Below are positions 1-64,000 of a DNA stretch of 64,000 nt, in pieces. The stretch lies in the NCBI RefSeq assembly GCF_021531975.1, contig NZ_JAFBIY010000001.1:124001-188000 (forward strand), read 5' to 3'. A program made the position numbers and the translations under genes. The notes beneath the pieces are model-generated. The model was not told the origin of the DNA. It made no database searches and saw only the letters and a list, made by a program, of their open reading frames with translations. Each line of letters opens with the position of its first letter. Within the stretch, counting starts at the first letter, position 1. This DNA comes from Faecalicatena contorta (GTDB lineage Bacteria > Bacillota > Clostridia > Lachnospirales > Lachnospiraceae).

Positions 1-148
1 GCTGATGGAACGTCATCTGGCGAAGAAAGCCAGAAACGCAAAGAAAAAGCATCATTTGAAAGGTCCGGTGAAGAGGACGGAGGAAGATGATAAAAGATTT
101 GAAGTATCGTTGGAGAAGCTCATTTGTGGAAAACAGACAATATACTAA
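1..148 (+). CDS. C-terminal end of an unrecognised protein (partial)
   Basis: Frame 2 is open from the left edge to a TAA at 146-148 and encodes a lysine-rich tail of 48 residues (begins LMERHLAKKA, ends GKQTIY). There is no start in the window, so this would be the end of a gene beginning outside. I do not recognise the family; a basic tail of this kind is common in relaxases, replication proteins and ribosome-associated proteins. Frame 1 is also open, for 29 codons, so coding status is uncertain. Confidence 0.3.
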   Translation, partial: LMERHLAKKARNAKKKHHLKGPVKRTEEDDKRFEVSLEKLICGKQTIY

Positions 149-185
149 AATAGAACATAGAATATATTAGCAAGGAGGAAATGGT

Positions 186-362
186 ATGAGTGATTGGCAG
201 GATTGGGACGGAGATGGAAAAGTTGATGATACAGAACGGGCATTTACATATTTTATGATTGATGATATGAATAAAAGAGCGCAGAAGAATGGCGGTGGAT
301 GTTTAGGCTGCATCATGTTATTTCTTGTTGTAACGATAAGTGTGTTTCGCATAATAGTATAA
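186..362 (+). CDS. 58-aa EF-hand-like small membrane protein
   Basis: This small gene has an excellent ribosome binding site (AAGGAGG at about 172-178) ahead of ATG 186. Residues 6-17 form a textbook 12-residue EF-hand loop with D6, D8, D10, G11, V13, D14 and E17 in the calcium-binding pattern DxDxDGxV(D)xxE. The middle is polar and charged. Residues about 39-58 (CLGCIMLFLVV...) form one hydrophobic segment with two cysteines, so the predicted topology is a soluble Ca2+-binding N-terminus tethered to the membrane. Function is unknown. It is shorter than the usual gene-caller threshold, and I infer translation from the RBS plus the coherent loop/TM design. Confidence 0.6.
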   Translation: MSDWQDWDGDGKVDDTERAFTYFMIDDMNKRAQKNGGGCLGCIMLFLVVTISVFRIIV

Positions 363-450
363 ATGCGTTATGTTAATATGCGTTGCTTGTTGCAACGGGC
401 AGCTTCCCATACAATAGTGGTAACAATTGAAAGAAAGAAGGTTATCTCTA

Positions 451-867
451 ATGTTAAACGAAAATATTAAAGCAATCAGAAAGTCAAAAGGACTTTCGCA
501 GGAAGTACTTGAAACACCTGTAAGCACTTTGCTTGGAGAAACTGTTGTTGAGTCGAAAGCTGATGATTTAAAAGCGATTTCCGAAAAACTGGAGATTATA
601 AACTTGCAGCTTGCACAAAGGAAGACAGCAAGACGAAAAATACTGCATTGGCTGCTTATCTCGTTGTGCGCAGTCATAGTAATCATTTCTGCGGTCTTAA
701 TAGTATTAAATAGTCCATATCTGGGCTGGGATTATAATAACCCTGAAACCGCCGTTGTCAGAGTGGCTTTTCATGCATTTGAATGGCTGTTTGTCAGATT
801 AGCACCGATTATCCTTATAGGGGCAAGCGTTGGAATTTTTCTGACACGGAAGAAAGGAAATATGTAG
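451..867 (+). pseudogene. XRE-family membrane regulator with internal HTH deletion
   Basis: ATG 451 follows AAGAAGG (about 435-441). The 138-aa product starts like a Cro/C1 regulator (MLNENIKAIRKSKGLSQE) but jumps at residue 18 straight to VLETPVSTLLGE, which in intact relatives lies after the helix-turn-helix. From family knowledge about 33 residues (helices 2-4, including the recognition helix and the KWEQG turn) are missing, in frame. The rest is intact: a coiled linker and two membrane segments at about 67-86 and 113-131. The protein could still be made but should not bind DNA. The junction sits at a short GAAGTACTTGAA context, consistent with slippage or recombination between GAA-rich repeats. 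Confidence 0.65.
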
Positions 868-931
868 CAACAGCGAGTTGCTTGTCTGGCAAATGAAGAA
901 TTGTTATATTTTTCTTATGGAGGATAAAACG

Positions 932-1369
932 ATGGAAACAAAGGATATTATTTTAGAACTTCGCACAAAAAGTGGATTATCGCAAGAAGAACTTGCACAA
1001 AAAGTAATGGTTACAAGACAGGCTGTGTCTCGTTGGGAAAATGGTGAGACTGTACCTAATACTGACACATTAAAATTGTTATCCAGGGTATTTGATATTT
1101 CAATTAATACCCTCCTGGGTGCCCCGAGACAGCTGATATGTCAATGCTGTGGAATGCCACTTGATGATTCCACGATCAGCAAAGAGCCAAATGGTGAGTT
1201 CAATGAAGAATATTGTAAATGGTGCTACTCAGATGGCGAATTTAAGTATACCAGTAAAGAACAGCTGATTGATTTTTGTGTAGAGCATATGGCAAATGAG
1301 AATTGGCCTGCAGAACAGGTGCGGGCGCATATGGAAGCAGTCGTGCCGAAACTTAATCATTGGAAATAA
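932..1369 (+). CDS. HTH (XRE) regulator with C-terminal zinc-ribbon domain
   Basis: ATG 932 is preceded by TGGAGG (919-924). Residues 1-62 are a complete XRE helix-turn-helix (QEELAQKVMVTRQAVSRWE, then NGETVPNTDTL). Residues 68-145 form a putative zinc-ribbon domain with C70, C72, C73, C95 and C98, and a tail matching the family of small proteins annotated as putative zinc ribbon (CQCCGMPL ... YCKWCYSDGEF). The product is probably a cytoplasmic DNA-binding regulator whose zinc domain senses a ligand or binds a partner. It follows the damaged XRE gene, whose deleted portion it resembles only at family level. A rho-independent terminator lies 10 bp downstream. Confidence 0.75.
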   Translation: METKDIILELRTKSGLSQEELAQKVMVTRQAVSRWENGETVPNTDTLKLLSRVFDISINTLLGAPRQLICQCCGMPLDDSTISKEPNGEFNEEYCKWCYSDGEFKYTSKEQLIDFCVEHMANENWPAEQVRAHMEAVVPKLNHWK

Positions 1370-1379
1370 CAGACATTTT

Positions 1380-1418
1380 ACCTTCGTATGATTTGATTTC
1401 ATACGGAGGTTTATTTTT
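1380..1418 (+). terminator. Rho-independent terminator after the HTH/zinc-ribbon gene
   Basis: ACCTTCGTATGA pairs with TTCATACGGAGGT (one G-T wobble) around a short loop, and is followed by TTATTTTT. It starts about 10 bp after the stop codon. Confidence 0.75.
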
Positions 1419-1556
1419 CCTCCCTCAATCATGTATGGGAAGAGAAGTAATGCCAGATGGCAGAAAAAAGTACTGACTTATCGTCAGACGTAAAGTATAA
1501 TATAAGAATCTGGAATCAAATGAAGATGAAGTCAGTGGGAAAGAAAGATAAGTACA

Positions 1557-2156
1557 ATGAAAGTTGATAAAAATGAAATCCGATGGGATAGGCTTCTGCA
1601 GATTCGAACAATGGGCAGGGATGATTCCAATGCAGATCAGTATCGGTATCCATATGAGCCGACACCGTATTCTGTGCTGGAACGTCTGGCTAATAGCGGA
1701 CTTATCCGAAAAGAAAATACGCTTTTGGATTATGGGTGTGGGAAAGGCAGGGTAGATTTTTTCCTATCTTATCAGACCAGATGCCATTCTATCGGGATAG
1801 ATTACGATGAACGGATTTATGAAAAAGCAATACAGAATAAAGAAACTACGGTATTTTCCGATAGAGTGTCCGTTGAACTTGTAAGTGCAGAGCATTTTAT
1901 TGTGCCGGAAAGTGTGGACCGGATATATTTCTTCAATCCATTTTCTGTGGAAATTCTGCAGAAAGTAATTTCCAGGATCCTTTGTTCTTATTACGAAAAA
2001 ACAAGGTCTATTCAATTGTTTTTTTACTATCCGTCTGATGAGTACATTTCATATCTCATGGCGGTGGATGAACTGCTGTTTTTGGACGAGATTGACTGCA
2101 GAGATTTGTTTCCGGGAAATGATCCCCGGGAGAAGATAGTAATATTTGAGCTATAA
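1557..2156 (+). CDS. Class I SAM-dependent methyltransferase
   Basis: This 199-aa protein has a Rossmann-type SAM-binding motif at residues 57-64 (LDYGCGKG), the acidic end of strand 2 at D82 (SIGIDYDE), and a motif IV-like FFNPFS at 125-130. It matches small uncharacterised methyltransferases of Firmicutes in length. The substrate cannot be predicted; the NPF-type motif IV can occur in N-methyltransferases but is not decisive. The gene is 14 bp from the next ORF and probably co-transcribed with it. The 138 bp upstream, after the terminator, shows no clear feature beyond a weak purine-rich RBS (AAAGATAAG). Confidence 0.75.
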   Translation: MKVDKNEIRWDRLLQIRTMGRDDSNADQYRYPYEPTPYSVLERLANSGLIRKENTLLDYGCGKGRVDFFLSYQTRCHSIGIDYDERIYEKAIQNKETTVFSDRVSVELVSAEHFIVPESVDRIYFFNPFSVEILQKVISRILCSYYEKTRSIQLFFYYPSDEYISYLMAVDELLFLDEIDCRDLFPGNDPREKIVIFEL

Positions 2157-2170
2157 TAGGAAATGATGAA

Positions 2171-2911
2171 ATGAGTTTGGAGATGAATGCTATGGCTATG
2201 TGGAATCCCTGGAGAGGCTGCAGAAAGTGCAGTGAAGGCTGTTTGCATTGCTATATTCACAAAGGTGATGCGAAGCGAGGCGTAAATACAAGTCACATTG
2301 TTAAGATGAAAGATTTTAAAAGACCAACAGAACGTCTGAAAAACGGGAACTATAAAATGAAATCAGGAATCGTCTATACTTGTTTTTCTACCGATTTTTT
2401 GATTGAAGAAGCTGATGAATGGCGTGATGAATGTTGGCAGATGATGAAAGAACGACAGGACTGTACCTTTTTATTTCTGACAAAACGAATTGAAAGATTT
2501 ATGGAGTGCATTCCAGAAGACTGGAATGACGGATATGACAATATAGTTGTTTGCTGTACTGTCGAGAATCAAAAAAATGCTGATTATAAGCTTGGGATAT
2601 TCAGTAAACTGCCGATAAAACATAAATGTGTTACAGCGCAGCCTCTTCTTGAGCGAATCAATATTGAGCGATATCTTGATGGCGTGGAGCTTGTTGTTGT
2701 AGGCGGTGAATCAGATTATAACGCAAGACCGCTCGATTATTCGTGGGTGCTTGATATCAGAGAGCAGTGCGTTCGCAAAAATGTTTCCTTTGAATTCAGA
2801 CAATGTGGAACACATTTTATGAAAGATGGAAAAAGATATAAAATACCGACAAAAGATTTATGTAGTCAGGCAAAAAAAGCAGGTATTAATTTTAGAGCTG
2901 ATCGCCTATAG
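2171..2911 (+). CDS. DUF5131 (phage Gp37/Gp68-like) protein
   Basis: The 246-aa protein carries an N-terminal cysteine cluster C17-x2-C20-x3-C24-x2-C27 followed by Tyr (GCRKCSEGCLHCY). This is characteristic of the DUF5131/Gp37-Gp68 family, which is related to radical-SAM TIM-barrel proteins. Later blocks FLTKRIERF, VENQKNADYK and VVVGGESDYNARPLDYSWV also fit this family. The usual reading is a metal-cluster protein of unknown function common in phages and mobile regions. The RBS is weak (AGGAAATG). Context: directly after a methyltransferase, in an AT-rich accessory stretch. Confidence 0.75.
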   Translation: MSLEMNAMAMWNPWRGCRKCSEGCLHCYIHKGDAKRGVNTSHIVKMKDFKRPTERLKNGNYKMKSGIVYTCFSTDFLIEEADEWRDECWQMMKERQDCTFLFLTKRIERFMECIPEDWNDGYDNIVVCCTVENQKNADYKLGIFSKLPIKHKCVTAQPLLERINIERYLDGVELVVVGGESDYNARPLDYSWVLDIREQCVRKNVSFEFRQCGTHFMKDGKRYKIPTKDLCSQAKKAGINFRADRL

Positions 2912-2960
2912 TGGGGGATGAGAAATATGAATGTGTTAAGCTAAAACAGGAGATTTTATA

Positions 2961-3167
2961 ATGATTGTTGATAAAGAAAAACGACTGGATGCCTTTGAGA
3001 AAATGCTCGAATCTGTACGGCAGCAGTATGAGGCAGCCGATACAAAAATGAAGCAGTTACAGGCAGAAGGGAAAGAGAAAACGGCCACGTACCGTCAGCT
3101 TATGGGGAATAAGCTGCAATATCAGAATATTTTATCTCTATATAAAGTGTATGATCTGATAGATTAA
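2961..3167 (+). CDS. 68-aa coiled-coil protein of unknown function
   Basis: ATG 2961 follows AGGAG (about 2949-2953). The product is short, highly charged and predicted to be almost entirely alpha-helical (EKMLESVRQQYEAADTKMKQ...). It has a heptad-like pattern and a final hydrophobic motif LYKVYDLID. I recognise no catalytic domain. Small proteins of this kind are widespread in Lachnospiraceae genomes, but I know of no assigned role. It is 32 bp upstream of the next gene. Confidence 0.55.
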   Translation: MIVDKEKRLDAFEKMLESVRQQYEAADTKMKQLQAEGKEKTATYRQLMGNKLQYQNILSLYKVYDLID

Positions 3168-3199
3168 TGCTGTTGAATTATTGAAGTGGTAAATTCTAT

Positions 3200-4153
3200 A
3201 TGATGAGAAATGAATTCGAGAAATTAAATTTACTCATATCCCAGGGGCAGTTTGAACTGCTTCTGCCTGAATCCGCCTCTGATTTTCCATGTAATATCCG
3301 TCTGGTGTATCTGATGAATGATGCGGTGGAGAGCTTTCTTGTTTTTCATGAAGCAGAGCTGACAGGGGTATACGATCCTGATTATCAGGGAGAATTGAGA
3401 GCGACTTTGAAAAGAAGTGAAGAAAAGAATGTGCTGATCATCTATCAGGGAGAAACGGTCTGTACATTGTTTTTTCGGAATCTTTCTTTGGAAACGCACC
3501 TGTTTAACTACGGAAAAACGGGACATTTCTGGGTAAAGGGGTATGAATATCTGCGGCAACTGGAATATAGGCTGGCGATTCTTCGGGATAAGAGAGAGTA
3601 TCTGGGCGAAGCATTTTGCTCGGAAGAGGAACGAAAATTATCTTATCTGGCAGAATTTCCTCCGCTGAATTTCTGCAGTTATCCTGCGGTGCCGGATCAG
3701 TATCTGGTGCCTTCTTATCCGTGGTGGCAAGTATCGGAAGCTGCTTTGAAGACGATGAGAATTCTTGCTGAGGAAGCCGGAGATAACAGTCTGAGAAGAT
3801 GGCTTACAGTTTATGCATTGTTTCCGTGGAAGATGATTGCAAAGCAGATAGCCCGCCTTTTACATACGGTAAGACATGCGAATGTTGTGGATTTGATTGA
3901 GCGGAAGCTGGCAAATGCTGCATCGGCTTATGATGATCGAGTGTTTGACGATATAGAAGAAATCAGGATTCATAATATAAAGGAAAAAGCACAGCAAAGA
4001 AAAATGAAACTGGAACAATCCGGAAAACAGGTTGAAATGTTAAAAGAAGAACCGTTCTTATATGCAAAAGATTCTGTGGAATATAAAATTCATTTGATGA
4101 TATGGAAGAAAGTCGGAAAGAATCGCCAGGTAGACGTGGAGACGATTGGATAA
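3200..4153 (+). CDS. Uncharacterised 317-aa protein (probably DUF3878)
   Basis: The protein is soluble with no signal peptide or membrane helix. It has a beta-rich first half (YLMNDAVESFLVFHEAEL; NVLIIYQGETVCTLFF) and a helical second half containing GHFWVKGYEYLRQLEYRLAILRDK-type sequence and FPPLNFCSYPAVPDQYLVP. I recall these blocks from a Clostridia-specific family, most likely DUF3878, but cannot verify this. The function is unknown. No RBS stronger than AAGTGG is seen upstream. The next gene is 115 bp away, so it is probably the end of its transcript. Confidence 0.55.
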   Translation: MMRNEFEKLNLLISQGQFELLLPESASDFPCNIRLVYLMNDAVESFLVFHEAELTGVYDPDYQGELRATLKRSEEKNVLIIYQGETVCTLFFRNLSLETHLFNYGKTGHFWVKGYEYLRQLEYRLAILRDKREYLGEAFCSEEERKLSYLAEFPPLNFCSYPAVPDQYLVPSYPWWQVSEAALKTMRILAEEAGDNSLRRWLTVYALFPWKMIAKQIARLLHTVRHANVVDLIERKLANAASAYDDRVFDDIEEIRIHNIKEKAQQRKMKLEQSGKQVEMLKEEPFLYAKDSVEYKIHLMIWKKVGKNRQVDVETIG

Positions 4154-4268
4154 TCTGGCTTTCCCAAAACTTACATAACTGGCGGTTTCCACACAGCCAA
4201 TCGAATGTTAATATAATATCCTGTGAAGCAGATTATGATATGAACATTTGGAAAGGTGGAATACAGAT

Positions 4269-4862
4269 ATGGAGAATCAGACAAAGAAAGTATATGCGGG
4301 AACGGTGCAGGATAACAAAGTAAAGGCATTGGTAATTACAGCATTTTTTGCAGCAATTACTTATCTCGGGATTCAGGTGTTCCGGATTCCTATGCCGGCG
4401 GTCATAGGTACACCATTCGTACATTTTGGTCATATTTTCGTTGTAATGGGCGTTCTCCTGCAGGGAGGAAAGCGCGGTGCAGTATCCGGAGCGCTGGGAC
4501 TGGTCATTTTTGACCTGTTAAATGGATATATACAGGATATTCCACAGGTTTTTATAGAAACAGTAGTGAAAGCATTGCTTGTAGGTGCGATTTTCCTCTG
4601 GCTTAAGAAGAAAGCAGAAGATAACAAGGCAAAAGAGTATCAGGCAGCGGTTATCTGTGCTGTGATCTACGGGATTTTCAATGTGGTTATCGAGCTGGCA
4701 GCGGGTACAGTCAAGATGGTAATCTTGGGAAGTGGTGTGTCGGCAGCATTTGCAGGTTCACTGGCATCTATCCCGGCGACAGTTATCAATGCGTTGTTTA
4801 TGATCATTGCCATTGCGGTTTTATATCGACCAGTCAGTGCTCTGTATAAGCGAATTGCTTAG
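4269..4862 (+). CDS. ECF transporter S component (vitamin-binding membrane subunit)
   Basis: The start is set at ATG 4269, after GGTGGA, rather than an in-frame TTG upstream. The 197-aa protein has about six membrane segments, an N-terminal KALVITAFFAAITYLG, and the conserved region VHFGHIFVVMGVLLQGGKRG / ALGLVIFDLLNG. This matches the riboflavin-type ECF S-component family (PF07155-like). It would bind a vitamin in the membrane and use an ECF AAT module encoded elsewhere, since none is in this window. The 115-bp upstream gap shows no recognisable riboswitch. The substrate is therefore open (riboflavin, pantothenate or other). Confidence 0.75.
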   Translation: MENQTKKVYAGTVQDNKVKALVITAFFAAITYLGIQVFRIPMPAVIGTPFVHFGHIFVVMGVLLQGGKRGAVSGALGLVIFDLLNGYIQDIPQVFIETVVKALLVGAIFLWLKKKAEDNKAKEYQAAVICAVIYGIFNVVIELAAGTVKMVILGSGVSAAFAGSLASIPATVINALFMIIAIAVLYRPVSALYKRIA

Positions 4863-4892
4863 AAAAATATACATAAATAAAGAATTTTCAGA

Positions 4893-4921
4893 TTGACGGG
4901 ACAACTCTTAGTAGTTATAAT
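4893..4921 (+). promoter_or_regulatory. Sigma-A promoter for the short-chain dehydrogenase
   Basis: TTGACG (4893-4898) and TATAAT (4916-4921) are separated by 17 bp. The gene start is 45 bp downstream of the -10. Confidence 0.8.
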
Positions 4922-4965
4922 GAAGAAAATGTTAAAAAAATAACAAAAAACAGGAGGAGTCCAGG

Positions 4966-5730
4966 ATGAGTCGATTAGAAGGAAAGGTTGCCATCATCAC
5001 AGGAGGTAATTCAGGTGTAGGTGCTGCAACAGCAAAATTATTTGCAAAAGAGGGTGCAAAGGTAATTATCACAGCCAGAAGAGAAGCACCGCTTGAAGAG
5101 GTCGCAGCAGCAATCAGAGAAGCTGGCGGAGAGGTGCTTCCGGTAGTGACAGACATTTCCAAAAAAGGTGATGCTGATAAGTTAGTTGCAAAGGCAGTAG
5201 AAACATACGGGAAATTAGATATTCTTGTTAATAATGCGGGAGTTCTGGAAGAAGGACTCAAGCCAATCGATCGCTTTACAGATGAGGATCTGGATCGTAT
5301 TGTTGAGATCAATGAGAAAGGAACCATGTACTGTATGCGTGCTGCAACTGCAGAGATGACTAAGACAGGAACAGGTTCTATCGTAAATGTAGCTTCTATT
5401 GCAGGTGTGATGGGATGCGGCGGTGCTGCATATGTTGCTTCCAAGGCAGCAATCATTGGTGTGACACGTCACACAGCACTTCGATTTGCAGGAACTAATA
5501 TCCGTTGTAACGCAGTATGTCCGGGAACGATCGTGACACCTATGGTAGCTGGTATGAATCCGGCAGAACTGGATCCGGATATGTTTGGACAGATGGCGAA
5601 ACACAGTGATATGAGAGTACAGCCATGTATGCCGGATGATGTGGCGAACATTCTGTTATTCCTTGCGAGTGATGAATCTCGTGCGATCACTGGTCAGGCA
5701 CTGCAGACCGACTTTGGTGGAACATTATAA
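4966..5730 (+). CDS. Short-chain dehydrogenase/reductase (classical SDR)
   Basis: This 254-aa classical SDR has the dinucleotide motif TGGNSGVG at 12-19, NNAG at 89-92, and the catalytic set S144, Y156 and K160 (YVASK). Arg residues just after strand 2 (TARR) suggest NADP(H). The RBS is AGGAGG ahead of ATG 4966. The substrate is not predictable: it lacks the signature sequences I know for 3alpha-, 7alpha-, 7beta- and 12alpha-hydroxysteroid dehydrogenases, although several gut SDRs of this size act on bile acids. The gene is monocistronic, with its own promoter and terminator. Confidence 0.85.
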   Translation: MSRLEGKVAIITGGNSGVGAATAKLFAKEGAKVIITARREAPLEEVAAAIREAGGEVLPVVTDISKKGDADKLVAKAVETYGKLDILVNNAGVLEEGLKPIDRFTDEDLDRIVEINEKGTMYCMRAATAEMTKTGTGSIVNVASIAGVMGCGGAAYVASKAAIIGVTRHTALRFAGTNIRCNAVCPGTIVTPMVAGMNPAELDPDMFGQMAKHSDMRVQPCMPDDVANILLFLASDESRAITGQALQTDFGGTL

Positions 5731-5756
5731 AAAATAGAAAGTTGAAAGAGCGCTGA

Positions 5757-5790
5757 GAAGTCTGGAGAAAAAATCTCCAGGCTTCTTTTT
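5757..5790 (+). terminator. Rho-independent terminator after the SDR gene
   Basis: GAAGTCTGGAGA pairs with TCTCCAGGCTTC (one T-G wobble) around an A-rich loop, followed by TTTTT. Confidence 0.85.
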
Positions 5791-5811
5791 CACTCTGCAC
5801 AAAGAAGCCTA

Positions 5812-5841
5812 TTGTAAGCGGAAGACGAATAATGTTATACT
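5812..5841 (+). promoter_or_regulatory. Promoter of the cysK / TIR-STAND operon
   Basis: TTGTAA (5812-5817) and TATACT (5836-5841) have 18-bp spacing. The -10 overlaps an in-frame upstream ATG (5832), which argues that translation begins at ATG 5877 instead. No S-box or T-box leader is seen in the 30-nt untranslated region. Confidence 0.7.
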
Positions 5842-5876
5842 GGTTATATTGTGAACAGGTAAAAGGAGAAAAGGAA

Positions 5877-6806
5877 ATGATATATGATAACGTATTGGAA
5901 GCAGTAGGCAACACACCGGTGATTCGCCTGAATCGAATGGTGGATGAGGACTGTGCGGAGATTCTTGTTAAGTTTGAAGCGGTGAATGTGGGTGGCTCGA
6001 TTAAGACGAGAACAGCGTTAAATATGATCTTAGATGCAGAAGAAAAGGGTATTATCAAAGAAGATACCATTATCGTTGAACCGACAAGTGGCAATCAGGG
6101 TATTGGCCTGGCACTGGTCGGGGCAGTAAGAGGATATAAGACAGTTATCATCATGCCGGATTCCGTCAGTGAGGAGAGACGTAAGCTGGTAAAACAGTAT
6201 GGAGCGGATATCCGTGTTGTGCATGATGAAGGGGACATCGGAAAGTGCATCAATGACTGCATTCAGATGGCAATGGATATGAAAGCAGAAGATTCGAGAG
6301 TATTCGTGCCGCAGCAGTTTGAAAATATGGCTAACTATCAGGTGCATCTTGAAAAAACAGGGGCAGAGATTGTAGAGCAGGTCGGAAAGAAAATAGATGG
6401 TTTCTGTTCAGGAATCGGAACCGGCGGAACAATCAGCGGAATCGGTGCTGCACTTAGAAAGGCGAATCCGGATATTGAGATCTGGGCATTGGAACCGGAA
6501 AATGCGGCCATTCTTTCGGGAAAAGAGGTTGGTTCACATATCCAGATGGGAATCGGAGATGGCGTAATTCCGGGTATCTTAGACCAGAAGATTTATGATG
6601 AAGTTGTGATCGTGACAGATGAAGAAGCACTTCAGACGGCAAGAGATCTGGCAAGAAAAGAGGGGCTTCTCTGTGGCATTTCCAGTGGAACAAATGTGGC
6701 AGCAGCGATTAAGCTGGCGCGTAAGCTTGGGAAAGGGAAAACCGTAGTAACCGTACTTCCGGATACGGCGGAGAGATACTATTCAACACCATTGTTTGAG
6801 GAATAA
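5877..6806 (+). CDS. cysK: Cysteine synthase family enzyme (O-acetylserine sulfhydrylase-like)
   Basis: A 309-aa fold-type II PLP enzyme, starting at ATG 5877 behind AAGGAG. Expected blocks are present: AVGNTPVIRL, the PLP lysine K43 (GGSIKTR), PTSGNQG, the phosphate loop GIGTGGTISGIG, GISSGTN and LPDTAERYYSTPLF. It should make cysteine from an activated serine plus sulfide. Two signatures differ from textbook CysK: SVKDR is SIKTR and TSGNTG, which binds the substrate carboxylate, is TSGNQG. A substrate other than O-acetylserine (for example O-phosphoserine) is possible. It is the first gene of a two-gene operon with a TIR/NB-ARC protein 15 bp downstream. Confidence 0.8.
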   Translation: MIYDNVLEAVGNTPVIRLNRMVDEDCAEILVKFEAVNVGGSIKTRTALNMILDAEEKGIIKEDTIIVEPTSGNQGIGLALVGAVRGYKTVIIMPDSVSEERRKLVKQYGADIRVVHDEGDIGKCINDCIQMAMDMKAEDSRVFVPQQFENMANYQVHLEKTGAEIVEQVGKKIDGFCSGIGTGGTISGIGAALRKANPDIEIWALEPENAAILSGKEVGSHIQMGIGDGVIPGILDQKIYDEVVIVTDEEALQTARDLARKEGLLCGISSGTNVAAAIKLARKLGKGKTVVTVLPDTAERYYSTPLFEE

Positions 6807-6821
6807 AAGGAGAAACCAGGA

Positions 6822-9293
6822 ATGGAAATCGATGTTTTTGTAAGTCATCATACGAGCTCTTCTTTACACATTGTGGAAGGCATCGTAAATAAATTAGAGT
6901 CTGTTGGAATTCGCTGCTGGTATGCACCGAGAGATACAGAAGGAACATATGCATCCAGCATTGCAAAAGCATTGAACAGTTGTCAGGTGTTTTTACTGAT
7001 TTTGAATAAGCCGGCATCGGAGTCTTTCCATGTGCTGAATGAAATTGACATGGTTACGAAGCGTCTGACAAAGGGAGAAAGTGTGAATATCCTTCCATTT
7101 CATGTGGCAGATGATGAAATCGGAGAAGATGCACAGTATTATCTGGGAAGACTGCATTGGATTGATGCGATGACTCCGCCTATGTATCAGCGTATTGATG
7201 AGCTGGTGGAACGGATTGCTAAAATACTTGGTAAAGAGATCGCTATTACGCAGGAGAAGAGTGGGGATGGCGGTAATACATACAAATTAGTGAGTAAAAT
7301 GCCACAGGCAAGGGATATCTTCGACGGACGTGATTTCTTATTGGATCAGATACATGCTGCTTTTGCAGAAGGGAAGCGTACCCTTTTTCTTGAGGGAATC
7401 GGAGGAATCGGGAAAAGCGAACTGGCAAAGCAGTATGCGCTGCGTTACCGGGAAGATTATGATAACATTCTGTTTGTGACGTATGAATTGAGTCTGGAAA
7501 AACTGGTCTGTGATTCTACGGCGATTGTAATTGAGAATTTTCCGCCGATCCAGGAAGAGGATGAGCATACCTATTTCCAGAAGAAGATGCAGGCACTGCG
7601 TTCCATAGCAGATGAGAGAACGCTTATTATCGTCGATAATTTTGATGTGGATATGGATCCGAATCTGAAAGAATTTCTGGAAGGGAAATATCGCGTTATT
7701 TTTACTACAAGAAATGCACATCCGGGATATACCACTGTCAAGGTTGGGACAATTCAGGATAAGGATGTATTGTTCCGCATTTTTGAGCAAAATTACGGGG
7801 CATCGATAGAAGAATGGGAACGTCCGTATGTGGAAGAATTGTTTGAACGTATTGAATATCATACATATACCATTGAGCTGATCGCCAAGCAGATGGAAGC
7901 CAGCTTTTTAAATACACAGGAAATGCTGGAGCTTCTGAAAAAGGGTGAACTACAGCAGAAGGTCTCTGAAACTGTGTCGGGAAGGAAAGATCAGAAGACA
8001 GCGTTTGGACATATCTGCTCTGTATTTAATACGAGTAATCTGAATGAAGAAGAGCAAAGAATACTAATGTTCCTCTCTCTGATGGGAACACGCGGTATCA
8101 TAGCGCCCCGATTTAAAGAATGGGCAAATCTACAGTCGTTTGAGACGGTAAATCAGCTGGTGCGAAAGAGCTGGATCCGCAAAGAGGGCGGACAGCGCAT
8201 TTCGGTACATCCTCTTGTAAAAGAAGTGATTTATGCAGTGCTCAGACCGACAGTAGATTCCTGTCTGGAATTACTGGAGAGTATGGCGGTCTTTTCCTTT
8301 GGTGCATGGTTTCGAAATTATCAGGAAAATGAAGCAGTGGCGGATAACTATCTGGCTGTGCTGGAATATTTCCAGAATGACCTTGGTAAAAATCCAACCA
8401 GGTTTGAAACGTTCTGTTCATTTCTGTGGCAGGTAGGAAAGTTCAGTGATTCTATCCGATTCGGACATTTGCTCTATGATGCCTGTGTGAAGGTATATGG
8501 GGAAGCAAGTCTGGAAGCCGGATTTACAGCAAAATCACTTGGTGGCGACTATTTCAACAGCGGTCGTGTCAGGGAGTCCATTCCATGGTACAAGAAGGGG
8601 CTGGAAAGTATGTTGGAGAGTGGGATGATTCCGACAGAAGATCTGGCTATTGCTTATGAAAAAGTGGCACGCTGCTATACATGGGAGTATGAGCAGAATT
8701 TTGAGAAAGCAGAAGAATATTTTCAGAAGTCACTGGATATACGGCTGGAACTTAGGGAGGCGCTTAAGGCAGGAGAGAACCGTGGCATGTTCATGAAGTA
8801 TGAGCATTACGGTCCTAAGCTAGCAGAGCTCCGTATTGGTGAGTGTTACATGGAATTGGGACGTATGTACCAGATGATGGGCGATTATGAAAAGGGAATC
8901 GAGTATGCGAGAAAACAGAAGGAGATTTTGCTTACTTATGACCCGGATAATCTGTCCAGTATTGCATACGATGAGTATGATGAAGGGGTATGCCACTATT
9001 ATCTCGGCATAAGAGGCAGTGAAGCCGGTGATATGGAGTCTGCCGATGCCCATTGGAAGGAAGCGGAAAAATGTCTTTCCAGTGCACTTGAGAAGAATAT
9101 GGAGCGTCGTGGCGCACTGGCAATCGATACGATTGATAATCAGGAATATCTGGCAGATGTGTATGCAGCAATGAAACGTTATGCGGAAGCGTCGAATGGT
9201 TATATGGCGGTTATTACAATGACAGAGAATCTGATGGGAAAAGAATGTGAACGTATTCAGAGTGTGAAAAAGAAAATGGACTTTCAGGCTTAA
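6822..9293 (+). CDS. TIR / NB-ARC (STAND NTPase) / TPR protein
   Basis: This 823-aa NLR-like protein has three parts. Residues 1-about 140 are a TIR domain (DVFVSHHT start, RCWYAPRD, VFLLILNK, with E74 in VLNEI at the position of the NADase glutamate). Residues about 160-480 are a STAND/NB-ARC module: Walker A GIGGIGKS 192-199 (K198), Walker B LIIVDNFD 268-275, the sensor-like FTTR 294-297, and a winged-helix VHPLV at 462-466, the counterpart of the MHD motif. Residues about 540-820 are TPR-like helical repeats. From family knowledge such proteins sense a ligand through the repeats, oligomerise and activate a TIR NADase, often in phage defence. It starts 15 bp after cysK behind AAAGGAG and ends at its own terminator. 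Confidence 0.9.
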   Translation: MEIDVFVSHHTSSSLHIVEGIVNKLESVGIRCWYAPRDTEGTYASSIAKALNSCQVFLLILNKPASESFHVLNEIDMVTKRLTKGESVNILPFHVADDEIGEDAQYYLGRLHWIDAMTPPMYQRIDELVERIAKILGKEIAITQEKSGDGGNTYKLVSKMPQARDIFDGRDFLLDQIHAAFAEGKRTLFLEGIGGIGKSELAKQYALRYREDYDNILFVTYELSLEKLVCDSTAIVIENFPPIQEEDEHTYFQKKMQALRSIADERTLIIVDNFDVDMDPNLKEFLEGKYRVIFTTRNAHPGYTTVKVGTIQDKDVLFRIFEQNYGASIEEWERPYVEELFERIEYHTYTIELIAKQMEASFLNTQEMLELLKKGELQQKVSETVSGRKDQKTAFGHICSVFNTSNLNEEEQRILMFLSLMGTRGIIAPRFKEWANLQSFETVNQLVRKSWIRKEGGQRISVHPLVKEVIYAVLRPTVDSCLELLESMAVFSFGAWFRNYQENEAVADNYLAVLEYFQNDLGKNPTRFETFCSFLWQVGKFSDSIRFGHLLYDACVKVYGEASLEAGFTAKSLGGDYFNSGRVRESIPWYKKGLESMLESGMIPTEDLAIAYEKVARCYTWEYEQNFEKAEEYFQKSLDIRLELREALKAGENRGMFMKYEHYGPKLAELRIGECYMELGRMYQMMGDYEKGIEYARKQKEILLTYDPDNLSSIAYDEYDEGVCHYYLGIRGSEAGDMESADAHWKEAEKCLSSALEKNMERRGALAIDTIDNQEYLADVYAAMKRYAEASNGYMAVITMTENLMGKECERIQSVKKKMDFQA

Positions 9294-9316
9294 GGCCTGA
9301 AAGTCCTGAATTTTTT
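9278..9316 (+). terminator. Rho-independent terminator overlapping the TIR gene stop
   Basis: GGACTTTCAGGC (9278-9289) and GCCTGAAAGTCC (9295-9306) form a perfect 12-bp stem, with TTTTTT at 9311-9316. The stop codon TAA lies in the loop. Confidence 0.9.
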
Positions 9317-9328
9317 GGAAATAAATAC

Positions 9329-9357
9329 TTGCATTTTCTGAATAATCATGGTAATAT
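9329..9357 (+). promoter_or_regulatory. Promoter of tRNA-Gly
   Basis: TTGCAT (9329-9334) and TAATAT (9352-9357) have a 17-bp spacer. The mature tRNA starts 22 bp after the -10. Confidence 0.7.
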
Positions 9358-9378
9358 ACTTTTCGTGTCAAAGATGAT

Positions 9379-9449
9379 GCGGGTGTAGTTCAATGGTAGA
9401 ACACCAGCCTTCCAAGCTGGATACGTGGGTTCGATTCCCATCACCCGCT
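9379..9449 (+). tRNA. tRNA-Gly (anticodon TCC)
   Basis: This is a 71-nt cloverleaf. The acceptor GCGGGTG pairs with CACCCGC, the D arm is GTTC/GAAC, the anticodon stem CCAGC/GCTGG carries loop CTTCCAA (anticodon TCC), and the T loop is TTCGATT. CCA is not encoded. A T-run (9449-9456) follows directly, probably as terminator. Confidence 0.95.
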
Positions 9450-9615
9450 TTTTTTATGTTTACAATTACAAATTCATGTGCTATGCTATATAAAATTTTA
9501 GATACTATTCTTGTATCTTAGAACTATTTCTGCCGTAAGGCATCTCATTTTCGGTGCTTCAAGTCGAAGAACTACCCGATGATGAAAAAATAAAAACAGA
9601 ATAAGGAGAGAGTAG

Positions 9616-10047
9616 GAGTTTTACTTTATTTCTCTTGATATTTTTTTCTGCATACAAGATAATAAAGAGGAAGAAGAAAACATAAATGAACTTGAGGCAT
9701 GGTTGTATTTCATCGGTTCTGATAAACCGGAAGATATTCAGAAGGTGCTGGACAATTATCCCAAGTTTGAAGAAATATATCGGGAGATTGTAGCGTTCCG
9801 ATATCATCCGGAGGAGGCGATAAGTATGTTTTCAGAAACGTTGAAAGTGCTGGATGAAAACACGGTGAAATATATGGTTGAAGAGATGAAGCAAGAGCTG
9901 GAAGAAAAGGAGCAGAGATTGCAGGAAAGTCAGCGGAGGTTGGACAATAGCCAGCAAGAGCTGGAAGAAAAGGATAGAGAGATTCAGGAAAAGAATCGGA
10001 AGATTGAGGAACTTCTTGCAAAACTGGCAGGGAAAGAAGAAAGATGA
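9616..10047 (+). pseudogene. C-terminal remnant of an Rpn / PD-(D/E)XK transposase-like nuclease
   Basis: The frame is open from 9616 (after a TAG at 9613) but has no well-placed start. It encodes the tail of Rpn-family recombination-promoting nucleases: LEAWLYFIGSDKPEDIQKVL, then EIVAFRYHPEEAI and a long charged coiled coil (VEEMKQELEEKEQRL...). The nuclease core with the catalytic Asp/Glu residues is absent. It sits just downstream of tRNA-Gly, a common integration neighbourhood. A 17-codon piece upstream (VEELPDDEKIKTE, about 9556-9606) may be another relic. Its stop overlaps the next gene's ATG. Confidence 0.6.
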
Positions 10048-10985
10048 TGGAGAGTCAGCCTGTTGATAAATTTACAAGACCACTGGTCGTGTGTGGTCTG
10101 GCGCTTATATGTTGTACTCTGTGGGGCAGTGCATTCCCCAGTATAAAGATCGGCTATGCACTTCTCTCGATTGCGGGGGAAGATACGATGTCTCAGATGC
10201 TGTTTGCCGGTTACCGGTTTACGTTGGCGGGAGTCATGGTCATATGTATCGGAAGCTTTATGAAAAGGAGATTGCTGGTTCCGGGACGGGGATCCTGGCT
10301 ACTTGTAATGAAGCTTGGCTGTGTGCAGACGATTTTTCAATATGTCTTTTTCTATATGGGACTTGCCCATACGACAGGAGTGAAATCTTCTATTATCACG
10401 GCATCGAATGTATTTATAGCGTTGTTTCTGTCGGCGGCAGTGTTTCGTGAGAAGTTATCTGCAGTGAAGCTTGCTGGATGTCTGATTGGTTTCGGAGGGG
10501 TTGTCCTTATTAATCTGACCGGCAGTGGGCTGGATCTTAATTTTTCGCTTGCAGGTGAGGGGGCAATGCTCCTGTCGGCGTTTGCGTCTTCTCTGTCTTC
10601 TGTAATGATTAAGAGCTACTCAGCCAGGGAAGATACATTTACGCTGTGTGGCTATCAGTTTTTCTTTGGCGGCATAGTGCTTTCTCTGATCGGACTGGCA
10701 GGAGGCGGTAAGGTGAGTGGATTTACGCCTGCCTCTATACTATTGCTCTTATATCTGGGGATGGTTTCGGCAGTTGCGTATTCGCTTTGGAGCTTCCTTT
10801 TATCTCGCAATCCGGTCGGGAATGTTGCGATATTTGGTTTTACGAATCCTGTTATCGGAGTCATTCTTTCGGCCATTTTGCTGGGTGAAAAGAACCAGGC
10901 TTTTACGATACAGGGTCTGGCGGCACTTCTCATGGTATGTGCAGGAATTTTTATGGTAAATAAGAGCCAGAAAGGAAAACAGTGA
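10044..10985 (+). CDS. EamA/DMT-superfamily transporter
   Basis: A 313-aa, ten-helix membrane protein with two EamA repeats (first about 12-147, second about 160-305). The typical blocks are LICCTLWGSAFPSIKIGY at the N-terminus, GFGGVVLINL between repeats and FTNPVIGVILSAILLGE in repeat two. The family exports amino acids, nucleosides or other metabolites in exchange for protons; the substrate cannot be assigned. The ATG at 10044 overlaps the previous stop (ATGA), with ATG 10047 as an alternative. There is no obvious terminator before the downstream regulator, which has its own promoter. Confidence 0.85.
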   Translation: MMESQPVDKFTRPLVVCGLALICCTLWGSAFPSIKIGYALLSIAGEDTMSQMLFAGYRFTLAGVMVICIGSFMKRRLLVPGRGSWLLVMKLGCVQTIFQYVFFYMGLAHTTGVKSSIITASNVFIALFLSAAVFREKLSAVKLAGCLIGFGGVVLINLTGSGLDLNFSLAGEGAMLLSAFASSLSSVMIKSYSAREDTFTLCGYQFFFGGIVLSLIGLAGGGKVSGFTPASILLLLYLGMVSAVAYSLWSFLLSRNPVGNVAIFGFTNPVIGVILSAILLGEKNQAFTIQGLAALLMVCAGIFMVNKSQKGKQ

Positions 10986-11003
10986 AAGATTCAGGGATAG
11001 CTC

Positions 11004-11033
11004 TTGTAAATATTTGCAGGAGTCTGCTATAAT
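11004..11033 (+). promoter_or_regulatory. Promoter of the GntR/FadR regulator gene
   Basis: TTGTAA (11004-11009) and TATAAT (11028-11033) have an 18-bp spacer. The predicted start site lies at about 11040, exactly where the operator-like palindrome begins. Confidence 0.75.
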
Positions 11034-11039
11034 AAGTCC

Positions 11040-11052
11040 AATGTAGTACATT
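11040..11052. promoter_or_regulatory. 13-bp palindrome AATGTA-G-TACATT (putative GntR operator, copy 1)
   Basis: A perfect odd palindrome, AATGTA/TACATT around a central G, lies at the predicted transcription start of the GntR-family gene. An identical copy lies at 12333-12345 ahead of the aldehyde dehydrogenase operon. The size and position suit a dimeric FadR-type repressor acting on itself and its target. Confidence 0.65.
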
Positions 11053-11080
11053 GAAATATAATATGGAAAGTGATTATAGT

Positions 11081-11797
11081 ATGGGGAATAATAGTTTGTT
11101 TGCAGAACTGCCGAAAGGTTCGATTTCTGAAATTATTATGCAGAGAATTACAGATGCGCTGATCAGCGGCCAGCTGAAACCGGGAGATAAGATTCCGACG
11201 GAAGTAGAGTTCAGCGAGAAGCTTGGTGTAAGCCGTAATGCTGTGCGGGAAGCGATGAAGGTGCTGGTTGCATTTGGTGTACTTGAGATACGTCGTTCAG
11301 AAGGCACATTTGTAGTGGAAGAATATAATAATAAATTGCTGGATCCGTTATTGTATGGACTGATCTTATCGGAGCATTCTATGGAAGAGCTTCTGGAGGT
11401 AAAGATTGCAATTGCCAATTCGGTACTTTATCTGGCGATTCTGAATGCTTCAGATGAGGAGATCGCAAGACTAAGGGAATATGGACTGGAATTTAAGAAG
11501 GTTATGAATGAGGTTCCTGCAGATATCGAGAAGATGTATCAGGCAAGCAAGCGGTTCAATGAATATTTGAGCGAAATATCCAAGAATCGTATGCTTTACC
11601 AGCTGGACAGTATTATACGGAAAATTGCTTCCTTTACAAGGCATAAAGCTCTGGAAGTATCCGTTGAGAGAAATCAGCTGAATGCGCTTCCGGATAATTA
11701 TCTGAAGGAAGTAGATATACTTGAAGCAAGGGATAAGAAAGCAATCGCAGGTTTTATGGATGAGAGACTGAAGCTGTGGCAGGAGCTTTTGTTGTAG
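11081..11797 (+). CDS. GntR/FadR-family transcriptional regulator (FCD domain)
   Basis: A 238-aa protein with a winged-helix N-terminus (QRITDALISGQLKPGDKIPT, then EFSEKLGVSRNAVREAMKVL, LEIRRSEGTFV) and an all-helical FCD effector domain (about 95-230). FadR-type regulators bind carboxylates or acyl compounds. ATG 11081 is chosen because GGAAAGTGA lies 8-16 bp upstream; the in-frame ATG 11063 lacks a Shine-Dalgarno. The gene carries a 13-bp palindrome at its start site that recurs before the CoA-acylating dehydrogenase operon 500 bp downstream, so it probably represses that operon. The thioesterase gene follows after 17 bp. Confidence 0.85.
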   Translation: MGNNSLFAELPKGSISEIIMQRITDALISGQLKPGDKIPTEVEFSEKLGVSRNAVREAMKVLVAFGVLEIRRSEGTFVVEEYNNKLLDPLLYGLILSEHSMEELLEVKIAIANSVLYLAILNASDEEIARLREYGLEFKKVMNEVPADIEKMYQASKRFNEYLSEISKNRMLYQLDSIIRKIASFTRHKALEVSVERNQLNALPDNYLKEVDILEARDKKAIAGFMDERLKLWQELLL

Positions 11798-11814
11798 GCA
11801 GATAGGAGAATGAC

Positions 11815-12231
11815 ATGGTAGATTATGAAAGATTACTGGAACATCGTAACGCGGTAAATAAATATGCTTCTTTTATGGGAATTGTTACGACTGAGATAAA
11901 AGAAGGATATGCCAGAGCTGAGATGCAGATAAGACCGGAACATGAGAATGCGGTAGGCACTGTGCATGGCGGGGCTATTTTTTCTCTTGCAGATACAAGT
12001 GCAGGTGCGGCAGCCGCTTCTTATGGCACGAAGATGACGACAGTATCCAGTGATTTTCATTATCTTTCTCCGGCAATGGGAACAGAGAGATTGTATGGAG
12101 AAGCGAAGGCTATCAAACATGGAAAGAAGATGTCGACTCTGGAGGTTGAAATATTTTCAGATGCTCATAAGCTGATTGCAAAGGGAACGTTTACTTATTT
12201 TAATCTCGGTGTACCTTTGTTTGAAGAATAG
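11815..12231 (+). CDS. PaaI-type hotdog thioesterase
   Basis: This 138-aa single hotdog domain has the PaaI signature NAVGTVHGGAIFSLADTSAG (residues about 44-63), in which Asn, the HGG turn and an acidic residue form the active site. It would hydrolyse acyl-CoA to free acid and CoA in the cytoplasm. Located between the GntR gene and the CoA-acylating aldehyde dehydrogenase operon, it may release CoA from stalled or off-pathway acyl-CoA intermediates; that link is inference. It is probably co-transcribed with the regulator and ends before a strong hairpin. Confidence 0.85.
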   Translation: MVDYERLLEHRNAVNKYASFMGIVTTEIKEGYARAEMQIRPEHENAVGTVHGGAIFSLADTSAGAAAASYGTKMTTVSSDFHYLSPAMGTERLYGEAKAIKHGKKMSTLEVEIFSDAHKLIAKGTFTYFNLGVPLFEE

Positions 12232-12254
12232 AATTGTTAAAAAATACACAATAT

Positions 12255-12305
12255 TATAGCTGGTTTTTTGTATATATTTTACAAAAATCTGGCTATATTT
12301 TTTTT
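12255..12305 (+). terminator. Terminator after the regulator/thioesterase unit
   Basis: A long imperfect hairpin, TATAGC...TTTTTGTA / TACAAAAA...GCTATA, is followed by eight T residues (12298-12305). Confidence 0.75.
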
Positions 12306-12329
12306 ATAAATGCCGATTGAAATAGAACG

Positions 12330-12345
12330 TATAATGTAGTACATT
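12330..12345 (+). promoter_or_regulatory. -10 box overlapped by palindrome AATGTA-G-TACATT (operator copy 2)
   Basis: TATAAT (12330-12335) overlaps the 13-bp palindrome at 12333-12345. No good -35 hexamer lies 16-18 bp upstream, suggesting a weak or activated promoter. The palindrome is identical to the one at 11040-11052. Binding here would directly block the -10 of the aldehyde dehydrogenase operon. Confidence 0.65.
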
Positions 12346-12385
12346 AAACATACAACGTGGAACGAATATGCAAGGAGGCAATAAA

Positions 12386-13753
12386 ATGGAAGCAAAAGAG
12401 TATGTATTAGACCTGATTGAAAAGGGAAGAAAAGCGCAGCAGGAATTTGAACAGTTTTCACAGGAGGATGTGGACAAGGCAGTTCGCGCAATCGGAAAGA
12501 TTATCTATGACAATGGTGAAATGCTGGCTAAGATGGCTGTAGAAGAGACACGCATGGGCGTCTATGAAGACAAGATTAAAAAGAACAAAGGAAAAGCCAA
12601 AGCAGTATGGGCTAAGTTAAAAGGTGTTAAGAGCCGTGGAATCATCGAATATGATGATGCAGAAGGCATTGTAAAGGTTGCAAAACCGATTGGTGTAATT
12701 GGTGTTGTTTCTCCTACAACAAACCCAACTATGACACCAATGCAGAATGCTATGATCGCATTAAAAGGTGGTAACGCTATTATCGTTGGACCACATCCAC
12801 GTGCGAAGAAGACGGGTGTTGAGACAGTTAACTTAATGAGACAGGCACTGAAAGAAGTTGGTGCTCCAGAAGATCTGATTCAGATCGTACCGGAACCAAC
12901 AGTTGAGATCTCCGGACTTATCATGTCAGAATGTGATGCTTGTATCTCTACAGGTGGACCGGGAATGGTTAAAGCTGCTTATTCAAGCGGAAAACCTGCA
13001 TTTGGTGTTGGCGCAGGTAATGTGCAGACATTAGTTGACAGAGATGCTGATATTGCAGACGTTGCTCAGAAAGTAGTAGTAAGCCGTATTTATGATAATG
13101 GTGTACTGTGTACATGTGAGCAGTGCGTCCATGTTCCGGCCGAGAAGTTTGACGCGATGGTAGAAGAACTTGTAAAACTTGGTGCTTACTACATCAGCGA
13201 ACCGGCAGACGTAGATGCATTAAGAAAAGGAATGTTCCCGACAGGAGTGATCAACAAAGATGTTGTTGGCGCTTCACCGGCATTTATCGCAAAGACAGCC
13301 GGACTTGAGTGCCCGGAAGATGCAAAACTGCTCCTTGTTAAGATTGAGAAATATGGTGCTGATGAATGCCTCGCGAAAGAGAAGCTTTGCCCGGTACTTG
13401 CGATCAGAGCTTATGACACATGGGAAGAGGCTGTAGATGTAGCTGTTGCAAACCTGAAGAATGAAGGCGCAGGTCACAGCTCTGTTGTACACTCTAACAC
13501 AAAAGAACATATTGAATATGCAGCAGAGTTATTGCCAGTATCTCGTGTTGGTGTTAACATGATCGGATCATCCGGACTTGGCGGAGGACTTGACAATGGT
13601 CTGAATCCTACAGCTACACTTGGATGTGGAACATGGGGCAACAACTCTATCTCCGAAAACTTATGGTGGCACAATCTTGTTAACATCGCAAGAATCGCAT
13701 ATAGATTACCAGACAGACCGATTCCGACAGATGAAGAGATCTGGGCAGAATAA
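12386..13753 (+). CDS. CoA-acylating aldehyde dehydrogenase (SucD/SauS-like)
   Basis: ATG 12386 lies 7 bp after AAGGAGG. The 455-aa protein is an aldehyde dehydrogenase of the CoA-acylating type: SPTTNPTMTPMQN, PHPRAKKTG, ISTGGPGMVKAAYSSGKP, and the catalytic cysteine C242 in DNGVLCTCEQ. It is colinear with succinate-semialdehyde dehydrogenase SucD of Clostridium kluyveri (similar ends, TLGCGTWGNNSISEN and DEEIW) and related to sulfoacetaldehyde dehydrogenase SauS. It should convert an aldehyde plus CoA and NAD(P)+ to acyl-CoA. With the next two genes it would yield ATP by substrate-level phosphorylation. The actual aldehyde is unknown. Confidence 0.85.
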   Translation: MEAKEYVLDLIEKGRKAQQEFEQFSQEDVDKAVRAIGKIIYDNGEMLAKMAVEETRMGVYEDKIKKNKGKAKAVWAKLKGVKSRGIIEYDDAEGIVKVAKPIGVIGVVSPTTNPTMTPMQNAMIALKGGNAIIVGPHPRAKKTGVETVNLMRQALKEVGAPEDLIQIVPEPTVEISGLIMSECDACISTGGPGMVKAAYSSGKPAFGVGAGNVQTLVDRDADIADVAQKVVVSRIYDNGVLCTCEQCVHVPAEKFDAMVEELVKLGAYYISEPADVDALRKGMFPTGVINKDVVGASPAFIAKTAGLECPEDAKLLLVKIEKYGADECLAKEKLCPVLAIRAYDTWEEAVDVAVANLKNEGAGHSSVVHSNTKEHIEYAAELLPVSRVGVNMIGSSGLGGGLDNGLNPTATLGCGTWGNNSISENLWWHNLVNIARIAYRLPDRPIPTDEEIWAE

Positions 13754-13773
13754 GCAGCACAGGAGACTAGACT

Positions 13774-14691
13774 ATGATTCGCAGTTTTAAAGAGTTAATC
13801 GAAAAAGTACAAAATGGGGAGCCACAGACTTTGTCTGTGGCTGTTGCCCAGGATGCGGATGTTCTGTTGTCTGTATGGAATGCATATAAAAACAGAATCA
13901 TCAAAGGGGCATATCTGGTAGGAAATGAAAAAGAGATCCGGGAAATCGCAGCAGAGCATGAGATTGACCTCTCCAATTTTGAAATTGTAAATGAAGAAGA
14001 AAAACCACAGGCGTGTGCGACAGCCATTAAGTTAGTAAAAGACGGGAAAGCTTCTCTTCCGATGAAAGGATTTGTGGATACATCAGTCGCATTAAAAGCT
14101 TTGTTAAATAAAGAATATGGACTTCGTACAGGTAAATTGATATGCCATGTGGGATTGATGGAAGTGCCGGGATTTGACAGAATGTTCCTTCTTAGTGACT
14201 CGGCTATGACCATTGCTCCCACATTGGAACAGAAAGTAGACCTGATTCGGGCTTGTACAGAGATTGCCCATGCGATGGGAAATGAGATGCCGAAGGTAGC
14301 TGTACTTTGTGCAGTAGAAAAGGTAAATGATAAAATGCCGGCAACACTGGATGCAGCCGAGCTGACACGTATGAATGAAGCTGGTGAGATTACCGGCTGT
14401 ATCGTAAAGGGTCCTCTTGCCATGGATAATGCAGTATCTGTAGAGGCAGCGCGTCACAAAGGAATTGATCATCCGGTAGCGGGAAATGCAGATGTTCTGA
14501 TTACACCGGATATAGAAGCCGGAAATATTCTGAATAAATCTATGGAATATTTCGCCAGATGTGAGAAGGCAGGATGTATTATGGGAGCGACCAAACCGAT
14601 GGTTCTTACATCCAGAGCCAGTTCCGATACATCTAAGATGAATTCCATTGCACTTGCGGTGCTTGCAGCGCAGGAAATGGATAAGAAATAA
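13774..14691 (+). CDS. ptb: Phosphate acyl(butyryl)transferase
   Basis: A 305-aa member of the phosphate acetyl/butyryltransferase family, of normal Ptb length. Recognisable blocks are SVAVAQDADVL, LPMKGFVDTSVALKALL, LLSDSAMTIAPTLEQK, GPLAMDNAVS and VAGNADVLITPDIEAGNIL. It exchanges the CoA of an acyl-CoA for phosphate to give acyl-phosphate. It begins 20 bp after the dehydrogenase and 13 bp before the kinase, in a clear operon. Butyryl-CoA need not be the substrate here: the partner dehydrogenase suggests a product-specific acyl group. Confidence 0.85.
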   Translation: MIRSFKELIEKVQNGEPQTLSVAVAQDADVLLSVWNAYKNRIIKGAYLVGNEKEIREIAAEHEIDLSNFEIVNEEEKPQACATAIKLVKDGKASLPMKGFVDTSVALKALLNKEYGLRTGKLICHVGLMEVPGFDRMFLLSDSAMTIAPTLEQKVDLIRACTEIAHAMGNEMPKVAVLCAVEKVNDKMPATLDAAELTRMNEAGEITGCIVKGPLAMDNAVSVEAARHKGIDHPVAGNADVLITPDIEAGNILNKSMEYFARCEKAGCIMGATKPMVLTSRASSDTSKMNSIALAVLAAQEMDKK

Positions 14692-14704
14692 GGAGACGAG
14701 CAAT

Positions 14705-15814
14705 ATGTATCGAATTATTGTATTGAATCCCGGGTCAACTTCAACCAAAGTAGCGCTTTATGAGGGCGATAAGAGGATTTTTTCTGAAACAGTCGATCAT
14801 CCTGCCAGTGATCTGGCCGGATTTGCAAATATTGTCGATCAGCTTCCGTATCGTAAGGAGATCATTACGAAGATGCTAAAAGGAAAGGGAGTTGATCCGG
14901 CTACAGCAGATGCATTTTCGGCAATTTGTACGGGACTGCTTCCGATGGATGGCGGTGTGTATGAAGTGAACGAGAAAATGTATGCACATGGGCAGGTGGG
15001 CCCGGGAAGCCGGCATCCGGGAAATCTGGGACCACTTCTGGCCAGAGACTTTGCGGATGAATTTGGTGGTCGTGCTTTTATTGTTGATGCGAGCAGCGTA
15101 GACGAATTTGAAGAAGAAGCACGTATGACGGGCTTTGTGGAAGTACTCCGCACCAGCCGTGGTCATCCGCTGAACCAGAGAGCGGCAGCGCGAAAGTATG
15201 CTTCTGATTGTGGAAAATTGTATGAAGAATTGAATCTTGTGGTGGCGCATCTTGGCGGAGGTGTTTCGGTCAGTGCGCATTGCAGGGGAAAGATGATAGA
15301 TACGGTGGACAGTACCCGAGGAGAGGGCCGAATGGCTCCGACAAGAAGTGGAACAGCGCCGCTTGCTGACGTGATCGAGCTTTGTTATTCTGGTAGATAC
15401 ACAGAAAAAGAGATGCTTACCAAAGTTATGAAAACAGGCGGATGGACAGCACATCTGGGGACTTCGGATGCCCGTGAGGTGGAACGCAGAATCGAGGAAG
15501 GTGATCGGTATGCAGCACTTGTCTATCGGACAACGGCTTATCAGATCGCAAAAGATATCGCAGCCATGGCAGCAGTCATGAAAGGAAAAGTAGATGCGAT
15601 CATTCTGACAGGCGGAGTGGCATACTCGGAGATGATGACGGAAATGCTCAAAGAGCGGGTTGGTTTCATCGCACCGGTAGAAATATATCCGGGTGAATTC
15701 GAAATGGATGCTCTTGCAGCGGGAGCGATTCGTGTGCTGGAAGGGAAAGAAGAACCCAAATACTATACTGGAGAACCGGTCTTCCCGGGATTTGATGTAG
15801 TGTATTCCAGATAG
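14705..15814 (+). CDS. buk: Butyrate kinase-family acyl kinase
   Basis: ATG 14705 follows AAGGAGACG. The 369-aa protein belongs to the ASKHA acetate/butyrate kinase family: NPGSTSTKVALYEGD near the N-terminus, GPGSRHPGNLGP, AHLGGGVSVSAH, DSTRGEGRMAPTRSG, and the adenine region ILTGGVAYSEMM. It converts acyl-phosphate plus ADP into acid plus ATP, the final energy-yielding step of this operon. It may act on a branched or substituted acyl group. Confidence 0.88.
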   Translation: MYRIIVLNPGSTSTKVALYEGDKRIFSETVDHPASDLAGFANIVDQLPYRKEIITKMLKGKGVDPATADAFSAICTGLLPMDGGVYEVNEKMYAHGQVGPGSRHPGNLGPLLARDFADEFGGRAFIVDASSVDEFEEEARMTGFVEVLRTSRGHPLNQRAAARKYASDCGKLYEELNLVVAHLGGGVSVSAHCRGKMIDTVDSTRGEGRMAPTRSGTAPLADVIELCYSGRYTEKEMLTKVMKTGGWTAHLGTSDAREVERRIEEGDRYAALVYRTTAYQIAKDIAAMAAVMKGKVDAIILTGGVAYSEMMTEMLKERVGFIAPVEIYPGEFEMDALAAGAIRVLEGKEEPKYYTGEPVFPGFDVVYSR

Positions 15815-15840
15815 AAATTTAGAGAAATGAGGGTGTCAGT

Positions 15841-17211
15841 ATGACATTAATGCATTATATGGGTGCGTTATTAGTAATTGCACTTATTATAGGTACAGGA
15901 ATATATTCCGGCAGAAAGATAAAGTCTGCCGCAGATTTTGATGGAGGCCATAATGGCACGGTCGGACTGGTAACCGGAGCGATCATTGGAACGCTTGTGG
16001 GAGGATCTTCTACGATCGGGACTGCCCAATTGGCATATACGTATGGGTTTTCGGCATGGTGGTTTACGCTGGGGGGCGGCATCGGAGTACTGATCCTGGG
16101 ATTATTCTTTGCAAAACCACTGTATAACAGCGGCATTGCTACTTTGCCGCAGCTTTTTGCAGGAGAATATGGGGAGAAGAGCAGTACAATAGTAGCACTT
16201 CTCAATTCACTTGGTACTTTCCTGAGTATTGTGGCACAGATACTGTCAGGGGTAGCGCTTATTACGGCAGTAAGCTCTCTTACATCCTGGCAGGGCACAC
16301 TTCTGACCATCCTTCTTATGCTTGTTTATGTACTTTTTGGTGGTTCTCTTGGAGCAGGAATGGTAGGAATCGTGAAAACCATTCTTATGTATGTATCCGT
16401 GGGAATCTGTGGAATTTTTGCGATTTATATCAGCGGTGGGCTGGACGTATTCCTCAATAATGCAGCTCTTCCGCACGATGTTTACTTCAATCTGATTGCC
16501 AGAGGGGCGACTGTGGATCTGGGGGCAGGATGCTCTCTTCTGTTGGGAGTTCTGACGACACAGACATATATCAGTGCGATTCTTACTGCAAAATCATTAA
16601 AAGTTTCTCGTGCAGGAGCACTGCTTAGTGCTGTGCTTATTCCACTGATCGGAGTGGCGGGAATCTTTGTGGGAATGTATATGAAGTTAAATTATCCGGA
16701 CATTGATACCAAGATGGCACTTCCGCTATTTATACTGGACAAGATGCCTCCACTTGTGGCGGGGATCATGTTAGGAACCTTACTTGTTGCAGTAGTCGGA
16801 ACCGGCGCAGGACTTTCACTGGGTATGTCTTCCATTTTCTGCCGGGATATATATAAGGTATATATCAATAAGAACGCCAGCCCGGAGCAGACGCTTAGGG
16901 TAACGCGTATCATTATTGTAGTCATTTTAGCAGTGTGCGCAATATTCAGCTGTGGTAATCTGGGAGATCTGATTCTGGGATGGAGCTTTATGTCTATGGG
17001 GCTTCGAGGTTCGGTGGCGTTTATACCGCTTTGTACGGCGTTGTTTATGCCGGGGAAGGTTTTCCCCAAATATGCGATGGCAGCCATGATTGCCGGACCG
17101 ATATTTACACTGGTCGGTAAATTTATCTTGCCAGCGACCATCGATTCGCTGTTCTTGGGGATAGCGGCGACGATCGTGATTACTGCTGCAGGAATTGTAA
17201 AGAGAAAATAA
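15841..17211 (+). CDS. Sodium:solute symporter (SSS family)
   Basis: A 456-aa membrane protein with about 12-13 hydrophobic segments. It has the SSS-type opening (IGTGIYSGRKIKSAADFDGG) and a core GAIIGTLVGGSSTIGTAQLAY. It would import or export a small, probably carboxylated or zwitterionic, molecule with Na+. It is the last gene of the aldehyde dehydrogenase-ptb-buk operon, 26 bp after buk, with a terminator 9 bp downstream. I infer that its substrate is the precursor fed to the dehydrogenase, or the acid product. Confidence 0.82.
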   Translation: MTLMHYMGALLVIALIIGTGIYSGRKIKSAADFDGGHNGTVGLVTGAIIGTLVGGSSTIGTAQLAYTYGFSAWWFTLGGGIGVLILGLFFAKPLYNSGIATLPQLFAGEYGEKSSTIVALLNSLGTFLSIVAQILSGVALITAVSSLTSWQGTLLTILLMLVYVLFGGSLGAGMVGIVKTILMYVSVGICGIFAIYISGGLDVFLNNAALPHDVYFNLIARGATVDLGAGCSLLLGVLTTQTYISAILTAKSLKVSRAGALLSAVLIPLIGVAGIFVGMYMKLNYPDIDTKMALPLFILDKMPPLVAGIMLGTLLVAVVGTGAGLSLGMSSIFCRDIYKVYINKNASPEQTLRVTRIIIVVILAVCAIFSCGNLGDLILGWSFMSMGLRGSVAFIPLCTALFMPGKVFPKYAMAAMIAGPIFTLVGKFILPATIDSLFLGIAATIVITAAGIVKRK

Positions 17212-17220
17212 ATAATAAAG

Positions 17221-17250
17221 GCATCTGTCAGTGAGGCAGATGCTTTTTTT
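17221..17250 (+). terminator. Rho-independent terminator of the aldehyde dehydrogenase operon
   Basis: GCATCTG pairs with CAGATGC around TCAGTGAGG, followed by TTTTTTT. Confidence 0.88.
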
Positions 17251-17312
17251 ATTTCTATTTAAAAGTGCAAAAAATGTGGTACAATGGTAAACATAAAGGA
17301 GTTTCAGATGTT

Positions 17313-19862
17313 ATGAAGAGTCAGAGTTGGGATAAAATGAAGAGAATAATTGCCTGGATTATTATTATCTGCCTCGTCGTAGGGATGTTTTTTGTATTTA
17401 CCAGACAAAACAGAAGCCGTATCTTAAGGCAGAATGAAAACTATGTGCAGGATAATGCCAGGCAGACAGCGCAGCAGATCGATGACATTTTATATCGTTC
17501 ATTGAAAGATATGGAGATGATGGCATATTTATTTGGAGAGACTCTGGAAACCCCGCAGGTTACCTCTTCAGATCTTAAGAAGCTGACAGAAGAATCAGGC
17601 TTTGACTATGTTCGTTTTACAGATATAGACGGTCATAATGTGACTGCTGATGGAAGAACCTCTGATGCGACAGACCGTGAGTATTATCTGGAAGGAATCG
17701 CGGGAAAGTCTGGTATGTCTGTTACATTACGCTCCAGAATTACGAATGAAACACTTGTCAATTTCTACACACCGCTTAAGTATAAAGGGAAAATAATCGG
17801 AGTACTCAGAGGTGTTTATCTGGCAGATAAGCGAATGAAGCAACTATTGAGTGCGTCCTTTTTCGGAGAGAATTCAGCAGCATTTCTGTGTGCATCAGAC
17901 GGAACGATTATTGCGAGAAACAGTGCGACTGATAACAAACTGGATAATATTAAGACTTATCTGGCAGATGTGCAGAATGAAGATCAGGATAGTATAAAGA
18001 TTGTGGCGGATGCACTGGAAAATGGAGAGTCGACAGGATTCCATTATCATGTCGACAGAGGAATAGAAAATGGATATATTACCAAACTTTCAGGCAGCAA
18101 CTGGTTCCTTGTACAGACATTTCCGGCAGAAGTGACAAACAGAATGTATGCGGAAGCGAACAGTGCAGGGATTATTTTGGAGATTTCTCTTATCATCCTG
18201 TTCTTTTTGTATATCGCATTCCTTGTCGTGACAAATCGAAAGCAGAAGCAGAAGCTTTTGGAAGAAAACAGAGATCTTGGTTATGTCATCCGGGGTATTC
18301 CGAAATTGTATGATAAGTTTATTCTGATTGATCTGGAGGAAGAAACATATCGGTATATGCTGAATGAGATTCCTGATTACGGAAGAATCCCGAAAACCGG
18401 GACATACTTAATATTCAAGGAATATATGTTGAATACAGTTCGGGAAGAAGATGTCAGACAGCAGCTTGGCAGTTTCCTGGAATTAGAAGAAATACGCAGG
18501 AACATCAAAGATGAAACAAGGGACATGAGATTTGATTATCATGTAATGGATGGAAACGAGGAGTGGAGACGTATTAATCTTGTGTGCCTGGAGAGAAAAG
18601 ACGGTGTTCCGATGAAGGTTCTGCTGGCAAAACAGAATATCACAAAGGAAAAGATGGAAGAGCATGAAAAGCAGAATATTTTGAGAGAAGCGAAACAGGC
18701 GGCGGAGCTTTCAAGTAAGGCTAAGAGTACATTTTTATTTAATGTATCTCATGATATCCGTACGCCAATGAATGCAATTATCGGCTTTGCTGATATTGCA
18801 GATCGAAATATAGATGATACAGAAAAGGTTAGAAATTGTATCAGCAAGATCCGTTATTCCAGTGATATACTGTTGAAGATCATTAATGATGTACTTGATC
18901 TGGCGCGGATTGAAAGTGGTAAGTCCATGTTGCATTTCACTCCTCGTGATCTGGAGACGGAAGTGGACGGAATCCGTGATATGTTCATGGAAAGTATGGA
19001 AGAGGCAGGACTCGCATTTACAGTTGAGGCAGACTTCAAGAATCCATACGTCATATGTGATGATCTGCGGATAAATCAGATTGCGATCAATCTGGTCAAT
19101 AATGCGCAGAAATTCACACCAGGCGGCGGAACAGTTGCTTTTCGATTCTGTCAGGTGGAAGATGCGAAAGATGGAATTGCGGAATATGAAATGGTTGTCA
19201 GAGATACCGGAATTGGTATGAGTGAGGAATTTCTGCTTCGTGTTTTTGATGCATTTGAGAGAGAACGTACTTCGACGGTTTCCGGCATTCAGGGAACAGG
19301 CCTGGGGCTTAGCATTGTAAAGAGTCTGGTTGAAATGATGGGTGGAACGATAGAGATAAAAAGCCGGGTCAATAAAGGCACAGAGATCTGTATTCATTTC
19401 ATGTTCCCGGTAATTACAGAAGAGGAGTTTAGAGAGGGCCTGAGTATCAGTGAGGAAAAAGTGGACTTTACTGGCAAGAGAGTTCTGCTTGTAGAAGATA
19501 ATGAATTGAACCGGGAAATCGCAGAAGAAATACTGATGCAGGAAGGGTTCCTTGTAGAGAAGGCCGAAGATGGGGTGGTTGCTGTTTCTAAAGTGGAGGA
19601 GTCGCAGGAAGGATATTATGATCTGATTCTGATGGATATTCAGATGCCAAAGATGAACGGGTATGAAGCGACGAAGGCCATCCGAAGCCTGCCTGATCCG
19701 AAGCTTGCTTCTATACCGATTATGTCCATGACTGCAAATGCTTTCGAAGAAGATAAGATGGCGGCACTGGAAGCCGGTATGAACGGTCATATAGCAAAAC
19801 CGATTGACATTGTCAAAATGAACCGCGAGCTGGTGAAAGTGTTGAAAAATATGCGGAGATGA
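17313..19862 (+). CDS. Hybrid sensor histidine kinase with dCache-like sensor and receiver domain
   Basis: This 849-aa membrane kinase has TM1 at about 11-29, an extracellular dCache/PAS-like sensor at about 30-285, and TM2 at about 286-308. A cytoplasmic PAS-like region (about 320-465) precedes HisKA with H480 (FNVSHDIRTPMNAIIG), HATPase (NLVNNAQKF, DTGIGM, GTGLGLSIV) and a C-terminal receiver with D775 (LILMDIQMPK). No HPt domain is fused and no response regulator is adjacent, so its output partner is elsewhere. The start ATG 17313 is preceded by AAAGGAG. A weak -10 TACAAT lies at 17280-17285. It is monocistronic with its own terminator. Confidence 0.88.
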   Translation: MKSQSWDKMKRIIAWIIIICLVVGMFFVFTRQNRSRILRQNENYVQDNARQTAQQIDDILYRSLKDMEMMAYLFGETLETPQVTSSDLKKLTEESGFDYVRFTDIDGHNVTADGRTSDATDREYYLEGIAGKSGMSVTLRSRITNETLVNFYTPLKYKGKIIGVLRGVYLADKRMKQLLSASFFGENSAAFLCASDGTIIARNSATDNKLDNIKTYLADVQNEDQDSIKIVADALENGESTGFHYHVDRGIENGYITKLSGSNWFLVQTFPAEVTNRMYAEANSAGIILEISLIILFFLYIAFLVVTNRKQKQKLLEENRDLGYVIRGIPKLYDKFILIDLEEETYRYMLNEIPDYGRIPKTGTYLIFKEYMLNTVREEDVRQQLGSFLELEEIRRNIKDETRDMRFDYHVMDGNEEWRRINLVCLERKDGVPMKVLLAKQNITKEKMEEHEKQNILREAKQAAELSSKAKSTFLFNVSHDIRTPMNAIIGFADIADRNIDDTEKVRNCISKIRYSSDILLKIINDVLDLARIESGKSMLHFTPRDLETEVDGIRDMFMESMEEAGLAFTVEADFKNPYVICDDLRINQIAINLVNNAQKFTPGGGTVAFRFCQVEDAKDGIAEYEMVVRDTGIGMSEEFLLRVFDAFERERTSTVSGIQGTGLGLSIVKSLVEMMGGTIEIKSRVNKGTEICIHFMFPVITEEEFREGLSISEEKVDFTGKRVLLVEDNELNREIAEEILMQEGFLVEKAEDGVVAVSKVEESQEGYYDLILMDIQMPKMNGYEATKAIRSLPDPKLASIPIMSMTANAFEEDKMAALEAGMNGHIAKPIDIVKMNRELVKVLKNMRR

Positions 19863-19884
19863 TGGGAGATATCGTTATGATTAA

Positions 19885-19921
19885 GTGTTTACGAAGAAAA
19901 ACTGTCGTAAACACTTTTTTT
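19885..19921 (+). terminator. Rho-independent terminator after the hybrid kinase
   Basis: GTGTTTACGA (19885-19894) pairs perfectly with TCGTAAACAC (19905-19914), followed by TTTTTTT. Confidence 0.92.
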
Positions 19922-19944
19922 GTCTAAAACGGGTTATAAATGTT

Positions 19945-20048
19945 CAAAATAAATCGTTTTTGTGCACATTCAACCAAAATAAAGTGCAATATTTGTGAAT
20001 TAGTTTGATTGACTTTGAACGAATATGAATGCAAAATAAAGCTATAAT
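19945..20048 (+). promoter_or_regulatory. Fructose operon control region with three CAAAATAAA repeats
   Basis: CAAAATAAA occurs three times in direct orientation (19945-19953, 19975-19983, 20032-20040), the last just before TATAAT (20043-20048). There is no -35 at normal spacing; TTGACT at 20009-20014 is 28 bp away. Repeated A-rich half-sites of this type are typical of DeoR-family (LacR/FruR) operators, and a DeoR gene ends this operon, so FruR binding is likely. Confidence 0.6.
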
Positions 20049-20093
20049 TCAAAAACACGCAAACAGAATCAAATAAAAGAGGAGGAAAGCTAC

Positions 20094-21002
20094 ATGATTT
20101 ATACAGTGACATTCAATCCGTCGCTGGATTACATTGTATCGGTGGAAGACTTTAAGCTTGGTCTTACCAACAGAACAAACAGTGAGCTGCTTCTTCCGGG
20201 CGGCAAGGGCATCAATGTATCGACTGTGCTTATGAATCTGGGAATTGAGAGTACGGCACTGGGATTTGTTGCCGGGTTCACCGGGGATGAGATTGTAAGG
20301 CGACTGGAACAGATGGGGGTAAGAAACGGGTTTATCAAGATTGAAGAAGGGTTTTCCCGCATTAACTTAAAACTGAAGTCCATTGATGGGACAGAGATTA
20401 ACGGACAGGGACCTGTGATCGGCGAGACAAAAGTTCAGAGTCTGATGACACAGCTGGATGAACTCGGTGAAGGTGATGTTCTGTTTCTGTCAGGAAGTAT
20501 TCCGGCATCTATGCCGGATGATGCTTATCAGAAAATTATGGAGAGACTTGACGGCAAAGGGGTTCAGATTATCGTCGATGCGACGAAGGATCTGCTCATG
20601 AATGTACTTCCGCATCATCCGTTTCTGATCAAACCGAACAACCATGAGCTTGGAGAGATATTTGGAGAAGAGCTTAAGAGCCGCGAATCGGTCGTCCCAT
20701 ATGCAAAGAAGCTACAGGAGATGGGGGCTAAGAACGTACTGATATCGATGGCTGGTGAAGGAGCGGTTCTTGTGGCAGCTGATGGCACCGTTTATGAGGC
20801 GCCGGCACCGAAAGGAACACTTGTAAATGGTGTGGGAGCCGGAGATTCCATGGTTGCAGGATTCATGGCTGGATGGATGGAAAAGCAGGATTATGAATAT
20901 GCCTTCCATATGGGTGTTGCCGCCGGAAGTGCCAGCGCATTTTCTGAGAATCTGGCAACAAAAGAAGAGATTCAGGCTGTATATAAACAAATTAAAAAAT
21001 AA
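20094..21002 (+). CDS. fruK: 1-phosphofructokinase
   Basis: A 302-aa PfkB-family kinase, starting MIYTVTFNPSLDYIV behind GAGGAGG. It has the first PfkB signature LLPGGKGINVSTVL, and the second (GVGAGDSMVAGF) with catalytic base D251. It phosphorylates fructose 1-phosphate, the product of the PTS permease encoded next, to fructose 1,6-bisphosphate. It is the first gene of the fruK-fruA-ptsH-ptsI-fruR operon; gaps between genes are 14 bp or less, with overlap at the end. Tagatose-6-phosphate kinase is a less likely reading given the FruA neighbour. Confidence 0.93.
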   Translation: MIYTVTFNPSLDYIVSVEDFKLGLTNRTNSELLLPGGKGINVSTVLMNLGIESTALGFVAGFTGDEIVRRLEQMGVRNGFIKIEEGFSRINLKLKSIDGTEINGQGPVIGETKVQSLMTQLDELGEGDVLFLSGSIPASMPDDAYQKIMERLDGKGVQIIVDATKDLLMNVLPHHPFLIKPNNHELGEIFGEELKSRESVVPYAKKLQEMGAKNVLISMAGEGAVLVAADGTVYEAPAPKGTLVNGVGAGDSMVAGFMAGWMEKQDYEYAFHMGVAAGSASAFSENLATKEEIQAVYKQIKK

Positions 21003-21016
21003 AAGGAGAAGAGAAG

Positions 21017-22930
21017 ATGAGAATTACAGACTTACTTGATGCAAGAAGCATCGCACTGGATTTGGCACCAAAGAGCAAAAAAGAGGCACTGGATGCTGCT
21101 ATTTCTCTTATGGTGAAGAGGGGCAACATTAATGATGAGGAAGCGTACAGACAGCTTGTGTATGCAAGAGAAGAAGAAAGTACGACAGGAATCGGCGAGG
21201 GTATCGCAATTCCACACGGTAAAGGAGATGCAGTTACAGCGCCGGGACTTGCGGCAATGGTAATCAGAGATGGTGTGGACTTTGAAGCACTGGATGATGA
21301 GCCGGCAACACTTCTGTTCCTGATCGCGGCACCGAATACAGAGGATAATGTACATTTAACAGTATTAAGTAAGCTTTCCAGAATGCTCATGGATGAAGCG
21401 TTTACATCTGGTCTTCGTGCGGCAAAGACAACGGAAGAATTCCTTGCGATCATTGATAAGGCAGATGATGAGAAAGAAAATGTTGACGAGACTCCGAAAG
21501 CGCAGGAGGCATCTGTTGACAGCCGGGTTAAGATTCTTGCAGTAACTTCCTGTCCGACAGGCATCGCTCATACGTATATGGCAGCAGAAGGAATTGAGAA
21601 AGCTGCAAATGCACGCGGATATGCAGTGAAGGTAGAGACGAGAGGTTCCGGCGGGGCAAAAAATGTGCTGACACCTGAGGAGATCGCTGAGGCAGACTGC
21701 ATTATCGTAGCAGCGGATGCGCAGGTTCCTATGGATCGTTTTGATGGAAAGAAAGTAATTGAACGTCAGGTATCTGACGGTATTAATAAAGCAGATGAAC
21801 TGATTGAGCTTGCTGTTTCCGGTAATGTTCCGGTATACAGAAGTGCGAATGCAGGGAAAGCTTCTGAGGCGGCAAAATCAGGCGGAAGCATTGGACATCA
21901 GATTTATACACAGCTGATGAACGGTGTGTCTCATATGCTTCCGCTCGTTGTAGGTGGTGGTATCCTGATCGCGATCGCATTTCTTATTGACGGACTTATG
22001 GTTGACATGAATGCACTTTCTGCGGCAGAGAGAGCGAACTTCGGTACGATCACACCTATGGCTGCAATATTTAAAAACATTGGTGGTGTTGCATTTGGTT
22101 TCATGCTTCCAGTACTGGCAGGATTTATTGCCATGGCGATCGGTGACAGACCGGCCCTTGCCCTTGGTCTTGTAGGCGGAATGATGGCAGCAAGTGGAAG
22201 TTCAGGATTCCTTGGCGCGCTGGTGGCAGGTTTTGCGGCTGGTTATATCATCAAAGGACTTCGTAAAGTATGTGATAAACTTCCGGAATCACTGGAAAAG
22301 ATAGCTCCGGTACTTATTTACCCATTGTTTGGTATTTTGTTCATGGGACTTCTGATGTTGTTTATCGTAGATCCGGTTATGGGTGGTATTAATACAGCTC
22401 TTAACAATGGACTTTCCAGTATGGGTGGTGCAAGTAAAATCTTACTTGGTCTTGTACTTGGCGGAATGATGGCAATTGATATGGGTGGTCCGTTCAACAA
22501 AGCGGCATATGTATTTGGTACAGCAGCAATCGCAGCAGGCAATTTTGATATCATGGCAGCAGTTATGATCGGTGGTATGGTTCCGCCTTGTGCAATTGCA
22601 CTTGCAACAATCCTGTTCAAGAATAAATTTACAAAAGAAGAAAGAGAGTCCGGACCGGTGAACTTTATCATGGGACTTGCATTTATTACAGAAGGAGCGA
22701 TTCCTTATGCGGCAGCAGACCCGATTCATGTATTGCCTTCCTGTATCATCGGATCTGGAGTTGCAGGTGCTCTTTCCATGGCATTCGGATGTACACTGAT
22801 GGCACCTCACGGTGGTATCTTCGTAGTACCAGTTATGGGAAATGCGCTGATGTATATTGTAGCACTTGTAATTGGAACAGTTGTTTCAACAGTTTTACTT
22901 GGATTATTGAAGAAAAAAGTAGCGGAATAA
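21017..22930 (+). CDS. fruA: PTS fructose-specific permease, EIIABC fusion
   Basis: A 637-aa three-domain PTS protein. EIIA at about 1-150 has phospho-histidine H67 (GIAIPHGKGDAV). EIIB at about 173-270 has phospho-cysteine C179 (VTSCPTGIAHTYMAAE). EIIC at about 290-637 has some eight to ten membrane segments (LPLVVGGGILIAIAFLID, APHGGIFVVPV). Fructose is taken up and phosphorylated at C1. The domain order A-B-C is the usual Firmicutes FruA form. Phosphate would arrive via the HPr and enzyme I encoded immediately downstream. Confidence 0.94.
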   Translation: MRITDLLDARSIALDLAPKSKKEALDAAISLMVKRGNINDEEAYRQLVYAREEESTTGIGEGIAIPHGKGDAVTAPGLAAMVIRDGVDFEALDDEPATLLFLIAAPNTEDNVHLTVLSKLSRMLMDEAFTSGLRAAKTTEEFLAIIDKADDEKENVDETPKAQEASVDSRVKILAVTSCPTGIAHTYMAAEGIEKAANARGYAVKVETRGSGGAKNVLTPEEIAEADCIIVAADAQVPMDRFDGKKVIERQVSDGINKADELIELAVSGNVPVYRSANAGKASEAAKSGGSIGHQIYTQLMNGVSHMLPLVVGGGILIAIAFLIDGLMVDMNALSAAERANFGTITPMAAIFKNIGGVAFGFMLPVLAGFIAMAIGDRPALALGLVGGMMAASGSSGFLGALVAGFAAGYIIKGLRKVCDKLPESLEKIAPVLIYPLFGILFMGLLMLFIVDPVMGGINTALNNGLSSMGGASKILLGLVLGGMMAIDMGGPFNKAAYVFGTAAIAAGNFDIMAAVMIGGMVPPCAIALATILFKNKFTKEERESGPVNFIMGLAFITEGAIPYAAADPIHVLPSCIIGSGVAGALSMAFGCTLMAPHGGIFVVPVMGNALMYIVALVIGTVVSTVLLGLLKKKVAE

Positions 22931-22945
22931 AGAGAGGAAAGAAAC

Positions 22946-23203
22946 ATGAAGGAATTTAAATATGTAATTACAGATGCACAGGGAATACATGCGCGTCCGG
23001 CAGGAATGCTTGTAAAAGTGGCAAAGGAATTTGCCTGCGACATCAAGCTTGCTAAAAATGATAAGGCAGTAAACTGCAAATCTGTCATTGGTATCATGGG
23101 TCTTGGAGCAAAAAAAGAGGAAGAGATTACGCTTACATTCGATGGTGCGGATGAAGAAGCGGCATATGAGGCAGTAAGCAAATTTATGCAGGAGAATTTA
23201 TAA
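22946..23203 (+). CDS. ptsH: HPr phosphocarrier protein (first copy, Ser46 present)
   Basis: An 85-aa HPr with the active-site H15 (GIHARPAG) and the regulatory serine S46 in NCKSVIGIMGLG, the site used by HPr kinase for CcpA-dependent catabolite control. It transfers phosphate from enzyme I to the EIIA domains. The RBS GAGAGGAAAG precedes ATG 22946. It is embedded in the fructose operon. A second HPr gene in this window (45170-45427) has Lys at position 46. Confidence 0.95.
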   Translation: MKEFKYVITDAQGIHARPAGMLVKVAKEFACDIKLAKNDKAVNCKSVIGIMGLGAKKEEEITLTFDGADEEAAYEAVSKFMQENL

Positions 23204-23208
23204 AAGAA

Positions 23209-24858
23209 ATGAAAGCGTATAGTGGAAAAAGTGTTTTTGGCGGGATTGCAATCGGTAAGATACGTGTTTACAAGAAAGAAGAGCAGCAGGTAAAACGTGT
23301 GAAGGTCACAGATGTTGATGCAGAACTGTCACGCTATGAAGAAGCTAAAGGAAAGGCGATTGCACAACTTCAGGGCTTGTATGATAAAGCCCTGAAGGAA
23401 GTGGGAGAGGCGAATGCGGCGATATTTGAAGTTCATCAGATGATGCTGGAAGATGATGATTACAATGAATCTGTGGAAAATATTGTCCGTAGCCAGGAGG
23501 TAAATGTGGAATATGCGGTTGCCGCAACGGGTGATAATTTTTCTCAGATGTTTGCCTCTATGGATGATGATTATATGAGAGAACGTGCAGCTGATATCAA
23601 AGATATTTCGGAGAGATTGCTTACGATTTTAAATGGTACGGCTGCGGGTTCGGTAGATGCAGAGGAGCCGGCGATTGTCGTAGCAGATGATCTGGCGCCG
23701 TCAGAGACAGTGCAGATGGATAAGGATAAAGTCCTTTCGTTTGTTACTGTACATGGTTCGCTGAATTCCCATACGGCTATTCTTGCAAGAACGATGGCAA
23801 TTCCGGCACTTGTCAGTACAGATATGCCGCTTGATGATGCCGTGGATGGAAAGCCTGGTATCGTAGACGGTGCCAATGGAGTGTTTTATGTGGATCCGGA
23901 TGAAGAAACACTGACTCAAATACAGCAGAAACAAAAGGAAGAGGCAGAGAAGAAAGAGCTGCTCCTTACCTTAAAAGGCAAAGAGAATGTTACGCTTGAC
24001 GGTCAGAAAGTGATGCTGTATGCTAACATTGGAAACATCAAAGACCTGGCAACTGTACGTCAGAATGATGCTGGCGGAATCGGACTTTTCCGCAGCGAAT
24101 TTATTTATCTGGAGAAGGATCATTACCCGACAGAAGAAGAGCAGTTTCAGATTTATAAACAGGTTGCAGAGACAATGGCGGGTAAAAGAGTTATTATCCG
24201 TACTCTGGATATCGGAGCAGATAAGCAGTGTGACTATTTTGATATGGAACATGAGGAGAATCCGGCACTTGGTTACCGTGCCATCCGTATCTGCCTGACG
24301 CGTCCGGAAGTGTTTAAGACACAGCTGCGTGCGCTTATGAGAGCCAGTGCCTTTGGTAAGATTGCAATTATGTATCCAATGATAACCAGCATTAGTGAAG
24401 TGAGACGGATTAAAGAAATCGTAGCTGAAGTGAAAAAAGAGCTGGATGCGCAGGGAACACCATATGGAGATCCGGAGCAGGGCATTATGATCGAGACGCC
24501 GGCAGCAGTTATGATCAGTGATATGCTTGCAAAAGAAGTAGATTTCTTCAGTGTCGGCACAAATGACCTGACGCAGTATACACTGGCAATTGACCGTCAG
24601 AATACAAAGCTTGACGAGTTTTATGATGCCCATCATCCGGCAGTTCTTCGTATGATAGCTATGGTAGTGGAAAATGCACATAAAGCAGGCATCTGGGCGG
24701 GCATCTGCGGTGAGCTTGGAGCTGACCAGACACTGACGCGGGAATTCCTGTCAATGGGAGTGGATGAATTGTCCGTATCACCGGGAAGTATTCTTCCGAT
24801 TCGAAAGATCGTGCTGGAAACAAATGTGGAAGAGTATAGGGCAGGTAAGGAATGTTAA
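23209..24858 (+). CDS. ptsI: PTS enzyme I (first copy)
   Basis: A 549-aa phosphoenolpyruvate-protein phosphotransferase. The swivelling domain carries the active H188 (SHTAILART); the C-terminal PEP-binding TIM barrel shows GIGLFRSEF, RTLDIGADK, EIGTPA-like IETPAAV, FSVGTNDLTQY and the catalytic cysteine in GICGELG. It is slightly shorter than E. coli EI (575 aa), as is common in clostridia. It starts five bases after the ptsH stop; its Shine-Dalgarno (GGAG at about 23191) lies inside ptsH. The downstream fruR start overlaps its last codons. Confidence 0.95.
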   Translation: MKAYSGKSVFGGIAIGKIRVYKKEEQQVKRVKVTDVDAELSRYEEAKGKAIAQLQGLYDKALKEVGEANAAIFEVHQMMLEDDDYNESVENIVRSQEVNVEYAVAATGDNFSQMFASMDDDYMRERAADIKDISERLLTILNGTAAGSVDAEEPAIVVADDLAPSETVQMDKDKVLSFVTVHGSLNSHTAILARTMAIPALVSTDMPLDDAVDGKPGIVDGANGVFYVDPDEETLTQIQQKQKEEAEKKELLLTLKGKENVTLDGQKVMLYANIGNIKDLATVRQNDAGGIGLFRSEFIYLEKDHYPTEEEQFQIYKQVAETMAGKRVIIRTLDIGADKQCDYFDMEHEENPALGYRAIRICLTRPEVFKTQLRALMRASAFGKIAIMYPMITSISEVRRIKEIVAEVKKELDAQGTPYGDPEQGIMIETPAAVMISDMLAKEVDFFSVGTNDLTQYTLAIDRQNTKLDEFYDAHHPAVLRMIAMVVENAHKAGIWAGICGELGADQTLTREFLSMGVDELSVSPGSILPIRKIVLETNVEEYRAGKEC

Positions 24859-25592
24859 CAAAACAGAGACATGAACTGATTTTAGAGCTTCTGGCAAAAC
24901 AAGGAAGCATCACCGTAACAGAGGTGCAGGATATGCTGCATACGTCTGTGTCTACGGTCCGTAGAGATATTATTGCACTTGATAAAGAAGGAAAGCTTGT
25001 GAAAGTGTTTGGCGGGGCGATAGCAAAAGAGCAGAAGGTAGTTTCTTATGAATACACGGTGGAACAGAAAAGTGAGTTAAACCGTGAAGAGAAGAAGCGG
25101 ATTGCAGAGTATGCGGCCTCTCTCATTGAGCCGGGTGACTTTGTTTACCTGGATGCCGGTACGACAACGGCATATATGTTAGATTTCATCGGAGAGACGG
25201 CGGCTACATTTGTGACGAATGCGGTTGCCCACGCGCAGAGACTTTCGAGAGAAGGCAGGAAAGTCATTCTGATCGGCGGTGAGCTAAAAGCCTCTACAGA
25301 AGCTGTGATTGGAAGTCAGGCTATGCGTATGCTGGCAGACTATCATTTTACGAAGGGATTCTTTGGCGCGAATGGAGTATCCAAAAAATCAGGCTGTACG
25401 ACACCGGATTCGAATGAAGCACTGGTTAAGCGGATTGCGGTCGAACAGTGTGAAAAGGCGTATGTTCTTTGCGACAGTTCCAAGTTTGATTCGGTCAGTT
25501 CTGTTACTTTTGCTCCGTTTGAAGGAGTAACGTGTATTACGGAGCAAAAGGTTTCTGGCTATACAGAATGTGAAAATGTGATTGTGCCATAA
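24852..25592 (+). CDS. fruR: DeoR-family regulator of the fructose operon
   Basis: A 246-aa DeoR protein. The N-terminal HTH (LTKQRHELILELLAKQG, SVSTVRRDI) is followed by a sugar-phosphate-sensing domain (LDAGTTTAYM, ILIGGELKASTEAVIG, YVLCDSSKFD). It is probably a repressor relieved by fructose 1-phosphate. ATG 24852 overlaps the ptsI stop by seven bases, indicating translational coupling. Three CAAAATAAA repeats upstream of fruK are candidate binding sites. Its place at the end of the operon implies autoregulation. Confidence 0.88.
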   Translation: MLTKQRHELILELLAKQGSITVTEVQDMLHTSVSTVRRDIIALDKEGKLVKVFGGAIAKEQKVVSYEYTVEQKSELNREEKKRIAEYAASLIEPGDFVYLDAGTTTAYMLDFIGETAATFVTNAVAHAQRLSREGRKVILIGGELKASTEAVIGSQAMRMLADYHFTKGFFGANGVSKKSGCTTPDSNEALVKRIAVEQCEKAYVLCDSSKFDSVSSVTFAPFEGVTCITEQKVSGYTECENVIVP

Positions 25593-25595
25593 AAC

Positions 25596-25646
25596 GGGTA
25601 ATGCCGTCCGGTTGAGAACACAACTCGGACGGCATTACCCATTTTT
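25596..25646. terminator. Bidirectional terminator between fruR and rubrerythrin
   Basis: GGGTAATGCCGTCCG (25596-25610) pairs perfectly with CGGACGGCATTACCC (25626-25640). An A-run lies on the left and ATTTTT on the right, serving both convergent genes. Confidence 0.92.
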
Positions 25647-25664
25647 GCGGAAAAACAAGTCGTT

Positions 25665-26210
25665 TTAGTAATTTTCCTGTCTCACTTCAAAGAAGCTCTG
25701 TGGATGGTTGCATACAGGGCAAACTTCAGGAGCCTTCTTAACGCCGACAACAATGTGTCCGCAGTTACGGCATTCCCATACCTGTACTTCGCTCTTCTCG
25801 AATACCTGAGATGTCTCTACGTTCTTAAGGAGAGCACGATAACGTTCTTCGTGAGCTTTCTCAATGGCAGCAACACCACGGAACTGCTCGGCAAGCTCGT
25901 GGAAACCTTCTTCATCAGCTTCCTTTGCCATACGGTCATACATGTCTGTCCACTCGAAGTTCTCGCCTTCAGCGGCGTGGAGCAGATTTTCTGGAGTGTC
26001 TCCCAGTTCTCCGAGAGCTTTGAACCACAGCTTTGCGTGTTCTTTTTCGTTTTCTGCTGTCTTAAGGAAAAGAGCAGCAATCTGTTCATAACCCTGCTTC
26101 TTTGCTACGGATGCAAAATAAGTATACTTGTTGCGGGCCTGTGATTCGCCTGCAAAAGCTTCCCATAAGTTCTGTTCGGTTTTGGAACCGGCAAATTTTG
26201 AATTTCCCAT
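25665..26210 (-). CDS. rbr: Rubrerythrin
   Basis: A 181-aa protein with a four-helix diiron domain ([31 protein letters not shown], and [13 protein letters not shown] supply the Glu/His ligands). It ends in a rubredoxin-like Fe(Cys)4 domain with CRNCG and CPVCNHP. It reduces hydrogen peroxide in the cytoplasm of anaerobes. The RBS GGAGGAAAAATA precedes the start. It has a minus-strand promoter and shares a terminator with fruR. Nothing unusual is seen. Confidence 0.95.
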
Positions 26211-26252
26211 TATTTTTCCTCCGCTTTCGTTCGATATTTTGAAGTTACCTAT

Positions 26253-26281
26253 ATTATAACAAGTGTATTTCCGAAAAACAA
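26253..26281 (-). promoter_or_regulatory. Promoter of rubrerythrin
   Basis: On the minus strand, TTGTTT (26281-26276) and TATAAT (26258-26253) have a 17-bp spacer. It is divergent from the promoter at 26295. Confidence 0.7.
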
Positions 26282-26294
26282 GAGTGGAAAAATA

Positions 26295-26323
26295 TTGTCG
26301 AAATGTTTATGCGACGTTATAAT
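26295..26323 (+). promoter_or_regulatory. Promoter of the alanine/glycine symporter gene
   Basis: TTGTCG (26295-26300) and TATAAT (26318-26323) have a 17-bp spacer. The gene starts 32 bp downstream. Confidence 0.75.
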
Positions 26324-26355
26324 GGAAAAACAGAATAAATGTATAGGAGCAGTTT

Positions 26356-27750
26356 ATGAAAATGATTGGTATGTTATATGATTTTATGTGGGGAGATCTG
26401 ATTACGGTTCCGCTTCCGGGAGGCAGTTCCCTTGGTCTTTCCCTTCTGGTGCTTATACTTGTGCCGGTGGGCATTTATTTTACGATTCGGACAAGGTTTA
26501 TACTGGTGCGGAAGTTCCCGCATATGGTCCGGATTGCTGCGGAGAAGAAGGATGGTACACAAAAGGATAGCATTTCGGGACTTCAGGCACTGATCGTATC
26601 AACTGCGACTCGTGTCGGCATGGGCAACCTGGTGGGGGTCGTGGCAGCAATATCTGCCGGAGGAGCCGGAGCGGTATTCTGGATGTGGGTACTTGCTCTT
26701 CTTGGTTCTTCTACTGCATTTGCCGAGGCTACCCTGGCACAGACATACCGGCAGAAGGATCCGTTGTATGGCGGGTATCGGGGAGGTCCGGCATATTATA
26801 TTCATTATTATATGACGCATAGAAAAGGATGCAAGAATCCGGCAAAAAGATATAGTATTATCGCAGTACTTTTTGCTCTTTCCGGTCTTGTGTGCTGGGG
26901 AGGTATCAGTCAGGTTATCAGCAATTCTGTGACGGCGTCTGTGAAAAATGCATTTCATATTCCGCCTCTTTATACAAGCATTGCACTTGTGGCAGTGGCG
27001 GCAGTGATCGTATTGAGAAAGAATGCGACAGTCAAGGTGCTGGATGTGATTGTCCCGATTATGGCGGGCGGTTACCTTCTCGTTACATTGTTTATCATTT
27101 TGAAGAATATTGGGGCGGTTCCCGGTGTGTTTGAACGGATTTTTCTGGAGGCTTTTGGAATTCGTCAGGTGGCGGCCGGCGGATTTGGTGCGGTTCTTAT
27201 GAACGGAGCAAAGAGGGGACTGTTTTCGAATGAAGCGGGGTCCGGTTCTGCGCCGTGTGCAGCAGCTGCGGCAGATGTAAGTCATCCTGCCAAAGCGGGA
27301 CTTTTGCAGGCCTTTGGGGTTTTTATTGATACGATTGTCATCTGCAGCTGCTCAGCAATGCTTATGCTTCTCGCGCCGGAAGAAGCGCTTGATGGTCTTG
27401 TGGGCATGGATCTTCTGCAGGCTGCAATGGAATATCATCTTGGAAGCTTCGGAGTAATCTTTATTGCGATTACGCTTTTGTTGTTCAGCTTTTCGACATT
27501 TATCGGCGTATTGTTTTATGCAAGATCAAATGTGGCATACCTGTTCGGAGATAACTGGACATCCCAGACGATATATAAAATATTTGCCCTTGTCATGTTA
27601 TTCATAGGAGGGCTTGCAACTTATACATTTGTGTGGGACCTCGGAGATGTTGGAATTGGTCTGATGACGATATTCAATATGATGGCGCTTCTTCCGCTGT
27701 CCGGCGAGGTGATCGAGAAGATGAAAGACTATGAAAGGGAGAATTTTTGA
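26356..27750 (+). CDS. Alanine/glycine:cation symporter (AGCS family)
   Basis: A 464-aa membrane protein with about 11 hydrophobic segments. It has AGCS signatures: SGLQALIVSTATRVGMGNLVG-type sequence near residue 75, GGPAYYI, RGLFSNEAGSGSAPCAAAAA, and DTIVICSCSAMLMLL. It imports alanine or glycine with Na+ or H+. TAGGAG precedes ATG 26356. It is monocistronic, divergent from rubrerythrin. No terminator hairpin is evident in the 157 bp before the next gene, only an A-rich tract and the next promoter. Confidence 0.9.
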   Translation: MKMIGMLYDFMWGDLITVPLPGGSSLGLSLLVLILVPVGIYFTIRTRFILVRKFPHMVRIAAEKKDGTQKDSISGLQALIVSTATRVGMGNLVGVVAAISAGGAGAVFWMWVLALLGSSTAFAEATLAQTYRQKDPLYGGYRGGPAYYIHYYMTHRKGCKNPAKRYSIIAVLFALSGLVCWGGISQVISNSVTASVKNAFHIPPLYTSIALVAVAAVIVLRKNATVKVLDVIVPIMAGGYLLVTLFIILKNIGAVPGVFERIFLEAFGIRQVAAGGFGAVLMNGAKRGLFSNEAGSGSAPCAAAAADVSHPAKAGLLQAFGVFIDTIVICSCSAMLMLLAPEEALDGLVGMDLLQAAMEYHLGSFGVIFIAITLLLFSFSTFIGVLFYARSNVAYLFGDNWTSQTIYKIFALVMLFIGGLATYTFVWDLGDVGIGLMTIFNMMALLPLSGEVIEKMKDYERENF

Positions 27751-27831
27751 GATTTACGAAATACAAAGTTGCAGAATTTGGATAAAAAACAGAAAAAAGG
27801 TGAAAAAACAACAGAAAAATGCAAGTTGGGG

Positions 27832-27860
27832 TTGAAATTTCTTCAATTCTTATCTAAAAT
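27832..27860 (+). promoter_or_regulatory. Promoter of the aminotransferase gene
   Basis: TTGAAA (27832-27837) and TAAAAT (27855-27860) have a 17-bp spacer. The A-rich tract at about 27786-27818 may act as an UP element. Confidence 0.75.
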
Positions 27861-27907
27861 AGCATATAGTACGCGTAAGAGAAGATAAGAATGACAGGAG
27901 GAGCCCT

Positions 27908-29191
27908 ATGAAACCATATAGCCAGATGACAAAAGAAGAATTGAAAGAGTTGAAGAAACAGCTGGAAAAGCAGTTTGAAGCTGTAAAAGCAAAAGGCCTG
28001 AAGCTGGATATGTCCCGTGGAAAGCCGTCAAAAGCACAGCTGGATCTGAGCCTTGGAATGATGGATGTTCTTCACAGCGATTCAGATCTTATGAGTTCTG
28101 ATGGTGTGGATTGCAGAAACTACGGTGTCATGGACGGAATCACAGAAGCGAGAAAGCTTCTTGCAGATATGTCTGAGGTGCCGGAGAGAAATATTTTAAT
28201 ATATGGAAATTCCAGTCTGAATGTCATGTTTGATACTGTTTCACGCTTCATGACACATGGTGTTATGGGAAGTACCCCATGGGCAAAACTTAAGAAAGTG
28301 AAGTTCCTTTGTCCGGTACCGGGTTATGACCGTCACTTTGCTATTACTGAGTTCTTTGGAATAGAAATGATCAATGTTCCGCTCCTTGAGACCGGACCGG
28401 ATATGGATATGGTAGAGAAGCTTGTAGCAGAAGATGCTTCCATTAAAGGTATCTGGTGTGTACCGAAATATTCGAATCCGACAGGCGTGTCCTATTCCGA
28501 TGATACAGTAAGAAGATTTGCAAGACTGAAACCGGCAGCTAAAGATTTCCGTATCTTCTGGGACAATGCATATTCCATTCATCACCTGTATGATGATAAG
28601 AGAGATATTATCCTGGAGCTGTTAAATGAATGTGTGAAAGCAGGAAATCCGGATATGGTGCTGAAATTTATTTCTACATCGAAAGTATCTTTCCCGGGTT
28701 CCGGTATCGCAGCGCTTGCTGCTTCCCGTGCAAATCTCGAGGATGCAAAGAAATACATGCAGTTCCAGACGATTGGACACGATAAGCTGAATCAGCTCCG
28801 TCATGTCCGTTTCTTCAACGACATGCAGGGAATGTACAATCATATGCGCAAGCATGCAGATATCCTTCGTCCGAAGTTCGAAAAAGTACAGGAGGTACTG
28901 GAAAAAGAACTTGGCGGACTTGGAATCGGAACATGGACAAAGCCACTTGGCGGTTACTTTATTTCCTTCGATTCTATGGAAGGATGTGCGAAGGCTATTG
29001 TTGCGAAAGCAAAAGAAGCCGGTCTTATTATGACGAAGGCCGGAGCAACTTATCCATATGGAAAGGATCCGAAAGATACAAACATCCGCATTGCTCCATC
29101 CTTCCCTACTGTAGAAGAGCTTGGACTGGCTGCCGAGATATTTGTTCTCAGCGTGAAACTTGTAAGTGTAGATAAATTGTTAAATGCATAA
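27908..29191 (+). CDS. Aspartate aminotransferase, class Ic type
   Basis: A 427-aa PLP fold-type I enzyme. Its long N-terminal helix and sequence (LDMSRGKPSKAQLDLSLGM, NYGVMDGITEARKLLADM, VPKYSNPTGVSYSDDTV, and the PLP lysine in STSKVSFPGSG) match the class Ic aspartate aminotransferases described in Firmicutes (PF12897). The probable reaction is aspartate plus 2-oxoglutarate to oxaloacetate plus glutamate. RBS AGGAGG. It has its own promoter; the next promoter (rpmG) starts 30 bp after its stop. Confidence 0.87.
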   Translation: MKPYSQMTKEELKELKKQLEKQFEAVKAKGLKLDMSRGKPSKAQLDLSLGMMDVLHSDSDLMSSDGVDCRNYGVMDGITEARKLLADMSEVPERNILIYGNSSLNVMFDTVSRFMTHGVMGSTPWAKLKKVKFLCPVPGYDRHFAITEFFGIEMINVPLLETGPDMDMVEKLVAEDASIKGIWCVPKYSNPTGVSYSDDTVRRFARLKPAAKDFRIFWDNAYSIHHLYDDKRDIILELLNECVKAGNPDMVLKFISTSKVSFPGSGIAALAASRANLEDAKKYMQFQTIGHDKLNQLRHVRFFNDMQGMYNHMRKHADILRPKFEKVQEVLEKELGGLGIGTWTKPLGGYFISFDSMEGCAKAIVAKAKEAGLIMTKAGATYPYGKDPKDTNIRIAPSFPTVEELGLAAEIFVLSVKLVSVDKLLNA

Positions 29192-29221
29192 TTGATAAAC
29201 ATATGAATATGAAGAAAAGAC

Positions 29222-29250
29222 TTGCTTTTTGGGAAGTTGTGTGATACACT
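29222..29250 (+). promoter_or_regulatory. Promoter of rpmG-secE-nusG-rplKA
   Basis: TTGCTT (29222-29227) and TACACT (29245-29250) have a 17-bp spacer. The leader contains a T-run (29273-29281), possibly the upstream gene's terminator (AAGAC...GGTCTT), and a small hairpin GGCAGT/ACTGCC (29295-29313). Confidence 0.65.
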
Positions 29251-29356
29251 ATCCTAGCGAATGGAAGTAGGTCTTTTTTTTATGCCTAAAAATGGGCAGT
29301 CTCGCAAACTGCCATGAAACACGTTAACTTAAGAAATGTAAAGCGAGGTGGAAGTT

Positions 29357-29506
29357 GTGCGTACAAGAATCACATTGGAATGTACAGAATGCAAGCAGCG
29401 TAACTACAACATGACTAAGGATAAGAAAGCACATCCTGAGCGTATGGAGACAAAGAAATACTGTAAGTTCTGTAAGTCACACACATTACACAAGGAAACA
29501 AAATAA
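29357..29506 (+). CDS. rpmG: 50S ribosomal protein L33 (zinc-binding form)
   Basis: A 49-aa L33 starting at GTG 29357 behind GAGGTGG (29345-29351). The sequence [16 protein letters not shown], then [16 protein letters not shown] at the end, is canonical. Four cysteines (C9, C12, C36, C39) mark the zinc-ribbon C+ form. It is the first gene of the usual rpmG-secE-nusG cluster. No tRNA-Trp is present between it and secE. Confidence 0.95.
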
Positions 29507-29530
29507 CCGCGTAAAAGGAGTGTGAATGTC

Positions 29531-29728
29531 ATGAGTGAAAAAACTCAGAAAAAAAGCTGGTTCAAAGGTCTGAAAGCGGAATTTAAAAAGATCATCTGGC
29601 CAGACAAAGAGACACTTGCGAAACAGACAGTTGCAGTTATTTCTGTATCCGTAGTATTAGGGGCGATCATAGCACTGCTTGATTTCCTGATTCAGTATGG
29701 AGTTGACATTCTTGTCAATCTCGGCTGA
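29531..29728 (+). CDS. secE: Preprotein translocase subunit SecE
   Basis: A 65-aa single-span SecE of the short Gram-positive type: cytoplasmic amphipathic part WFKGLKAEFKKIIWPDKETL, then one membrane helix (about 36-60). It forms the SecYEG channel. ATG 29531 is chosen because AAAAGGAG ends 10 bp upstream; the GTG at 29522 is too close. It lies 24 bp after rpmG and 29 bp before nusG. Confidence 0.95.
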   Translation: MSEKTQKKSWFKGLKAEFKKIIWPDKETLAKQTVAVISVSVVLGAIIALLDFLIQYGVDILVNLG

Positions 29729-29757
29729 TAAAACTGACGAACAAGAAAGGTGATTTT

Positions 29758-30273
29758 ATGTCAGAGGCAAAATGGTATGTAGTTCATACTTATTCAGGGT
29801 ATGAGAACAAAGTAAAAGCCAACATTGATAAGACAATTGAGAACAGACATCTTGAGGACCAGATTCTGGAAGTCCGTGTTCCGATGCAGGAAGTAGTGGA
29901 GCTTAAGAACGGGGTGCAGAAGGCAACCCAGAAGAAGATGTTCCCGGGCTATGTACTGATTCATATGATCATGAATGATGATACATGGTATGTTGTGCGT
30001 AATACAAGAGGTGTTACAGGCTTTGTGGGCCCTGGCTCCAAACCGGTTCCGCTTACTGCGGCAGAGATGGCACCGCTTGGCATCAAGCAGGAAAATGTTG
30101 TTGTAGACTTTAAGGAAGGCGATACGATTCAGGTCGTTGCCGGTGCATGGGCTGATACAGTCGGAGTGATCCGCTCCATGAATATGCAGAAGCAGAGTCT
30201 TACAATCAATGTTGAGTTGTTCGGCCGCGAAACGCCGGTTGAAATCAGTTTCGCAGAAGTTAAGAGGATGTAA
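29758..30273 (+). CDS. nusG: Transcription termination/antitermination factor NusG
   Basis: A 171-aa NusG with NGN domain ([38 protein letters not shown]) and C-terminal KOW domain ([21 protein letters not shown]). It binds the RNA polymerase clamp and links it to ribosomes or Rho. It has normal length and standard position before rplK. Confidence 0.96.
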
Positions 30274-30283
30274 ATCAAAAAAA

Positions 30284-30314
30284 GTGGGAGGGACAAAGTT
30301 CCCGGGAGTACCAC
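30284..30314 (+). promoter_or_regulatory. Putative L1-binding mRNA site before rplK
   Basis: GTGG...CCAC (30284-30314) encloses GAGGGAC/GTTCCC and ends in GAGTACCAC. The 5' strand GTGGGAGG and 3' strand TACCAC match the L1-binding helix of 23S rRNA (GGUGGGAGGC ... AAUACCACC in E. coli). It is followed directly by the rplK Shine-Dalgarno AAGGAGG, so L1 binding could block translation. Confidence 0.7.
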
Positions 30315-30329
30315 AAGGAGGTAATTGAA

Positions 30330-30755
30330 ATGGCAAAAAAAGTAACAGGTTATATTAAATTACAGATTCCTGCCGGAAAAGCTACACCGGCACCACCGGT
30401 TGGTCCAGCACTTGGTCAGCACGGTGTAAACATCGTTGAATTTACAAAACAGTTCAACGCAAGAACTGCAGATCAGGGCGATCTGATTATTCCTGTAGTT
30501 ATCACAGTTTACAATGACAGAAGCTTTAGCTTCATCACAAAGACACCACCGGCACCGGTTCTTATTAAGAAAGCCTGCAAGATCAAATCTGGTTCAGGTG
30601 TTCCGAATAAGACAAAGGTTGCTACAATCACAAAAGCTCAGCTTCAGGAGATCGCAGAGCTTAAGATGCCAGACCTCAACGCAGCTACAGTAGAGGCTGC
30701 TATGAGCATGATCGCTGGAACATGCCGTTCCATGGGTGTTAAAGTTGAAGAGTAA
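30330..30755 (+). CDS. rplK: 50S ribosomal protein L11
   Basis: A 141-aa L11 with the canonical start [34 protein letters not shown] and [12 protein letters not shown]. It forms the GTPase-associated centre on 23S rRNA with L10 and is needed for RelA-dependent stringent response. It is normal in length. Its leader carries a putative L1 site, as does that of rplA. Confidence 0.97.
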
Positions 30756-30770
30756 TTGTAAACAAGTTTA

Positions 30771-30797
30771 GTGGGAGGGTTATCCCGACATTACCAC
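30771..30797 (+). promoter_or_regulatory. Putative second L1-binding mRNA site, before rplA
   Basis: GTGG...CCAC (30771-30797) encloses GGG-TTAT-CCC and ends in CATTACCAC. It shares GTGGGAGGG and TACCACAAGGAGGT with the element ahead of rplK. The Shine-Dalgarno follows at once. Confidence 0.7.
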
Positions 30798-30812
30798 AAG
30801 GAGGTTATTTAG

Positions 30813-31505
30813 ATGAAAAGAGGAAAGAAATATGTTGAAGCTGCAAAAGCAATTGACAGAGGAACACTCTACGATGTTGCAGAAGCAGTATCATTAGTTA
30901 AAAAGACTGCAGTAGCAAAATTTGATGAGACTATCGAGGCTCATATCAGAACCGGTTGTGACGGACGTCACGCTGACCAGCAGATCCGTGGTGCGGTTGT
31001 ACTGCCACACGGAACAGGTAAAAAGGTTCGTATCCTTGTATTTGCAAAAGATGCTAAAGCAGCAGAGGCTGAGGCAGCTGGAGCAGATTACGTTGGAGGA
31101 ATGGAACTGATCGAAAAGATCCAGAAAGAAAACTGGTTTGAATTTGATGTTGTTGTTGCTACACCAGACATGATGGGTGTTGTAGGACGTATCGGTCGTG
31201 TACTTGGACCAAAAGGTCTTATGCCGAACCCGAAAGCTGGTACAGTAACTATGGATGTTACAAAAGCAATCCAGGATATCAAAGCTGGTAAGATTGAGTA
31301 CAGACTTGATAAGACAAACATTATCCATGTGCCGCTTGGTAAAGCTTCCTTTACCGAGGAACAACTTACGGACAACTTCCAGACGCTGATCGACGCAGTA
31401 AACAAAGCAAAACCGGCAGCAGTAAAAGGCCAGTTCTTAAAGAGCGTGGTACTTACTTCTACAATGGGTCCTAGTGTAAAGATCAACCCAATGAAGCTTG
31501 TTTAA
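30813..31505 (+). CDS. rplA: 50S ribosomal protein L1
   Basis: A 230-aa L1, starting [15 protein letters not shown], with the two-domain core ([30 protein letters not shown], and the C-terminal [14 protein letters not shown]). It builds the L1 stalk at the ribosomal E site and is a translational repressor of its own operon in many bacteria, consistent with the two leader elements. Unusually, rplJ does not follow; a terminator and 9.4 kb of unrelated genes intervene. Confidence 0.97.
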
Positions 31506-31540
31506 TCTGAATGCGTAAGATAATATAAAATAAAATCATG

Positions 31541-31573
31541 CAGAGGCAGGAATGTATATTTCTGCCTCTGTTT
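31541..31573 (+). terminator. Terminator after rplA
   Basis: CAGAGGCAG (31541-31549) pairs with CTGCCTCTG (31562-31570), extended inward by G-T and A-T pairs, then TTTG. The short T-run suggests moderate strength. Confidence 0.75.
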
Positions 31574-31596
31574 GTTGGTGGAAAAAGATGTTGGCC

Positions 31597-31653
31597 TTTT
31601 CATAGTTCCTGAAAAATATGTTGACAAATCATTGAAAATCGTTCAACATGAAG
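31597..31653 (+). promoter_or_regulatory. Probable promoter and inverted repeats before iadA
   Basis: TTGACA lies at 31621-31626, with a poor -10 (CAACAT, 31644-31649) at 17 bp. Two inverted repeats are present: TTTCA/TGAAA (about 31599-31615) and TGAAAATCGTTCA (about 31632-31645). They could bind a regulator; the assignment is tentative. Confidence 0.35.
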
Positions 31654-31686
31654 ATAGATTTCTGGAAAAAGAAGAGGTTTAATCGT

Positions 31687-32829
31687 ATGATATTAATAAG
31701 AAATGCCGAGATTTATACTCCGAAGTATATAGGGAAAAAAGATGTTCTGATATGTGGTGAGAAAATCGAATGCATCAATGATTCAATTGAGAACTTGCCT
31801 GAATGGTGTGAGATTATTGATGGGGAAAATAAGATATTAACACCTGGATTGATTGATCAGCATGTTCATATTACTGGTGGTGGGGGCGAAGGTAGTTTTC
31901 ATACAAGAACGCCGGAACTTAATCTGTCAGAAATGATAAAAGGCGGAATTACAACTGTAGTTGGACTTCTGGGAACCGATGGTCTTACTAGAAGTGTAGA
32001 GAACTTATATGCAAAAGCAGCAGCTCTTATCGAAGGAGGAGTAAGTGCATATATACTAACTGGCGCATATGGATATCCATCGCCGACAATTACAGGAGAG
32101 ATTGACAAAGATATAGTTTTTATAAAAGAAATATTGGGGGTAAAATTAGCTATTTCTGATCATCGTGCGCCTAATGTTACGGAAGATGAGTTGATTCAGA
32201 TAGCGAGTAAGGCAAGAGTTGCAGGCATGTTGAGTGGAAAGCCGGGAATTGTGGTACTGCATATGGGAGATGCCGAGTGTGGGTTAAAACCAGTTTTTCG
32301 CGCGCTTTCAGAAAGTTCTGTTCCAATACGTATTTTTAGACCGACACATGTTAATCGAAATGAAAATCTCTTGGAAGAAGCATATAGATTTCTTGAAAAA
32401 GGCGGTTATATTGATCTGACTTGCGCAATCAATGAGCATTTTGCTCCTGGCAAATGTATTGTGAAAGCTGTTGAGAGAGGACTTTCGACGGAACATATTA
32501 CAATAAGCTCGGATGGGCATGGAAGCTGGTCGGAATATGCCCAGGATGGAACTCTTTTGAAAATCGGTGTGTCCAAAGTGGATGCGTTGTATAATGAGCT
32601 GACTTTTATGGTTAAAGAGCTGGGAATGCCTCTTGAGAAGACGTTACCGTATATGACCAGTCAGGTGGCAGAAGCGCTTGATTTATTGCCCAAAAAAGGA
32701 GTGATTAAAGAAGGTTCAGATGCAGACCTTCTTTTGTTTGAAAAAGATATGACTTTGAGCACATACATTGCAAAAGGGACAGTCTTTATGAAAGAGAAAA
32801 ACCTGATTCGAAAAGGGACATACGAATAG
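31687..32829 (+). CDS. iadA: Beta-aspartyl (isoaspartyl) dipeptidase
   Basis: A 380-aa amidohydrolase closely matching E. coli IadA in blocks and order. Metal ligands are H59 and H61 (DQHVHITGGGGEG), the bridging carboxylated lysine K153 (GVKLAISDHRAP), H192 (VVLHMGD), H221 (RPTHVNRN) and D276 (SSDGHGS). It cleaves beta-aspartyl dipeptides, products of isoaspartate-damaged proteins and plant or microbial peptides. ATG 31687 follows GAAGAGG; an in-frame ATG at 31648 lacks an RBS. It is the first gene of the island between rplA and rplJ and is visibly more AT-rich than the ribosomal genes. Confidence 0.92.
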   Translation: MILIRNAEIYTPKYIGKKDVLICGEKIECINDSIENLPEWCEIIDGENKILTPGLIDQHVHITGGGGEGSFHTRTPELNLSEMIKGGITTVVGLLGTDGLTRSVENLYAKAAALIEGGVSAYILTGAYGYPSPTITGEIDKDIVFIKEILGVKLAISDHRAPNVTEDELIQIASKARVAGMLSGKPGIVVLHMGDAECGLKPVFRALSESSVPIRIFRPTHVNRNENLLEEAYRFLEKGGYIDLTCAINEHFAPGKCIVKAVERGLSTEHITISSDGHGSWSEYAQDGTLLKIGVSKVDALYNELTFMVKELGMPLEKTLPYMTSQVAEALDLLPKKGVIKEGSDADLLLFEKDMTLSTYIAKGTVFMKEKNLIRKGTYE

Positions 32830-32845
32830 GAGATACTTAGTTACG

Positions 32846-32879
32846 AAAGGGAGAAGTTGTGGTAATGCTTCTCCCTTTT
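32846..32879. terminator. Bidirectional terminator between iadA and the DegT-like gene
   Basis: AAAGGGAGAAG (32846-32856) pairs with CTTCTCCCTTT (32868-32878). It lies between convergent genes. Confidence 0.85.
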
Positions 32880-32886
32880 GTGGTAA

Positions 32887-33945
32887 TTAATTATATTCTT
32901 TAAAAACGTCTATAATTTTTTGCATATCATCAATGGAAAATCTCTGATCACAACTGATGGACATTATATGATTGTATACGTATTGCGCTCCGGGATATTT
33001 TTCGATATCAATAAATGGAGGGACGGGCCAATATACTTTAGGTACAATTTGATTTTTTTTCAAATGGTCAATCAAAGAATCACGATCATCTACGAGAAAA
33101 GGAAAGAACATAGGGCACACATCATCCGGAAGGTATGGAAAAACAGGACGTATGGATGGATTGTGTGGCAAATGTTTCAGAAGATAATTGTAATTCTCTC
33201 GTCTTTTAAGAATTGAATTGTCCAACGGATAGTGTTTAATGGTTTCCAGTGATTCATTGTCCCCGGCTTGTATATCGAATATTTTGCGTAGCATGAATTC
33301 GGCTTCCCAGAAGGCATCGTCACTCTCTCGGTTTAGCGACTCATTACCTGTTTTTTCGTATTCTGCTCTGTATTTTAAAGCTTTGTTTCTAATGGATAAC
33401 TGTGTTTGGTCTGGTGGAATGGGTGAAACATGAAACTTACCGGTTCTTTTAATTGCCAGACCGCCTGAGATGACGCCCATCCATTTCCGGAGACTTACAG
33501 AAATATAGTCGGCATCTTTGCAGGCACCGATTGGTGAAAATGCGGTATGAGTTGTGTCTTGCATGATTATGACGCCACTATTTTTACATTTTTTTACAAA
33601 TTCTGTGTCAAAAGTTGAATATCCATAATATCCGCAGATGAGTAAGAAACTGATTTTGGGGATTAAGGATTCATCAAATTGTGGGATGAGATTATTGTCA
33701 AAATCATAGTAACAGATTTCGTATCCCGCTTTTACAAAACATCCAATGACTGTTTCGCAATCGTAAGCGGGGAGATATGCCACACGCTTTTTGTCGGTTA
33801 ACATGATGTCTTGCAAACAATAATAGATGGAACAACGTCCGGACATAAGATGAGCCACATCGTCGGCATCAGGACATGTGCGTGTGATATAATTGTTTTC
33901 GGTTTCAAGGGTTGGTTCATAAGGGAAAAATCCGCCTATTTCCAT
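32887..33945 (-). CDS. DegT/DnrJ-like PLP-dependent enzyme
   Basis: A 352-aa fold-type I PLP protein resembling DegT/EryC1/StrS aminotransferases: MSGRCSIYYCLQDI, VAYLPAYDCETVI, ICGYYGYSTFD, MQDTTHTAF and a candidate PLP lysine in SVSLRKWMGVISGG. Such enzymes usually aminate keto-sugars, but no sugar nucleotide genes are near. The context is a minus-strand operon after RpiR and a class II glutamine amidotransferase. The amide nitrogen released by the latter may feed an amination, which is inference. RBS AGGAGG is well placed. The true substrate is unknown. Confidence 0.72.
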   Translation of the reverse strand: MEIGGFFPYEPTLETENNYITRTCPDADDVAHLMSGRCSIYYCLQDIMLTDKKRVAYLPAYDCETVIGCFVKAGYEICYYDFDNNLIPQFDESLIPKISFLLICGYYGYSTFDTEFVKKCKNSGVIIMQDTTHTAFSPIGACKDADYISVSLRKWMGVISGGLAIKRTGKFHVSPIPPDQTQLSIRNKALKYRAEYEKTGNESLNRESDDAFWEAEFMLRKIFDIQAGDNESLETIKHYPLDNSILKRRENYNYLLKHLPHNPSIRPVFPYLPDDVCPMFFPFLVDDRDSLIDHLKKNQIVPKVYWPVPPFIDIEKYPGAQYVYNHIMSISCDQRFSIDDMQKIIDVFKEYN

Positions 33946-33958
33946 AATAGTTTACCTC

Positions 33959-34711
33959 CTATAAAGATTGTATATTGTGTGTGTTGTTTTTATACTCCTC
34001 ACCATGATTCGTTCCGATGAAGAGCTTCTCGCCTTTTTGATATGCAAGCAGAGTTGTGAATGTAACTGGTTGCCATGCTTCTTTTCCTAACGGAACTGTT
34101 GAAAAGAGAACCTGTTTTTCTTTTTTTAGTTCATATAAAGAATTTTTGTAATTCGTATGTACATATAGCAACTCTCCGTCATATACTATCAAATTCAGTT
34201 TGTTCCCTTTGGATATCTTGGCAATCGCAAAATCCAGAAGGTCAAATCGTTCTTTTTTCGTCATTTTCCGCTTTTTTCTACTCTCTGCCTGGTTAATCTG
34301 ATCAACTAAATGAAGCAAAATCCTTTCGCTGTCTGTATCTCCATTTTGAACATCTGCATATTTGTTTAATGGTTTACCATTAAAAATTGTGCCGTTGTGA
34401 ATTAAAGTCCATGTTCTTCCCTGCTGATCTTTGTTAGTAAAAGGATGGCAATTATTATAGTTGATGTTTCCAATTGTAGCATTGCGGATGTGTGCAAGCG
34501 CAGTTTTTACTATTATCGGAGTGGAAAGTCTTTCCCTCAGATGATTACTTTTACTTGCCTGAATCGGTTCTTTTTCTATATGAACATTATTTGCTTCCAG
34601 GCAGGCAAGGCCCCAGCCATGAGGATGATTGTTACTGTGGGAAAAAAACTCTTTTAATTCGTTGTTAATTTCATAGCTTTCGGCTGAAATGATTCCAAAT
34701 AATTCACACAT
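33959..34711 (-). CDS. Class II glutamine amidotransferase (YafJ/GATase_4-like)
   Basis: A 250-aa Ntn-hydrolase. The start is placed at the ATG giving M-C-E-L-F-G, so that Cys2 becomes the N-terminal nucleophile after Met removal; AGAGG lies 6 bp upstream. Other GATase II features are HPHGWGLACLE, ALAHIRNATIG, and WTLIHNGTIFNG with NGDTDSERILLHL. It probably hydrolyses glutamine or a gamma-glutamyl amide; no synthase domain is fused. It is 10 bp after rpiR and 14 bp before the DegT-like gene. Its partner and product are unknown. Confidence 0.85.
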   Translation of the reverse strand: MCELFGIISAESYEINNELKEFFSHSNNHPHGWGLACLEANNVHIEKEPIQASKSNHLRERLSTPIIVKTALAHIRNATIGNINYNNCHPFTNKDQQGRTWTLIHNGTIFNGKPLNKYADVQNGDTDSERILLHLVDQINQAESRKKRKMTKKERFDLLDFAIAKISKGNKLNLIVYDGELLYVHTNYKNSLYELKKEKQVLFSTVPLGKEAWQPVTFTTLLAYQKGEKLFIGTNHGEEYKNNTHNIQSL

Positions 34712-34720
34712 AAGCAACCT

Positions 34721-35563
34721 CTAAGAAGACAAAGTGTCGATAAAATCCTGACGTTCTGATGGGGCTACACTATCTATGACAAGACAGGATGCCAATAGAT
34801 TCAGTGCTGCCATGGGTAATGTCAACGAATTGTAAAATAATTCTGTAGAAGTCGGACAAATCAAAAGGTGCGTGCTGTGCTTAGCTGCTGGAGAAGAATA
34901 GCTGTCGGTTATGGTTAATACCGGAACTCCAGAATCAGAAGCTTTTTTGGCGATATTTCCAATTGGGAAATAATATCTTGGAAATGAAAAGAAAATAACC
35001 AAATCGCCCTCTGAAAGCTGTTTTAATGTCAGTTGTGTTTCGTTCAAATCAGATAGATCGATGAGGGTTGCGTTAAAATATAAAATGCGTAACCTTGATT
35101 CTAGAAATTCGCCCAATACTTTTGAAATATCATGAGCAAAAATAAATATTCGATTACTTTTTCTGATTTCGTCTGACATTGCAATGATTGGAGCGAGTGA
35201 AAGTTCTGAAAAGAAATCGGAAAAAGCAGATGCTTCTGCACTACAGATTTCACGAAGCAGTGCAGCCCGCTCGGAAGCTTCTCCGGAAGCGATGCTAGGA
35301 GTGAAAAAAGTAGGTGTAGAAGTGAGTTTAATCATTTTTTGTGTATAATCGCGAAATTGCTCTTTTAATTCTAAAAAAGTATTGCATCCTATTTTGTGGC
35401 AGAATCTGAGAAGTGTAAGTTCAGATGCAGATGTCTGATGACTTAACTGCGCAAGTGTTATATAGCTGATTTCTTCCGGATTGGCTTTTAAATAGTCAGC
35501 AATACATTTTTGCTTTCGCGTTAAGCTGGGATATAATTGTTCGATTCGTTCTAAAATATCCAT
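34721..35563 (-). CDS. RpiR-family transcriptional regulator
   Basis: A 280-aa protein with an N-terminal HTH_6 domain (IEQLYPSLTRKQKCIADYL, SASELTLLRFCHKIG) and a C-terminal SIS-type sugar isomerase fold (RIFIFAHDISKVLGEFL, GDLVIFFSFPRYYFP). SIS domains bind phosphosugars or related ligands. It starts at MDILER behind AAAGGA. It heads the minus-strand operon rpiR-amidotransferase-DegT. It is divergent from the membrane subunit/SSS/creatininase operon, with palindrome GTAAAG-N6-CTTTAC between them. Confidence 0.87.
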   Translation of the reverse strand: MDILERIEQLYPSLTRKQKCIADYLKANPEEISYITLAQLSHQTSASELTLLRFCHKIGCNTFLELKEQFRDYTQKMIKLTSTPTFFTPSIASGEASERAALLREICSAEASAFSDFFSELSLAPIIAMSDEIRKSNRIFIFAHDISKVLGEFLESRLRILYFNATLIDLSDLNETQLTLKQLSEGDLVIFFSFPRYYFPIGNIAKKASDSGVPVLTITDSYSSPAAKHSTHLLICPTSTELFYNSLTLPMAALNLLASCLVIDSVAPSERQDFIDTLSS

Positions 35564-35631
35564 TTTCTGTCCTTTCTTTATGTTTGAAAACATCAACATT
35601 TTATATAAAATTTATAAAAAATAAGTAATAG

Positions 35632-35690
35632 CTTTACAAAATCATTATAACATGTATAATAAAAAATATAAAGTAAAGTAAATGCTTTAC
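35632..35690. promoter_or_regulatory. Divergent control region with GTAAAG-N6-CTTTAC palindrome
   Basis: A TATAAT at 35655-35660 (with CTTTAC 17 bp upstream at 35632-35637) can drive the plus-strand symporter operon. Just downstream lies the perfect inverted repeat GTAAAG-TAAATG-CTTTAC (35673-35690), well placed as a repressor site for RpiR. The whole 216-bp gap is very AT-rich. Confidence 0.55.
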
Positions 35691-35779
35691 ATAAAAAGAA
35701 ACGTGACAAATTTTGTGAAGTGTTTTTGTACTTATTGTACAGAAAATCACTTTAAAAGTAAAGGAGGAGAGAAATACCT

Positions 35780-36046
35780 ATGAAGAAACTATTTGATGAA
35801 CATTTTGAGCGGACATGGCTGATTATCTTTTTGTTTATGTTTTTCCTGATTATGATTCCGTTCCCATTTTTCTACAGTGAGACGTATATACCGTTTGTAT
35901 GTGGCATTCCGAGTTATCTTTTTGGATGGTTTGCACATACAGCTGTTACATTTACGTTGATCATTGTATATTTTCGCATGTGTATGAAGAGAAAAGAATA
36001 CCATGTGTATGATGACGATGAAAAAGAGAAAAAGGAGGAAAATTAA
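35780..36046 (+). CDS. Small membrane subunit of a Na+/solute symporter
   Basis: An 88-aa protein with two hydrophobic segments (about 13-31 and 47-69) separated by a short loop, and a highly charged C-terminal tail (DDDEKEKKEE). It resembles the short DUF3311/DUF997-type partners encoded directly before some SSS permeases such as PanF. The next gene starts two bases after the stop, so the pair is translationally linked. RBS AAAGGAGGAG. Its role is probably assembly or regulation of the permease. Confidence 0.7.
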   Translation: MKKLFDEHFERTWLIIFLFMFFLIMIPFPFFYSETYIPFVCGIPSYLFGWFAHTAVTFTLIIVYFRMCMKRKEYHVYDDDEKEKKEEN

Positions 36047-36048
36047 AT

Positions 36049-37533
36049 ATGAATGGAGCAATTCAGCCATCACCAATACCATTTTATTCTGTACTGGTGA
36101 TTTATCTTGGAATCATGGCATTTATCGGATGGTATGCAAGTCGTAAGACAAGCAGTCTTGGAGATTTCTTTGTGCTTAGCGGAAAAGCTGGTGTGATTGT
36201 CAGCGGTATTGCATATTTTTCAACTCAGTTTTCTATGGGAACATTCCTTGGAACTCCTGGAACAATTTATGGAGTGGGATATGCAGGAATGGCAATTTCT
36301 GTACCGGGTGCAGTATTTTGTATGATTTTACCTGCTGTTTTGATTGGACGAAAATTGATTACGCTTGGACACGAATATGGATTTCTCACAATGGCTGATT
36401 ATCTGACAGATCGTTATCATTCAAAAAGTATGAGTGGAGTATTGGGAGTTATGATGTTATTCTTCCTGATTCCTATGATGGGAGCGCAGATCATTGGAGC
36501 AGGAGTTATTGTTCATGTATTTACTGGGCTCCCTGAGTGGGCAGGAGTTGTAGGAATGGGTATAATTGTTATATTATATTGTATGGCGGGTGGAATGAAA
36601 GGAGCGATGATGACAGATGTCATTCAAGGTTCTCTTATGATAGGAACCGCAATTGTTACGTTTGTTGTGTCAATAGTGATGGGAGGCGGTTTTGAAAACA
36701 TTAATCATACATTGCAGAATATGAATGAGGCTTATTTGACATTCCCAGGTGCAAATGGTTATATGCCGTGGACATATTATGTTTCTAACATTGTACTGTG
36801 GTCATTCTTTACTATGGGACAACCACATTTGTTTACGAAATTCTTCGCTATGAAAGATCACAAAACAATGTTTAAGGCAGTTCTCCTGGGTACAGGCGGT
36901 ATGTTTTTGTCAGCAACTTTGATTGAGTGGGCTGGTGTAAATGGAATAGCATCGATCCAGAATATTGAGAAGGCAGATCAGATTGTTCCGATGATTCTTC
37001 AAAGAGGACTGAATCCATTCCTTGCGTCGATTTTTATTTCTGGAATTGTTGCGGCAGGTATGTCTACAATTGATGGTATTTTGGTTACTACAACTGGTGC
37101 GGTAACAAGAGATATATATCAGAAGCTTATTAATAAGAAAGCGACAGATGAAAGCGTCATGAAGTTATCAAAAGTTGTAACAGTGCTTATCGGTATCATC
37201 GTAATTTGTTTTGGAGTATTTCAGCCGGGAAGCATTTTTGAAATCAATTTATTTGCGTTTTCTGGAATGGCAGTGTTTGTAGTGCCGATTTTGTTTGGAA
37301 TGTATTGGAAGAAGTCAACAGCAAAGGGTGCAATTGCGTCGGTTGTAGTAGGAGTAATTGCTCTGTTGTGCTTTACATTGATTCCATCTGTGAAGGCGAT
37401 GGCGTTTGGGTTCCATGCATTATTCCCGTCAACAATTCTGGGAGCAATTACTATGATTATTGTTAGTAATATGACTCAGGCACCGCCGCAGGAGACAATT
37501 GAACGTCATTTCGCAATTTTTCAAAAAAAGTAA
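36049..37533 (+). CDS. Sodium:solute symporter (SSS family, PanF-like)
   Basis: A 494-aa protein with about 13 membrane helices. SSS motifs include the start YLGIMAFIGWYASRKTSSLG, IAYFSTQFSMGTFLGTPG, VILYCMAGGMKGAMMTDVIQ, and SGIVAAGMSTIDGILVTTT. It imports a solute with Na+. The neighbours (a small membrane partner upstream, a creatininase-family amidohydrolase downstream, an isoaspartyl dipeptidase further left) suggest an amide, cyclic amide or amino-acid derivative as cargo. That is inference; pantothenate-type permeases are the closest-looking group. Confidence 0.85.
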   Translation: MNGAIQPSPIPFYSVLVIYLGIMAFIGWYASRKTSSLGDFFVLSGKAGVIVSGIAYFSTQFSMGTFLGTPGTIYGVGYAGMAISVPGAVFCMILPAVLIGRKLITLGHEYGFLTMADYLTDRYHSKSMSGVLGVMMLFFLIPMMGAQIIGAGVIVHVFTGLPEWAGVVGMGIIVILYCMAGGMKGAMMTDVIQGSLMIGTAIVTFVVSIVMGGGFENINHTLQNMNEAYLTFPGANGYMPWTYYVSNIVLWSFFTMGQPHLFTKFFAMKDHKTMFKAVLLGTGGMFLSATLIEWAGVNGIASIQNIEKADQIVPMILQRGLNPFLASIFISGIVAAGMSTIDGILVTTTGAVTRDIYQKLINKKATDESVMKLSKVVTVLIGIIVICFGVFQPGSIFEINLFAFSGMAVFVVPILFGMYWKKSTAKGAIASVVVGVIALLCFTLIPSVKAMAFGFHALFPSTILGAITMIIVSNMTQAPPQETIERHFAIFQKK

Positions 37534-37560
37534 AAGCGGAGACGAGAAGGAGGAAATGAT

Positions 37561-38316
37561 ATGTATCTTGGAAAGATGACGACAGCTCAGGCGAAAGAAG
37601 CATTTAAAAATGATCCGATTATTGTGATTCCGGTTGGAAGCACAGAACAGCATGGAACGCAGAGTGCGCTTGGAACGGACTATATGGTTCCGTCATATTT
37701 GGCTGATCATATTGAAGATGTGGACAATGTGATCGTAGCACCGACTGTTCCTTATGGCGTATGCCCGTATCATTTGAGCTTTGAAGGTAGTATTAATATT
37801 GGATATGAGGGCTTATATCTTGTGCTTCATGGAATAATGGACTCATTGATGCAACATGGTGTGCGGAGATTTGTAGTTCTCAATGGGCATGGCGGCAATA
37901 CTCCTTCTATTGATAGAGCGGCTCTTGAAGTGTATCATAATGGTGGCGTGTGCGCCAGCGTAGATTGGTGGAGTTTGGTGGCACAGCTTGATGATAGATT
38001 TCAGGGAGGACACGGAGATGTTTTGGAGACGTCTGCCATGATGGCAATCGCTCCAGAATCAGTACATTTGGAACTTCGTAAGCCGATTAATGCGCAAGAT
38101 CCGACAAGTGAGATGAAAGCTGCATATATTCAGGCGGTGAATTTTAAAGGTGGTACAGTCAGACTTGTGCGAGATACAAAAGAAATCGCGCCGAGCGGAT
38201 GGTTTGGCCCGTTCGACCCGAAAGATTCTTCCGCAGAGCTTGGACAGGCAGCACTTGATCTTGCGGCGGATTATATTCGGGAATTTCTGGAAGAAATGAA
38301 GAAAATAGAAATATAA
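37561..38316 (+). CDS. Creatininase-family amidohydrolase
   Basis: A 251-aa metallo-amidohydrolase with the family's metal-site blocks: PVGSTEQHG (E29, H31) with LGTD (D40), LNGHGGN (H110) and GGHGDVLETS (H151, E156). The family includes creatinine amidohydrolase and formamide hydrolases, all opening or hydrolysing C-N bonds in small amides. It is the last gene of the small-subunit/SSS/hydrolase operon, so it probably acts on the imported solute. Creatinine itself is not proven: the active-site lid residues that define creatininase cannot be judged here. Confidence 0.85.
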   Translation: MYLGKMTTAQAKEAFKNDPIIVIPVGSTEQHGTQSALGTDYMVPSYLADHIEDVDNVIVAPTVPYGVCPYHLSFEGSINIGYEGLYLVLHGIMDSLMQHGVRRFVVLNGHGGNTPSIDRAALEVYHNGGVCASVDWWSLVAQLDDRFQGGHGDVLETSAMMAIAPESVHLELRKPINAQDPTSEMKAAYIQAVNFKGGTVRLVRDTKEIAPSGWFGPFDPKDSSAELGQAALDLAADYIREFLEEMKKIEI

Positions 38317-38328
38317 GTATATTTGTGT

Positions 38329-38386
38329 AAAAGGGAGTGTTGCAAAATAACTGATTAATCAGTTGTTTTGCAACACTCCCTTTTTT
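38329..38386. terminator. Bidirectional terminator with a 28-bp stem
   Basis: AAAAGGGAGTGTTGCAAAA (38329-38347) pairs perfectly with its complement at 38366-38384. It continues through a T-G wobble into AACTGATT/AATCAGTT, leaving almost no loop. It overlaps the LysR stop codon and serves both convergent genes. Confidence 0.88.
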
Positions 38387-39317
38387 AATGCATGATGTTT
38401 AGAAATTCTTCCATAGCTCTTGTTTTGTATTTATGATTTTTGTAATAAAAGAAAACCTGGCGTTTGGCGGCATCTCCGTTTAATTTATAGTATGTAAGAT
38501 TTTCAAAGGATGGAAGCTGGCTTACAAGGATATCACTGATAAATGTGGCTCCAAGCTGAGTAGAGGCTGCCATATAGGCAGTTGACTGCTGGTTGAGTTC
38601 AAGGATGATATTCGCATGAAAGCCGGCTTCTCTGCATAATCGGTCACCGCGGATACGGGTATCGTTCCCTGGAGCAAGCATAATAAAAGGAAGAGCAGAA
38701 AAAGCCTCTAAGGGAACAGTCGGATATGAATCGTCCAGGTAACTCTTGTTTTTGATATTTTCGTAGGAAAGTTGATATTTTTTTAGATTATCATGGAGGG
38801 AAAAATGTTTTGGAACTGCAAGAAGAATATTTTCCCTACAATAGAGTTCCTTGTTATATAACGTGCTGTCGTAGTGGTAGTTGTCGATGACAAAATCCAG
38901 GGAGTTGTTGCTAAGCATTGTTTCGAGCTGGGCGGTATTCCCTTCTGTGACCTGAATATGCACATCCGGATATTTTTGTTTAAACTGTGTAATGATAGGT
39001 GGCAGAACATAGGCGGCAAAAAGGTTGCTGGCACCAAGAGACAGGCTGCCAGTCTTTAAAGTAGACAGATTGTTGATGTAGTTTTCTACACGTTGTTCAA
39101 TCTGGAAAATTTCTTCAGCAGCTTCCATATACACTTCACCGACTTCGGTAAGCTGTAAAGGACTTGTGCTTCTGTCAAAAAGAGGAAAACCAACACGTTC
39201 TTCTACTTTCTTAATGCGAGCGCTTAATGAGGGCTGGCTGATGTAGAGATTCTGCGCAGCTTTGGAGAAACTCTTCTCGCGGTATACTTCGTAAACATAT
39301 TTTTTCCATGTAAACAT
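38385..39317 (-). CDS. LysR-family transcriptional regulator
   Basis: A 310-aa LysR protein. The N-terminal winged HTH (EKSFSKAAQNLYISQPSLSARI, GFPLFDRSTSPLQLTEVGE) is followed by a two-lobed effector domain (LSLGASNLFAAYVLPPIITQF onward). Start ATG 39317 follows AAGGAG. It is divergent from the AlaA-like aminotransferase gene. A near-perfect inverted repeat in the 122-bp gap is the likely site through which it controls that gene and itself. Confidence 0.88.
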   Translation of the reverse strand: MFTWKKYVYEVYREKSFSKAAQNLYISQPSLSARIKKVEERVGFPLFDRSTSPLQLTEVGEVYMEAAEEIFQIEQRVENYINNLSTLKTGSLSLGASNLFAAYVLPPIITQFKQKYPDVHIQVTEGNTAQLETMLSNNSLDFVIDNYHYDSTLYNKELYCRENILLAVPKHFSLHDNLKKYQLSYENIKNKSYLDDSYPTVPLEAFSALPFIMLAPGNDTRIRGDRLCREAGFHANIILELNQQSTAYMAASTQLGATFISDILVSQLPSFENLTYYKLNGDAAKRQVFFYYKNHKYKTRAMEEFLNIMH

Positions 39318-39347
39318 AAGAACTCTCCTTATAGACAAAATGATATA

Positions 39348-39369
39348 ATAACTATATGATTATAGGTAT
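39348..39369. promoter_or_regulatory. Putative LysR-type operator ATAACTATA-N4-TATAGGTAT
   Basis: Nine-base arms with one mismatch lie midway between the divergent lysR and aminotransferase genes, with the T/A-rich ends typical of LysR boxes (ATAAC...GGTAT). Surrounding sequence is strongly AT-rich. Confidence 0.5.
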
Positions 39370-39439
39370 TTGATTATATTATATCTCTGCCGTATGATAA
39401 AAGCAAATAAAGAAAGTATTTGCTGACAAGGTGGGGAAA

Positions 39440-40687
39440 ATGAAAGATATTATAAGAGCAAAAAGAATGGAAAATGTACACTCTGATATCAGAGGTCCAT
39501 TGTATGTAGAGGCCATGGGTATGCAGGCGAGAGGAATTGATGTTCTGAAGCTTAATACAGGTAATCCGGCAACTTTTGGATTTAAACAGCCGGAAAGCAT
39601 TGAGAGGGCATTGGAAAGTCATACGGCTGATGGGGTAGGCTATTGCGATTTTAAAGGAATGCCGAAAGCGCGAGAAGCAATTTGTGAATACGAAAAATCG
39701 AAAGGAATCAAAGGAATTACACCGGAAGATGTATTTATTGGAAATGGTGTCAGTGAGGTCGTATCTTTTGCACTTATGCCGTTATTGAATGACGGGGATG
39801 AAGTTCTTGTGCCGACACCGAGTTATTCTATTTGGGGGAATTCGGTGTATCTGGCGGGGGGGAAACCTGTGTTTTATGTCTGCGATGAAAAATCCAACTG
39901 GTATCCGGATGTCCGGGATATTCGCTCTAAGATTACACCAAAGACAAAGGCTATCGTAGTGATTAATCCGAATAATCCGACAGGAATGTTGTATCCGAGA
40001 GAAGTTTTGCAGGAAATTGTGCAGGTGGCGCGAGAATTTGGACTTTTGGTATTTGCGGATGAGATTTATGACAGACTGGTAATGGATGGATTGATTCATA
40101 CTTCGCTGGCGTCTCTTGCAGAAGATATTCCGGTCGTTACGATGAATGGGCTCTCGAAATCCCATTGCCTGTGTGGTTATCGGTGTGGGTGGATGGTTAT
40201 CAGTGGACCGAGACATTTAACAGAAGATTACAGACGGGGAATTATTCAACTTACATCTTTAAGACTGTGTGCCAACACACTGGCTCAGATCGTAATACCG
40301 GCAGCACTTGAAGATATGGAAACACCGGCATCCATGGTCCGCCCGGGTGGCAGATTATATGAACAAAGAGAAGCTACAGTGAAGGAATTACAAAAGATAG
40401 ATGGTATATCGTTTGTGAAAAATAACAGCGCTTTTTATATTTTCCCGAAACTGGATGTGAAAAAGTATCATATTACAAATGATAAACAGTTTGCCAGTGA
40501 TCTTCTTCACGCAACAAATATTCTGTTAGTACCGGGAAGTGGGTTTGACTGGAATGAACCGGATCATTTCAGAATCGTAATGCTTCCGGAAGCAGAAGTG
40601 CTTGCAGATGCAGTGAGACGTATGGGAGAATTCCTGGACGGATACAGACAGGGAGAAGTAAAGGAATTTTGCAGAAGAACTGCATAA
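39440..40687 (+). CDS. AlaA-like glutamate-pyruvate aminotransferase
   Basis: A 415-aa fold-type I aminotransferase strikingly like E. coli AlaA in order of blocks: VHSDIRGPLYVEA, KLNTGNPATFGF, IGNGVSEVVSFAL, VINPNNPTGMLY, FADEIYDRLV, NGLSKSHCLCGYRCGWM (PLP lysine in LSK), and the ending DHFRIVMLP. It probably interconverts alanine/2-oxoglutarate and pyruvate/glutamate. ATG 39440 follows AAGGTGGGG. It is divergent from LysR and is the last gene of the island before the L10 leader. Confidence 0.88.
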   Translation: MKDIIRAKRMENVHSDIRGPLYVEAMGMQARGIDVLKLNTGNPATFGFKQPESIERALESHTADGVGYCDFKGMPKAREAICEYEKSKGIKGITPEDVFIGNGVSEVVSFALMPLLNDGDEVLVPTPSYSIWGNSVYLAGGKPVFYVCDEKSNWYPDVRDIRSKITPKTKAIVVINPNNPTGMLYPREVLQEIVQVAREFGLLVFADEIYDRLVMDGLIHTSLASLAEDIPVVTMNGLSKSHCLCGYRCGWMVISGPRHLTEDYRRGIIQLTSLRLCANTLAQIVIPAALEDMETPASMVRPGGRLYEQREATVKELQKIDGISFVKNNSAFYIFPKLDVKKYHITNDKQFASDLLHATNILLVPGSGFDWNEPDHFRIVMLPEAEVLADAVRRMGEFLDGYRQGEVKEFCRRTA

Positions 40688-40720
40688 TGGGATAAACTGC
40701 ATAATGAGATAAAAAATATA

Positions 40721-40749
40721 TTGACAGATATAGCGTGAAGTGATAATCT
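40721..40749 (+). promoter_or_regulatory. Promoter of rplJ-rplL
   Basis: TTGACA (40721-40726) and TAATCT (40744-40749) have a 17-bp spacer. It gives rplJL an independent promoter now that the genes are separated from rplKA. Confidence 0.75.
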
Positions 40750-40753
40750 ATTA

Positions 40754-40815
40754 TAGGACTGCCGAAGACAGCAGGTGCGTGAGCGTAAGTAATGAAACGC
40801 CTGCCGAGGAAAGTT
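40754..40815 (+). ncRNA. Ribosomal protein L10 leader
   Basis: The segment contains the conserved L10-leader core ACTGCCGAAGACAGCAGGTG, then the closing strand CGCCTGCCGAGGA. GCAGGTGCG pairs with CGCCTGC around a GAGCGTAAGTAATGAAA loop. In Firmicutes this RNA binds L10(L12)4 and represses rplJL. It is followed by an intrinsic-terminator-like hairpin. Confidence 0.92.
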
Positions 40816-40837
40816 AGATTCGTATTTTTGAATTTGT

Positions 40838-40874
40838 AACACCTCTGTGTCTTTGGATACAGGGGTGTTTTTTT
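40838..40874 (+). terminator. Attenuator hairpin downstream of the L10 leader
   Basis: AACACCTCTGT (40838-40848) pairs with ACAGGGGTGTT (40859-40869), followed by TTTTT. It lies between the L10 leader and rplJ, so L10 binding may cause premature termination. Confidence 0.85.
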
Positions 40875-40925
40875 AAGATATTCCTTATAGCAGTCGAACA
40901 AATAATATAAGGAGGTGCACCATTC

Positions 40926-41486
40926 GTGGCAAAAGTTGAATTAAAACAACCTATCGTACAGGCAATTGCAGAAGATGTAAAAGACGCAACAAGCGTTGTG
41001 TTAGTTGACTACCGCGGACTTACTGTTGCTCAGGATACAGAGCTGCGTAAACAGTTAAGAGAAGCAGGTATCATTTATAAAGTCTGCAAAAACACAATGA
41101 TGAAGAGAGCTTTTGAAGGAACTGATTTCGCTCAGTTAGACGAGCACTTGGAAGGACCAAGCGCTATCGCAATTTCTAAAGATGACGCAACAGCTCCGGC
41201 AAGAATCCTTTGCAAATTTGCAAAAGATGCTAAGGCTCTTGAATTAAAAGCAGGTGTAGTTGAAGGCACAGTATACGATGCAGACGCACTGACAGAATTA
41301 TCCAAGATTCCGTCAAGAGAAGAATTACTGTCCAAGTTGCTTGGAAGCTTACAGTCACCTGTTACAAATCTTGCTCGTGTTCTTAATCAGATCGCAGAGC
41401 AGGGTGGAGCAGAGGCTTGTGAGGCAGCCGCTCCGGCAGAGGAAGCTGTAGAGGCTCCTGCAGAAGAAGCTCCAGTAGAGGAGTAA
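40926..41486 (+). CDS. rplJ: 50S ribosomal protein L10
   Basis: A 186-aa L10, GTG start at 40926 behind AAGGAGGTG. It has the rRNA-binding N-terminal domain (VVLVDYRGLTVAQDTELRKQLREAG, VCKNTMMKRA) and a C-terminal helix for L7/L12. The tail is extended and Ala/Glu-rich (EEAVEAPAEEAPVEE). It anchors the L12 stalk. It is controlled by its own leader. Confidence 0.96.
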   Translation: MAKVELKQPIVQAIAEDVKDATSVVLVDYRGLTVAQDTELRKQLREAGIIYKVCKNTMMKRAFEGTDFAQLDEHLEGPSAIAISKDDATAPARILCKFAKDAKALELKAGVVEGTVYDADALTELSKIPSREELLSKLLGSLQSPVTNLARVLNQIAEQGGAEACEAAAPAEEAVEAPAEEAPVEE

Positions 41487-41529
41487 AATGAGATTGAAAA
41501 CAAAATAATAAAAAATGGAGGAAAATAAA

Positions 41530-41904
41530 ATGGCAAAGTTAACAACAGCTGAATTTATTGATGCAATCAAAGAGTTATCAGTATTAGAATTAAATGAATT
41601 AGTAAAAGCATGTGAAGAAGAGTTTGGTGTTTCTGCAGCAGCAGGTGTAGTAGTTGCAGCAGCAACTGGAGATGCTCCGGCAGCAGAAGAGAAAGATGAG
41701 TTCGATGTAGAGTTAGTATCTGCAGGTGCTTCTAAGGTTAAAGTAATCAAAGTTGTTCGTGAGATCACAGGACTTGGATTAAAAGAAGCTAAGGCAGTAG
41801 TTGACGAAGCTCCGAAGGTAGTTAAAGAAGCTGTTTCTAAAGCAGAGGCTGAGGAAATCAAAGCTAAACTTGAAGCTGAGGGTGCAGAGGTTAACCTTAA
41901 ATAA
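41530..41904 (+). CDS. rplL: 50S ribosomal protein L7/L12
   Basis: A 124-aa L12: N-terminal dimerisation domain ([22 protein letters not shown]), Ala-rich hinge, and C-terminal factor-binding domain ([21 protein letters not shown]). ATG 41530 follows GGAGG at 41517-41522; an ATG at 41515 lies inside that RBS and is rejected. rpoB does not follow directly; a PTS operon and an Rpn gene intervene. Confidence 0.96.
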
Positions 41905-41914
41905 TTTAAAAAGC

Positions 41915-41943
41915 TTGACAAACATGAGAAACAATGCTAGTTT
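41915..41943 (+). promoter_or_regulatory. Promoter of the glucose PTS operon
   Basis: TTGACA (41915-41920) with TAGTTT (41938-41943) at 17 bp; the -10 is weak. It starts 10 bp after the rplL stop. Confidence 0.55.
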
Positions 41944-41961
41944 AATATTTAGTGATAGCAT

Positions 41962-42039
41962 GTTACTTGTTTTATGAAAAACGAGGCATTAACTATACAT
42001 AAATGTACAGGATATTTATGTGTGTTAGTGCCTTTTTTT
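41962..42039 (+). promoter_or_regulatory. Putative antiterminator (RAT-like) / terminator switch before ptsG
   Basis: Terminator: AGGCATTAAC...ACATAAAT pairs imperfectly with ATTTATGTGTGTTAGTGCC, followed by TTTTTTT (41984-42039). Alternative hairpin: GTTA-CTTGTTTT-atga-AAAACGAG-gcat-TAAC (41962-41993) uses the first 10 nt of the terminator, so the two are mutually exclusive. The asymmetric internal loop resembles RAT sites of BglG/SacY-type antiterminators, and a GlcT-like gene lies in this operon. Confidence 0.6.
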
Positions 42040-42121
42040 GTACTTAAAACATGTGAAAAGGACCCCGTTCGCTGATGCATATGAATGTTCGGAGTTTTGT
42101 AAAAGAAAAGGAGAAAAACAA

Positions 42122-44263
42122 ATGAAAGACAAAATTTTTGGTGTGCTGCAGCGAGTGGGAAGATCATTTATGCTTCCAATTGCAATCTTACCTGTAGCCG
42201 GACTTTTACTGGGAATCGGTGGTTCCTTCAGTAATGAAACAATGCTTGCTACTTATGGGCTTCAGGGTGTTATGGGAGAAGGAACGGTATTTCATGCTAT
42301 TTTCCTTGTTATGAAGGATGCCGGTAATATCGTTTTCTCAAACCTGCCGATCATATTCGCCATGGGTGTAGCGATTGGTATGGCAAAAAAAGAAAAAGAG
42401 GTTGCTGCGCTGGCGGCAGTCATCGCATTCTTTATTATGCATGCTTCTATCGGAGCCATGATCGAAATCAGCGGTGGTGCAGAAAACATGCTGGAAGGTG
42501 CGACAACATCTGTATGTGGAATCACTTCCCTTCAGATGGGTGTGTTCGGAGGTATTCTTGTAGGACTTGGAGTGGCGGCTCTTCACAATAAGTATTATAA
42601 GATTGAGCTTCCGCAGGTTCTTTCCTTCTTTGGTGGTACAAGGTTTGTTCCGATTGTGTGCTCACTGGTATATACAGGTGTCGGTATTGCCATGTTTTTC
42701 ATATGGCCGGTAATTCAGAGCGGTATTTATGCAGTTGGTGATGTGGTTTTAAATTCCGGATATTTTGGAACATGGATCTATGGACTTATGGAAAGACTTC
42801 TGATTCCGTTTGGTCTGCATCATGTATTTTATCTTCCATTCTGGCAGACTGCACTTGGCGGAACACTGGAAGTTGCAGGACAGACGATTGAAGGTGCACA
42901 GAATATTTTCTTTGCACAGCTTGCGGATCCTACAGTAGAACATTTTGCCGTATCTGCAACAAGATTTATGTCCGGTAAGTTCCCGCTTATGATCTTCGGA
43001 CTTCCGGGAGCAGCGCTTGCAATGTACAAGACAGCAAAGCCGGAGAAACGAAAAGAAGTAGGTGGACTTCTTCTTTCAGCTGCTCTTACTTCTATGCTGA
43101 CAGGTATTACAGAGCCTCTGGAATTTACATTCCTTTTTGTTGCTCCGCTTCTCTATGGAATTCACTGTGTATTTGCAGGTCTTGCATATATGCTGATGCA
43201 CGTATTTGGTGTCGGAGTAGGAATGACATTCTCCGGCGGACTTATTGATATGTTCCTGTTTGGTATTCTTCAGGGAAATGCAAAGACGAACTGGATATGG
43301 ATTGTTATTGTAGGAATTGGTTATTCTGTTGTTTATTATTTCCTTTTCGGTTTCCTGATCCGGAAATTAGATTTAAAAACACCTGGAAGAGATGACAGCG
43401 AAGAGGTAAAATTATATAGAAGAAGTGATGTTGAGGCGAGAAAGAATGGTGCGGGTAATGAGACTGCTTCAGGAGTAGATGAACTGTCTCAGACAATCTG
43501 CCAGGGCCTTGGCGGCAAAAAGAATATTTCTGATGTGGACTGCTGCGCAACGAGACTCAGATGTACGGTTTATAAGGCAGAGCTGGTAAGTGATGCGCTT
43601 CTTAAATCTACAGGTGCATCGGGCGTGGTACACAAAGGAAATGGTGTACAGATTATTTACGGACCAAGAGTAACTGTAATCAAATCTAATCTGGAAGATT
43701 ATCTTGAGACTGCACCTGATGAAGAATTTGTTGCAGAGCAGACAGAGAGTCCGGCAGAAGAAAAAGAGAAAACAGAAGATGCACAGGAGAAGAAGGTAGT
43801 AAAAACAGTCGTAATCTCCAGTCCGATCACAGGTCATGCGGCAGATCTGGGAACTGCGCCGGATGAGGCATTTGCAGGAAGAATGATGGGTGATGGTGCT
43901 GTTGTGGAGCCACAGGACGCATATGTGTGTGCACCGGAAGATGGCGAAGTATGCTTCGTATTTCCGACAAAACATGCAGTTGGTTTCCAGACAGAGTCCG
44001 GAATCGGTCTTTTGATCCACGTTGGTATCGATACGGTAAAACTGGAAGGCGAAGGATTTGAAGTGCTTGTTGAAAACGGCCAGCAGGTGAAAAAAGGTGA
44101 GCCAATGTTGAAACTGGATCTGGATTATCTGAAGGCAAATGCACCTTCGCTGGTATCACCGGTGCTTTGTACAGAGCTTGAGGACAATCAGAAGATACGT
44201 CTGTTGAAGGAAGGAAATATACAGGCAGGAGAAGAACTCTTTGCTGTGGATTTCTATGAGTAA
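42122..44263 (+). CDS. ptsG: PTS glucose-family permease, EIICBA fusion
   Basis: A 713-aa PTS protein in C-B-A order. EIIC is about 1-415 (FGVLQRVGRSFMLPIAILPV, IPFGLHHVFYLPFW, SMLTGITEPLEFTFLFVAP). EIIB is about 450-530 with phospho-cysteine C475 (DVDCCATRLRCTV). EIIA-Glc is about 575-700 with phospho-histidine H633 (IHVGIDTVKL). It imports and phosphorylates glucose or a related hexose such as N-acetylglucosamine. ATG 42122 follows AAAGGAG. The leader carries a terminator/antiterminator pair, and the cognate antiterminator gene is next. Confidence 0.92.
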   Translation: MKDKIFGVLQRVGRSFMLPIAILPVAGLLLGIGGSFSNETMLATYGLQGVMGEGTVFHAIFLVMKDAGNIVFSNLPIIFAMGVAIGMAKKEKEVAALAAVIAFFIMHASIGAMIEISGGAENMLEGATTSVCGITSLQMGVFGGILVGLGVAALHNKYYKIELPQVLSFFGGTRFVPIVCSLVYTGVGIAMFFIWPVIQSGIYAVGDVVLNSGYFGTWIYGLMERLLIPFGLHHVFYLPFWQTALGGTLEVAGQTIEGAQNIFFAQLADPTVEHFAVSATRFMSGKFPLMIFGLPGAALAMYKTAKPEKRKEVGGLLLSAALTSMLTGITEPLEFTFLFVAPLLYGIHCVFAGLAYMLMHVFGVGVGMTFSGGLIDMFLFGILQGNAKTNWIWIVIVGIGYSVVYYFLFGFLIRKLDLKTPGRDDSEEVKLYRRSDVEARKNGAGNETASGVDELSQTICQGLGGKKNISDVDCCATRLRCTVYKAELVSDALLKSTGASGVVHKGNGVQIIYGPRVTVIKSNLEDYLETAPDEEFVAEQTESPAEEKEKTEDAQEKKVVKTVVISSPITGHAADLGTAPDEAFAGRMMGDGAVVEPQDAYVCAPEDGEVCFVFPTKHAVGFQTESGIGLLIHVGIDTVKLEGEGFEVLVENGQQVKKGEPMLKLDLDYLKANAPSLVSPVLCTELEDNQKIRLLKEGNIQAGEELFAVDFYE

Positions 44264-44286
44264 AGAAATGGTGAGTGGGGAAAAGT

Positions 44287-45132
44287 ATGTACAGGATTAA
44301 AAAAGTGTTGAATCATAACACGGTAATTGGAATTCGGACAGATAATCAGCAGGAATACCTTATTATGGGAAAAGGTATCGGATTCGGGAAAAAGGTATCG
44401 GAGAGATTCGAGACGGGCAGTGACGCTTCTGTCTATTCTCTGCAGGTATCTTCGGAACGGGGGGATGCCAGAGAGATGGTGAAGGAAATCAATCCGGAAT
44501 GCCTGGAGATTGCAAGTGAAGTGCTGGATGAAGCTGAGAAAATGTTCGGAAAGATTGACAGAAGCATACTTTTTCCTATGGCAGATCATATTGAATTTGC
44601 GATAAAAAGAATGAGAAGCGGCGAGCAGATCAGTAATCCGCTGACAGAGGATATTCGGATTCTGTTCCATATGGAATATAAGGCGGCCAGCTGTATCGCT
44701 CCCATTCTCGCCAGAAGAATGAACCTTCGTATAGAAGAAGATGAAGTGGGGTATATTGCGCTTCATATTCATTCTGCGATTGAAGATGAGAAGGTATCAC
44801 AGGCGATGCAGATGGCGCGGGCAGTCAGAGAATGCATTTCTCTTGTGGAAGAAGAGATTGGAAGACCGATCGATGTGATGTCGCTTTCCTACAATCGTCT
44901 GATGAATCATATTCGCTATATGGTAGCGAGAGCAATTAGCGGCGAAAAACTTAAGGTGAATATGAATGATTATATGGGAATAAAATTTCCTCATGCATTT
45001 CAGACGGCGAAGGCCATATGCGAACGTGTCGGAAAGAGCCTTAAGTGTACGCTTGGTGATGCGGAGATCGGTTATCTTGCGATGCATATCGAGAGGGTAA
45101 CAAGTGATGAACTGGATGCTCCGGAAGAATAA
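44287..45132 (+). CDS. glcT: BglG/GlcT-family transcription antiterminator
   Basis: A 281-aa protein with the CAT RNA-binding domain (1-56: YRIKKVLNHNTVIG, MGKGIGFGKKVSE) and two PTS regulation domains (about 65-170 and 175-280). PRD1 shows PMADHIEFAI and YIALHIHSA; PRD2 shows LSYNRLMNHIRYM and YLAMHIERV, supplying phosphorylatable histidines. It should bind the RAT-like hairpin upstream of ptsG and allow read-through when the sugar is present. ATG 44287 follows GTGGGG. Confidence 0.88.
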   Translation: MYRIKKVLNHNTVIGIRTDNQQEYLIMGKGIGFGKKVSERFETGSDASVYSLQVSSERGDAREMVKEINPECLEIASEVLDEAEKMFGKIDRSILFPMADHIEFAIKRMRSGEQISNPLTEDIRILFHMEYKAASCIAPILARRMNLRIEEDEVGYIALHIHSAIEDEKVSQAMQMARAVRECISLVEEEIGRPIDVMSLSYNRLMNHIRYMVARAISGEKLKVNMNDYMGIKFPHAFQTAKAICERVGKSLKCTLGDAEIGYLAMHIERVTSDELDAPEE

Positions 45133-45169
45133 AGAAGAATAAATAAGAAAGAAAAAGGAGAACAAAGAT

Positions 45170-45427
45170 ATGAAAACATTTAATTATACTATTACAGATG
45201 CAGTAGGAATCCATGCAAGACCGGCAGGAATCCTGGCGAAAGAGGCAAAAAAGTATGAATCTAAGATTGTGATCAAAAAAGGTGACAGACAGGCAGAAGC
45301 TACAAAAGTTATGGCGCTCATGGCACTTGGCGTAAAATGTGGTGAAGAAGTAACTGTAGAAGTAACGGGAGCAGATGAAGAGCAGGTATGTGCAGAAGTT
45401 GAAGCGTTTTTCAAAGAAAATCTGTAA
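45170..45427 (+). CDS. HPr-like phosphocarrier (second copy, Lys at position 46)
   Basis: An 85-aa HPr with active H15 (GIHARPAG). The HPr-kinase site is altered: the region that reads NCKSVIGIMGLG in the first copy is EATKVMALMALG here, placing K46 where Ser46 should be. It can still take phosphate from enzyme I on His15 but cannot be regulated by Ser46 phosphorylation, so it should not act as CcpA co-repressor. It lies in the glucose PTS operon, 37 bp after glcT and 20 bp before a second ptsI. RBS AAAAAGGAG. Confidence 0.9.
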   Translation: MKTFNYTITDAVGIHARPAGILAKEAKKYESKIVIKKGDRQAEATKVMALMALGVKCGEEVTVEVTGADEEQVCAEVEAFFKENL

Positions 45428-45447
45428 AAACGGCAGAGGTAATGGAG

Positions 45448-47070
45448 ATGGAAGTTTATCAGGGAAAATCAATATTTAAAGGTATTGCTATTGGGAAGCT
45501 GTTTTTTTACTCCAAAGGAGAACAGGCTGTAAAGCGAGAGAAGATTCAGGATGTGGAAGCTGAGATTGCCCGTTATGAGGCGGCAAAGGAAGAAGCAATC
45601 GCACAGCTGAATGCATTATATGAAAAAGCTGTAAAAGAAGTCGGTGAAGTAAATGCGGCGGTATTTGAAGTGCATGCTATGATGCTGGACGATGATGATT
45701 ATGTGGATTCCGTAAAGAATATCATAGAGACGCAGCAGGTAAATGCAGAATTTGCTGTTGCCACAACGGGAGATAATTTCTCTAATATGTTTGCGGAGAT
45801 GGAGGATGACTATTTCCGTGCAAGGGCTGTCGATGTGAAGGATATATCCGAACGCCTTGTAAATGTATTGAGCGGAAGAAATGAAGGAAGCGATATCGGT
45901 GAGGAGCCGGTAATTGTTGTTGCTGATGATCTGGCACCAAGTGAAACGGTGCAGATGGATAAGGATAAGCTCCTTGCATTTGTTACAAAGTATGGTTCTT
46001 CTAATTCTCATACAGCTATTCTTGCAAGAACAATGAATATTCCGGCACTGATCGGTGTTGAGATCCAGGAAGACTGGAATGGGAAGCTGGCTGTCGTAGA
46101 TGGCTATGAGGGCTGTCTTTATATTGAGCCGGAAGAAGAAGTCCTTGTGAAAATGAAGAAACGTCAGCAGGAAGATATGGAGGTAAGAGAGCTTCTTCAG
46201 AATCTCCGTGGTAAGGAAGACGTGACTTTGGATGGAAAGAAGATTCGTCTGTATGCAAATATCGGAAGCGTAAAAGACGTTGCCAGTGTATTGGCAAATG
46301 ATGCTGCCGGTATTGGACTGTTCCGAAGTGAATTCCTGTATCTGGAAGCAGAAGATTATCCAGACGAGGAGGCACAGTTCCAAGCTTATAAGACCGTTGC
46401 TGAAAATATGGCAGGAAAGAAAGTAATTGTCCGTACGCTGGATATCGGCGCAGATAAACAGGTGGGATACTTCGGTTTAGATAAAGAAGAAAATCCGGCT
46501 ATGGGATATCGTGCAATCCGAATCTGCCTTGACAGAACAGATGTATTCAAGACACAGCTTCGCGCACTGCTTCGTGCAAGTGCTTTTGGCAACATTGCCA
46601 TTATGTATCCGATGATTATTTCGGTGGACGAAGTAAGAAGAATCAAGGCAATCGTAGAAGAAATCAAGAAAGAACTGGATGAGCAAGGCATTCGCTATGG
46701 TGAGGTCGAGCAGGGTATCATGATCGAGACCCCGGCAGCAGTGGTTATCAGTGATCTCCTCGCAGAGGAAGTAGATTTCTTCAGTATTGGAACCAATGAC
46801 CTGACGCAGTATACACTTGCAATCGACCGTCAGAATATGAAGCTCGACAACATTTATGATGCACATCATCCGGCAGTACTTCGTATGATCCAGACGACCA
46901 TCGATAATGGTCATAAACATGGCTGCTGGGTAGGAATCTGTGGTGAACTTGGCGCAGATATGACACTGACAGAGACATTCGTAAAAATGGGAATAGATGA
47001 ATTGTCCGTATCTCCGTCATGCGTATTGCCGATCCGTAAGCTGATACGGGAGATGCGTGTGGAAGAATAG
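45448..47070 (+). CDS. ptsI: PTS enzyme I (second copy)
   Basis: A 540-aa enzyme I, highly similar along its length to the copy at 23209-24858. It has active H188 (SHTAILART), GIGLFRSEF, RTLDIGADK, IETPAAV, IGTNDLTQY and GICGELG. The start ATG 45448 is 7 bp after AGAGG (45435-45439); ATG 45442 is too close. It closes the glucose PTS operon. With the preceding HPr-like gene it gives this operon its own complete phosphorelay. The highly structured element begins four bases after the stop codon. Confidence 0.95.
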   Translation: MEVYQGKSIFKGIAIGKLFFYSKGEQAVKREKIQDVEAEIARYEAAKEEAIAQLNALYEKAVKEVGEVNAAVFEVHAMMLDDDDYVDSVKNIIETQQVNAEFAVATTGDNFSNMFAEMEDDYFRARAVDVKDISERLVNVLSGRNEGSDIGEEPVIVVADDLAPSETVQMDKDKLLAFVTKYGSSNSHTAILARTMNIPALIGVEIQEDWNGKLAVVDGYEGCLYIEPEEEVLVKMKKRQQEDMEVRELLQNLRGKEDVTLDGKKIRLYANIGSVKDVASVLANDAAGIGLFRSEFLYLEAEDYPDEEAQFQAYKTVAENMAGKKVIVRTLDIGADKQVGYFGLDKEENPAMGYRAIRICLDRTDVFKTQLRALLRASAFGNIAIMYPMIISVDEVRRIKAIVEEIKKELDEQGIRYGEVEQGIMIETPAAVVISDLLAEEVDFFSIGTNDLTQYTLAIDRQNMKLDNIYDAHHPAVLRMIQTTIDNGHKHGCWVGICGELGADMTLTETFVKMGIDELSVSPSCVLPIRKLIREMRVEE

Positions 47071-47073
47071 GAA

Positions 47074-47365
47074 TTTGGCTCAGTGATTTTATCTGAGGCA
47101 GAACAGTGACGCGAGACAGCTGAACTTTGAAAAACGAACCAGTCGCTGACAAACGGTAAACATCAAAAGCTGATATAACATTCGTAACCGAGTATATTCG
47201 ACGGGAACTCCTGATGAGTTCCGCGTCTCAGATACTCTTTCGCCTTGTTTGGGAAATACAAGGCGAATACGAAGTTATATCAGCTTTTTCTGCAACCGTT
47301 TGTAACGCTCTTCCACGTTTCCCCAAGCTCAGCTGTCTCGCGTCACTTGTAATGTCTCAGCCAAA
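47074..47365. repeat. 292-nt nested palindromic element with branched apex
   Basis: Nested arms from outside in: TTTGGCT/AGCCAAA (47074-47080, 47359-47365); a perfect 19-bp stem with left arm AGTGACGCGAGACAGCTGA (47105-47123, 47329-47347); ACAAACGGT/ACCGTTTGT (47149-47157, 47295-47303); a 15-bp perfect stem with left arm AAAAGCTGATATAAC (47165-47179, 47274-47288), extended by TTCGTA/TACGAA. Two apical hairpins follow: GAGTAT...GGAACTC-ctgat-GAGTTCC...ATACTC (47190-47237) and TTCGCCTTGT...ACAAGGCGAA (47239-47267). No ORF is seen. It could be a structured RNA or a palindromic mobile element. Confidence 0.8.
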
Positions 47366-47450
47366 ATACTGAAGCCGCATAGTTAAAGCAATTCCACCAC
47401 GTTATCGGCGCAGTAACAAGCTCTTTTTCATTCCCTGTGAGCGAAAAAGA

Positions 47451-47600
47451 AAATTTGTAATGACTTTTTTGGGAAGTAAATCATTTCCTCGGAGACAAAA
47501 CTACAAAATGAAATGACTTTTTCGCTATGAAGTTCATTCGAATTTGTATTTTTTCTATGTGGAGCTGACTTCGACTTCTCAAAATTCATTACAATTCTTT
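47451..47600. repeat. AT-rich imperfect inverted repeats between the two large palindromes
   Basis: TTGTAATGA (47455-47463) pairs with TCATTACAA (47586-47594). Inside, AAATCATTTC (47478-47487) faces GAAATGA (47510-47516). The sequence is T-rich and non-coding. 47366-47450 and 47601-47685 show nothing I can name. Confidence 0.5.
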
Positions 47601-47685
47601 ACTTTTACATATAGGAACTGAAAAGACCAGATATATAACATGTTTTGCCAACAAACTGAGGCGTTCACTTTTACCCGAAATTGCC

Positions 47686-47894
47686 AGTACAGTAAATGGT
47701 AGCGGATGTCGCTATGATGCTTTGCGGAGGTAAGCGGAAGACTTGGAGAATCCACTCCGAAGCTGTTAGGGCGCAGAAAACAAACGATGATTCTTGTTTG
47801 TTTTCTGCGCCCTTATAGATTCGTGAGTTAGTCGTAAAGTCGAACGCGTCGTAGCAAAGTATCATAGCGACATCCGCGTACCACTTACTATACT
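47686..47894. repeat. 209-nt palindromic element overlapping the 3' end of the Rpn gene
   Basis: The outer arms 47687-47701 and 47879-47894 pair with two mismatches. A 23-bp stem with one G-T wobble follows (47703-47725 with 47854-47876; core CGGATGTCGCTATGAT). The apex is a perfect 18-bp hairpin with left arm AGGGCGCAGAAAACAAAC (47768-47785, 47796-47813). The right outer arm covers the last codons and stop (47888-47890) of the minus-strand Rpn gene. Confidence 0.75.
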
Positions 47895-48931
47895 AAATTC
47901 CTATTCTTCATCTCTTCCATAATCTTATCAACATCATAATCCGGCGCATATTTTGCTGCTACATTACAGATTTTCTGTATAACATCCTGCTCTTCTTCCA
48001 GTGCATCCGCTATTTCTGAAACTCCTTTGTTTTTAGCTAGTTTTTTGCAGATGATTTCAATGCGATCTTCTAAACGTCCTTCTTCCCGGCTGATTCTTCT
48101 TGTTTCCTGCACATCGTATGCCTCAAAACTGTCAAATAACATATCAAATTCCCTCCCGATTATCTGGTCAGTAAACTGCTCCACCTCCTTCCGCGGGACA
48201 TTCATCCGATACAAAAGGACGGCGATGATCTTACTGATCAATTTCAATAAATATTCCGGTGTATGTTCTCCTAGATGTTCAAAATATTCCTTTGGAACTT
48301 CCTTAAGATTCTTGAATTCTTCTGAACTGCGAAGCTTATTGATCAGAAATATCAGAGAAAGTTCATCCTGCTTTTCAATCAATTCTTGATTAGTATAAGA
48401 CGTAAGCGGTACTACCAGATATTCAAAGTCCGGAATATACTTTCCAAGCACATCACTCAAATATACCCTGTCTTTAAAATTCTTTACTGCTGTCCAGGAT
48501 TCTGTCCCTTCGTAATAAATGACCGGAAGGACGGGTGGATACTTGAATTCCTTTGTCTTCGTAATACCCGGATGAAGCTTTTCCTGTTCGTTTTCATAAT
48601 CATTCAATATCATCACAATATAACGAAGTATGCGAAATGCCATATTGTAATGTACTTTCGACTGGTGTTCAACCAATGCGATTAAATAAAGATCCTGCCC
48701 TTTCAGATGAACTTTCTTTACGGTGTCAGAATCACGCCTCTCCTGCCACATAGGGAGAAATCTCTCAGAGATATCTTCAATATCTTCCGGCTTTACATCC
48801 TTCAAAATCTCTATCCCAAGATAACCTCTCAGGAACTGGGCACACAAGATGGGATCATCAAAGACAAGTTTAGCCCCGTTATCCTTTGCTTCATGGTTTT
48901 GCAGTTCATATTCTTCCTGTTTTTTAGTCAT
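47888..48931 (-). CDS. Rpn family recombination-promoting nuclease (Transposase_31-type)
   Basis: A 347-aa protein of the Rpn/PD-(D/E)XK family. It has an N-terminal DNGAKLVFDDPILCAQFLRGYLG, catalytic-core region QDLYLIALVEHQSKVHYNMAFRILRY (listed in parts: LVEHQS and RILRY) and VLPVIYYEGTESW. The tail RLEDRIEIICKKLAKNKGVSEIADALE is a helical repeat typical of these proteins. Family members cleave DNA, promote RecA-independent transfer and have been linked to phage defence. The start follows AAAGGAG. The gene is intact, unlike the fragment at 9616-10047. It lies between highly structured DNA and rpoB. Confidence 0.85.
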   Translation of the reverse strand: MTKKQEEYELQNHEAKDNGAKLVFDDPILCAQFLRGYLGIEILKDVKPEDIEDISERFLPMWQERRDSDTVKKVHLKGQDLYLIALVEHQSKVHYNMAFRILRYIVMILNDYENEQEKLHPGITKTKEFKYPPVLPVIYYEGTESWTAVKNFKDRVYLSDVLGKYIPDFEYLVVPLTSYTNQELIEKQDELSLIFLINKLRSSEEFKNLKEVPKEYFEHLGEHTPEYLLKLISKIIAVLLYRMNVPRKEVEQFTDQIIGREFDMLFDSFEAYDVQETRRISREEGRLEDRIEIICKKLAKNKGVSEIADALEEEQDVIQKICNVAAKYAPDYDVDKIMEEMKNRNLV

Positions 48932-49268
48932 ACATTCTCCTTTCCGCAGAACATATGACTATACATATCCAAGAACCCTTTTTGATGCTATTGTATCAAA
49001 CCACACCCCAAATGACAACGCCACATCAGACAACTCTCAAATATAATAATAATAGTATATATTCTGCTCTGTTTTCAGTTTCAATCATTCATCAAATTTG
49101 AAATTCCTGCCGACCGGCAACGAAAATCAGAATAAAGAGCTTAGAAGTTTTGAATAAAAAGCTCTGATTTTGATGTACGAAAAGTATAGCAGGTATGAGG
49201 AGATGTGACAAGGTCTTTTGTTGTTCATAATTTTATTCATAATTATAATGAAAAATTAAAAATACCAG
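48932..49268. other. Non-coding gap between rpn and the rpoB promoter
   Basis: This gap has no ORF with an RBS. It contains a bulged hairpin (49123-49171: AAAATCAG and GAGCTT pair with AAGCTC and TGATTTT), a short TGCCG/CGGCA repeat at about 49108-49119, and AT-rich filler. The rpn promoter (minus strand) must lie within 48932-49050 but I cannot place it. Confidence 0.6.
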
Positions 49269-49298
49269 TTGACAAGCTGGAAACCTTCATGGTATAGT
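49269..49298 (+). promoter_or_regulatory. Promoter of rpoBC
   Basis: TTGACA (49269-49274) and TATAGT (49293-49298) have an 18-bp spacer. The about 75-nt leader contains a hairpin ATGCCA-TTG-TGGCAT (49324-49338), flanked by two ATTGTGG copies, before the rpoB RBS (GAGGAGTG). Confidence 0.85.
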
Positions 49299-49379
49299 AA
49301 AAAATGCGCTATTGTGGAAAGTTATGCCATTGTGGCATTTTCTAACTACGAAAAAATAAACGAGGAGTGAAACGTCAAT

Positions 49380-52300
49380 ATGGAGAAAAACAGAATTCGT
49401 CCTATCAAAAGCGGAAAAAGTTCACGCATGAGCTATTCCAGACAAAAAGAAGTTCTGCAGATGCCTAACCTGATTGAGGTACAGAAAGACTCATATAACT
49501 GGTTCCTTAAAGAAGGTTTAAAGGAAGTATTTGATGATATTTCCCCAATCTCTGATTACAGTGGACATCTCAGCCTGGAATTTGTTGATTTTACTTTGTG
49601 CGAGGATGACGTAAAATACACAATTGAAGAGTGTAAGGAACGTGACGCAACATATGCAGCACCGTTGAAAGTCAAAGTAAGACTCCACAACAAGGAAACT
49701 GACGAGATCAACGAACATGAGATCTTTATGGGAGATCTGCCGCTGATGACCGCTACAGGTACATTTGTAATCAATGGAGCAGAGCGAGTAATTGTAAGTC
49801 AGCTGGTTCGTTCCCCTGGTATTTATTATGCGATCGCACATGATAAAGTGGGCAAGAAGCTGTATTCCTCTACAGTTATCCCGAATCGTGGTGCATGGCT
49901 GGAGTATGAGACAGACTCCAATGACGTTTTTTATGTACGAGTAGATAGAACAAGAAAGGTACCGATCACGGTATTGATCCGTGCACTTGGAATCGGTACA
50001 AATCCAGAGATTGTAGAATTATTTGGTGAAGAGCCGAAGATTCTTGCAAGCTTTGAAAAGGACGCCGCTACCAATTATCAGGAAGGTCTTCTTGAGCTGT
50101 ACAAGAAGATCCGTCCGGGTGAGCCGCTTGCTGTTGACAGCGCAGAGAGCCTGATTACCGCAATGTTCTTTGACCCGAGACGTTATGATCTTGCCAAGGT
50201 AGGACGTTATAAATTTAATAAGAAGCTTCTTCTTAAGAACCGTATTACAGGACAGGTTCTTGCAGAAGATGTTGTCAGTCAGATTACAGGAGAGGTTATT
50301 GCTGAAGCTGGAACGAAAGTAACAAGAGAACTGGCAGATGCTATCCAGAATGGTGCTGTTCCGTTTGTATGGATTTCCCGTCCGGACGAGGAACGCAACA
50401 TTAAAGTACTTTCCAATATGATGGTTGACCTTGCTTCTGTTGTTGATATTGATCCGGAAGAAGTGGGTGTTACAGAGCTTGTATACTATCCGGTTCTTGC
50501 AGGACTTCTGGAAGAGACAGCAGGAGATATTGATGAATTAAAAGATGCAATCAGAAGAGATATCCATGACCTGATTCCGAAGCATATTACAAAAGAGGAT
50601 ATCCTGGCATCTATTAACTATAATATCCATCTTGAATATGGACTTGGAAATGATGATGATATTGACCATTTGGGCAACAGACGTATTCGTGCGGTTGGAG
50701 AGCTTCTTCAGAATCAGTACAGAATCGGTCTGTCCAGATTGGAAAGAGTTGTTCGTGAAAGAATGACAACACAGGATCTGGAAGGTATTTCACCGCAGTC
50801 ACTGATCAACATTAAGCCGGTAACTGCAGCAGTGAAAGAGTTCTTTGGTTCTTCACAGCTGTCACAGTTCATGGATCAGAACAACCCGCTTGGTGAGCTG
50901 ACACATAAGAGACGTTTGTCCGCACTTGGACCTGGTGGTCTGTCAAGAGACCGTGCCGGATTCGAGGTTCGAGACGTACACTACTCTCACTATGGAAGAA
51001 TGTGTCCGATTGAGACACCTGAAGGTCCTAACATCGGTCTGATCAACTCTCTTGCATGCTATGCAAGAATCAATCAGTATGGTTTCGTTGAGGCTCCATA
51101 CCGTAAGATCGATCATTCCGTTGATCCGAACAATCCGGTAGTAACAGATGAAGTTGTTTATATGACGGCAGATGAGGAAGATAATTATCATGTAGCACAG
51201 GCGAACGAGCCGCTGGATGCAGAAGGACATTTCATCCACAAGAATGTATCCGGTCGTTATCGTGAAGAGACACAGGAATATGAGAGAAGAATGTTTGATT
51301 ACATGGACGTTTCTCCTAAGATGGTGTTCTCTGTTGCTACAGCACTGATTCCTTTCCTGGAGAACGATGATGCCAACCGTGCGCTGATGGGATCTAACAT
51401 GCAGCGTCAGGCAGTTCCGCTTCTTATGACAGAGGCTCCGGTTGTCGGTACAGGTATGGAAGAAAAGGCTGCAGTAGACTCCGGTGTATGTGTAGTTGCA
51501 GAAGAAGGTGGTGTTGTAGAGCGCTCAACTTCTACTGAAATTATCATTCGTCAGGATGACGGCAATAAGAAGAAATACAAACTGACCAAATTCTTAAGAA
51601 GTAACCAGAGCAACTGTTATAACCAGAGACCAATCGTATTCAAGGGTGACAGAGTTGAGGCTGGTGATGTGATCGCAGACGGCCCGTCTACATCCAATGG
51701 TGAGATGGCTCTTGGTAAGAATCCTCTGATCGGTTTCATGACATGGGAAGGTTACAACTACGAGGATGCGGTATTATTAAGTGAAAGATTAGTACAGGAT
51801 GATGTATATACATCTGTCCACATTGAAGAATATGAAGCAGAAGCTCGTGATACGAAACTTGGACCAGAGGAAATCACACGTGATATCCCGGGTGTAGGCG
51901 ATGACGCACTGAAGGATCTGGATGAGCGTGGAATCATCCGCATCGGTGCAGAAGTTCGTGCCGGAGATATCCTTGTAGGTAAGGTAACTCCAAAGGGTGA
52001 GACAGAGCTTACTGCAGAAGAGAGACTTCTTCGTGCTATCTTCGGTGAGAAAGCACGTGAAGTAAGAGATACTTCTCTTAAAGTACCTCACGGAGAATAT
52101 GGTATTGTTGTAGATGCCAAAGTATTTACAAGAGAAAACGGTGATGAACTGTCACCTGGTGTAAACCAGTCCGTTCGTATCTATATTGCACAGAAGAGAA
52201 AGATTTCCGTTGGTGATAAGATGGCTGGTCGTCACGGTAACAAGGGTGTTGTTTCCCGTGTACTTCCTGTAGAGGATATGCCATTCCTTCCGAATGGACG

Positions 52301-53246
52301 CCCGCTGGACATCGTATTGAACCCACTGGGTGTACCTTCACGTATGAATATCGGACAGGTTCTTGAGATTCATCTGTCACTGGCAGCAAAAGCACTTGGA
52401 TTTAATATTGCCACGCCGGTATTCGATGGTGCAAATGAAAATGATATTATGGATACACTTGACCTGGCAAATGATTATGTAAACTTAAGCTGGGAAGAGT
52501 TTGAAGCAAAGCATAAGGAAGAGCTTCTTCCGGAAGTACTTCAGTATCTGTCTGATAACAGAGAGCACAGAAAACTGTGGAAGGGTGTTCCGATTTCCAG
52601 AGATGGTAAGGTTCGTCTCCGTGACGGAAGAACCGGTGAGTATTTTGACAGCCCGGTAACGATCGGACACATGCATTATCTGAAACTGCATCACCTGGTA
52701 GATGATAAGATCCATGCTCGTTCTACAGGTCCTTACTCACTCGTAACACAGCAGCCGTTAGGTGGTAAAGCACAGTTCGGTGGACAGCGTTTCGGTGAGA
52801 TGGAGGTATGGGCACTGGAGGCTTATGGTGCATCTTATACGCTGCAGGAAATCCTGACTGTGAAGTCAGATGATGTGATCGGACGTGTGAAGACTTACGA
52901 GGCGATCATCAAAGGTGAGAATATCCCAGAACCAGGTATTCCGGAATCCTTCAAGGTACTCCTTAAGGAATTACAGTCACTTGGTCTTGATGTTCGTGTA
53001 CTTCGTGATGACAACACAGAAGTCGAGATCATGGAAACTGCAGATATGGGCGAGACAGATTTCCGCTCACTGATCGAGGGAGACAGAAAGTACAATCAGA
53101 ACGATGACTTCGGCGCACAGGGATATACAGAGCAGGAATTCGATGGTGAAGAGCTTGTTGATGTCGAGGAAGAGCCGGAGGATGATTTCGAACTTGAGTT
53201 TGAAGAAACTGATGACTTTGGATATGATGATTTTGATGAAGAATAG
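49380..53246 (+). CDS. rpoB: DNA-directed RNA polymerase subunit beta
   Basis: A 1288-aa RpoB of normal Firmicutes length. Recognisable segments are [20 protein letters not shown] (rifampicin-binding region), [32 protein letters not shown] and [20 protein letters not shown]. The C-terminus is an acidic tail ([18 protein letters not shown]). Rifampicin-pocket residues look wild type ([20 protein letters not shown]). The ATG at 49380 is preceded by GAGGAGTG. It is co-transcribed with rpoC, 14 bp downstream. Confidence 0.98.
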
Positions 53247-53260
53247 AAAGGGGTGCCAGT

Positions 53261-56200
53261 ATGCCAGAAAATATTAAAGAACAATCATATGAGCCAATGA
53301 CTTTTGATGCGATCAAAATCGGTTTGGCATCACCTGAAAAGATTCTGGAGTGGTCAAGAGGCGAAGTAACAAAGCCTGAGACAATCAACTACAGAACTCT
53401 GAAACCGGAGAGAGACGGACTGTTCTGCGAGAAGATTTTTGGACCAAGTAAGGACTGGGAATGTCATTGTGGTAAGTACAAGAAGATTCGTTATAAAGGC
53501 GTAGTATGTGACCGTTGTGGTGTTGAAGTTACAAAGGCAAGCGTACGTCGTGAACGTATGGGACATATTGCTCTTGCAGCACCGGTATCCCACATCTGGT
53601 ATTTTAAAGGAATCCCGAGCCGTATGGGACTGATACTGGATCTTTCTCCGAGAACATTGGAAAAGGTACTGTATTTCGCATCCTATATTGTATTGGATAA
53701 AGGGAATACAGATCTTCAGTATAAGCAGGTCTTATCTGAGCAGGAATATCAGGAAGCCAGAGAGACATGGGGAAGTTCATTCCGTGTAGGTATGGGTGCA
53801 GAATCCATCAAAGAGCTTCTCGAGGCAATTGATCTTGATAAAGAATACGAAGAGTTACAGGAAGGATTAAAGGGAGCAACCGGACAGAAACGTGCGAGAA
53901 TCGTAAAACGTCTGGAGGTTGTAGAAGCATTCCGTGAATCTGGAAATAAGCCGGAGTGGATGATTCTTACAGCAATTCCGGTTATTCCGCCAGATCTTCG
54001 TCCGATGGTACAGTTAGATGGTGGCCGTTTTGCCACAAGTGATCTTAATGACCTGTACAGAAGAATTATCAATAGAAATAACCGTCTGAAACGTCTGCTT
54101 GAACTTGGCGCGCCGGACATTATCGTAAGAAATGAAAAGAGAATGCTCCAGGAAGCAGTAGACGCGCTGATCGATAACGGCCGCCGTGGCCGTCCGGTAA
54201 CAGGACCTGGAAACAGAGCGCTTAAGTCTCTGTCTGACATGCTGAAAGGTAAATCCGGACGTTTCCGTCAGAACCTTCTTGGTAAGCGTGTTGACTATTC
54301 CGGACGTTCTGTTATCGTTGTAGGACCAGAACTTAAGATTTATCAGTGTGGTCTTCCGAAAGAAATGGCTCTTGAGCTTTTCAAGCCATTCGTTATGAAA
54401 GAGCTGGTTCAGAACGGAACTGCACACAATATTAAGAATGCAAAGAAAATGGTAGAAAGATGGCAGCCGGAAGTATGGGATGTTCTGGAAGAAGTAATCA
54501 AAGAGCATCCGGTTATGCTGAACCGTGCCCCTACACTTCACAGACTTGGTATTCAGGCATTTGAGCCGATCCTCGTAGAAGGTAAGGCAATCAAGCTTCA
54601 TCCGCTTGTATGTACAGCATACAATGCCGACTTCGATGGTGACCAGATGGCTGTTCACCTTCCATTGTCTGTTGAAGCGCAGGCAGAGTGCCGTTTCCTT
54701 CTTCTGTCACCGAACAATCTTCTGAAACCGTCTGATGGTGGACCGGTAGCCGTTCCTTCACAGGATATGGTACTTGGTATTTACTATCTGACACAGGAGA
54801 GACCTGGTGCGAAGGGAGAAGGAAAAGCATTCAAGAGTGTGAATGAAGCAATTCTTGCATATGAAAATGATGCTTTGACACTTCACTCCAGAATTAAAGT
54901 CCGTGTATCCAAGACAATGCCGGACGGAACTGTGAAGACAGGAACAATTGAGTCTACCCTTGGAAGATTCCTCTTTAATGAGATTATTCCACAGGATCTC
55001 GGATTTGTAGATCGTGAAGTAGAAGGTAACGAGCTTCTTCTGGAAGTAGATTTCCATGTCGGTAAGAAGCAGTTAAAGAAGATCCTTGAAAAAGTTATTA
55101 ATACACATGGTGCGACAAAGACTGCAGAAGTACTTGACTCCGTTAAATCTATCGGTTACAAGTACTCTACAAGAGCAGCCATGACAGTATCTATTTCTGA
55201 TATGACTGTACCTCCGCAGAAACCGGAGATGATCGAGAAGGCGCAGGAGACTGTTGATAAGATTACAAAGAACTTTAAGCGTGGTCTTATTACAGAAGAA
55301 GAGCGTTACAAAGAGGTCGTTGAGACATGGAAGGCAACAGATGATGCCCTTACAGAGGCACTGCTTTCCGGACTTGATAAATACAATAACATCTTCATGA
55401 TGGCTGATTCAGGAGCCCGTGGTTCTGATAAGCAGATCAAACAGCTTGCCGGTATGCGTGGTCTTATGGCTGATACAACCGGACGTACGATCGAGCTTCC
55501 TATCAAGTCAAACTTCCGTGAAGGTCTTGACGTACTGGAGTACTTCATGTCAGCGCATGGAGCTCGTAAAGGTCTTTCCGATACGGCTCTTCGTACAGCC
55601 GATTCCGGTTACCTGACAAGACGTCTTGTTGACGTATCTCAGGAGCTCATTATTCACGAAGTTGACTGTGCTGAGCATCTGGATGAGATTCCGGGAATGT
55701 ATGTACACGCATTCATGGATGGAAAAGAAGAAATCGAGAGCCTGCAGGAGCGTATTACCGGACGTTATCTGTGTGAAAACATTGTTGATAAAGACGGAAA
55801 TATTCTTGTTAAGGCGAACCATATGGTAACACCTAAGAGAGCAGAGCTTATCATGAAGAAGGGTGTGGATGAAAACGGAGAACCACTTAAGAAGATTAAG
55901 ATCCGTACGATCCTTACCTGCCGTTCACACAGTGGTATCTGTGCAAAATGTTACGGTGCAAACATGGCAACGGGTGAGCCTGTACAGGTTGGTGAGGCTG
56001 TCGGTATTATCGCTGCACAGTCCATCGGTGAGCCTGGTACACAGCTTACCATGAGAACATTCCATACCGGTGGTGTAGCCGGTGACGATATCACACAGGG
56101 TCTTCCTCGTGTCGAAGAGCTTTTCGAGGCAAGAAAGCCGAAGGGACTTGCAATCATTACAGAGTTTGCAGGAACAGCAACAATCAACGATACAAAGAAG

Positions 56201-56908
56201 AAACGTGAGATTATCGTGACAAACCATGAGACAGGTGAATCCAAGGCTTACCTGATTCCTTACGGTTCACGTATCAAGATCATGGATGGAGCAGAGCTTG
56301 AGGCCGGTGATGAACTGACGGAAGGTAGTGTAAACCCACATGATATCCTGAAGATTAAGGGATTACGTGCAGTACAGGATTACATGATCCAGGAAGTACA
56401 GCGTGTATACCGTCTGCAGGGTGTTGAGATCAACGATAAGCATATCGAGGTCATCGTACGTCAGATGCTGAAGAAGGTTCGTATTGAAGAGGCCGGAGAT
56501 ACAGAATTCCTTCCGGGAACAAATGTAGATATTCTGGACTTTGAAGATAAGAATAAAGAACTTGAAGCTCAGGGAAAAGAACCTGCAACAGGTGAGCAGA
56601 TCATGCTTGGTATTACAAAAGCATCTCTTGCTACGAATTCCTTCCTGTCAGCAGCATCCTTCCAGGAGACAACAAAGGTACTGACAGAAGCTGCGATCAA
56701 GGGCAAGGTTGATCCACTTATTGGTCTGAAAGAGAATGTTATTATCGGTAAACATATTCCGGCTGGTACGGGTATGAGAAAATACCGTGATATTAAGCTG
56801 AACAGTGAAATCTCTATGGATGATGAACTTGTCTTAGAGGAAGGTTCCGAAGAACCGGAAGTGCCGGATATGAACCTGGATGATACAGTCCTGACAATAG
56901 AGGAATAA
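53261..56908 (+). CDS. rpoC: DNA-directed RNA polymerase subunit beta'
   Basis: A 1215-aa RpoC. It has an N-terminal zinc site ([20 protein letters not shown]) and the catalytic NADFDGDQM with three Mg2+-binding aspartates. The bridge helix/trigger loop follow ([25 protein letters not shown], split as [14 protein letters not shown] and MRTFHTGG), as does the second zinc cluster [26 protein letters not shown]. Downstream is a stem without T-run rather than rpsL, so the str operon does not follow. Confidence 0.98.
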
Positions 56909-56940
56909 GTGAAAAAGCAAAACGATTAAACAATGTAATA

Positions 56941-56971
56941 GAAGCGCATCGGTATACTGCCGTTGCGCTTC
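56941..56971 (+). terminator. Hairpin after rpoC, weak terminator candidate
   Basis: GAAGCGCA pairs with TGCGCTTC and encloses CGG/CCG (56941-56971). No T-run follows, so termination may be partial or factor-dependent, or the element may be an mRNA 3'-end stabiliser. Confidence 0.45.
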
Positions 56972-57030
56972 AATGCATTCCAAAAGGGAACAGATATTTT
57001 TGAGATTTTGTAAAAGGCAGGGGGAGAACG

Positions 57031-57240
57031 ATGATATTAGCGGCAAAGAGCAGTGTTTTATCAACGGCAGTCGTAGGTGCGATCCTTTTCATCATGATTG
57101 TGCTGATCATAAAAAGCATGTGGAAGAGGAGAAAAGAAGGAGCTTCCTGTATGGGATGCAGCGGCAGCTGCACTCATTGTAATAGGAAATGTTCGTCCGA
57201 AAATGTTGACAGATTGCATAAAGAAGACTATAATCTATAG
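57031..57240 (+). CDS. FeoB-associated Cys-rich membrane protein
   Basis: A 69-aa protein with one N-terminal membrane helix (about 8-28). A basic stretch is followed by the cysteine-rich motif CMGCSGSCTHCNRKC, which is the hallmark of small FeoB-associated proteins (PF12669). Usually these lie beside the ferrous iron transporter feoB, which is not in this window. ATG 57031 follows AGGGGGAG. It may bind iron or an Fe-S cluster at the inner face of the membrane. Confidence 0.82.
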   Translation: MILAAKSSVLSTAVVGAILFIMIVLIIKSMWKRRKEGASCMGCSGSCTHCNRKCSSENVDRLHKEDYNL

Positions 57241-57304
57241 TTGGTGCAAGAAGAATTGCACAATAATTAATAAAAGCATAACAAATTCAGGAGGGAATGC
57301 TATT

Positions 57305-58393
57305 ATGATGGACGCAGGAAAATTAGGCAGAATTTTAAAATCAATGGAAGAGCATGATGTGCCACAGCTCATTATCTCTGACCCACTGGCAATTTATTAC
57401 TTGATTGGTAAGAAGATTGCACCTGGAGAGAGAATGTTAGCTCTTTACCTTAATGTAAATGGAAACCACAAGATGGTAATCAACGAATTATTCCCACAGG
57501 AAGAAGATCTTGGAGTAGAACTTGTATGGTATAATGACATTCAGGATGGTGTTGAAATCTTAAGCCAGTTCGTAGAAAAAGATAAAACAATCGGTATCGA
57601 TAAGACATGGCCTTCAAGATTCTTGTTAAGACTGCAGGAATTAGGAGCAGGAAGCAAATTTGTAAATGGTTCCCCGATCGTTGACTATGTAAGAATGATC
57701 AAAGACGAGCATGAGCAGGAATTAATGAGAAAAGCTTCATTAGAGAACGATAAGATCATGGAGCAGCTGATCCCACTGGTAGTAAAGGGATATACAGAGG
57801 TTGAGCTGAATGCTATCGTTCGTGATATGTACAAGAAGACAGGACATTCCGATGTATCCTTCGATCCAATTACAGGTTATGGTAAGTCTGGAGCTGATCC
57901 GCATCACGTAACAGATAATACAAAGGGAAAACATGGAGATTCTGTAGTGCTTGATATCGGTGGTATTCTTGACAATTACTGCTCAGATATGACAAGAACA
58001 GTATTTATCGGTGAAGCATCTGAAAGAGCAAGAGAAGTATACGAAGTTGTAAAAGAAGCTCAGGCAAGAGGTATCGAAGCAGCAAAACCAGGCAACAGAA
58101 TGTGCGATGTTGACCTTGCATGCAGAAACTACATAGAAGAAAAAGGATTTGGAAAATACTTCACACACAGAACAGGTCATTCTATCGGTATGGAAGACCA
58201 TGAGTTTGGTGATGTTTCCTCTATTAACGAAGATATCATCCAGGTTGGACAGTGCTTCTCTATCGAGCCAGGTATCTACCTTCCGGACGAGGAAATCGGT
58301 GTACGTATCGAAGACCTTGTAATCATTACAGAGGATGGATGTGAAGTGCTGAACCACTTTACAAAAGATCTGATCGTAGTACCAGAAGAATAA
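57305..58393 (+). CDS. M24-family aminopeptidase (Xaa-Pro peptidase type)
   Basis: A 362-aa protein with a creatinase-like N-domain (about 1-125) and a pita-bread M24 catalytic domain. Dimetal ligands are visible in order: Asp in VLDIGG, Asp in CSDMTRTV, His in THRTGHSIG, Glu in IEPGIYLP and Glu in VRIEDLV. It removes N-terminal residues before proline from peptides in the cytoplasm. ATG 57305 (followed by a second ATG) lies 8 bp after AGGAGGG. It is convergent with the histidine kinase gene and shares a terminator with it. Confidence 0.9.
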   Translation: MMDAGKLGRILKSMEEHDVPQLIISDPLAIYYLIGKKIAPGERMLALYLNVNGNHKMVINELFPQEEDLGVELVWYNDIQDGVEILSQFVEKDKTIGIDKTWPSRFLLRLQELGAGSKFVNGSPIVDYVRMIKDEHEQELMRKASLENDKIMEQLIPLVVKGYTEVELNAIVRDMYKKTGHSDVSFDPITGYGKSGADPHHVTDNTKGKHGDSVVLDIGGILDNYCSDMTRTVFIGEASERAREVYEVVKEAQARGIEAAKPGNRMCDVDLACRNYIEEKGFGKYFTHRTGHSIGMEDHEFGDVSSINEDIIQVGQCFSIEPGIYLPDEEIGVRIEDLVIITEDGCEVLNHFTKDLIVVPEE

Positions 58394-58407
58394 GAATTGT
58401 TTATATA

Positions 58408-58445
58408 GAAAAAGCGGTGCATCTCTTGTGGATGTACCGCTTTTC
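58408..58445. terminator. Bidirectional terminator between the peptidase and the sensor kinase
   Basis: GAAAAAGCGGT...CATC pairs with GATG...ACCGCTTTTC around a short loop. It has A-rich and T-rich flanks and is convergent. Confidence 0.88.
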
Positions 58446-58446
58446 A

Positions 58447-59853
58447 TTACCCTTTTGGTAAGGAGAAGATAAATTCAGTGCCGACGCCTTCCGTACTGAT
58501 GACATTTATATTTTCCCCATGCGCCTGAATGGCCTCTTTTACGATGGCGAGACCAAGACCGGTTCCTTTCTTGTCTTTGCCGCGTGACAAATCGGTCTTG
58601 TAGAAACGTTCCCAGATTTTGTTCAGAGCGCTCCGCGGAATACCGATACCGTAGTCTTTGACGGAGGTATATACCTTATCACCACGTTCGGTTGTCTCAA
58701 TGGTGATGGTAGAGTCTGCGTCGCTGAATTTGATCGCATTGTCCAGCAGATTATAGAGTACCTGCTGGATTTTTCTTTTGTCGGCAACGACGTTCAGATG
58801 CTTCGTGGCAAAGATAAGCTCGATGGAAATCTTTTTCTGTGTACAGCGGCCTTCAAAAGATGCCGCCACATTTTTAATCATTTCATGGATATCGAACTTT
58901 ACTTTATCCAGCAGAAGATTCTGCGTGTCGAATTCGTTCAGTGTAAGAAGATCCTGCGTAAGATCTGTCAGTCGTTCGGTTTCGAATAAAATTATTTTTA
59001 AATATTTTTCCTGCATTTCCGGAGGAATCGTCCCATCTGCCATGGCTTCCACGTAACCCTTGATGGAGGTGAGCGGTGAACGAAAATCGTGGGAAACATT
59101 TGCAACAAATTTCTTCTGATAATCTTCCATATCCCGAAGCTGCGAGGACATATAGTTGAGAGATGCAGAGAGATATCCCATCTCGTCTTCTGTCTTTACC
59201 GGAATCTCGTATTCCAGATTGCCGGAGGCATACTGGGTGGCAGCTTCCGTTATCTTACGAAGCGGCCGGTATACAAAGAACTGGAATGCGAGCAATATAA
59301 CGAAGGATAATATATAGATAACAATGAAAGAAATATATACTGCACGCATCAAAATATCTACAAAGCTGTCTACATAACTGGTGTGTTTATGTATCAGCAG
59401 GTATCCCTGTGGGGAAAAGCCCTGAACAACAGGTGCGATTACGGTGATTACTTCATCGCGGAAATATCCATGATAATTACCGGTTATATACTGTGCATTT
59501 CCGATTTCTGCAGGGTTAAAGTCCTCAATCGCAACTGGTGAAGAAGTGTAATTCTCTGACTGCGCAGATGCGAGCAGATTCCCTTCACGATCGACAAACC
59601 AGACGGCTGCATCCAGATGTGTTTCCAGTCCGGACAACTGCATATGAACGTCGGAAGCAGTTATCTGATCAGAAAAATAACCGGGAAGATAACTGGTGGC
59701 AACCATATTTGCTTCTTTGTAAATGTTGGAGGCGAGTCTTTTTTCAATCGGTGCCTCTACCAGCCTGTCAGTCAAAGTGGCAAGTGTAAAAATACTCAGA
59801 AATCCGAAGATGATGTATACAATTATAAATTTGAGATACAGCGTACTCTTCAT
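58447..59853 (-). CDS. Sensor histidine kinase (HAMP, HisKA, HATPase)
   Basis: A 468-aa membrane kinase. TM1 is at about 9-27, an extracytoplasmic sensor at about 28-170, TM2 at about 173-195, and HAMP at 196-248. HisKA has H255 (FVANVSHDFRSPLTS). The ATPase has NLLDNAIKF, VKDYGIGIP, and GTGLGLAIV. It forms a two-component system with the OmpR-type regulator encoded 11 bp upstream in the same operon. Its general architecture resembles PhoR/ResE-type kinases. The signal is unknown. Confidence 0.9.
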   Translation of the reverse strand: MKSTLYLKFIIVYIIFGFLSIFTLATLTDRLVEAPIEKRLASNIYKEANMVATSYLPGYFSDQITASDVHMQLSGLETHLDAAVWFVDREGNLLASAQSENYTSSPVAIEDFNPAEIGNAQYITGNYHGYFRDEVITVIAPVVQGFSPQGYLLIHKHTSYVDSFVDILMRAVYISFIVIYILSFVILLAFQFFVYRPLRKITEAATQYASGNLEYEIPVKTEDEMGYLSASLNYMSSQLRDMEDYQKKFVANVSHDFRSPLTSIKGYVEAMADGTIPPEMQEKYLKIILFETERLTDLTQDLLTLNEFDTQNLLLDKVKFDIHEMIKNVAASFEGRCTQKKISIELIFATKHLNVVADKRKIQQVLYNLLDNAIKFSDADSTITIETTERGDKVYTSVKDYGIGIPRSALNKIWERFYKTDLSRGKDKKGTGLGLAIVKEAIQAHGENINVISTEGVGTEFIFSLPKG

Positions 59854-59864
59854 AATACTTCCTC

Positions 59865-60569
59865 TTATTTTACTTCAAATTTGTATCCGATACCCCAGAC
59901 AGTAGCGAGGCTCCAGCCAGAATGATCCTTGATCTTCTCACGGAGTCTTTTTATATGGACATCGACTGTGCGGGTATCGCCAATGTACTCATATCCCCAT
60001 ATCTGGTCAAGAAGCTGCTCTCTTGTAAAGACCTGGTTAGGTGAAGATGCCAGAAAATACAGAAGCTCCAGTTCTTTTGGCGGCATATCAACGTTTGTAC
60101 CGTCAACAACAACAGAGTAGTTTGTCAGGTTGATGGTAATGCCCGGATATTCCACACATTTTCCATTTTCCGGCGTTGTCGGCTCCGGTTTCGGAACTGC
60201 CTGATAGCGGCGCAGCACCGCTTTCACTCTCGCGACCAGTTCCTTTGCGTCAAAAGGCTTCATGATATAATCGTCAGCTCCAAGTTCCAGTCCCAGAACC
60301 TTATCAAATACTTCTCCCTTTGCAGAAAGCATGATGATCGGTACATTGGAGCGTGTGCGGATCTCACGACAGACCTGATAGCCGTCAATGCCCGGCAGCA
60401 TCAGATCAAGAAGAATCAGATTCGGCTGGTACGTGTCATAAGCGACCAGAGCCTTTTCGCCGTCGTGCACGAGCATCGTGTCGAAGCATTCCTTTGTAAG
60501 ATATAAGGAAATAAGCTCTGCAATATTTTCATCATCGTCTACAATCAATATTTTTTGTTTATTTACCAT
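59865..60569 (-). CDS. OmpR/PhoB-family response regulator
   Basis: A 234-aa regulator: receiver domain with D11, D12, phospho-acceptor D55 (LILLDLMLPG) and K in IMKPFD, then a winged-helix DNA-binding domain (PPKELELLYFLASSPNQVFTR, TVDVHIKRLREKI, VWGIGYKF). It follows mutS2 by 28 bp and precedes the kinase; the three genes may form one transcript. RBS GGGAGGT. A small acidic linker separates the domains. Confidence 0.93.
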   Translation of the reverse strand: MVNKQKILIVDDDENIAELISLYLTKECFDTMLVHDGEKALVAYDTYQPNLILLDLMLPGIDGYQVCREIRTRSNVPIIMLSAKGEVFDKVLGLELGADDYIMKPFDAKELVARVKAVLRRYQAVPKPEPTTPENGKCVEYPGITINLTNYSVVVDGTNVDMPPKELELLYFLASSPNQVFTREQLLDQIWGYEYIGDTRTVDVHIKRLREKIKDHSGWSLATVWGIGYKFEVK

Positions 60570-60597
60570 AAATTATTTACCTCCCTGTAAGTGTGTT

Positions 60598-62979
60598 CTA
60601 TTTCAGTTCCGCAATCGTTACTCCTGCATCGCCTTCACCAAAAGCGCCGAGGCGGAAGGATTTCACGTGCTTCTGTCGCTTCAGATATTTGTGAATACCG
60701 GCACGAAGCGCTCCGGTGCCTTTGCCGTGAACGATACGGACGCTGCTTAAGTGTGCAAGACTTGCATCATCCAGATATTTATCAAGCTCCGCGATCGCTT
60801 CATCCACCGTTTTGCCAAGCAGATTGATTTCCGGACTTACAGACAAGGATTTGCCCATTTTCACCTTGCCTTTTCCGGTGGAGTGGCGTGTTGTTTTCTG
60901 CAGATAGGCTGGTTTTTCCTCAATGATCTCCAGATCGGAGATATTTACCTGTGAGCGCAAAATGCCCATCTGCACGGTAACATTACCTTTGGCATCGGGA
61001 AGTGATGTAACAGTTCCCGTCAGATTCATACTTAATACTTTTACAGATTCGCCCAGTTTGAAATCACTGGCTTTATATTGCTTACGAGGCTTTTTCGTTT
61101 CTGTGTCAGTCATGCCTTTCCGTGCAGTTTCCATTTTTTTGCGCAGTTTTTCTCGTTCTTTCTCCATTTCGGCAGCAGAAATATTTTCCTTGCCAAACTT
61201 ATGGAAATTGCGCATTGTTTCATCGGCTGTTTCCTTTGCATCAGCCAAAATCGCATGTGCTTTTTCGTTTGCTTCCCGTATGATGCGTTCTCTTTGTTCT
61301 TCCAGCTTCGCATGCTTCTTCTGCGTCTCCTGCTTCAGAGACTCAAGCTCACGACGGTACACAGCAATCTCTGCCTGCTCTTTTTCAATCGTGCGTCGGC
61401 TCGTCTCCAGATCACTTAACAGATCTTCGAAAGATTCATCCTGCTCGCTTAAATGTGTCCGGGCCTCTTCGATGATATATTCTGGAAGTCCCAGTTTTCC
61501 TGCAATAGCAAATGCATTACTCTTTCCAGGTATACCAATGAGCAGGTGGTAGGTCGGACGCAGTGTATTTACATCAAATTCGCAGCAGGCATTCTCCACC
61601 CCCGGAGTTGAAAGTGCATACACCTTAAGCTCACTGTAGTGTGTGGTCGCCATTGTACGGATGCCTCTTTCGTGCAGGTGATTCAAAATAGCCGTGGCAA
61701 GAGCGGCACCTTCTGTCGGGTCTGTACCGGCGCCGAGCTCGTCAAAGAGGACGAGAGAATGTTCATCTACCTGATTTAAGAAGGAAACAATATTTGTCAT
61801 ATGGGATGAGAAGGTACTTAAGCTCTGCTCAATACTCTGTTCATCTCCGATATCTGCATATACATCGTGAAATACGGATAGTTCCGAGCGGTCCAGTGCC
61901 GGGATATGAAGTCCCGCCTGTCCCATGAGGGTAAAAAGCCCGACTGTTTTCAGGGAAACGGTTTTACCGCCGGTGTTCGGTCCGGTAACAATGAGAAGGT
62001 CAAAGGTGTCACCTAATGTTATTGTAATCGGTACCACGGTCTTTTTATCCAGAAGGGGATGCCGTCCCTCGCGAATATGGATGCGTCCTTCGGTATTGAA
62101 AAGAGGAAGACTTGCATTCATATCCAGTGCCAGGGCACCCTTGGCAAAAATAAAGTCAAGAGTTGTCATTACGGTATAATCTGTCCGTATACTGTCAATA
62201 TATTCAGCAGCATCAACACTTAATCGTGCAAGAATAACCTGTATCTCTTCCTGTTCTTTGCCATACAGCTCTTTCAAGTCATTATTTAATTTTACCACTG
62301 CCATCGGCTCAATAAAGAGTGTGGAACCGGTGGAAGACTGATCGTGGATCATGCCCGGCACCTGACTGCGGTATTCTGCCTTGACCGGCAGGCAGTAGCG
62401 GTCACCTCTCATGGTAATGATCGGATCCTGCAGATAGGTGCGAAGAGAGCCGTTTACCATACCGGACAGAGTAGCATGAACCTTGTCATTCATCTGGTTG
62501 ATCGAGCGCCGGATGTGTTTCAGGTTTGTGCTGGCATCATCGCTTATCTCTTCCTCGTCAATAATACATCTTCGAATCTCAGTAGTGAGAGGTGCTGCAG
62601 GCACCAGTTCAGAAAAATATGCATCCAGACAGTCCTCTTTGTCGTCTGCATTTTCATGGCGTCCATAAGACTTTATCCGTCCTGCAGTTTCCAGAAGACG
62701 GCAGATGCGAAGAAGCTCGCCGCTTCCCAGAACGCCGCCGATAGACAGACGGCTTAAAGAATCGTTTACTGGATTACAGCCGCCAAAAGAAGGCCGCCCT
62801 TTCTTAACGATCCTTGTAAATGCTGCAGCAGTTTCTTCCTGCGCATTCTGTATATCGGAAAGTTCGGTCATAGGCTTTAACCTCTTACAGCGTTCCTTGC
62901 CGCCGAAGGAGGAAGCCTGGTCGATCAGAAGATCAATGATTTTGTTGTATTCTAATTTAGTTAAAGTTTTCTTATTCAT
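60598..62979 (-). CDS. mutS2: Endonuclease MutS2
   Basis: A 793-aa MutS2: MutS core and lever helices, ATPase with Walker A GPNTGGKT (333-340) and Walker B-like LVLFDELGAGTDPTEG, a long coiled coil (about 515-625), a KOW-like segment, and a C-terminal Smr nuclease domain (about 715-793, HGKGTGALR). In Firmicutes MutS2 acts on collided ribosomes and branched DNA rather than mismatch repair. The RBS is weak (GGGGAA). It is divergent from the HtrA-like gene. Confidence 0.94.
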   Translation of the reverse strand: MNKKTLTKLEYNKIIDLLIDQASSFGGKERCKRLKPMTELSDIQNAQEETAAAFTRIVKKGRPSFGGCNPVNDSLSRLSIGGVLGSGELLRICRLLETAGRIKSYGRHENADDKEDCLDAYFSELVPAAPLTTEIRRCIIDEEEISDDASTNLKHIRRSINQMNDKVHATLSGMVNGSLRTYLQDPIITMRGDRYCLPVKAEYRSQVPGMIHDQSSTGSTLFIEPMAVVKLNNDLKELYGKEQEEIQVILARLSVDAAEYIDSIRTDYTVMTTLDFIFAKGALALDMNASLPLFNTEGRIHIREGRHPLLDKKTVVPITITLGDTFDLLIVTGPNTGGKTVSLKTVGLFTLMGQAGLHIPALDRSELSVFHDVYADIGDEQSIEQSLSTFSSHMTNIVSFLNQVDEHSLVLFDELGAGTDPTEGAALATAILNHLHERGIRTMATTHYSELKVYALSTPGVENACCEFDVNTLRPTYHLLIGIPGKSNAFAIAGKLGLPEYIIEEARTHLSEQDESFEDLLSDLETSRRTIEKEQAEIAVYRRELESLKQETQKKHAKLEEQRERIIREANEKAHAILADAKETADETMRNFHKFGKENISAAEMEKEREKLRKKMETARKGMTDTETKKPRKQYKASDFKLGESVKVLSMNLTGTVTSLPDAKGNVTVQMGILRSQVNISDLEIIEEKPAYLQKTTRHSTGKGKVKMGKSLSVSPEINLLGKTVDEAIAELDKYLDDASLAHLSSVRIVHGKGTGALRAGIHKYLKRQKHVKSFRLGAFGEGDAGVTIAELK

Positions 62980-63047
62980 AATATTCCCCGTAAATTTGTT
63001 CTATCCTATATTCTAACCCATTTGCCCGGTAAAGAAAAGGATAAATA

Positions 63048-63076
63048 TTGAACATTTGCAGTGTATAAGGTATACT
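63048..63076 (+). promoter_or_regulatory. Promoter of the HtrA-like gene
   Basis: TTGAAC (63048-63053) and TATACT (63071-63076) have a 17-bp spacer, 32 bp ahead of the start. Confidence 0.75.
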
Positions 63077-63108
63077 ATATAAAGGATTGTAAAGGAGAAA
63101 GGTGCGCT

Positions 63109-64000
63109 ATGGATGAGCAAAAAAGACCAGTAGATGAACAGGAACCATCAGAAGAAGAGTATTCTTTTTTGCAGGAAGTGATTAAAGACGAAGCAGACCG
63201 CGGAAAGAAGTTCGGCAGGCAGATTCTGCGTATGGCGATCTTAGGTCTTGCGTTCGGTCTTCTCGCCTGTGTTGGCTTTTATATAGGCAAACCATGGGTG
63301 GAAGGCAAGATGAATGGCGGACCGGAGCAGATTACAATTCCGGCAGATGAAGAGGAAGAACCAGACAGTGAAGAGAAGGCTGGGCAGGAAGTTATTCCCG
63401 ATGAGAGAAGTTATCAGGACATGCTTCAGGTACTCAAAAGTACTGCAGAAAAAGCCAGTGCAAGTGTGGTAGAAATCTGTATAGAAGAAGAGTGGCATAT
63501 GGCAGGCACGGTTGTCGGAGATAATGGGCGGGAGCTTCTTGTACTTGGTAAGAAATTCCCGGATAAGATGGCCGGAAAGATTTATATTTCATTTTCAGAT
63601 GGCGCACGCGCAGAAGCAAGTATTAAGCGTAAAGACAGCAATCTGGATCTGGCAGTCTATGCGGTTCCCCGCGAAGCTATAGAGAACAAGACCTGGTCCA
63701 CCATACAGGCAGTCGAATTCGGAAACTCCAATATTGTTTCCGCCGGTGACATTGTAATTGTCCTTGGACGCACTGCAGGTAATGATTATCGGATATCCTA
63801 TGGAATGGTGGAGAAGAAAGATGTAATGACCAATTACGCAGATGGACAATATGGTGTCATTTGTACGGATATTACCGGAACGGAAGAAGAAAGCGGACTC
63901 ATTCTGAATATGGAAGGTGAGGCGATCGGAATCGTCAGCCCTTCTATGACGAAAGCACAGAGCGATATGCACATTTCCGGATTCTGCATTTCAGATGTGA
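63109..64000 (+). CDS. Membrane-anchored HtrA/trypsin-like protein, catalytically degenerate (partial)
   Basis: The gene runs off the right edge after 297 codons. ATG 63109 follows AAAGGAG. It has an acidic cytoplasmic N-terminus, one membrane helix (about 39-60), an acidic linker, then a trypsin-like domain. The strand before the catalytic Asp is kept (SFSDGARAEASI, D180 in NLDLAVY) and so is LNMEGEAIGIVSP. The His region normally reading TNNHV is ELLVLGKKF. The serine motif GNSGGPL aligns with EEESGLI, placing E261 at the nucleophile. It is probably an inactive protease-fold sensor or scaffold; a PDZ domain could follow outside the window. Confidence 0.75.
   Translation, partial: MDEQKRPVDEQEPSEEEYSFLQEVIKDEADRGKKFGRQILRMAILGLAFGLLACVGFYIGKPWVEGKMNGGPEQITIPADEEEEPDSEEKAGQEVIPDERSYQDMLQVLKSTAEKASASVVEICIEEEWHMAGTVVGDNGRELLVLGKKFPDKMAGKIYISFSDGARAEASIKRKDSNLDLAVYAVPREAIENKTWSTIQAVEFGNSNIVSAGDIVIVLGRTAGNDYRISYGMVEKKDVMTNYADGQYGVICTDITGTEEESGLILNMEGEAIGIVSPSMTKAQSDMHISGFCISDV

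Follow-up and report, generated by a model that had tools for sequence, protein, structure and literature searches.

The large palindrome downstream of ptsI in the stretch of Faecalicatena contorta DNA analysed here (64,000 nt, hereafter the window) is the left third of an 831-bp non-coding repeat (47071-47901) with an architecture of three palindromes in series. The repeat is a member of what is probably a non-autonomous, MITE-like family of mobile elements of this genome that has replaced transcription terminators, and the hairpins of the element may do the terminators' job in their stead. More tentatively, the family might represent a new mode of integration, in which an enzyme would join each end of the element to a separate TA at stop codons and remove the terminator hairpin, the element being left as the sole transcription barrier between two housekeeping genes and hard to lose.

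Extent, fold and copies of the element

The features of the ptsI locus, in window positions, are as follows.

45442..47070, + strand: ptsI (TIGR01417, E = 4.3e-179), whose TAG stop codon (47068-47070) forms the left junction
47068-47069 and 47902-47903: left and right junction TAs of the window copy
47071..47901, + strand: complete element copy, left end GAATTTGGCTCAG..., right end ...CTATACTAAATTCC, boundaries from 21 complete copies
47078..47375, + strand: first palindrome, with branched apex (the feature originally reported), from the fold and from covariation across 18 copies
47425..47624, + strand: second palindrome, AT-rich (inverted repeat I2, 70% over 44 nt; fold)
47702..47877, + strand: third palindrome (inverted repeats I3 and I4; fold), its apical hairpin being formed by two 28-nt arms (47758-47823)
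47888..48931, - strand: Rpn-type nuclease gene (PF04754, E = 8.9e-24), convergent with ptsI

The limits of the element were set by alignment of the repeat copies. The original prediction had correctly recognised a large nested palindrome at this site but had it start 4 bp past the ptsI stop codon and end at 47365; the feature in fact abuts the stop codon, starting at 47071, and the element extends to 47901. The palindrome itself is real and lies far beyond chance, as the + strand of positions 47060-47380 folds at -148.7 kcal/mol (z = -13.98) and the - strand at -163.6 kcal/mol (z = -15.83), with none of 100 shuffles as low in either case and the reverse strand being the better folder of the two. 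For the entire 831-nt element, the fold reaches -339.2 kcal/mol (z = -21.6, 20 shuffles). Among the predicted arms, the perfect one of 15 bp was listed by the repeat finder, and those of 19 and 9 bp are visible in sequence and fold together with the two apical hairpins. The upstream gene was likewise rightly named as ptsI, and the statement that the feature contains no open reading frame is borne out by a longest stop-free run of 77 codons in the window copy, the corresponding values in the 21 complete copies ranging from 60 to 98 codons. At the other side, the third palindrome ends at about 47877 against the 3' end of the convergent Rpn-type gene, the final codons (RNLV) and stop codon of which sit within the right end of the element.

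At the edges of the element, a terminator scan detected no canonical intrinsic terminator, i.e. no GC stem with a T tract behind it; inside the element, the scan returned two overlapping minus-strand sites (47394-47416), compared to 0.6 expected. An 8-bp inverted repeat in the flanks of the window copy (GAAGAATA/TATTCTTC) had suggested a retained target stem, a suggestion that was dropped because nothing similar was seen by eye in the other copies compared. Elsewhere in the window, a ribosomal protein L10 leader is found at 40744-40880 (RF00557, 71.8 bits).

The genome searched comprises 2.44 Mb in 34 contigs, many of which end within an element. Queried with the first 305 bp, it yielded 89 matches, and with the 2004 bases downstream 81, both counts taking in fragments as well as arm-to-arm palindrome matches and the second also copies of the Rpn gene, whereas a 16-letter end pattern with one mismatch allowed was found at 79 sites versus 5 for the reversed control. 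The working set consisted of the 21 complete copies having both ends inside a contig, including four copies of a subtype (L075-L078) and leaving out contig-end copies, single-ended copies and most of the diverged relatives (L093-L100). These complete copies measure 365-836 bp, with a full length of about 830 bp and short versions that lack internal parts. The consensus is about GAATTTRGTTCAGTGATTTTATCTGA for the left end and GAATTTAGTATAGTAAGTGG for the right end in the inward direction, and on both sides the ends of the 21 copies read GAATTTRG or nearly so. The family thus combines the multiple copies, the terminal inverted repeats and the lack of an ORF by which MITEs are recognised. A TA is located just outside the left end in 20 and just outside the right end in 17 of the 21 copies; since target DNA seems to have been lost (see below), the two flanking TAs need not be one duplicated target site.

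Diverged relatives of the element with ends TGGAAATTTAG were seen at L093, L094, L095, L096, L098, L099 and L070:3715-4357, of which L093 and L094 lie between convergent ORFs that end in EI inside both element ends.

Siting at stop codons and the same gene pairs in relatives

Every one of the 21 copies has at least one end that is no more than 16 nt away from the stop of an inward-reading ORF. On the left side, the TA is part of an in-frame TAA or TAG of an inward ORF of 148 aa or more in 15 copies; the end lies 3 nt past the ORF stop in one copy, in two others the ORF extends into the element for 16 nt and has RNLVQ as its final residues, and no such ORF abuts the end in the remaining three. 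On the right side, the stop codon of an inward ORF is found within -5 to +16 nt of the end in 16 of the 21 copies, the ORF counted for L071 being one of 137 aa. Both ends are at stop codons, between convergent ORFs and with nearly no spacer, in 13 copies; eight copies do not have both ends at stops, and none lies between divergent genes.

For comparison, the 381 gene pairs in a 440-kb part of the genome, where 382 genes were called by a simple codon-usage script, comprise 31 convergent, 318 tandem and 32 divergent ones. Set against these 31 of 381 pairs, the 13 of 21 copies with both ends at stops correspond to a rough binomial P of about 7e-10. Five of the six pattern matches in the 440-kb part fall in three convergent gaps, the sixth (60938) being absent from the genome-wide pattern list. 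The 28 convergent gaps that are free of the element have a median length of 65 nt, with three of them not exceeding 10 nt and five not exceeding 20 nt. Avoidance of TGA at the 15 exact left junctions was considered as a rule and discarded as not significant (P = 0.15). Stop codons in the other two frames are carried within the first nine codons of the element.

Many of the flanking ORFs are housekeeping genes. Seven of ten neighbours compared with NCBIfam could be named, PtsI, aspartate-tRNA ligase, chorismate synthase and NADP isocitrate dehydrogenase among them, with the names PEP carboxykinase, uridine-kinase-like protein and TrhP/U32-like protein resting on matches below the cut-off, and the other three had no match at 1e-20. 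The latter we take by eye to be YqeY, a PrsA-like protein and a PTS component, and further neighbours, likewise named by eye, are presumably purA, truA, purL, rseP, pyk, ilvE, pepT, trpB2, MalY, S1 and ABC-F.

In order to pick relatives, an AspS fragment was searched across 394 genomes of the family (this one included), and five of the six nearest others (G155, G221, G261, G347 and G326) were compared, leaving out G240, which is 68% complete. The 26 flanking genes of 18 of the 21 copies were located by one chained query, with orthologues at 55% identity or more for 25 of them. The end residue agrees with that of at least one relative in 15 of these 25 genes, and in 23 the difference is no more than one residue. 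That genes are, as a general rule, truncated and given a stop codon by the element was rejected on this ground; an element-supplied tail has been added at icd and a few others.

Five pairs (aroC/udk, U32/PTS, yqeY/prsA, S1/GCAxxG and ABC-F/icd) are found in convergent orientation, no more than about 4 kb apart, in two to four of the five relatives, with gaps of 11-4072 nt, the long ones of which may hold other genes. Eight of the nine gaps shorter than 130 nt fold at -19 to -42 kcal/mol (values given without a shuffle control), the exception being the 11-nt aroC/udk gap of G326; in G347, the pair MFS/trpB2, which is not joined through an element in the window genome, is separated by 18 nt without a hairpin. 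In the window genome the spacer is missing at all five conserved pairs, and as the relatives belong to other genera, its replacement is inferred across genera.

Removal in silico of the element together with one TA extends the left gene by 18-171 nt in nine of the 13 convergent copies. The extension is 6 nt in a tenth (aroC/udk, where the udk stop stays), and the other three (L063, L071 and L078) show none. Because of the nine lengthened genes, this does not look like a simple insertion into an unchanged site, and spacer DNA appears to have been lost or exchanged. An ordinary MITE that entered very tight convergent junctions, either with duplication of a TA or just after the stop codon and without any loss of DNA, would be in line with the TA on both sides of most copies, with the three unextended left genes, with the small change at aroC/udk (a pair only 11 nt apart in one relative) and with the occurrence of tight gaps among those free of the element. 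However, a TA duplication is at odds with orthologue sets of which 23 of 25 end within one residue, while entry just after a complete stop codon, by which the stops would survive removal, needs all 13 former gaps to have been about 7 nt or less, the rough chance of 13 such tight gaps at 3/28 each being 2e-13. Moreover, five pairs have larger gaps in most of the relatives compared, and we regard such an ordinary insertion as unlikely.

If terminators were replaced, as we believe to be probable, the element might have spread by a reaction in trans in which its two ends were joined to two different TA sites. Where two such sites flank a 3' intergenic hairpin, the DNA between them would be lost and the element would take the place of the terminator. 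The TA of the stop codon would be the innermost site that spares the protein, with the first base of the element completing TAG or TAA (TA + G/A). Once the native terminator is gone, the hairpins of the element would presumably separate two convergent transcripts, and loss of the element might then be selected against, both steps being guesses. Alternatively, within the same reading, DNA might have been deleted stepwise from the element ends until coding sequence brought the deletion to a halt. Replacement by joining to TAs would explain that the junctions hug coding regions, that convergent sites are common and that divergent siting does not occur. Against replacement it has to be held that removal spares the left stops if their third base is the gene's own (insertion after TAR without duplication), a case in which only the near-zero gaps would be left to account for, and that the link to stop codons is tighter than targeting of hairpins alone predicts.

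The number of contigs ending inside an element might also raise the suspicion that short-read contigs were misjoined through the repeat. In this respect aspS and pckA (L061), which are convergent neighbours via an element here, are not adjacent in any of 29 aspS loci of relatives, and their adjacency could be due to recombination between element copies or to a misjoin in the draft assembly. However, the five element-joined pairs listed above are convergent and close in relatives as well, and misjoining cannot put the ends of an element at stop codons, which makes an assembly artefact a highly improbable source of the pattern as a whole.

Conservation of the stem and distribution of the element

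The left palindromes of 18 copies, 14 of the main type and four of the diverged subtype, were aligned, and standard pairs are kept in 97.0% of the cells. Two-sided changes are found in 27 of 113 pairs (102 cells), which none of 500 shuffles reaches, and partners slid by 1-3 columns are paired in 36-44%. There is no excess of further pair types (46 versus 47.6 in shuffles), and the two-sided changes are for the most part differences between subtype and main type, i.e. they go back to few events inherited by several copies. These data show that the palindrome is maintained, be it through selection acting on DNA or RNA or through arm-to-arm correction, and covariation among copies does not alone establish an RNA function. 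The compensatory changes whose lack the original prediction had named as a refutation thus do exist, and among copies of a repeat they show only the upkeep of a hairpin, be it in DNA or RNA.

A structured regulatory RNA, or a long 3'-UTR RNA, that is conserved for its function as RNA would agree with this strong covariation and with a stable fold on both strands. The element is, however, a dispersed repeat with fixed ends and unrelated neighbours, it folds better on the reverse strand, and neither a search of the window at the Rfam gathering scores nor a permissive search of the element placed it in a family, the best permissive match being RF01666 with 28.1 bits compared to a gathering score of 55. 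Beyond this genome, the 396 other genomes of the family yielded only two matches, one of 50 bp to the left end, seen in G347, and a weak one of 50 bases in G193, with two candidates scored per genome. The earlier proposal of an undescribed structured RNA is therefore not supported and very unlikely, the full copies found being DNA repeats of this genome. Its counterpart, a palindromic mobile element, is supported by a dispersed repeat of defined ends in this genome, the other genomes having yielded just these short matches.

In 78 other relatives, two matches of 30-43 bases were obtained, and a query with the diverged subfamily gave only matches of about 30-55 bases in the other family genomes (again with two candidates scored per genome). 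A search of GTDB contigs with the left-end pattern returned one match, a 50-bp left-end remnant in Faecalicatena contorta ET55. The site of the remnant (L130:4460-4514 in G347, which is probably ET55) is at a MalY-like gene, as beside copy L068, with 97% identity over 1.2 kb, and its 50 bases still supply the final codons (RNLIQ) and the stop codon of that gene. No match was found in phages and plasmids (blastn) or, for the exact left-end pattern, in viral contigs, collections that may lack the records of this genome and of its close relatives. Among the genomes searched, the full element is found only in this one. In the open PMC literature no description of this element family was recognised, which is no proof of absence.

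Known systems and candidate mobilising enzymes

Small bacterial repeats near 3' ends are easily ascribed to the lack of harm that they do there. The comparison with relatives adds more than harmless siting, as intergenic DNA is gone at five conserved pairs and an element reaches from stop to stop at 13 loci. The repeat would also provide some of the 3' ends of this genome, with a few extra codons in places (RNLV, RNLVQ). If confirmed, the replacement of terminators by the family would amount to a natural experiment, in which it could be tested whether mobile elements that target hairpins secure themselves by assuming a needed job.

The EFAR elements of Enterococcus (FEMS Microbiology Letters, 2007) are reportedly palindromic, modular miniature insertion sequences of 42-650 bp whose integration into short stem-loops led to the deletion of most of these. 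PMC1590033 places Efa elements preferentially close to the 3' ends of coding sequences, PMC2267715 describes a double hairpin in Efa-1, and EFAR appears in a list of bacterial MITEs in PMC3733652. Like EFAR, the element is palindromic and may have undergone the same kind of stem-loop exchange, but it differs by a length of about 830 bp, by three stacked palindromes, by TA junctions that on either side lie within or next to stop codons and in that no regular target stem is seen. A loss of stem-loops as in EFAR would be compatible with the hairpins in eight of the nine gaps of less than 130 nt in relatives, albeit of other genera, that are absent here.

A similar siting is known from GTAG REPs. 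According to PMC3733652, of the REPs that are located between convergent ORFs in two REP-rich genomes, most have both 3' ends at a distance of less than 20 bp, and the termini of GTAG REPs often supply a TAG stop codon. In the same way, 13 of the 21 copies lie at convergent sites within 16 nt of both 3' ends, and the termini supply a stop codon. REPs are, however, units of 20-40 bp with a GTAG tag, while the element, with 365-836 bp and ends reading GAATTTRG, lacks the tag and is, at full length, more than 20 times longer. With MITEs such as RUP, NEMIS, Chunjie and QMITE it has in common the inverted ends, the lack of coding capacity, the tens of copies and the shortened derivatives; it differs in exceeding the 50-500 bp given for MITEs in an excerpt of PMC10969869, in that it seems to replace target DNA and not only to duplicate it, and in that no parent IS was found. 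Rho-independent terminators between convergent genes occupy the same position as the element and presumably do the same job, but the element has no GC hairpin with T tract at its edges and is mobile and repetitive.

With respect to enzymes, three Y1 transposase genes are present in the genome, two of which are RAYT-like in length (L296:1303-2238 and L297:1099-1884) and have their own inverted hairpin repeats on either side (CAATTTGGGACGGGG..., TAATTTAGGACGTAGAC...). These hairpin ends differ from those of the element and have only the 7-base core AATTTRG in common with them, which may be chance or a lead, and no homology to the element of more than 22 bases was found within 1.5 kb of the Y1 genes. 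No pair of ends enclosing a transposase was noticed among the ends listed or the loci read, the enzyme searches being those with PF01797 and PF04754.

Copies or fragments of the Rpn-type gene were found at seven places (window 47888-48931, L066, L070, L147, L148, L093 and L146), six of them no more than about 300 bp from an element or one of its diverged relatives, which lies on the 5' or the 3' side. This proximity, together with the statement in PMC5350276 that overproduced Rpn proteins promote RecA-independent recombination in E. coli, would be compatible with a two-part mobile system that has the Rpn (PF04754) nuclease as its enzyme. However, striking as the association is, the Rpn genes lie beyond the element ends, and neither side nor orientation is constant (5' in C19, C34 and C25, but 3' in the window, in C9 and C11 and, where a diverged element is concerned, in C25). 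A duplicated junction is common to two of the copies, and the seventh (L146, on C3) is 5 kb away from the nearest element end. In addition, RpnA is described in PMC5350276 as a non-specific endonuclease, and the association may stem from recombination copying between elements. We regard such a system as unlikely. As a general partner, Rpn was dropped as too rare for a test, since no more than 11 of 200 genomes of the family, counting this one, have PF04754 at E <= 1e-10. Upstream of Rpn at L066:2330 and L147:245, one and the same TA adjoins an element, the orientation of which is opposite at the two places (right end at the former, left end at the latter), an arrangement which hints at independent insertions at one site or at an inversion.
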